The notes under the pieces are model-generated. The model ran no database searches. It was not told the origin of the DNA and worked only from the letters and a program-made list of their open reading frames with translations. Shown in pieces: positions 1 to 38,415 of a stretch of 38,415 nt of DNA. The position numbers were made by a program, and so were the translations under genes. The stretch is from Bacteroidota bacterium. Lineage in GTDB: Bacteria; Bacteroidota; Bacteroidia; Chitinophagales; Chitinophagaceae. The stretch is taken from contig JAFDXD010000160.1 of NCBI GenBank assembly GCA_018268135.1, positions 1 to 38,415 on the forward strand, written 5' to 3'. Each line of letters begins with the position of its first letter. The first letter of the stretch is position 1.

Positions 1-1080
1 AGAGCTTGGGCTCTCCAAGAACAAAAACTTTGCTATATGCGGGAACACCCAGTACAAATTCTAAGGTCCTCTCTCTTTGAAATAGAAGGGTTCGGAAAAA
101 TCCAAAGAAGTGGGCAATCCGCAGGTAACCGAAAAATATCGGGAACCTCAGAGACTACACGCAAAGCATACGATAAAAAATATGAAGAATGATTAATAGG
201 GTTTATAGAGGGGGATGGAAGTTTAATAGTGAATAAAAGTGGGTATTTGGAATTTAAAATAACACAGTCGTCTAGAGATGCACAATTGTTATTTAATATA
301 AAAAAGACATTAGGGTTTGGTAGTGTAACAAAACAATCAAAAATGTCAAATACTCATCACTATAGGGTAAGGGATAAAGAAGGGTTAGAAAAAATAATAG
401 AAATATTAAATGGTAATCTACAATTAAAGAAAAGACAAGATCAATTTAGAGAATTTGTGGAAGGGTTTAATAAACTATACAGTACAGCTATACAAATAAA
501 ACCTATACAAGATTTAATTAGTCTTGATAAGGCCTGAATAGCAGGATTCGCAGAAGCAGAGGGGTGTTTTACAGCAGGGATATGAGAGAAAAAAAACGAT
601 GGAAAGCGAACAGTGCAGATATCTCTAAGATTTATAATATCACAACAGGGGGAATTGGAGGTATTAGAACGAATAGGGGGATTATTAGGAGGAAAAGTGT
701 CAAAAGTAGAAAGTGCAGCAAGAGAATTAAAAGACGGAACAAGTAGACCGACATACTTAGGACATAATATGACTGTAAATTTTATATATTTAAAAACTGT
801 AATAGAATATTGAAGAAAAAATCCGCTAAAAAGTAAAAAGGACTTGTCCTATAAAAAATGATTAGAAATATACGACCAGGTAATATCAAATAAACATAGA
901 GAAAAAGTAGGAAGAATCTATGAATATAAATGAGATGTGATAGAGGCGATAAAACAAGAGGTCGAAAAATTAAAAAAATATAATAGAGAAAATGGAGATT
1001 CAGAAAACCCAGAAAACCCAGAAAACCCAGAAAACCCAGAACCCAGAATCAAGATATATAAAAATTGTATGAAGGTATAG
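1..1080 (+). CDS. LAGLIDADG endonuclease/maturase in the nad5 intron, fused to nad5 exon 1
   Basis: Read with UGA as Trp, the frame of nad5 exon 1 stays open through the splice site (38287), across the junction and on to TAG at 1078-1080. Two LAGLIDADG helices are visible: WLIGFIEGDG at about 190-219 and WIAGFAEAEG at about 535-564, so this is a double-motif monomeric enzyme. The stop codon lies inside the S box of the intron core. Enzymes of this family cut intronless alleles and/or help splicing. The first 180 nt encode core RNA and translate to a stretch (RAWALQEQKLCYMRE..GTSETTR) also seen in other intron ORFs here, so processing from the fusion is likely. The C-terminus has an Asn-Pro-Glu tandem repeat (1005-1044). 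Confidence 0.88.
1001..1045 (+). repeat. 9-bp tandem repeat in the nad5 intron ORF
   Basis: About four and a half copies of the unit AGAAAACCC, in frame, giving repeated Glu-Asn-Pro near the C-terminus of the intron-encoded protein. Confidence 0.85.
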
Positions 1081-1147
1081 TCCGAACTTATATGAAAGTA
1101 TAAGAATGTCAGTTTGTCTTAAGATAAGCAAACAGATGAACAAATAG

Positions 1148-2287
1148 CCAACACCTGTATCAGCGTTAATTCATGCGGCAACAATGGTAACAGCGGGAGT
1201 ATTTTTATTATTAAGAATGGGGCCAGTAATAAGTCAATCAGATTTTGTAATGAGTGCAGTTGCGATAGTAGGGGCAGTAACAGCATGATTTGGGGCAACA
1301 TTAGGATTAGTACAAAATGATATAAAAAAAGTGATAGCATATTCAACATGTTCACAGTTAGGATACATGGTATTAGCAAGTGGAATAGGAGCATCATCAG
1401 CAAGTATATTCCATCTATTTAATCATGCATTCTTTAAAGCGTTATTATTCTTAAGTGCGGGATCAGTAATACATGCGATAGCGGATGAACAAGATTTAAG
1501 AAAAATGGGAGGATTAATAACAAGACAAAAATATACATATACGATGATATTAGTAGGATCATTAGCATTAATGGGATTCCCATTCTTAACAGGATATTAT
1601 TCAAAAGATGCAATAATTGAAATGTCATATGCAGCGTATACAGTAACAGGAACATTCGGACATTACTTATTAACAGTAAGTGCAATGTTAACTGCCTTCT
1701 ATTCTATTCGAGTTATTAATTTAGCATTTATACAAACACCACAAGGATCAAAAGAAAATTATGAAGCAGCACATGAACCAGGAGTAGCAATGTCATTACC
1801 ATTATTAATATTAAGTGTGGCAAGTATATATATAGGATATGTGATGAAAGATATAGTGATGGGACCGGGGACACCGTATATAGATTTTGTGGGAAGATAT
1901 GAACATCATAGCATAGAATCAGAGTTTATACCAACGATAATTAAATGAGTACCTGTAATCTTTAGTTTAATTGGTGCAACATACGGAATGATTGTATATC
2001 CAATGTCAGGAACGAAAGTACATAAGGGAGTGTATACATTCTTAAGTAATAAGTGACATATTGATCAGTTATATAATAATGTGATAGTGGTAAGATTATA
2101 TGAATGAGGGTATAGTATAATGTATAAAGTATTAGATAGAGGATTGATAGAGAATATAGGGCCGACGGGAATAGTGAATACGATAAGAACGTTATCAATT
2201 CAAAGTAGTAAAATACAATCGGGACAATTGAATAATTATAGCTTAGCAATGATAATAGGAACAGTAATGATGATAATGATAATATAA
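1148..2287 (+). CDS. nad5: NADH dehydrogenase subunit 5, exon 2
   Basis: This is the 3' exon of nad5, a proton-pumping membrane subunit of respiratory complex I. It opens with [20 protein letters not shown], the signature helix region of ND5, followed by [13 protein letters not shown] and [16 protein letters not shown], which carry conserved pump residues. The frame runs through several UGA Trp codons (1946, 2054 and others) to TAA at 2285-2287. Joined to exon 1 (37594-38286), it gives 610 residues, normal for ND5. No further intron is seen. cox2 follows after 39 nt. Confidence 0.96.
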
Positions 2288-2326
2288 GGAAGAAAAGAGA
2301 GTGAGAAGGGAGACTGACGAGCTTAG

Positions 2327-3070
2327 ATGAAACATTATATGTTTATATTAGATATGGCAGAAAATGGACAAATAGGATTCCAAGATCCAGCCAGTCCAGT
2401 AGCAGAAGGAATAGTAAATTTTCATAATTATATCTTTACATATTTAACATTTATTGCAGTTTTAGTATCATGAATGTTAATATCAATATTAGTTAACTTT
2501 ACAAAAGCAAAAAGAAGTATATCACATAAACACATGATACATGGAACAGAGTTAGAGTTAATATGAACAGTAACACCAGCGGTAGTGTTAGTATTTATAG
2601 CATTCCCATCATTCCAATTATTATATTTAATGGATGAAGTGATTGAACCAGGGGTGACAATAAAAGTAGTTGGACATCAGTGATACTGATCATATGAATA
2701 CAGTGACTATGCTCCAGCACAAATAAGTTTTGATTCATATATGATACCAGATAGTGATTTAAAATTAGGAGAATTTAGATTATTAGAAGTAGATAACAGA
2801 GTAGTGGTACCAGTAGAAACACATGTGAGAGTAATAGTTACAGCAGCTGATGTTTTACACTGTTGAGCAATACCATCATTAGGAGTTAAAATAGATGCGA
2901 TACCAGGAAGATTAAATCAAACAAGTTTCATAGCAGGAAGAGAAGGAGTATTCTATGGACAATGTTCAGAAATCTGTGGAGCAAACCATGCATTTATGCC
3001 AATCGCAGTAGAAGCAGTAAGTATCGGAGACTACTGTGCATACATTACATCAACAGCTACAACAACATAG
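2327..3070 (+). CDS. cox2: Cytochrome c oxidase subunit 2
   Basis: Subunit 2 of complex IV carries the binuclear CuA centre that takes electrons from cytochrome c. The 247-residue product has two N-terminal membrane helices, then the conserved GHQWYWSYEYSD, the CuA ligand block [15 protein letters not shown], and [20 protein letters not shown]. All are intact. Trp codons are UGA. The start is the first ATG of the frame (2327); ATG 2339 ([11 protein letters not shown]) is an alternative. There is no intron. The stop is TAG 3068-3070, 46 nt before the cox1 start. Confidence 0.97.
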
Positions 3071-3116
3071 ACATTAGATAAACTATAGAAACATAGAAAG
3101 AGAAAAGGGGGGGGCC

Positions 3117-14759
<11,643 letters not shown>

Positions 14760-14975
14760 CTTGTAAAATTGTAATACAACTTAGTATAGAGAAAAAGAGC
14801 AGGTCAAATTTGCAGAGAGAAGTTAGGGTCAAAAAGAGACGCACGAGTTTGTGTTTATGTTTTGTCACATAAGGGCAATAAAAGATTAGAATAAAGGTAT
14901 AGCTAAAGTAGTTAATAAATAAGAAAAAAGGGGAAAATCGAACAAGTAGCATAAAAGATAAAGAATTGGAAAGAG

Positions 14976-15320
14976 ATGCAGGACATGAATGAATTATTAT
15001 ATTATCTAATTATAGCAGGAGTTTTATCTATTATTATGAGTGGAGCTAGCTATATATTAGGGGTGAGAAGACCGGAACCAGAAAAGGTATCGGCGTATGA
15101 GTGTGGATTTGATCCATTTAATGACTCAAGACAAAAGTTTGAAGTAAGATTTTTTTTAGTAGCGATATTATTTATAATATTTGATTTAGAAATATCCTTC
15201 TTTTTCCCTTGAGCAGTAGGGGTGAGTGTAGCAAATTATTGAGCAATGATAGTGTTAACTGTAATATTAACTATCGGATTAATATATGAGTGATATAAAG
15301 GGGGGTTAGAATGAGAATAA
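14976..15320 (+). CDS. nad3: NADH dehydrogenase subunit 3
   Basis: Small membrane subunit of complex I near the quinone site. The 114-residue product has [37 protein letters not shown], the ND3 signature with the conserved Cys of the switch loop, then three Trp encoded by UGA and a short C-terminal helix. Start at ATG 14976 (an internal Met lies three codons later). TAA 15318-15320 sits at the edge of a short repeat (GAGAATAAT three times) before trnY. Confidence 0.96.
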
Positions 15321-15346
15321 TGAGAATAATGAGAATAAAGAGAAAA

Positions 15347-15428
15347 GGCTGAGTTGTATAGTGGTTATTACGCCGGTCTGTAAAGCCGTAGTCGCAAGGC
15401 ATCGTCGGTTCAAATCCGACCTCAGCTA
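15347..15428 (+). tRNA. trnY: tRNA-Tyr (GUA)
   Basis: Cloverleaf with anticodon loop CTGTAAA and a long variable arm, as in bacterial-type tRNA-Tyr. Acceptor GGCTGAG pairs with CTCAGCT; discriminator A. cob starts 2 nt later. Confidence 0.93.
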
Positions 15429-15429
15429 A

Positions 15430-16572
15430 ATGAGAATATTAAAGAAACATCCGATACTATCAATAGTGAATGGATTAATAATTGATTTACCATCACCAGC
15501 AAATATAAGTTATTTCTGAGGATTTGGATCATTATTAGGATTATGTTTAATTATACAAATGGCAACAGGAATATTTTTAGCAATGCATTATACAGCTCAA
15601 ATGGATTTAGCTTTCAATTCAGTAGAGCATATTATGAGAGATGTTAACTACGGTTGAGTAGTTAGATATGCACACTCAAATGGAGCTTCAATGTTCTTTA
15701 TTTGTGTGTTCTTACACATTGGTAGAGGTATATATTATGGAAGTTATACAAAACCAAGAGAAATGTTATGATCAGTAGGAGTAATAATATTAATAGCTAT
15801 GATGGCAACAGGATTTATAGGATATGTATTACCATATAGCCAGTTAAGTTTTTGAGGAGCAACTGTAATTACAAACTTAATTTCAGCGATACCTTATATA
15901 GGACAAGATGTTGTAGAATGAGTATGAGGGGGATATTCAGTAAGTAATGCAACATTAAATAGATTTTATAGTTTCCATTATTTATTACCATTTATATTAG
16001 CAGCATTAGCAGTTGTACATATAATAGCGTTACATACGGATGGATCAAATAACCCATTAGGAGTGGAAAGTGATATAGATAAAGTGCCATTCCATCCATA
16101 TTATACAATAAAAGATGTATTTGGATATAGTATCTTTGGAATAACATTTGTGTATTTAATTTATTTTGCACCGAATATGTTAGGACATCCAGATTCTTAT
16201 ATACCTGCAAATCCGTTAGTAACACCGAGTCATATCCAACCAGAATGATATTTCTTATTTGCGTATGCGATATTAAGATCAATACCAAATAAATTATTAG
16301 GAGTTATAGCATTATTTGCATCATTAGTTGTATTATTAGTTTTACCTTACATTGAACAAAGTCCTATAAGAAGTAAACAATTTAGACCTTTAAGTAAAAT
16401 GATGTTCTGAGTTTTCATAGCTGATTTCTTCATCTTAACAATAATAGGAGGACAGGTAGTAGAAGAACCATTTATAACAATAGGACAAATAGCATCAGTA
16501 TTCTATTTCTTATACTTCTTAGTGATAAACCCAGTATTAGGATATATAGAAAGATCAATAACAACGAAATAA
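15430..16572 (+). CDS. cob: Cytochrome b
   Basis: Core subunit of complex III that carries two b hemes and both quinone sites. 380 residues, eight or nine membrane helices. Visible landmarks: [35 protein letters not shown], four heme-ligand histidines within helices B and [26 protein letters not shown], and the Qo motif PEWYF. All eight Trp codons are UGA. No introns, in contrast to cox1. ATG at 15430 is one base after trnY. Confidence 0.98.
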
Positions 16573-16600
16573 TAATTAAATATAACAAATAAAAGAAAAA

Positions 16601-16672
16601 GGTGCTGACATACTAAGGTAGTAAAGCAATCTGCAAAATTGCTAGTAGTAGGTTCGATTCCAACCAGTGCCT
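16601..16672 (+). tRNA. trnC: tRNA-Cys (GCA)
   Basis: Anticodon loop CTGCAAA on a GCAAT/ATTGC stem; acceptor GGTGCTG pairs CAGTGCC. rpl6 starts 1 nt after it. Confidence 0.94.
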
Positions 16673-16673
16673 A

Positions 16674-17057
16674 ATGGTAAATATAAAAAAGATAAATGAT
16701 ACAATATTTGTACAAGGGCCTAAAGGTATACAGAAAATAAGGGTAAAACCAGAAAATGAGAAAAAATGAATACAAAGAATGGTTCAAGGAGTTACAGTAG
16801 GATATAAAACAAAAGTAAGAATTAAAGGAGTGGGATATAAAGCAGAAAAACAAGAGAAAGGATTAGTGTTGGCGTTAGGATACAGTAATAGAAGATTAGT
16901 ACCAACACATCCATCTATAGAGTATAAAGTAACGGGTAATGGGACAATAATAGAAGGAAGAAGTAATGAGTGAAAGACATTAAAACAGAATATCACACAA
17001 ATAGTGGATGTGAGATCAGCTGCAAAAGATAAATATAAATCAAAAGGAGTGGCATAG
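16674..17057 (+). CDS. rpl6: Ribosomal protein L6 (uL6)
   Basis: Large-subunit ribosomal protein near the sarcin-ricin loop. 127 residues, shorter than bacterial L6 (about 177). Recognised by the second-domain pattern: VQGVTVGYKTKVRIKGVGYK, LVLALGYSNRRLVPTHP, a KVTGNGTIIEG strand, and the terminal SAAKDKYKSKGVA, matching the family's R-x-P-E-P-Y-K-G-K-G ending. Start at ATG 16674. UGA is used for Trp. Rare in opisthokont mitochondrial genomes outside unicellular holozoans. Confidence 0.85.
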
Positions 17058-17083
17058 AGCAAAGTGAGAAGGTTTGCTGAAAA

Positions 17084-17157
17084 TAACAATGAAAGGAATC
17101 GAACCTTTAAGAACGCAGATAATGAGTCTGGTAACAATACCAATTGTAATCACTGTT
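17084..17157 (-). tRNA. tRNA with CAU anticodon (Met or Ile2)
   Basis: Minus-strand cloverleaf; acceptor AACAGTG pairs CATTGTT; anticodon loop CTCATTA on a CAGA/TCTG stem. Base 37 is T, unusual. One of three CAU tRNAs; it could be the lysidine-modified tRNA-Ile, but the sequence does not settle this. Confidence 0.75.
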
Positions 17158-17195
17158 AACTAACTAATAAATAAGAATTCCACGTGAGAATGAAA

Positions 17196-17267
17196 GAGTA
17201 CATAGCTTAGTGGTAGAGCAAGTCCCTTTTAAGGTCGAGGTCGTTGGTTCAAATCCAATTGTATTCA
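17196..17267 (+). tRNA. trnK: tRNA-Lys (UUU)
   Basis: Anticodon loop CTTTTAA; acceptor GAGTACA pairs TGTATTC. The anticodon stem has mismatches. It abuts the ATG of the rps3 N-terminal ORF directly. Confidence 0.87.
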
Positions 17268-17777
17268 ATGGCAAGAAAATCACATGTTATAGGTTATAGA
17301 TTAGGGGAATCTAAATGATGAGAATCTAGAACTCCACCGACAAGTACAACAACACTAAACCAAGAAGGAGAAATAATATCAGGGATAATGGAAAAGATGG
17401 GGTACAGTACTTCTAATATCCAATTAGAAGAAACGGATAAAATAAAAAGAATAAAATTAGTAGGTAATCCCTCTTCATACAAATGAGATAACCTAGAAGT
17501 TTATTTAATGAGTTATATTAAATCATTATTAACAACTTACTATAATAAACCTTATGAATTGAGTTATAGACAATTAAAGAAGTATTATAAGAATGGGAAA
17601 ATGTTAGCACAAATGATAAAGAAAAGTGAGAAAGGGTTATATACGACAATGAGAAAGGTGAAAAGAGTTGTTATGAGAGAGAGAAATAAACCTAAATATA
17701 GTAATTATAAAGTAAGAAGAAAGAGTGAAGGTTTTAGTGATAGGAAGTCCTATAAGTGGACATATAATAAAAGGTAA
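17268..17777 (+). CDS. rps3: Ribosomal protein S3, N-terminal part (split gene)
   Basis: Small-subunit protein at the mRNA entry channel. The 169-residue product starts MARKSHVIGYRLGESKWWESR, which fits the S3 N-terminal signature (..NPIGFRLG..K.W.S). The rest is basic and poorly conserved, as in many mitochondrial S3 proteins. It lacks the C-terminal S3 domain, which is found instead at 21779-22012, 4 kb downstream. Starts directly after trnK. Its 3' end overlaps rpl14 by 53 nt, and rps3 upstream of rpl14 echoes the bacterial S10 operon order. Confidence 0.75.
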
Positions 17778-17982
17778 GACTAAGATGGGAGAGAGAGTAG
17801 TTGTACGACATTTAGGGAAGGTAGAACATGGTGTAATAATAAGAACGAAGAGGTATACCAAAACAAAAGTAAGATTTGATGGAGTGGTAGTAATGTTAGA
17901 TAATTTAATGTCACGAGTTAAAGGTCCGATAAGTAAAGGATTGGATTCAAAAGTGACATCGTTAGCAAGTACGAAGATATAA
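17725..17982 (+). CDS. rpl14: Ribosomal protein L14 (uL14)
   Basis: Large-subunit protein at the intersubunit face. Reads VIGSPISGHIIKGKTKMGER, then GVIIRTKRYTKTKVRFDGVV, MLDNLMSRVKGPISKGL and VTSLASTKI. These match L14's VIVRTKK..R.DGS.I.FD.NA....GTRI.GPV pattern. 85 residues, shorter than bacterial L14 (122) and apparently missing the first strand. The only start in frame is GTG 17725 (an in-frame TAA lies at 17713), so it begins inside rps3. Confidence 0.82.
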   Translation: MKVLVIGSPISGHIIKGKTKMGERVVVRHLGKVEHGVIIRTKRYTKTKVRFDGVVVMLDNLMSRVKGPISKGLDSKVTSLASTKI

Positions 17983-18011
17983 GAAGAGATAAGAAGAGAT
18001 AAGAAGAGAGA
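17980..18011 (+). repeat. Short tandem repeat after rpl14
   Basis: Three copies of the decamer AAGAAGAGAT begin at the rpl14 stop codon, in the 110-nt spacer before nad1. Confidence 0.85.
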
Positions 18012-18092
18012 GAAAATGAGATGAGAAGATAAGATAATAAAAAAACCAACAATTACAAAAATCATTACAAAAAAAAGTATCAGAATAAATAA

Positions 18093-19028
18093 ATGAAAGG
18101 TATCGCAATCATAGTACCATTGCTAGTAGCAGTCGCATTTGTAACATTAGCGGAAAGAAAAGTATTAGGATCTATGCAATTACGAAAAGGTCCAAGTGTA
18201 GTAGGATTTATGGGGTTAATGCAAGCCATAGCGGATGGGGTAAAATTATTTACGAAAGAGACAATAATACCAAATCACTCTAATAAATGAGTATTCTTAA
18301 TAGCACCAGTATTAGGATTTACATTAGCATTATTATCTTGAGTAGTTATCCCATTTGGGGAAGGAGAAGTAATAATAGATGGTAAATTAGGAATACTTTA
18401 TCTAATGGCTATTTCTTCAATAGGAGTTTATTCTATTATTATGTCTGGATGAGGAAGTAACTCACAATATGCATTATTAGGTGCGATAAGAGCTGCAGCA
18501 CAGATGATAAGTTATGAAGTATCAATTGGAATAATTATATTAGCAGTGGTAATAAGTAGTGGACAATTGAATTTAACAGGTATAGTATTAGGTCAAGAAT
18601 CTATTTGATATTTAATTCCACAATTACCAGCTTTTATCATGTTTGTAGTATCCGCATTAGCTGAAACTAATAGATCACCATTTGATATAGCAGAAGGAGA
18701 ATCTGAGTTAGTATCAGGGTTTAATGTGGAATATTCGGGAATGTCATTTGCATTATTCTTTTTAGCGGAATATTCACATATAATATTAATGTCAGCAATA
18801 ACTAGTTTATTATTCTTAGGAGGTTGATTAGGACCAGTAGAAGGAATACCATGATTAGCAATAAAAATAGTGATGATGGTGTACGTATTTATCTGAGTTA
18901 GAGGTAGTTATCCAAGAATGAGATATGATCAGTTAATGGCATTATTATGAAAAAGCTATTTACCTTTAAGTTTAGCTTGATTAATTTTTGTTATTTCAAT
19001 AGAATTAGGAGTAGTAGGATTATTATAA
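18093..19028 (+). CDS. nad1: NADH dehydrogenase subunit 1
   Basis: Membrane subunit of complex I that forms most of the ubiquinone tunnel. 311 residues, about eight helices. Landmarks: [67 protein letters not shown] (invariant quinone-chamber loop), and [13 protein letters not shown]. Trp codons are UGA. Stop TAA 19026-19028; nad4 starts 17 nt later. Intronless. Confidence 0.97.
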
Positions 19029-19044
19029 TAGGAAAAAGAGAAGG

Positions 19045-20457
19045 ATGGAAGCATTGATGATAATACCTGTAATAGGAGTAATAGGGATATATTTTAACCC
19101 CTCAAAAAAATTAGCATTAGGGATAAGTTTAATTATAATGCTAGAAGCGATAAGAGTGGGGATAACGATGGATAAAGAAATTGGAGGGTACCAAAAAGTA
19201 ATGAGTTTAGAATGATATAATAAAGTAGTGTCATTTGGTATGGATGGTATCTCTATTAATTTTGTAATATTAACAACAATATTAATACCAATTTGTATAT
19301 TATTAAGTTGAGAATCAATAAACTTAATGAAAAAAGAATATTTAATAGCTATGATAGGAATCGAATGGTTATTAATTGGAGTATTCACTGTAATGGATAT
19401 CTTAGGTTTTTATGTATTATATGAAGGAGTTTTAATTCCAATGTTTTATATAATAGGAATATGAGGAGCAAGAGAACAAAAGATAACAGCTGCATATTAT
19501 TTCTTCTTTTATACATTATTAGGTTCAGTGTTAATGTTAATCAGTATCATGTATATCTATACAATTAGTGGTACAACAGATTATTCAGTATTAATGACAT
19601 ATACATTAACATCAGAAGTGCAAAAAGTAGTATTTATAGGATTTGTAGCAAGTTTAGCAGTAAAAATACCATTATACCCTTTCCATATTTGATTACCATT
19701 AGCCCATGTTGAAGCACCAGTAGGAGGGTCAGTGTTATTAGCGGGAGTGTTAATTAAATTAGGAAGTTATGGATTGATAAGATATGGATTAGGTTTAATG
19801 CCAGAAGCGTGTGAATATTTTGCACCAATTATATATCTATTAAGTATCTTAGGAGTAATATATGCTAGTTTAACAACAATACGACAAACAGACTTAAAAA
19901 GAATAATAGCATATTCATCAGTAGGACATATGGGTATTGTTACAATAGGTATTTTCACAAGAAATATAGAGGGAGTGGAAGGTTCAATATATTTACAAAT
20001 TGCCCATGGATTAGTATCTAGTGGGTTGTTTATCATTGTAACAATGTTATATGAAAGATATCATACAAGAATTGTTAAATATTATAGAGGGGTGACGATG
20101 ACAATGCCATTATATAGTTTAATGTTTTTAATATTGACGATGAGTAATATAGGAGTACCGGGAACAAGTAACTATATAGGGGAAATAATGAGTTTAGCAG
20201 GAGCGATGGAACAAAATGAAGTAGTTGCAGTATTAGGAGCAGTAGGTATGATATTATCAGCAAGTTATGGATTGTATCTATATAATCGAGTTTGTTTCGG
20301 AGGTATGTCTAGTTACATGTTAGAAGCACCTAGAGATATGACAAGAAGAGAAATGTATATAATAGCACCATTATGTATTTTAACATTAATATTAGGATGA
20401 TTCCCATCAATCATAGTAGATCCAATGCACGCTAGTGTAGTGTATTTATTAGTATAG
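19045..20457 (+). CDS. nad4: NADH dehydrogenase subunit 4
   Basis: Antiporter-like proton-pumping subunit of complex I. 470 residues. Conserved blocks are visible: MDGISINFVILTT, YVLYEGVLIPMFYIIGIWG (pump Glu), LPLAHVEAPVGGSVLLAGVLIKLGSYG, and LKRIIAYSSVGHMGIVTIG with the pump Lys. Continuous from ATG 19045 to TAG 20455-20457 with UGA as Trp. Intronless. Confidence 0.97.
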
Positions 20458-20486
20458 GGGGGGGGAGAATAAGAAAGAGAAAAGGC

Positions 20487-20561
20487 GAGAGTATGTTGGA
20501 ACGGTAGACAAGTTTGTCTTAGAAACAAATGTAATTGTGGGTTCAAATCCCTCTACTCTTA
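20487..20561 (+). tRNA. trnL(UAG): tRNA-Leu (UAG)
   Basis: Anticodon loop CTTAGAA on TTTGT/ACAAA stem; acceptor GAGAGTA pairs TACTCTT. rps14 starts 2 nt later. The variable arm is short for a leucine tRNA. Confidence 0.88.
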
Positions 20562-20562
20562 A

Positions 20563-20808
20563 ATGAAAATAAAAAGAGAAAAGATGCTAAGAGAGAATTT
20601 TGTGAAAGAACCAATACAACAAATTGTGGAACAAGTAATGAAAAGTATAGTAGAAGGGAAAGAAGAGAAGAAAAGAAGTTATAGAAACGTATGTCAAGTT
20701 ACAGGTAGAGGAAGGGGAGTTATAAAACATTGAAAAATATCAAGACATGTATTTAGACACTTAGTTGATAATGGAAAATTAGAAGGAGTGAGAAGAGCTA
20801 GTTGATAA
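20563..20808 (+). CDS. rps14: Ribosomal protein S14 (uS14)
   Basis: Small-subunit protein of the head. 81 residues. The family core is clear: RNVCQVTGRGRGVIKHWKISRHVFRHLV, then GKLEGVRRASW, matching C..TGR.RG....F.LSR..FR.......G..PG...ASW. The N-terminal part is a basic helix. Two Trp are encoded by UGA. It ends TGA-TAA, where TGA is the terminal Trp and TAA the stop. Confidence 0.92.
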
Positions 20809-20938
20809 GTAAAAGTGTGAAAATTAAAGTAGAGACAGAAGTAAACATGATTATGGAAGAGATAATAGAAGGAAGAGGAAAGGAGGAGAAGGCGGAAAGG
20901 GATTAGATAAGAGAAAAACTAAATCTAATAAAAGCAAA

Positions 20939-21733
20939 ATGAGTCAAAATTATCATCCATATCATTTAGTAGATCCAAGCCCTTGACCAATAGTAGGTTC
21001 AATGAGCGTATTTGGATTAGCTGTAGGGACTGCAATGTATTTCCATAGATATGCATTCGGAGAAAAATTATTATTATTATCATTAGTATTATTAATCTTA
21101 GTATTATACGTATGATTTAGAGATGTTATAAGAGAAGGGACATATTTAGGAGCACATACATTAGTAGTACAAAGAGGATTAAGATTAGGAATGTTATTAT
21201 TTATTTTATCAGAAGTATGTTTATTCATATCATTATTCTGAGCATTCTTCCATTCAGCATTAGTTCCAACAGTAGAATTAGGTAACCAATGACCACCAGT
21301 TGGAATAGTTCCATTTGATGCATTTGGAGTACCATTATTAAATACTGCAATATTATTAGCATCAGGAGCATTTGCAACATGAGCACATAATGCAATGATA
21401 AGTGGAAATAGAAAAGATACAATATTAGGATTAGAAATAACAGTGTTATTAGGAGTAATATTCACAGCATTACAAGGATATGAGTATTATGAAGCATCAT
21501 TTACAATTGCGGACTCTGTTTATGGAAGTTGTTTCTTTATCTGTACAGGAGCTCATGGATTACACGTTATTATGGGGACAATTATCATCATAGTTAGTCT
21601 AGTTCGAATTTATCAGTACCAAATGACAAAACATCACCATAACGGATTCGAAGCTGCTTTGGCTTATTGACATTTTGTGGACTTAGTGTGACTATTTTTA
21701 TATGTAGCAATTTATTGATGAGGAGGAGCTTAG
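20939..21733 (+). CDS. cox3: Cytochrome c oxidase subunit 3
   Basis: Seven-helix subunit of complex IV. 264 residues. Starts [22 protein letters not shown], the standard COX3 N-terminus. Further blocks: [80 protein letters not shown] and [22 protein letters not shown]. All intact. The 130-nt purine-rich spacer upstream shows no gene. Confidence 0.98.
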
Positions 21734-21778
21734 AACTTAAAAAATGAATCTTAGGGTAAATGAGAGAAAGAGCGAGAA

Positions 21779-22012
21779 ATGGAAAAAAAAGTGAAGGCAA
21801 AATTAGATAGAGAACAACAAGGGATAAAAAAGATCAAAGGGGTTGAAATGGAGTTAAGGGGAAGGATAAAAGGAAAAGACAGAACAAGTAAGAAGAAAGT
21901 GGTGTATGGAAAACAAGAGCAGGGGAATAGATTAAGTAGGATATCGTATGGGGAAGAATATATGATAACGAAATTTGGGGTATTAAATTTAAGAGTTAAA
22001 GTAGCAAGATAA
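21779..22012 (+). CDS. rps3: Ribosomal protein S3, C-terminal part (split gene)
   Basis: A 77-residue ORF between cox3 and rpl2 that reads as the S3 C-terminal domain: GVEMELRGRIKGKDRTSKKK, YGKQEQGNRLSRISYGEEYM, then TKFGVLNLRVKVAR. This matches the family pattern G..I...GR..G..R.......G......L...IDY....A.T..G..G.KVWI. ATG at 21779; an in-frame TAG lies 27 nt upstream, so it cannot be longer. Its partner is the N-terminal ORF at 17268-17777. Whether two polypeptides assemble in the ribosome is inference. Confidence 0.78.
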   Translation: MEKKVKAKLDREQQGIKKIKGVEMELRGRIKGKDRTSKKKVVYGKQEQGNRLSRISYGEEYMITKFGVLNLRVKVAR

Positions 22013-22021
22013 AAATAAAAA

Positions 22022-22660
22022 ATGAAAGAAGGATTAAGAAAAACAGGAGGTAGAAACAATAGAGGTAGAATTACAATAAGATTTAGAGGAGGGGGACATA
22101 AAAGAAATTATAGAATATTAGAGAAAGAAGAAACGACAGGATTAATAACATCGATAGAATATTCACCAAATCGAACGGCATATATAGGGAAATGTGAAGT
22201 ATATGGGGGGAAAGAGGTGTATAAGATAATAGGGGAACAGGAGATAGGAACGAAGTTAGAAGTGAAGAAATTAAAAGATGTGAAAGTGGGAGGAATGGTG
22301 TATGGGGTGGCAGAAAGACCAGGTCAAAGAGGAAAGATAGGACGAGCGTCGGGGGTAAAATGTATAGTGATAAAACAAGAAGAAAAAACGACTGTAATAA
22401 GATTACCATCGAAAGAATTGAAAACGTTAAATAATGAATGTACATGTACATTAGGAGAAGTTAAAATCAATGAAAGAATTAGAAGAGCAAAAGCGGGAAC
22501 AACGAGACGATTAGGTATAAGACCTAAAGTAAGAGGAACAGCAATGAATGCAGTAGATCATCCAAATGGGGGAAAAACAGGAGGGGGACAGTCAAGAACA
22601 AAATGGGGACAATTAGCGAAATGAATACCGACAAGATCTGAAAGAAAGATAAGACATTAG
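22022..22660 (+). CDS. rpl2: Ribosomal protein L2 (uL2)
   Basis: Large-subunit protein needed for peptidyl transferase function. 212 residues, lacking the bacterial N-terminal extension, as in several mitochondria. Blocks: LRKTGGRNNRGRITIRFRGGGHKRNYRI, IEYSPNRTAYIGKCEV, ERPGQRGKIGRASGVKC, IRLPSKELKTLN, then the catalytic-region GTAMNAVDHPNGGKTGGGQ with the conserved His. The C-terminus continues through a UGA Trp at 22622 to TAG 22658-22660. Confidence 0.95.
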
Positions 22661-22670
22661 AAAATTAAAA

Positions 22671-22741
22671 ATGTTTGTAACATAAAGGTAGTGTGCAAGT
22701 CTTCGAAACTTAGGGTAGGGGTTCGATTCCCTTCAGACATA
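22671..22741 (+). tRNA. trnR(UCG): tRNA-Arg (UCG)
   Basis: Anticodon loop CTTCGAA; acceptor ATGTTTG pairs CAGACAT; T-arm GGTTCGATTCC. nad6 follows after 1 nt. Confidence 0.92.
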
Positions 22742-22742
22742 G

Positions 22743-23249
22743 ATGTTAATAGTATTTGGTAGTTTAGCAGTGGTTTCGGGGTATATGGTAATAACAGATA
22801 AAAATCCAATCCATTCTGTATTTTATTTAGTGCTTACGTTTGTAAATACTGCAATAATATTGATAAATTGAGGGATAGATTATTTAGGGTTATTAATAGT
22901 GATAGTGTATGTAGGGGCGATAGCGATATTATTTTTATTTGTAATAATGATGTTAAATGTTAAAAAAGAAGAAACAAATTTAATAAGATATGTACCGATA
23001 GGAATAATAGTAAGTTTAGTATTAATAGCAGAAGTATGAAAAAGCTACCCACAAAGAATTACAATGATAGATTCGGAAGAAGTGGGGATAAATGGTGGAA
23101 TGAGTAATATAGAAAATCTAAGTGAAGTAATGTATGATATGGAAATTATTACTTATGGAAGTATGATTTTACTAGTTGCAATGATAGGGGCAATTATATT
23201 AACATTGAGTCATACAGAAGGAGTAAAAAGACAAGATTTATTTAAATAG
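22743..23249 (+). CDS. nad6: NADH dehydrogenase subunit 6
   Basis: Complex I membrane subunit. 168 residues with five predicted helices. The conserved third-helix block YLGLLIVIVYVGAIAILFLFVIMML is present, preceded by NPIHSVFYLVLTFVNTA. The last helix carries LLVAMIGAIILTLS. ATG 22743, TAG at 23247-23249; nad2 follows after 26 nt. Confidence 0.95.
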
Positions 23250-23275
23250 GTAGTAGAAAGAAGAAAGAAGAGAAA

Positions 23276-24490
23276 ATGACAATTCAATTAATGTTAATTG
23301 GAACTATATTAGTTCTTATATCAAGTCTATATATGAAATACATAAGAGAATTAAGTATATTAGTATATAGTATAGCATTATTACAAGATAACACGATAGT
23401 AAATCAAGTTATATTAGTAAGTGCGATATGTGTGAGTTTAATAGGGGAATTAGATAAAGAAACGGTAGTATTATATATGATTGGGGTAGTAGGGCTATTA
23501 GTGGTAGTAGCGGCGGAAGAATATTTATTAATATATATAGGAATAGAATTATCAGGATTGGCATTTTATATCTTAGCTGGAAGGGAAAGAGAAGGTATGA
23601 AAAGTACAGAGGCTGGAGTGAAATATTTTGTATTAGGGGCGTTAGGATCAGGGTTGATGTTATTAGGGATGACATTAAACTATGCACAAACAGGAACAAC
23701 GAATATAATGATAGAAAATAGAATGTGAGAAAATGAAACATTAATATTAGTTGGTTTATTCTTTAAAATCGGTGCAGCTCCATTCCATATGTGAGTTCCT
23801 GATGTTTACGAAGGTGCTTCTACTAAAATTACTGCGTATTTTGCGATAGTACCGAAGTTAGCGTATTTAGTGATAATAATGCATTTAGGAAGTGGAATAG
23901 AACAGATGATAATAGGGGTGATAAGTATAGTGGTAGGAAGTATAGGGGCGATAAATCAGACAAGTATAAAAAGAATGTTAGCATATAGTGCGATAGGACA
24001 TGTAGGATTTATGTTATTAGGTTTAGGAATGAATACAGAAGACAGTATACAAGCAGTAATGACATATTATATAATCTATGTGATAATGACATTAATGACA
24101 TTTACAATTATTGTATCATTAGGAGTAGAGAAGATAGTAGAGTTAAGAGGATTATCAAGAAGAAATGGGGTGATAGGGATGACATTAGGATTAGGGATGA
24201 TGTCAATAGCAGGAGTACCACCATTAGCGGGATTTATGAGTAAATATTTAGTAATACAGAGTGTTATAGAAGAAGGAAGAATAGAATGAGGGTTAGTTGC
24301 GATACTAATGTCAGTAATATCAAGTTTCTATTATGTAAGATTAATACAGTACATGTATTTTGAAGATAAAGCAGAAATAGGAGTAGTATTACCAAAAATA
24401 AGTACGACAACGGCGTATGTATTAGGAATAACGATGTATTTAATATTAACATTACTATTTTATCCAAGTGTAATATTTGATTTATTTTAA
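23276..24490 (+). CDS. nad2: NADH dehydrogenase subunit 2
   Basis: Antiporter-like complex I subunit. 404 residues. Recognised by LLIYIGIELSGLAFYILAG, EAGVKYFVLGALGSGLMLLG, KIGAAPFHMWVPDVYEGAST, NQTSIKRMLAYSAIGHVGFMLLG and MSIAGVPPLAGFMSKYLV. The pump Lys and the Glu/Lys pair of helix 5-7 are present. Trp codons are UGA. Intronless. Short N-terminus relative to bacterial NuoN, normal for opisthokont-like mtDNA. Confidence 0.96.
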
Positions 24491-24560
24491 TTAGAGGATA
24501 ATATTTAGAAATAAGAGAATGAGAAAAGGCGGATAGGAAAAAGGGGAGTAAGTAAAGAAA

Positions 24561-24646
24561 AGTGGGATGACAGAGTGGTCGAATGTGACTGTCTTGAAAA
24601 CAGTTATGGTTAATAGCCATCGTGGGTTCGAACCCCACTCTCACTA
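24561..24646 (+). tRNA. trnS(UGA): tRNA-Ser (UGA)
   Basis: Anticodon loop CTTGAAA on ACTGT/ACAGT stem, long variable arm, acceptor AGTGGGA pairs TCTCACT, discriminator A. Confidence 0.94.
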
Positions 24647-24697
24647 AAGAGGATAGGGGACCAAGGGATTCGTGCATGAGGGAAGATTGATAAAGAA

Positions 24698-24770
24698 GGG
24701 GTGTTAGTTCAGTTGGTAGAATACTTCACTTGCACTGAGGGGGTCAAGAGATCGAAACTCTTACACTCCA
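24698..24770 (+). tRNA. trnA: tRNA-Ala (UGC)
   Basis: Anticodon loop CTTGCAC on CTTCA/TGAGG stem; acceptor GGGGTGT pairs ACACTCC; discriminator A. Confidence 0.92.
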
Positions 24771-24780
24771 AAAAGAAGTA

Positions 24781-24853
24781 TCTTTAGAAGCAGAACGGTT
24801 CATGCGACCGACTGTTAATCGGTAAGAAGAAGGTTCAATTCCTTCCTGGAGAG
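24781..24853 (+). tRNA. trnN: tRNA-Asn (GUU)
   Basis: Anticodon loop CTGTTAA on a CCGA/TCGG stem; acceptor TCTTTAG pairs CTGGAGA with two G-U pairs; T-arm GAAGGTTCAATTCCTTC. The rns 5' region follows directly. Confidence 0.92.
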
Positions 24854-24889
24854 GGGGTAGAAAAGGAAGAGAGAAGATGGTCAAAAGGG

Positions 24890-26012
24890 TAAAACTGGAT
24901 GATTAAGATAGCGTTTGATATTGGCGCAGGGAGTATGCTAGCGATAGGGACCAACACATGCAAGTTGAAAAGCGAACGGGTGAGTAATGCTATGATACAG
25001 ACCAGAAGAATGGTCATAGTCTGATTAGTTAGTTGGTGAGATAAAAGCTGCACCAAGACGAAGATCAGTAGCCGGTATGAAAGTATGAGCGGCCACACTA
25101 ACACTGAAACACGGGTTAGACCCAAACGAGGGGCAGCAGTGGAGAATATTGTGCAATGGACGAAAGTCTGACACAGCAATATCGCAGATTAATAAGATAA
25201 TGACTAAAAAATCAATTAGGGCTGTCTAAAGAACGTGCCAGCAGACGCGGTAATACGTAAAGCTCGAGTATATCCCGTCATGACTTGGGGTGTAAAGAAT
25301 ATGTAGGTGGCTGATAAAAAGGCTAGAGTAGGAGTAAGGATCATGGAAAAACTAGTTGAGCGGCGGAATGCAAAGAGATTAGGGGTAAGGCCAAAGGCGA
25401 AGGCAATGATCAAAAAACAACTGACGCTGAGATATGAAGGTCTGGGGAGTAAAGAGGCTTAGATATCCTTGTAATCCAGACAGTAAACGATGTATATTAG
25501 ATGAAAAGTCAAAGAGAAACTCGAAAATATACCACCTGAGAACTACGATCGCAAGATTAAAATTCAAAATAATTGGCGGTTCAGTGAAAAGCCGGAGGAG
25601 CATGTGATTTAATTCGATAACACACGATAAACCTTACCTAGCCTAGAAGAGTTAAAACTTCAGATACTGCATGGTCGCCGTAAGTTCGTATATAAAATAT
25701 CGAGCAAAATCCTAGTAAATAGGAGGACGTCAGACAATATGGTTCAAATGGTTAGGGCTATACATGTGCTACAGTGGATAAGAAAAAAGGAAGCGACTCT
25801 GAAAGGAAAAGCAAAGAGAAACTTATTCAAAGAACGGAGATAATTTTGGAATAGATTATTGAAGGAGGATTCGGTAGTAATCATAGAGTAGAGAGCTATG
25901 GTGAATTATAACACACTGTTCGTACAAACCGCCCGTCAAAAGCGTTCAGTCGTAACAGATCAGACGCTTTAAGTCGTAACATGGTGACGGTACGGGAACG
26001 TGTCGTCGGATA
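24890..26012 (+). rRNA. rns: Small subunit ribosomal RNA
   Basis: About 1.12 kb. Landmarks in order: 5' block GCGTTTGATATTGG (about 24919) followed by ACACATGCAAGTTGAAAAGCG; 530 loop GTGCCAGCAGACGCGGTAAT at 25235; TTAGATATCC with AGTAAACGATG near 25460; GTACAAACCGCCCGTC near 25922; and AAGTCGTAAC at 25971. The 3' end near 26010 (ACGGGAACGTGTCGTCGGA) touches trnG. Helix 44 is cut to about 33 nt between 25938 and 25970. Exact ends are approximate. No anti-Shine-Dalgarno CCTCC is seen at the 3' end. Confidence 0.93.
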
Positions 26013-26014
26013 GA

Positions 26015-26086
26015 ATGTGTATAAGTTAAAAAGTAAACTTCCAGCCTTCCAAGTTGGTAAAAGGGGTGCAATTCCCCTTACGCATA
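26015..26086 (+). tRNA. trnG: tRNA-Gly (UCC)
   Basis: Sits in the gap between rns and rnl. Anticodon loop CTTCCAA on CCAGC/GTTGG stem; acceptor ATGTGTA pairs TACGCAT; T-loop begins TGCAAT instead of TTC. Confidence 0.88.
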
Positions 26087-27561
26087 AAATTTAGTCAAAA
26101 AGAGTTTGTGATGGACAGCTAGGGTATTTGGAACGGACGTAAACGATAACGAAAGGCCTACATGAGAGAAGAAGACTGTAGGATATCCGAAGAGGAAACT
26201 CGAAAAAAGGAAGACTCTGTGAACTGAAGCATCTAAGTAACAGAAGGAAAAGAAATCAAGAGAGATCTCAGTAGTAGTGGCGAGCGAACCTGAGTTAGTC
26301 ATAATATCCATTCGAAGAGTAAGAAGAAGACCAAAGAGGGTAAACGAGTCCCGTAAGAAGAAAACGAAGGAGAATAAGAGTAGAACAGTGAAAAACGGTT
26401 TGAAGATAGGGGAACCAAACCTCTAAGACTAAATACGAAGAATACACCGATAGTGAAGAAGTAACGTGAGTGAAAGTTGAAAAGAAATGCAAAGCAAAGT
26501 GAAATAGAAATCAAAAATCACAAATATCAAAGCAGTCTGAGAATTAAAAGACGTACCTTTTGTATAATGGAATTGCAAGTAATTATAACCAATAGGAGAA
26601 GTGAGAACGAAAGAGATTGATTATAATTGGACCCGAAACCGAGTGATCTATCCATGAGCAGTTTGAAAGTAAATTAAAAACTTACCGAAGGAACGAACCC
26701 GTGATTGTTGCAAGAATCTGGGATGACTTGTGGATAGGGGTGAAATGCCAATCGAACTCGGAGATAGCTGGTTTTCTGCGAAAGCTATAAAGGTAGCGCA
26801 TTCTACAGTAAGTTAAGATTTGTAAGGCACTAGAATATCTCCATTAGGAGATAAAAACCCAAGAATAGATTAACTAATAAAGTAGAATAGACAGACTTAG
26901 GGCGATAAGGTCATAGGTCGAGAGGGAAAAAACCCAGAATCAATGTTAAGGTCATTAATGATATCTCAGTGTGAAAGGTAAGTCGACTAGAAAGACACCA
27001 AAAAAGTAGGCTTGGAAACAGCCAACAAAAAAAGAACACGTAACAGTGACATTTGGAAAAAAGTAAAGGCGCCAATAATGTAGGTGGCTAAGATATCAAC
27101 CGAAACAAGATGTAAAAAACGGTAGCAGAACGTTTCATATAAAATTGAAAGTGACAATGCAAGTATGAGTAACTAATATTGAAAACAAACAATAGCCGAA
27201 AATTCAAGGTAAGTATAAAACAGTCTCTAAGCTGTACCCGAAAGGGAAAGGTGATGAGGAAACGAGAAAAGGATTAACTCAGGAAAAACCTCGTATTAAT
27301 AACTGTATCAATCTAACACAAGTGAATAGGTAGAGTATACCAAGGCTAAGGAAGAAGTATCCTTAAGGAACTCGGCAAAATGTCTTATCTTTAGGGTAAG
27401 ACCTGCAAAGGACATAAAATCGGGAGCGTCGGCTGTTTACTAAAAACATAGCTTTTAGCCAACACGAAAGTGGAAGTAATAGAAGCGACCCCTGCCCAAT
27501 GGTTGAATCAGAAAATGAGGAATGAAAGTTTCAAGTATAAAGACAACTAAATGGCCGCAGT

Positions 27562-27817
27562 AAAAAGTCAGAATTGCTGCGTAATCTCACTATATGCTGG
27601 AAACTCCTTAGAGCTTTTAATACAGAGTGAAAACTATGTGAAAATTTAAAAGATTGGACAATCAGCAGGTAACCAAAAATTTATCCTCCTCAAAAGGGGA
27701 GTTTCGTAAAATTGAGTAGGAACCTCAGAGACTATACGTGGGATAACTAACACAGGAAAAAAATTTAGTTAGTTAAAGATATAGTCCACACCCTAGTGAA
27801 AACTAGTGTATTTTAAG
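27562..27817 (+). mobile_element. ORF-less group I intron in rnl helix 69 (after E. coli U1911)
   Basis: A 256-nt group I intron without an ORF. The 5' exon ends CGCAGT; the intron holds GCTGCG at 27576-27581, which pairs with it and gives the expected U-G wobble at the splice site (P1). Q-like box GGACAATCAGCAGGTAACC about 27657-27675, R box CCTCAGAGACTATACG 27723-27738, S box AAGATATAGTCC 27776-27787. It ends in G. Splicing restores helix 69 (CGCAGT..ACTGTG). My alignment puts the site between U1911 and A1912. Confidence 0.9.
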
Positions 27818-28359
27818 AACTCTGACTGTGATAATGTAGCGCAATCAATAGTCAATTAATTGTTGACAAGTATGAATGGGGTAACGAACGCTCCACTGTC
27901 TCAAGGATATATCTAGTGAAATTGGAATCGTAGTGAAGATACTATGAAAAGCACATTAAGGGACAAGAAGACCCTAGCAGCTTAACTGAAACTATAAGTA
28001 GAATTAAGATCAATCAAAGAGTAGAAAAGTGGAGTCTCTAAAGAGAAAAGTGAAAGACCAAGATTTGAGAGATCAAGAAACTAAGAAAAGTCGTAATGAA
28101 GAACGAAAACTTATAGGAGACAGTTTGGTTGGGGCGATAGCCTTTTAAAAAGTAACAAAGGCTTACATAAGGTATACAAAGAAGTGTAATAGCAGAAGTA
28201 TGCTTGACTGGACGATAGATACATCAACCAGGGACGAAAGTCGGTTATAGTGACCAGCTAGAAGGAAATGGAAAAGCTAGCAATCAAAAGGGAAGTTACG
28301 CTAGGGATAACAGGCTAATAACGGGTTAGGGTCCTAACCGACCTCGTAGATTGGCACCT

Positions 28360-29309
28360 CATCAAGGGGCGTATTATTCGAGAGAGTAATATTGAATTGG
28401 CTGTATGCTGGAACATCCGGTGTATCCTTCGTTGCTAATAAAAAGAAACAATACGAAGGTGCGGACAATCAGCAGGGAAGCTTTCTAATAAGAATAGCCC
28501 CTCAACGACTACACGCCGACAACTAAAATAGTTGATGATATAGTCTGATCTGCTATGCGAATAGTAGTTTTATTGAAAAAATAAAAGTCAAGAAGAATTA
28601 AAAAAACAAGTACATTAAACAATGATTAAAGAAAATAAGAAAATTAGAGGTGTTCTAAATACGGAAAGAAATCATGTAATTTATAAGAATAACGAAGATA
28701 TTTTGATCGGTACATTATTGGGAGATGGTTCATTACAAACATACAGTGATGGAAAAACATGACGATTAAGGTATTTACAAAAAGATGAGCAATATTTAAG
28801 ACATTTGTATAAATTATGAGAAGAGTTTACAGAAACAGGACCTAAATACATAGAGGATAAGGAAGGAAATGGGAAATGGTACTTTAATACAAAGGTATAT
28901 TCAGGATTTTTAGAGATAGCACATAAATTTTATAAGAAGAATGAGAAAGGTGTGTGAGTAAAAGTTGTACCAGAGGATATAAATTTAACACCAAGAGCAT
29001 TGGCTTATTGGTATATGGGTAATGGTTCAAAAAAAGAAAATGCACGAGCTTATATATTATGTACGGATAGCTTTACCAAAGAGGGGTTAGATATTTTGAG
29101 GAAAGAGCTAAATGAAAATTGGGGAATAATGGTAAACTATCATAGAACAGAAAAAGGTAATATGCGATTATATATACCAACGAAGTACAGTCTAAAATTT
29201 GAAGATCTGATAAGGGAGTACCTGGTAGAGAGTATGAAGACAAAGATTCATTGTGAAAGTGGAAAGTAGAATAGAGATTCCAATACGAGAATTCTTGATA
29301 ACAAAAATG
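28360..29309 (+). mobile_element. Group I intron in rnl (L2500 site)
   Basis: Separates GGCACCT from CGATGTTGATTCATC, i.e. after E. coli U2500 in the peptidyl transferase centre, a well-known intron site. Core precedes the ORF: GGACAATCAGCAGGGAAG at 28463-28480, R box CCTCAACGACTACACG at 28500-28515 (CAACGACT instead of CAGAGACT), S box GATATAGTCTG about 28537-28547. Confidence 0.92.
28622..29269 (+). CDS. LAGLIDADG_2-type endonuclease in the rnl L2500 intron
   Basis: 215 residues, ATG 28622 to TAG 29267-29269. It is a different family from the cox1 intron proteins: motif 1 is ILIGTLLGDGSL (about 28700) and motif 2 is ALAYWYMGNGSKK (about 28996-29034). The usual second motif is YWYMDDG; here Asp-Asp is Gly-Asn, so the second catalytic acid is lost. 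Such a protein would be expected to cut poorly, nick one strand, or act only as a maturase. The ORF lies in the 3' part of the intron, outside the core. Confidence 0.88.
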
Positions 29310-29764
29310 CGATGTTGATTCATCCCATCCTGGAGGTGTATAAGCTTCCAAGGGTTATTCTGTTCGAATATTAAAGGGGTACGTGAATTGAGTTTAGAGC
29401 GTCGTGAGACAGCTCGGCTTATATCTTTAATGTGAGAGATACAAGATTAATGGTTTAAATAGTACGCGAGGACCTTTAAGCCCATACCAATGGTATATCT
29501 GTTGTAATGTAAAAAGCATAGCAGAGTAGCTAAGTATGAATTGATAAGTGTTGAAAGCATATCAAACACGAAGTGAAAGAAAGAAAGTATCAATAAGAGC
29601 GACTAAAGATAATGGTCATAGGTCATAAGTGATAAGCTAAATGATACTAAATAAGCTCGAAGACTAAGTGAAAACATAAAATAAAAAGAAAAGGCAAAAT
29701 GTAATAGTTATCCGCAGAGATAACTTTAAATTCCATTCGTATTCAATTTGCTATCTGCATGTCC

Positions 29765-31669
29765 CTATCTTTCATACCATACCACTATTAGTACATTATA
29801 GATTGCTCTCCCTATATCTAATAACTTTTCATCATTCTTTATTGTGAATTCACTCGGTAGTCTTACTATACTCTTCTTAGTTTTAGATGGTTCTAGATCT
29901 ACATATTTTCCTTTTATATCTTCACTAATATTAAACTTAAGTTGAATTTGTTGTAGTTGTTGAGTATGAAAATCAGTAAGAAAATTAGAGCAGTAAAGAG
30001 AAGCAAATTGTTCTCTAATCATATAATGTAAATCTGGAACATTCTTTAATGTTGTTCCAAAACAATCATGTATAACAACAAGCTGAGAATGAGTTTTATA
30101 TCATTCAGTAGTTACCATAGTTAAGTGAGAAGCATCAAGAGAGTGAATAAGATTAGGGGCTAAAGAATTAACTTGTTTTCTAGAGGAAATTTTAGTATCT
30201 CTTTTAACACCTTTAATTGCTATTTTTACACCATCTAATATAACTCTGCCATATGTATAAGGTAGTAAGTCGGCAGCTGATGCCATTACTTCAATTCCAG
30301 CCGGTGTCTTTCATACTAAAGGTGTGTCTAATTTAGCTGATACAAGTGCTCAGCTTTTTAGAAACTTCATGAATACAGATAAATTCTGTAATACATTACC
30401 TTCATTAGTTGAATCGTATACAAATCTAGATATTACAATAATATCAGATACATCAAGAATAATATTATTTCTTTCATAAGTATCTTTAGAAATTCTTTTA
30501 AATTTAGATAGTATGTTCTGATGTGTAGTTAGTAGGGTTGCATTATAAGCTTTAGTCATAATAGGAATTTTTAATAAATCTCTATTAATATTACACTGCA
30601 GTAGTTTTTCTCAATTAGGTGTTAAAATATATTCTCTACAATTTTGAGCTACTATTTCATATAAGTCATAAGGTCTATCTGAAGGAGTTGCAGCAGTCAG
30701 GTTAACATACTTTGCTAAAGTTTAATCTTTTATTAAGGCAGCAATATGTTGTAAACCACTGCACGTTGAATCATATCTAAAGATAATCCTTGTTATAAAA
30801 GGTTTAGATTTATCCCTTTTCATGTATCGACAGTACTCTAGTTTTCATGCTTTAAATAATAACGGAGATTTAGCTTTATATCAATACTCATCATTATCAT
30901 TAGTTCAATCAAAAATTGAATTTAAGTTATTAACATAGTATATATCCATTGAAGCTCATGACATCTTTAAACCACTGTCGTCTACACCTCCTGTATACAA
31001 CATAACTCCATATCTAAAGTAATCACCTTCATTTACAGGATCAAATACTGACCCTTCATGAAATAATAATAATGATTTAGCTAACTCTCCAGCTTGATAA
31101 TGTAAATATTTATTACCACAGTAAATTCTACCTCTAAAATCATAGAATACAGGTATATGAAAATAATCTATACTAGAATAGACTGTAGCTAACAATAAAG
31201 TATATAAAGCTGAAAAAGTAAGAGATCTCTGAGATTGGTATTCATTTTTAACTATACGAGAGGAATTCATAACATCAAGTAAACTATCATCAGGAACATT
31301 ATTAGTTTTCTTATGAGTATAATAATCTTTAACTGATGATCTATAGTCATTTAGAGCTATTTTACGCTGATTATGGCTAACAGAACTTAACATAAGGATA
31401 TTATCAATAATAGTAGTATCATTAAGAGAAAGCTGATGAAGGATAAAAGAAAGCATTTCAAAATTTATAAGATAACTATCAGATAGTAGGTTTTGTGCAT
31501 TAATTAAAAGTTGATTATTTTTATTTAATTTAGTTCGATGAATATTAGTGTAAGAATCATGCACAATTTGATAATCATCAGGGTATTCAGATAAAATAAA
31601 AGGTAAGTCATCAGCATTTTTAGAGATGAAGTCATCAAGATTTTGATCTGATCAACACAAACATACACA
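29765..31669 (-). pseudogene. rpo: Phage-type (plasmid) RNA polymerase, interrupted
   Basis: Single-subunit T7-like RNA polymerase of the kind encoded by mitochondrial linear plasmids. With UGA as Trp, one frame runs the whole length except for one TAA at 30722-30724. Motifs in order: FYDFRGRIYCGNKYLHYQ (catalytic Asp region), DSTCSGLQHIAALIKD (just before the TAA), KIPIMTKAYNATL, WKTPAGIEV, APNLIHSLDASHL and VIHDCFGTTL (second catalytic Asp). The N-terminal third is missing: the frame is closed by a TAG at 31670-31672 and shows no clear start. About 635 codons remain. The nonsense codon suggests a relic unless it is an assembly error. Opposite strand to neighbouring genes. Confidence 0.88.
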
Positions 31670-31776
31670 CTACAACAGCATTTTAAGCAGCATACTATTA
31701 CATTGTAGGATAGTCATGGTTGGACTGCCTTGTAGTTTTTAAGAAATGGGCGTTACCACGACTTCTCCCAAATTAA
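31670..31776. other. Junction between the two polymerase relics
   Basis: About 107 nt between the truncated 5' ends of the divergent polymerase pseudogenes. Stops in the frames of both genes lie at its edges. No coding or structural feature recognised; it probably marks a deletion or recombination point. Confidence 0.5.
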
Positions 31777-32892
31777 CGCACTAAAGTGCCATTCTTGCTC
31801 TTAAGAGGATCTGATTGAGTTATGGCCGTTACAGGTAATTGAGAGGGTGGATATTTCAGCGAAGAGTTAAAGTACGCTGAAGGAAAAGGGTATAAGATAG
31901 AGGTACTAAGAGGGTACAACTTCTTAAATAAAGGTTATATATTTAAAGGGTATATCGAGCCAATATATAAGATGAAGTCGTCAGCATCAGACATAGTAGA
32001 GAGATCAATAAATAAGTTGCTATTAAACTCACTATATGGGATGATGGGGTATAGAGGCAATGAAACTAAACTTGATATTCAAGTTAAAGAGGGGGCTATG
32101 ACAAATACAGTACGAGAATTAGAAGAAGGTCATAATAATGAATACAGTATAAATGTGGCAATAGCAGCAGCGGTAACAGCATATGCACGTATAAAAATGA
32201 ATGAATTGAGAGATCGAATGGTGTACACAGACACAGAGGTAGTGCACGGTGAACTAGAACCGTCAATGGTCAGCCCAAGTGAAATAGGAATGTTTAAACA
32301 TGAATTTAGAATTAAAAACGCAGTGTTTAAGGCACCTAAAACATATGGAGTTGAGACATGAGAAGGTGATATAAAGATAGCATCAGCGGGTATTAAGAAA
32401 GGGTTGGTAACACTAGAAGATTTATATAGAGCAATAATAGGTAATAAGGAGGCTATGGAGAAAGTGTATAAATTTGATGCATTTAAGAGATTAGTAGATG
32501 TAGGTTCAATGTCTATATCTAGTGTAAAATATACACGTAAAACACCAGGACTAGCGGACGGAAGAGCTAGAATTGTATATACACATAAGGATAGTGGAGT
32601 AGTTACATGGATAGGAACTCTAGCGTGACGACTTGTAGATGGAAAGTTAATAGATCCAACAAGCTATATGATAGGTAATATGGTAGTAATGAAGGAGTTT
32701 GATGTAAATACACAGGGTATGGAAGGAGTTAGTGTAGCGAAAGGGTCAGTGGAGGAAATGCAAAAGAAGATGAATAGGACTAAAGGTAAAGCTTCTGAAA
32801 AGAGTGTAAAGGATGATAAAGATGAAGGGGTAGCGGAAGGAAAGTTAGGTTATGAGGAAACAGAGGAGAAAATAAAAGAAAAGGCGGGATAG
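31777..32892 (+). pseudogene. dpo: Family B DNA polymerase (linear-plasmid type), 5' truncated
   Basis: C-terminal portion of a protein-primed B-family DNA polymerase. With UGA as Trp the frame is open from 31777 to TAG 32890. It contains GGYFSEELKYAEGKGYKIEVL (post-motif A region), motif B KLLLNSLYGMMGYR (about 32014-32055), a motif C-like VYTDTEVV (about 32221-32244), and FKAPKTYG with the KxY motif (about 32329). Motif C should read YxDTDS; the second Asp is Glu and Ser is Val. The exonuclease domain, TPR regions and motif A (DxxSLYP) are absent. The C-terminal 60 residues are a charged low-complexity tail. Most likely inactive. Confidence 0.85.
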
Positions 32893-33222
32893 CATCGAAA
32901 GAGGACCGGAAGACAACCAATAGGAAAAGGGTGAGCTGGACGATATTTTACCCCTTATACCCGTGGTATGGAAGGTGTTAGTAAACTTTAAAATAGAATC
33001 GATTATAAGAGTTAGAACCGTGATAGTGTTTAATAGTTCTAAGATAATAATGGAAAGGAGTAGAAAAATTGAAAATAGAATGGATAAGATTAGCATAGAA
33101 TAAATTTTAAGGAGGTATGTAGTAAAGGGAGATAAAAGTAAACAAAAAATTCCTCACGGTAAAATTTATAACAATAGGTGAGAGGAGCAGAAACAAGACA
33201 AGGAATAGAATTAATAGAGAAT
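32893..33222. other. Spacer between the plasmid relic and atp6
   Basis: 330 nt with no recognisable gene. A GGTATGGAAGG(T/A)GTTAGT word near 32963-32983 repeats one inside the DNA polymerase relic (about 32716-32735), so plasmid-derived sequence may extend here. An AAGGAGGT word at about 33109 resembles a Shine-Dalgarno site but is not supported by the rRNA. The atp6 frame is open from a GTG at 33178. Confidence 0.5.
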
Positions 33223-33975
33223 ATGATGAGTGTAGTAACATATTCACCATTTGAACAATTTGAAGTGCATCGAATTATACCATTACAATTTGGAGTATTA
33301 GATTTATCAATAACTAACTCTACAGTGTATATGCTATATGCAGTATTAATATATCAAGTATTATATAAGATTAATATCGCTGAAGGTAAATTAGTACCAG
33401 GTCGATGACAAACAGTTATAGAATTAGCGTATGGACAAATAATAGGATTAGTAATGGATAATATAGGAGAAGGGCGATATGTGCCAATGATCTGAGCATT
33501 ATTTATTAACTTATCAATAATGAACTTAGTAGGAATAGTACCATACACATTTTCACCTACAGCACATATAGTAGTAGGGATAGGAATGAGTGTAAGTATT
33601 TTAATAGGAGTAACATTATTAGGTATAGAAAACTACAGAAGTAACTATATCTCAATGTTAATGCCAGGAGGGGCACCATTAGCATTAGCTCCATTCTTAG
33701 TAGTAATTGAATTAGTATCACAATTAGCTAAAGGATTATCATTAGGAATACGACTAGCAGCTAATATAACAGCAGGACATTTATTATTTGTGATAATATC
33801 AGGATTTGCATTTACAATGATAACAGCAGGAGGAGTATTGTCAATATTAAGTATATTCCCAATTTTCATAATATTATTTATTACAATATTAGAAATGGCA
33901 GTTGCATTAATACAAGCATATGTATTTAGCTTATTAACGGCGATATATGTAGGAGAGTCAATACACTTACATTAG
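33223..33975 (+). CDS. atp6: ATP synthase subunit a
   Basis: Proton-channel subunit of complex V. 250 residues from ATG 33223 (MMSVVTYSPFEQFEVHRIIPL, resembling fungal and holozoan N-termini). An in-frame GTG at 33178 would add 15 residues and cannot be excluded. Conserved helix LAKGLSLGIRLAANITAGHLL carries the essential Arg of the proton half-channels. C-terminal ALIQAYVFSLLTAIYVGESIHLH is complete. Intronless; atp8 follows 27 nt later. Confidence 0.96.
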
Positions 33976-34002
33976 GAGAGTAGTAGGAAAGAAAAGAAAG
34001 AG

Positions 34003-34134
34003 ATGCCACAATTAAACGTAGAAACATTTGTAACACAATATGTGTGATTATTAGTAATATTAGGAGTAACAATATACCATGCAACGACAAGATTAGAATT
34101 AGCAGAAATAATAAAATTAAGAAAAAAAATATAA
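34003..34134 (+). CDS. atp8: ATP synthase subunit 8
   Basis: A 43-residue protein starting MPQLNVETFVTQYVW, matching the MPQL-D-P signature of A6L/ATP8, with one hydrophobic helix and a basic tail (IIKLRKKI). At the short end for the family (usually 48-68). Located directly after atp6, whereas animals and fungi usually have atp8 before atp6. TAA 34132-34134. Confidence 0.88.
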
Positions 34135-34233
34135 TTATCATAAAATTAAATAGAAGAAAGAGTAAAGGACAAAGCCGATAACTAAGTGATACAAAACAGA
34201 GAAATTTATTAGGGAATAAAAAGGATAGGACAA

Positions 34234-34305
34234 CTACGGGTGCAGGAGTCGAACCAACACTAGCTCCACTCAAAATGGAGAGTCTTACCATTAGACGAAC
34301 CCGTA
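34234..34305 (-). tRNA. trnQ: tRNA-Gln (UUG)
   Basis: Anticodon loop TTTTGAG on CTCCA/TGGAG stem; acceptor TACGGGT pairs ACCCGTA. Confidence 0.9.
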
Positions 34306-34313
34306 AGTAAGGA

Positions 34314-34385
34314 CAGACTTGAAGGGAATCGAACCCCTGCTAGTTATTTTGAAGACAACGGCACTAACCACTATGCTACAAATCT
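34314..34385 (-). tRNA. trnW: tRNA-Trp (UCA)
   Basis: Anticodon loop CTTCAAA, anticodon TCA, on GTTGT/ATAAC stem; acceptor AGATTTG pairs CAAGTCT; discriminator G. Can read both UGA and UGG, which fits the UGA-Trp code seen in every protein gene. Confidence 0.94.
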
Positions 34386-34390
34386 AATAA

Positions 34391-34462
34391 TAAGCTAGAA
34401 AGGAATTGAACCTTTGACCACTTCATTATCAATGAAGGGCTCTACCACTGAGCTACGAGCTT
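34391..34462 (-). tRNA. trnI: tRNA-Ile (GAU)
   Basis: Anticodon loop TTGATAA on CTTCA/TGAAG stem; acceptor AAGCTCG pairs CTAGCTT with one mismatch; discriminator A. Confidence 0.92.
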
Positions 34463-35094
34463 TGGGAGCTAAATCATTTAAGAAGAAAATAGTACATGAA
34501 AAATGTCCATTCTATTAATAAAATGAGTGGTAGTAGAATCAAAAGGAAAGAGAAAAGATCTGCAAAAATGGAAGCAATTAATAGAGAGAATAGGTAAAGA
34601 AAAGGTCGAGAGATGTGAAAGTAGACGAAGAGGGGGAGAATGAAGATGAAAAGGATACCGGCGGAAACATCAAGAAAGACGGAAAGTAGATCGAGGATGT
34701 TAGGAGTGAAAAGGAAAGAGTCTGAATGGAATGTAGTAAAAAAGGTAGGAGATAGTAGTATTAAAGCTGGAAAACAACAGAAGTAGAGAAGAAGAGAGAA
34801 AGAAAGGTAGATAAGGGAAAGGATGAGGGAGATACGTTCGTGAGGAAAAAGGGCGGGAAGGAGTCATAAGAAAAGGAGAGTGAGTAAGAAGGGGGAAGTT
34901 CAGAAGAAAGAAAGGATGAAGGAGAAGAGGAAGAAGGCATAAAAAGCATCATCTCATTTAGAGTGTAAGAAGTAAAAAGGAGAGTATTGAAAAAGGACAT
35001 CCAAATGAAGTCAAATTATACTAAGAGTTATTATAAAAGATATTAGATAATAAAGTGATTTAAATTTAAGCTCTTTAATATGGAAGTAAAACAT
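34463..35094. other. 632-nt purine-rich spacer
   Basis: Longest gene-poor stretch of the genome, very rich in A and G. One UGA-reading ORF at 34503-34703 (66 residues, basic) is listed separately. I recognise no ribosomal protein, 5S rRNA or repeat array here. The minus-strand frames are Ser/Leu/Phe-rich low-complexity shadows. Confidence 0.5.
34503..34703 (+). CDS. Hypothetical basic 66-residue ORF
   Basis: ATG 34503 to TAG 34701 with three UGA codons read as Trp; begins MSILLIKWVVVESKGKRKD and is Lys/Arg-rich throughout, ending with RRKHQERRKVDRGC. A remnant ribosomal protein is possible, but I cannot match it to any family. With only TAA and TAG as stops in A/G-rich DNA, an ORF of this size may be chance. 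Confidence 0.25.
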
Positions 35095-35177
35095 TGGAAA
35101 GAGTGGGGCTCGAACCCACAAGCATTTTATTGCGACAGTTTAGCAAACTGGTCTATTGACCATTCTAGCATCTCTCC
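35095..35177 (-). tRNA. trnS(GCU): tRNA-Ser (GCU)
   Basis: Anticodon loop TTGCTAA; long variable arm; acceptor GGAGAGA pairs TCTTTCC; discriminator A. Confidence 0.93.
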
Positions 35178-35180
35178 AGA

Positions 35181-35254
35181 AAGGCATTAAGAGAATTGAA
35201 CTCTTGACAATATCCTTGTAAGGGATACATTCTAACCAACTGAATTAAACGCCC
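35181..35254 (-). tRNA. trnV: tRNA-Val (UAC)
   Basis: Anticodon loop CTTACAA on TATCC/GGATA stem; acceptor GGGCGTT pairs AATGCCT with two G-U pairs. The discriminator would be T, so the end may be off by one. Confidence 0.9.
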
Positions 35255-35256
35255 AA

Positions 35257-35328
35257 TCAACATGTCCGGAGTTGAACCGATATCTTTCGTACCCAAAACG
35301 AACGCTCTACCAATTAAGCTACACGCTG
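35257..35328 (-). tRNA. trnP: tRNA-Pro (UGG)
   Basis: Anticodon loop TTTGGGT on TTCGT/ACGAA stem; acceptor CAGCGTG pairs CATGTTG; discriminator A. Confidence 0.92.
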
Positions 35329-35382
35329 TTTATGAGGAAAAAGGGGGAAGTAAATAAAAGGGGGGGAAAGTAATGAAAAATG

Positions 35383-35455
35383 TATTCAAAGTTGGATTTG
35401 AACCAACGATATCTTTCTTTTCAGGAAAGCGCTTTAACCACTAAGCCATAAGAAT
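35383..35455 (-). tRNA. trnF: tRNA-Phe (GAA)
   Basis: Anticodon loop CTGAAAA on CTTTC/GAAAG stem; T-arm GTTGGTTCAAATCCAAC. The acceptor ATTCTTA/TTTGAAT has two T-T mismatches, suggesting editing or a weak stem. Confidence 0.88.
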
Positions 35456-35456
35456 G

Positions 35457-35530
35457 AGCCCATGCTGAGAATCGAACTCAGACAAAGCTATTTACAAAAT
35501 AGATGCAATAACCATTAGTGCTACATAGGC
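35457..35530 (-). tRNA. trnT: tRNA-Thr (UGU)
   Basis: Loop TTTGTAA gives anticodon TGT with a four-pair stem; acceptor GCCTATG pairs CATGGGC. Shifting the loop by one would give GTA (Tyr), but the stem then fails. Confidence 0.86.
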
Positions 35531-35579
35531 AGGTAATTACTGTAGTCGAGAGCTTAAGGGATCGGACAGTAAAAAATGA

Positions 35580-35660
35580 TCTTTTCAGTGGGAGTTGAAC
35601 CCACACGCGCGAAGCATGTGATTTTAAGTCACACTTGTCTACCAATTCCAACATGAAAAG
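35580..35660 (-). tRNA. trnL(UAA): tRNA-Leu (UAA)
   Basis: Anticodon loop CTTAAAA on TGTGA/TCACA stem, extended variable arm, acceptor CTTTTCA pairs TGAAAAG, discriminator A. Confidence 0.93.
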
Positions 35661-35689
35661 AACACCTATAGGAAAAGAGGAAGATTTAT

Positions 35690-35762
35690 GACGTAATAGT
35701 TTAAGGAGTTAAACCGCTTGTCTCATAAGCAGGAGTTGATGGTGCAAATCCATCTAACGTCA
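35690..35762 (+). tRNA. trnM: tRNA-Met (CAU), plus strand
   Basis: Loop CTCATAA, anticodon CAT, on a CTTGT/GCAGG stem with two G-U pairs; acceptor GACGTAA/TAACGTC has one mismatch. T-loop is TGCAAAT. Initiator or elongator identity not decided. The only + strand tRNA between trnL(UAA) and trnE. Confidence 0.84.
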
Positions 35763-35766
35763 AAGA

Positions 35767-35841
35767 TATCCAATGAGGGATTTGAACCCACGTTGCATTT
35801 TAGAAAGAAATGACTCCTAGACCGGACTAGAGGAATTGGAC
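35767..35841 (-). tRNA. trnE: tRNA-Glu (UUC)
   Basis: Anticodon loop CTTTCTA on CATTT/AAATG stem; acceptor GTCCAAT pairs ATTGGAT; discriminator A. The D-arm is irregular. Confidence 0.88.
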
Positions 35842-35842
35842 A

Positions 35843-35914
35843 TAAGCTTGGTCGGGATCGAACCGACGCGGGAATCATTATGAGCGATTTGCCCTACCAC
35901 TAGGCTACAAGCTT
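35843..35914 (-). tRNA. trnM: tRNA-Met (CAU), minus strand
   Basis: Loop CTCATAA on AATCG/TGATT stem; perfect acceptor AAGCTTG/CAAGCTT; T-arm GTCGGTTCGATCCCGAC. One base from trnE. Its anticodon arm resembles an elongator tRNA-Met more than the plus-strand copy does. Confidence 0.9.
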
Positions 35915-35981
35915 ATAAACTAAGGAAGGAGGAAAGGGAGTGAGGAAAATAATGGCTTAGATTGAAGGGTGAAGGAGAGAA

Positions 35982-36054
35982 GGCGATAGTGGCCTAATGG
36001 TGGGGCAGTTCATTGTGGTTGAGAAGGTTGCAGGTTCAAATCCTGTCTATCGCC
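35982..36054 (+). tRNA. trnH: tRNA-His (GUG)
   Basis: Anticodon loop contains GTG in a TTCAT/TGAGAA-like arm; acceptor GCGATAG pairs CTATCGC with an encoded extra G at -1 opposite discriminator C, the tRNA-His identity signal. rps12 begins 1 nt after its end. Confidence 0.9.
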
Positions 36055-36055
36055 C

Positions 36056-36472
36056 GTGCCAACATTAAGACAAATAATAAGAAAACCAAGGAAAGAACAA
36101 GAGAAGAAAATAAGAACGAGAGCATTAGAAGGAAATCCACAAAAAAAAGGAGTAGTTCTAAGAGTATTTACACGAAAACCTAAAAAACCTAATTCAGCAT
36201 TACGTAAATTAGCTAAAGTAAAATTATCTAACGGAAAAATATTAGATGCATATATAATGGGAGAAGGACATAATATACAAGAACACTCAGTAGTATTGGT
36301 GAGAGGGGGAAGGGTACCGGATTTACCAGGGGTGAGGGTGCATTTAGTGAGAGGAGTGTATGATTTAGGAGGGGTGATAGGAAGAAAAACATCGAGAAGT
36401 AAGTATGGAACGAAAAGAAGTAAAAGAGAATGAAAAGACATAAAGGGAGAGTATCATATATACCAAAAATAA
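36056..36472 (+). CDS. rps12: Ribosomal protein S12 (uS12)
   Basis: Decoding-centre protein of the small subunit. Starts with GTG: the canonical N-terminus [12 protein letters not shown] begins exactly there and the tRNA-His gene ends 1 nt before, so no ATG is possible. Landmarks: [56 protein letters not shown], and SRSKYGTKR. Under UGA=Trp the frame runs past the usual end (36431 UGA) for 13 extra codons to TAA 36470-36472, overlapping rpl16 by 43 nt. The family normally ends at the UGA position (125 residues). Confidence 0.94.
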
Positions 36473-36807
36473 ATGAAAGTAGTACGAATAACATAAATAA
36501 ATTAAGATTAATAAGCAGAGAACCAGGAAGAATAACGGCGACGCAAATGAAGGCGGTGATAATGGTACTAAAACGAACATTAGATCCGAAAACAAATTCT
36601 ATTGCGGTAAAAGTATTTCCACATTTAGCTGTTACTGCTAAACCATTAGAAGTTAGAATGGGGAAAGGTAAAGGGGGAATAGATCATAGAATTAGTAGAA
36701 TTAGAATGAATAGTGTAATAGTAGAAGTAATTAGTAAGGGGGATATAAATAGAAGAAGTTTAAGAGCGGCAGGGGCTAAATTAGGAGTGAGAACGACGAT
36801 AGAATAG
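36430..36807 (+). CDS. rpl16: Ribosomal protein L16 (uL16)
   Basis: Large-subunit protein at the A-site. 125 residues. Begins MKRHKGRV; then [45 protein letters not shown] (the L16 signature) and a terminal [17 protein letters not shown] overlaps rps12 as ATGA. The gene pair rps12-rpl16 is not the bacterial order. Complete and ends with TAG at 36805. Confidence 0.93.
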
Positions 36808-36822
36808 ATAACTTATTAAGGG

Positions 36823-37107
36823 TTAACCTCGAAGAAGATTGATGAATTGGATAGCAATAGATTTTTTGATTCGTCAATAAGCGACTAAAATTGATAAACC
36901 GACAGCAGATTCAGCAGCGGCAACAACTAAGATGAAAAAGGCAAATAACATACCATAGAAAGAATCTAAAGAGATAGATACGGTAATAAAGATAAGATTG
37001 ATAGAAAGAAGAAGTAATTCGATAGACATTAGAAGGGAAATCACGTTTTTACGATTAACAACGATACCTATGAAGGCTAGAAGTAATAAAATAAAAAATA
37101 TAAACAT
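36823..37107 (-). CDS. nad4L: NADH dehydrogenase subunit 4L
   Basis: Small complex I subunit, homologous to NuoK/MrpC. 94 residues from ATG at 37107: [38 protein letters not shown], with the conserved Glu pair region [21 protein letters not shown] Trp at 36874 is followed by the conserved tail ending INLLRG, so stopping at the UGA would delete the family's C-terminus; TAA is at 36823-36825. It is the only standard protein gene on the minus strand. Confidence 0.95.
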
Positions 37108-37148
37108 TCATAGATCAATGTAATAAAAGGAGGAAAACTTGGTTGAAA

Positions 37149-37222
37149 GGAGGTGTAGCATAGTTGGTTAATGCGCTAGTTTGTCAAGCTAGAGATCGTT
37201 AGTTCAAACCTAATCATCTTCG
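37149..37222 (+). tRNA. trnD: tRNA-Asp (GUC)
   Basis: Anticodon loop TTGTCAA on CTAGT/GCTAG stem; acceptor GGAGGTG pairs CATCTTC; discriminator G as expected for Asp. Confidence 0.93.
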
Positions 37223-37256
37223 AAATCTTAGATAAGGGAAAACTTACTAAAGATAA

Positions 37257-37487
<231 letters not shown>

Positions 37488-37519
37488 TAAATAGAGAAGA
37501 AATAGCATAAAAAAGAAGA

Positions 37520-37591
37520 ACGTTCGTAACTCAGAGGTAGAGAAGTTGTCTTCTAAATAATTAGTCGTAGGTTCGAATCCTGCCGAATGTA
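37520..37591 (+). tRNA. trnR(UCU): tRNA-Arg (UCU)
   Basis: Anticodon loop CTTCTAA; acceptor ACGTTCG pairs CGAATGT; T-arm GTAGGTTCGAATCCTGC. nad5 starts 2 nt later. Confidence 0.9.
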
Positions 37592-37593
37592 GA

Positions 37594-38286
37594 ATGTATT
37601 TAATAATATTATGAATGCCATTAGTAAGTGCTATTGTATCTGGCCTTTTAGGTAGAAAAATTGGAAGAGAAGGAGCAGGTAGAATAACGATAGCATCAAT
37701 GCTAATAACATGGTTAACTGCAATATATATATTTTATGAAGTAGTAATGAAAAAGACGGAGTGTTATATAAAATTAACAAAATGAGTATTGGTAGATTTA
37801 GGTTTACAATTTGATGGTTTAACTGCTATCATGTGTGTCGTTGTTACTAGTATCTCATTATTAGTACACATTTATTCAACTGAATACATGGGAGAAGATC
37901 CTCATAAACCTCGATTTATGGCTTATCTTTCATTATTCACATGATTTATGTTAATATTAGTGACAGCAGATAATTTAATGCAAATGTTTATAGGATGAGA
38001 AGGGGTAGGATTGTGTTCATATTTATTAATTAATTATTGATATACAAGAATACAAGCAAATAAAGCTGCAATACAAGCTATGATTGTTAACCGAATAGGA
38101 GATTTAGGTATTGTTATCGCTATAATAATCAGCTATACACAATATAGAACATTAGAGTATGCAGTATTAATACCGATAGTGGAAGGGAAAGAAATAGAAG
38201 TAATAGGATTAATGATATTATTAGGAGCAATCGGTAAATCAGCACAGATTGGATTACATGTGTGATTAGCCAATGCTATGGAGGGT
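37594..38286 (+). CDS. nad5: NADH dehydrogenase subunit 5, exon 1
   Basis: 5' exon of nad5, 231 codons from ATG 37594. Reads [20 protein letters not shown], then [67 protein letters not shown] and [19 protein letters not shown]. Contains the conserved pump Glu in FIGWEGVG. Exon ends GAGGGT at 38286 and continues at 1148. Trp codons are UGA. Confidence 0.96.
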
Positions 38287-38415
38287 TGAAACAAAAGAGC
38301 TTGGGCTCTCCAAGAACAAAAACTTTGCTATATGCGGGAACACCCAGTACAAATTCTAAGGTCCTCTCTCTTTGAAATAGAAGGGTTCGGAAAAATCCAA
38401 AGAAGTGGGCAATCC
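38287..38415 (+). mobile_element. Group I intron in nad5 (5' start)
   Basis: First bases of the nad5 intron. From 38296 on the sequence is the same as 1-120, so the intron really continues at position 121. Confidence 0.92.
38296..38415 (+). repeat. Terminal 120-bp overlap with positions 1-120
   Basis: The final 120 bases match the first 120 exactly as far as I compared them. Coding and intron sequence read through this join in one frame, so it is an assembly overlap of a circular (or tandem) molecule of 38,295 bp, not a biological terminal repeat. Confidence 0.95.

What the first reader, a model, noticed from the sequence alone, without database searches (positions are those of the whole stretch)
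17268..22012. Ribosomal protein S3 gene split into two separate loci
An S3 N-terminal ORF (17268-17777) lies before rpl14, and an S3 C-terminal domain ORF (21779-22012) lies before rpl2, with nad1, nad4, rps14 and cox3 between. Neither is a full S3; together they total 246 residues. Split rps3 is known in ciliate mitochondria; I know of none in an opisthokont-like genome.
Basis: partly seen in the sequence, partly recalled or inferred. Interest (0 to 1): 0.72.

Follow-up and report, generated by a model that had tools for sequence, protein, structure and literature searches.

The report
Split mitochondrial ribosomal protein S3 gene
In this protist mitochondrial genome the gene for ribosomal protein S3 appears to be broken into two separate genes, one for each half of the protein, an event known from ciliates and one amoeba but not seen here in print for an animal- or fungus-type mitochondrion.

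Summary
The window is a complete circular mitogenome of 38,295 bp (exact 120-bp terminal overlap), a contig in a bacterial assembly. No full-length S3 was found in it. ORF 17268-17777 (169 aa) aligns with S3 residues 1-138, ORF 21779-22012 (77 aa) with 124-200; they lie 4,001 nt apart on one strand. The C half matches Pfam Ribosomal_S3_C (E 2.2e-4, below the curated cut-off). The N half is weak alone (E 0.1 in PDB, S3 first); joined, they match TIGR01009 over its length (E 1.3e-5). Both have coding-type codon usage. Best explanation: two mtDNA-encoded chains that together form uS3m; expression and assembly are untested. The N half reads out of frame into an rpl14 that lacks about 35 N-terminal residues, suggesting a deletion junction. 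Split rps3 is known in ciliates and Acrasis kona, so this is a further, apparently independent case. It matters because uS3m splitting has been proposed as an intermediate toward loss of the S3 C-domain in Holozoa, and this mtDNA has a holozoan-type gene set. The species is unknown; a nuclear full-length S3 cannot be excluded.

The parts
17196..17267 (+). tRNA-Lys(TTT); its last base directly precedes the ATG of the S3 N-half
   Evidence: ARAGORN; Rfam tRNA
17268..17777 (+). rps3N: uS3m N-terminal half, 169 aa; residues 1-135 align to S3 1-138, the last ~30 residues are a non-homologous tail
   Evidence: codon usage
17725..17982 (+). rpl14, GTG start, 85 aa; lacks about 35 N-terminal residues of L14; overlaps rps3N by 53 nt in another frame
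   Evidence: (0 of 2000 shuffles reach its score against E. coli L14); no Pfam or NCBIfam hit
18093..19028 (+). nad1
19045..20457 (+). nad4
20487..20561 (+). tRNA-Leu(TAG)
20563..20808 (+). rps14
   Evidence: PF00253 E 4.1e-16
20939..21733 (+). cox3
21779..22012 (+). rps3C: uS3m C-terminal part, 77 aa; aligns to S3 124-200
   Evidence: PF00189 E 2.2e-4, positions 25-83 of 83; TIGR01009 145-203
22022..22660 (+). rpl2, 9 nt after the rps3C stop
   Evidence: PF00181, PF03947

Best explanation
The mitochondrial rps3 gene has undergone fission. Its two pieces are now separate genes on one strand, expressed within different gene runs (tRNA-Lys, rps3N, rpl14 and cox3, rps3C, rpl2), translated separately, and assembled non-covalently on the small-subunit head into one functional uS3m: the N half gives the KH-type N-domain and the first helices of the C-domain, the C half the rest of the C-domain at the mRNA entry. 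Shown here: the two frames, their homology and order relative to S3, their coding signature, and that no intact S3 was found in the closed mtDNA. Inferred: expression, assembly, domain boundaries (from alignment to E. coli S3, structure recalled), and an origin by duplication and loss, in which the segment between rps3N and rpl14 (ancestrally the rps3 3' part, rpl16 and the rpl14 start) was deleted while copies of rps3C and rpl16 survived elsewhere.
For: C half: PF00189 E 2.2e-4 over positions 25-83 of 83; TIGR01009 145-203 of 212, E 0.002; 2 of 2000 shuffles reach its score against E. coli S3. N half: S3 sequences are the top 5 of 7 PDB hits, aligned 1-135 to 1-138; 0 of 300 shuffles reach its best score against 32 bacterial S3s, 10 of 2000 against E. 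coli S3 alone. Joined halves (ORF1 tail cut by me at residue 141): TIGR01009 E 1.3e-5, 25.0 bits against 17.9 for the C half alone, query 1-215 on model 1-202; PDB S3 E 5.7e-4 from two collinear stretches. Each is the best of 1,031 frames for its S3 part. Coding signature. Complete circle. The N half lies upstream of rpl14 as in the E. coli order. Precedent: Tetrahymena uS3m is assembled from separate chains (PMC7326499, passages).
Against: N half alone has no S3 hit in Pfam or NCBIfam and only E 0.1 in PDB. For the C half 7 of 300 shuffles reached its best score against the 32 S3s; PF00189 is under its cut-off and was not reported for it in the own-assembly search. With the 32-S3 HMM, joining gains almost nothing (5.9 bits against 5.3 for ORF1 alone) and the C part aligns at the wrong place. 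In one search neither stretch alone is significant (0.3 and 18). The in-frame codon score with the all-gene model is slightly negative (-0.07, -0.24), though above other frames and shuffles. Models without relatives are poor (pLDDT 45 and 59) and no Foldseek row shown is labelled S3. No relative found, so no test of selection; no RNA or protein data.
Confidence: 0.72

Rival explanations
1. Relics: a nuclear S3 gene has taken over and the two ORFs are decaying fragments.
For: The N half has a foreign tail and rpl14 beside it is truncated. The host's nuclear genome is not held; the only PF00189 match in the assembly is the bacterium's own S3 on another contig.
Against: Both frames are open, start with ATG, stop cleanly, and score above other frames and all 1000 shuffles with a codon model of this genome's ribosomal genes. 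The C half matches its domain to the profile's last position.
Confidence: 0.12
2. The 17268 ORF is not S3; only a C-terminal S3 gene remains, and the N-domain is nuclear or lost.
For: No curated profile identifies it; PDB E only 0.1; poor model.
Against: S3 is the top PDB hit, residue 1 to 1, over 135 residues; it is the best frame of 1,031 for S3 1-138; joined with the C half the S3 score rises from 17.9 to 25.0 bits; it lies upstream of rpl14.
Confidence: 0.1
3. The two parts are exons joined by trans-splicing of a split intron into one mRNA.
For: Some nine LAGLIDADG-like ORFs (counted by eye, motif recalled) lie between 3349 and 14377; Rfam finds a group I intron at 6069-6292, 49.7 bits.
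Against: ORF1 runs straight into rpl14 (53-nt overlap) and only 45 nt separate cox3 from ORF2, so intron halves would have to overlap genes. Rfam finds no intron in 17200-22100, but in 3000-15000 it finds just one intron and one fragment, so its silence is weak. The parts overlap by about 15 S3 residues (124-138), which joined exons would duplicate.
Confidence: 0.05
4. Misassembly of an intact rps3.
For: The contig belongs to an assembly of 166 contigs; reads are not available here.
Against: It closes as a circle, has no N, and two separate chimeric joins would each have to end in a coherent start, stop and codon frame.
Confidence: 0.01

Closest known systems
Split rps3 of ciliate mitochondria (rps3 / ymf64; rps3a, rps3b)
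   Same: S3 N and C parts in separate genes, the C-domain ORF mtDNA-encoded (PMC2779199; PMC5664110 Table 1; PMC7326499; passages).
   Different: In Tetrahymena the break lies inside the N-domain, which is built from three proteins including nuclear-encoded ones, and the Euplotes C-part genes are 767 and 768 aa. Here the break is near S3 residue 138 and the halves total 246 aa, with only a ~30-residue tail added.
rps3_a / rps3_b of Acrasis kona (Heterolobosea)
   Same: Split; the halves are 4,588 bp apart with other genes between (PMC4202320, passages).
   Different: [quoted passage not shown] 86 and 93 residues map to Naegleria S3). Here they are compact, N then C along the strand.
rps3 of Monosiga and Amoebidium mtDNA; none listed for Ministeria and Capsaspora
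   Same: Holozoan mtDNA with rps3 among the retained ribosomal genes (PMC7027106 Table 3, passages).
   Different: No split is mentioned in the passages seen.
Animal uS3m (MRPS24)
   Same: S3 without its C-domain (PMC7326499); weak local similarity to ORF1 residues 79-108.
   Different: Nuclear gene (recalled). 52 of 3000 shuffles reach the ORF1 score, 105 of 3000 with looser gaps, and a nad1 frame scores higher, so the resemblance is only a lead.

Membership tests
split mitochondrial rps3 | no intact rps3 in the mtDNA | tested here: met
   closed circle; the best two of 1,031 frames against E. coli S3 are the two parts
split mitochondrial rps3 | separate ORF homologous to the S3 C-domain | tested here: met
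   PF00189 E 2.2e-4, positions 25-83/83, 22.1 bits, below the curated cut-off of 34.1
split mitochondrial rps3 | separate ORF homologous to the S3 N-domain | tested here: met
   met with reserve: top 5 of 7 PDB hits are S3, 1-135 on 1-138, but E 0.1; 0 of 300 shuffles; adds score when joined; no curated profile hit alone
split mitochondrial rps3 | both products present in the mitoribosome | not testable with these tools
   no proteomic data
split mitochondrial rps3 | no joined (trans-spliced) mRNA | tested here: inconclusive
   no room for intron halves; Rfam silent but insensitive here
holozoan mitogenome | gene set: UGA as Trp, nad1-6/4L, cob, cox1-3, atp6/8/9, a few ribosomal genes, tatC in some | tested here: met
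   profile or PDB matches for cob, cox3, nad1, nad4, nad5, atp6, atp9, rps12, rps14, rpl2, rpl16, rpl6; tatC weak (18.5 bits, cut-off 132.7); nad2, nad3, nad4L, nad6, cox1, cox2, atp8 named by eye; compared with PMC7027106 Table 3
holozoan mitogenome | phylogenetic position within Holozoa | tested here: inconclusive
   cob ranks animal chains first, cox3 about ties plant and animal, nad1 and nad4 rank plants first, organisms of PDB entries recalled; no tree built; no close relative found

The most novel reading that the evidence does not exclude
This is a uS3m split into mtDNA-encoded N- and C-domain chains in a unicellular holozoan, the kind of intermediate that was proposed (from a ciliate) for the loss of the S3 C-domain in the animal mitoribosome; the split lets the two domains be lost, moved to the nucleus or reshaped independently, and the rps3 not listed for Ministeria and Capsaspora mtDNA may be overlooked or half-lost in the same way.
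Probability: 0.35. Interest if true: 0.68.

Novelty: new member of a known kind. Interest (0 to 1): 0.5.

Why it matters
S3 lines the mRNA entry of the small subunit and has lost its C-domain in the animal mitoribosome. A split N/C arrangement in a holozoan-type mtDNA would give another, apparently independent lineage in which the two domains are genetically uncoupled, and makes the proposal of PMC7326499 (splitting as a possible step toward C-domain loss in Holozoa) directly testable by sampling relatives. It also warns that rps3 'absence' in annotated protist mtDNAs may be a missed split gene.

Tried and rejected
Relatives: viral-contig scans with cox3, nad4, rpl2 and a bacterial S3 gave no relative. 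The cob scans gave 14 viral-contig loci and the 80 best of at least 585 genome-contig loci; none of these 94 matched any of the other 19 query proteins of this mtDNA by tblastn, so they look bacterial. cob searches of 294, 395, 396 and 395 genomes of the bacterium's family, phylum, order and class (overlapping draws, own genome included) found, besides the window, 4 matches at E <= 1e-60, on contigs that look like other, distant mitochondria.

Structure: AlphaFold on each half alone was low confidence. Foldseek found nothing at E <= 0.001; 50 of 113 and 50 of 153 rows were shown, none labelled S3, though three ribosome entries appear for the C half with chains not named. The helix/strand order of ORF1 agrees with the S3 N-domain only as recalled and is not used as evidence. 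My S3 HMMs (10 of 32 loci parsed, 32) were too narrow to be significant.

rpl14 N-terminus: no convincing copy elsewhere (best score 34). Repeats near the two loci: only short or imperfect ones, none read as explaining the rearrangement. MRPS24 resemblance of ORF1: tied second of 1,031 frames; the control, MRPS24 against E. coli S3, gives no signal either (754 of 3000 shuffles as good).

Papers: 10 searches (listings). Passages seen of PMC2779199, PMC10809612, PMC7194472, PMC5664110, PMC4202320, PMC7027106, PMC3879969, PMC11871222, PMC7326499. No split rps3 in an opisthokont was seen in these. Swart et al. 2012, cited in PMC4202320 for split rps3 in 'a number of eukaryotes', was asked for by a recalled DOI and is not held, so other cases may be in print.
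Full report
What the window is. It is contig C67 of a 3.27-Mb, 166-contig assembly whose own S3, on another contig, is an ordinary bacterial one. The contig itself is mitochondrial: table 4 frames with TGA as Trp, mitochondrial-type respiratory genes, rRNAs and tRNAs. Its first and last 120 bases are identical and nad5 runs across the ends; there are no Ns. So it is a complete circle of 38,295 bp, presumably binned with the bacterium by mistake (inference).

Observation. The S3 N-terminal ORF is 17268-17777 (169 aa, ATG directly after tRNA-Lys, TAA) and the C-terminal ORF is 21779-22012 (77 aa, ATG, TAA). 4,001 nt separate them on one strand, holding most of rpl14, then nad1, nad4, tRNA-Leu, rps14 and cox3.

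Homology of the C half. Pfam Ribosomal_S3_C: E 2.2e-4, 22.1 bits (below the curated 34.1), model 25-83 of 83; VAR1 (the yeast S3, recalled) follows at E 0.012. TIGR01009: E 0.002, 145-203 of 212. PDB: one hit, E 0.77, itself a Ribosomal_S3_C protein. Against E. coli S3, 2 of 2000 shuffles reach the score; against the best of 32 bacterial S3s, 7 of 300 do. The six-frame PF00189 search of the own assembly did not report it at E <= 0.001.

Homology of the N half. Pfam shows only a DUF at E 0.23 and NCBIfam nothing. In PDB, S3 sequences are the first five of seven hits, E about 0.1, residue 1 to 1, over 135 residues. Shuffles reaching the score: 0 of 300 against 32 S3s, 10 of 2000 and 12 of 3000 against E. 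coli S3. The E. coli alignment covers 1-135 against 1-138. The halves joined (ORF1 cut by me at residue 141, plus ORF2) match TIGR01009 from 1 to 202 at E 1.3e-5 and PDB S3 at E 5.7e-4 in two collinear stretches, neither significant alone. With my narrow 32-sequence HMM joining gains almost nothing and the C part is misplaced. Of 1,031 frames of 20 aa or more, ORF1 ranks first for S3 1-138 and ORF2 first for S3 124-207. I take the N half as S3 with some reserve.

Coding signal. In-frame codon scores of both ORFs exceed the other five frames and all of 1000 shuffles, with models trained on 17 genes and on the ribosomal genes among them. With the all-gene model the scores are slightly negative for whole ORF1 and for ORF2 (-0.07, -0.24), with the ribosomal model positive (0.06, 0.13). 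Open by base composition: 0 of 20,000 shuffles for ORF1, 62 of 20,000 for ORF2.

Anatomy of the break. The N half ends its homology near S3 residue 138 (nt about 17672-17682), then has about 30 residues of foreign tail, the last 53 nt out of frame inside rpl14. rpl14 starts at GTG 17725 with an in-frame TAA four codons upstream and aligns with E. coli L14 only from residue 38 of 123 (0 of 2000 shuffles reach its score), though no curated profile names it. No convincing copy of the missing L14 start was found elsewhere. In E. coli rps3 is followed by rpl16, rpl29, rps17 and rpl14. Here rpl16 sits far away, overlapping rps12 by 43 nt, and rps3C ends 9 nt before rpl2. The simplest reading (inference) is that a segment from the rps3 3' part through rpl16 into the rpl14 5' part was lost at this spot while copies of rps3C and rpl16 survived elsewhere. 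The two halves overlap by about 15 residues of S3 (124-138), which fits duplication and loss better than one clean cut.

Mechanism. Most likely both parts are translated on their own and assemble on the ribosome. The Tetrahymena mitoribosome is a precedent: its uS3m is made of separate chains, the C-domain being encoded by mitochondrial ymf64 (PMC7326499, passages). Expression and assembly are not shown here. Trans-splicing is unlikely for lack of space for intron halves; Rfam found none, but it found only one intron and one fragment in the intron-rich stretch 3000-15000, so that silence counts for little. A nuclear full-length S3 could not be looked for.

Which organism. Gene set: cob, cox3, nad1, nad4, nad5, atp6, atp9, rps12, rps14, rpl2, rpl16, rpl6 by profile or PDB match; nad2, nad3, nad4L, nad6, cox1, cox2 and atp8 (43 aa, from 34003) by eye; rpl14 and the split rps3 as above; a weak TatC. 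Apart from rpl6 this fits inside the list printed for Monosiga (PMC7027106 Table 3, passages). cob ranks animal structures first, but nad1 and nad4 rank plants first and cox3 about ties (organisms of PDB entries recalled). I call it holozoan-type, species unknown. No close relative was found in the collections open to me.

Known or new. Split rps3 is established in ciliates (PMC2779199; PMC5664110 Table 1; PMC11871222) and in Acrasis kona (PMC4202320). Break points and sizes differ, so this looks independent. Ten literature searches showed me no opisthokont case, but the library is partial and Swart et al. 2012 was not available. PMC7326499 suggests that uS3m splitting might be an intermediate toward the C-domain loss seen in Holozoa. 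A split gene in a holozoan-type mtDNA is what that idea would predict, though whether this organism lies anywhere near the line to animals is unknown. A weak resemblance of ORF1 to animal MRPS24 (52 of 3000 shuffles as good) is only a lead.

Verdict. Confirmed observation, supported interpretation, a known kind of event in a new type of host; interest 0.5.

Noticed in passing
window 1-120 and 38296-38415: Exact 120-bp terminal overlap: a complete circular mitogenome left as a contig in a bacterial assembly rated 100% complete and 1.38% contaminated.
   Followed up: yes
window 17725-17982: rpl14 lacks about 35 N-terminal residues and overlaps the S3 N-half by 53 nt; no convincing copy of the missing part in the mtDNA.
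   Followed up: partly
window 34453-35121 (-): 222-aa membrane-type ORF with a weak TatC match (TIGR00945 E 1.5e-3, 18.5 bits, cut-off 132.7).
   Followed up: partly
window 34003-34134 (+): Short atp8-like ORF, 43 aa, starting MPQLN; identified by eye.
   Followed up: no
window 36430-36472: rps12 and rpl16 overlap by 43 nt in different frames.
   Followed up: no
window 29765-31660 (-) and 31786-32889 (+): Two pieces of a phage-type RNA polymerase frame and a type-B DNA polymerase fragment, perhaps from a mitochondrial plasmid.
   Followed up: no
window 28400-29310: LSU rRNA seems interrupted by a stretch with a homing-endonuclease-like ORF (28622-29269, by eye); a further LSU piece matches at 29310-29415.
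   Followed up: no
L133 5834-9628 (G301 contig 6; also L134, L137): Another mitogenome-like contig of 53 kb in an assembly of the same bacterial family: an S3 C-domain match sits at the end of a 1,264-codon frame (PF00189 E 0.005, below cut-off) and cox1 and cox2 share one frame.
   Followed up: partly
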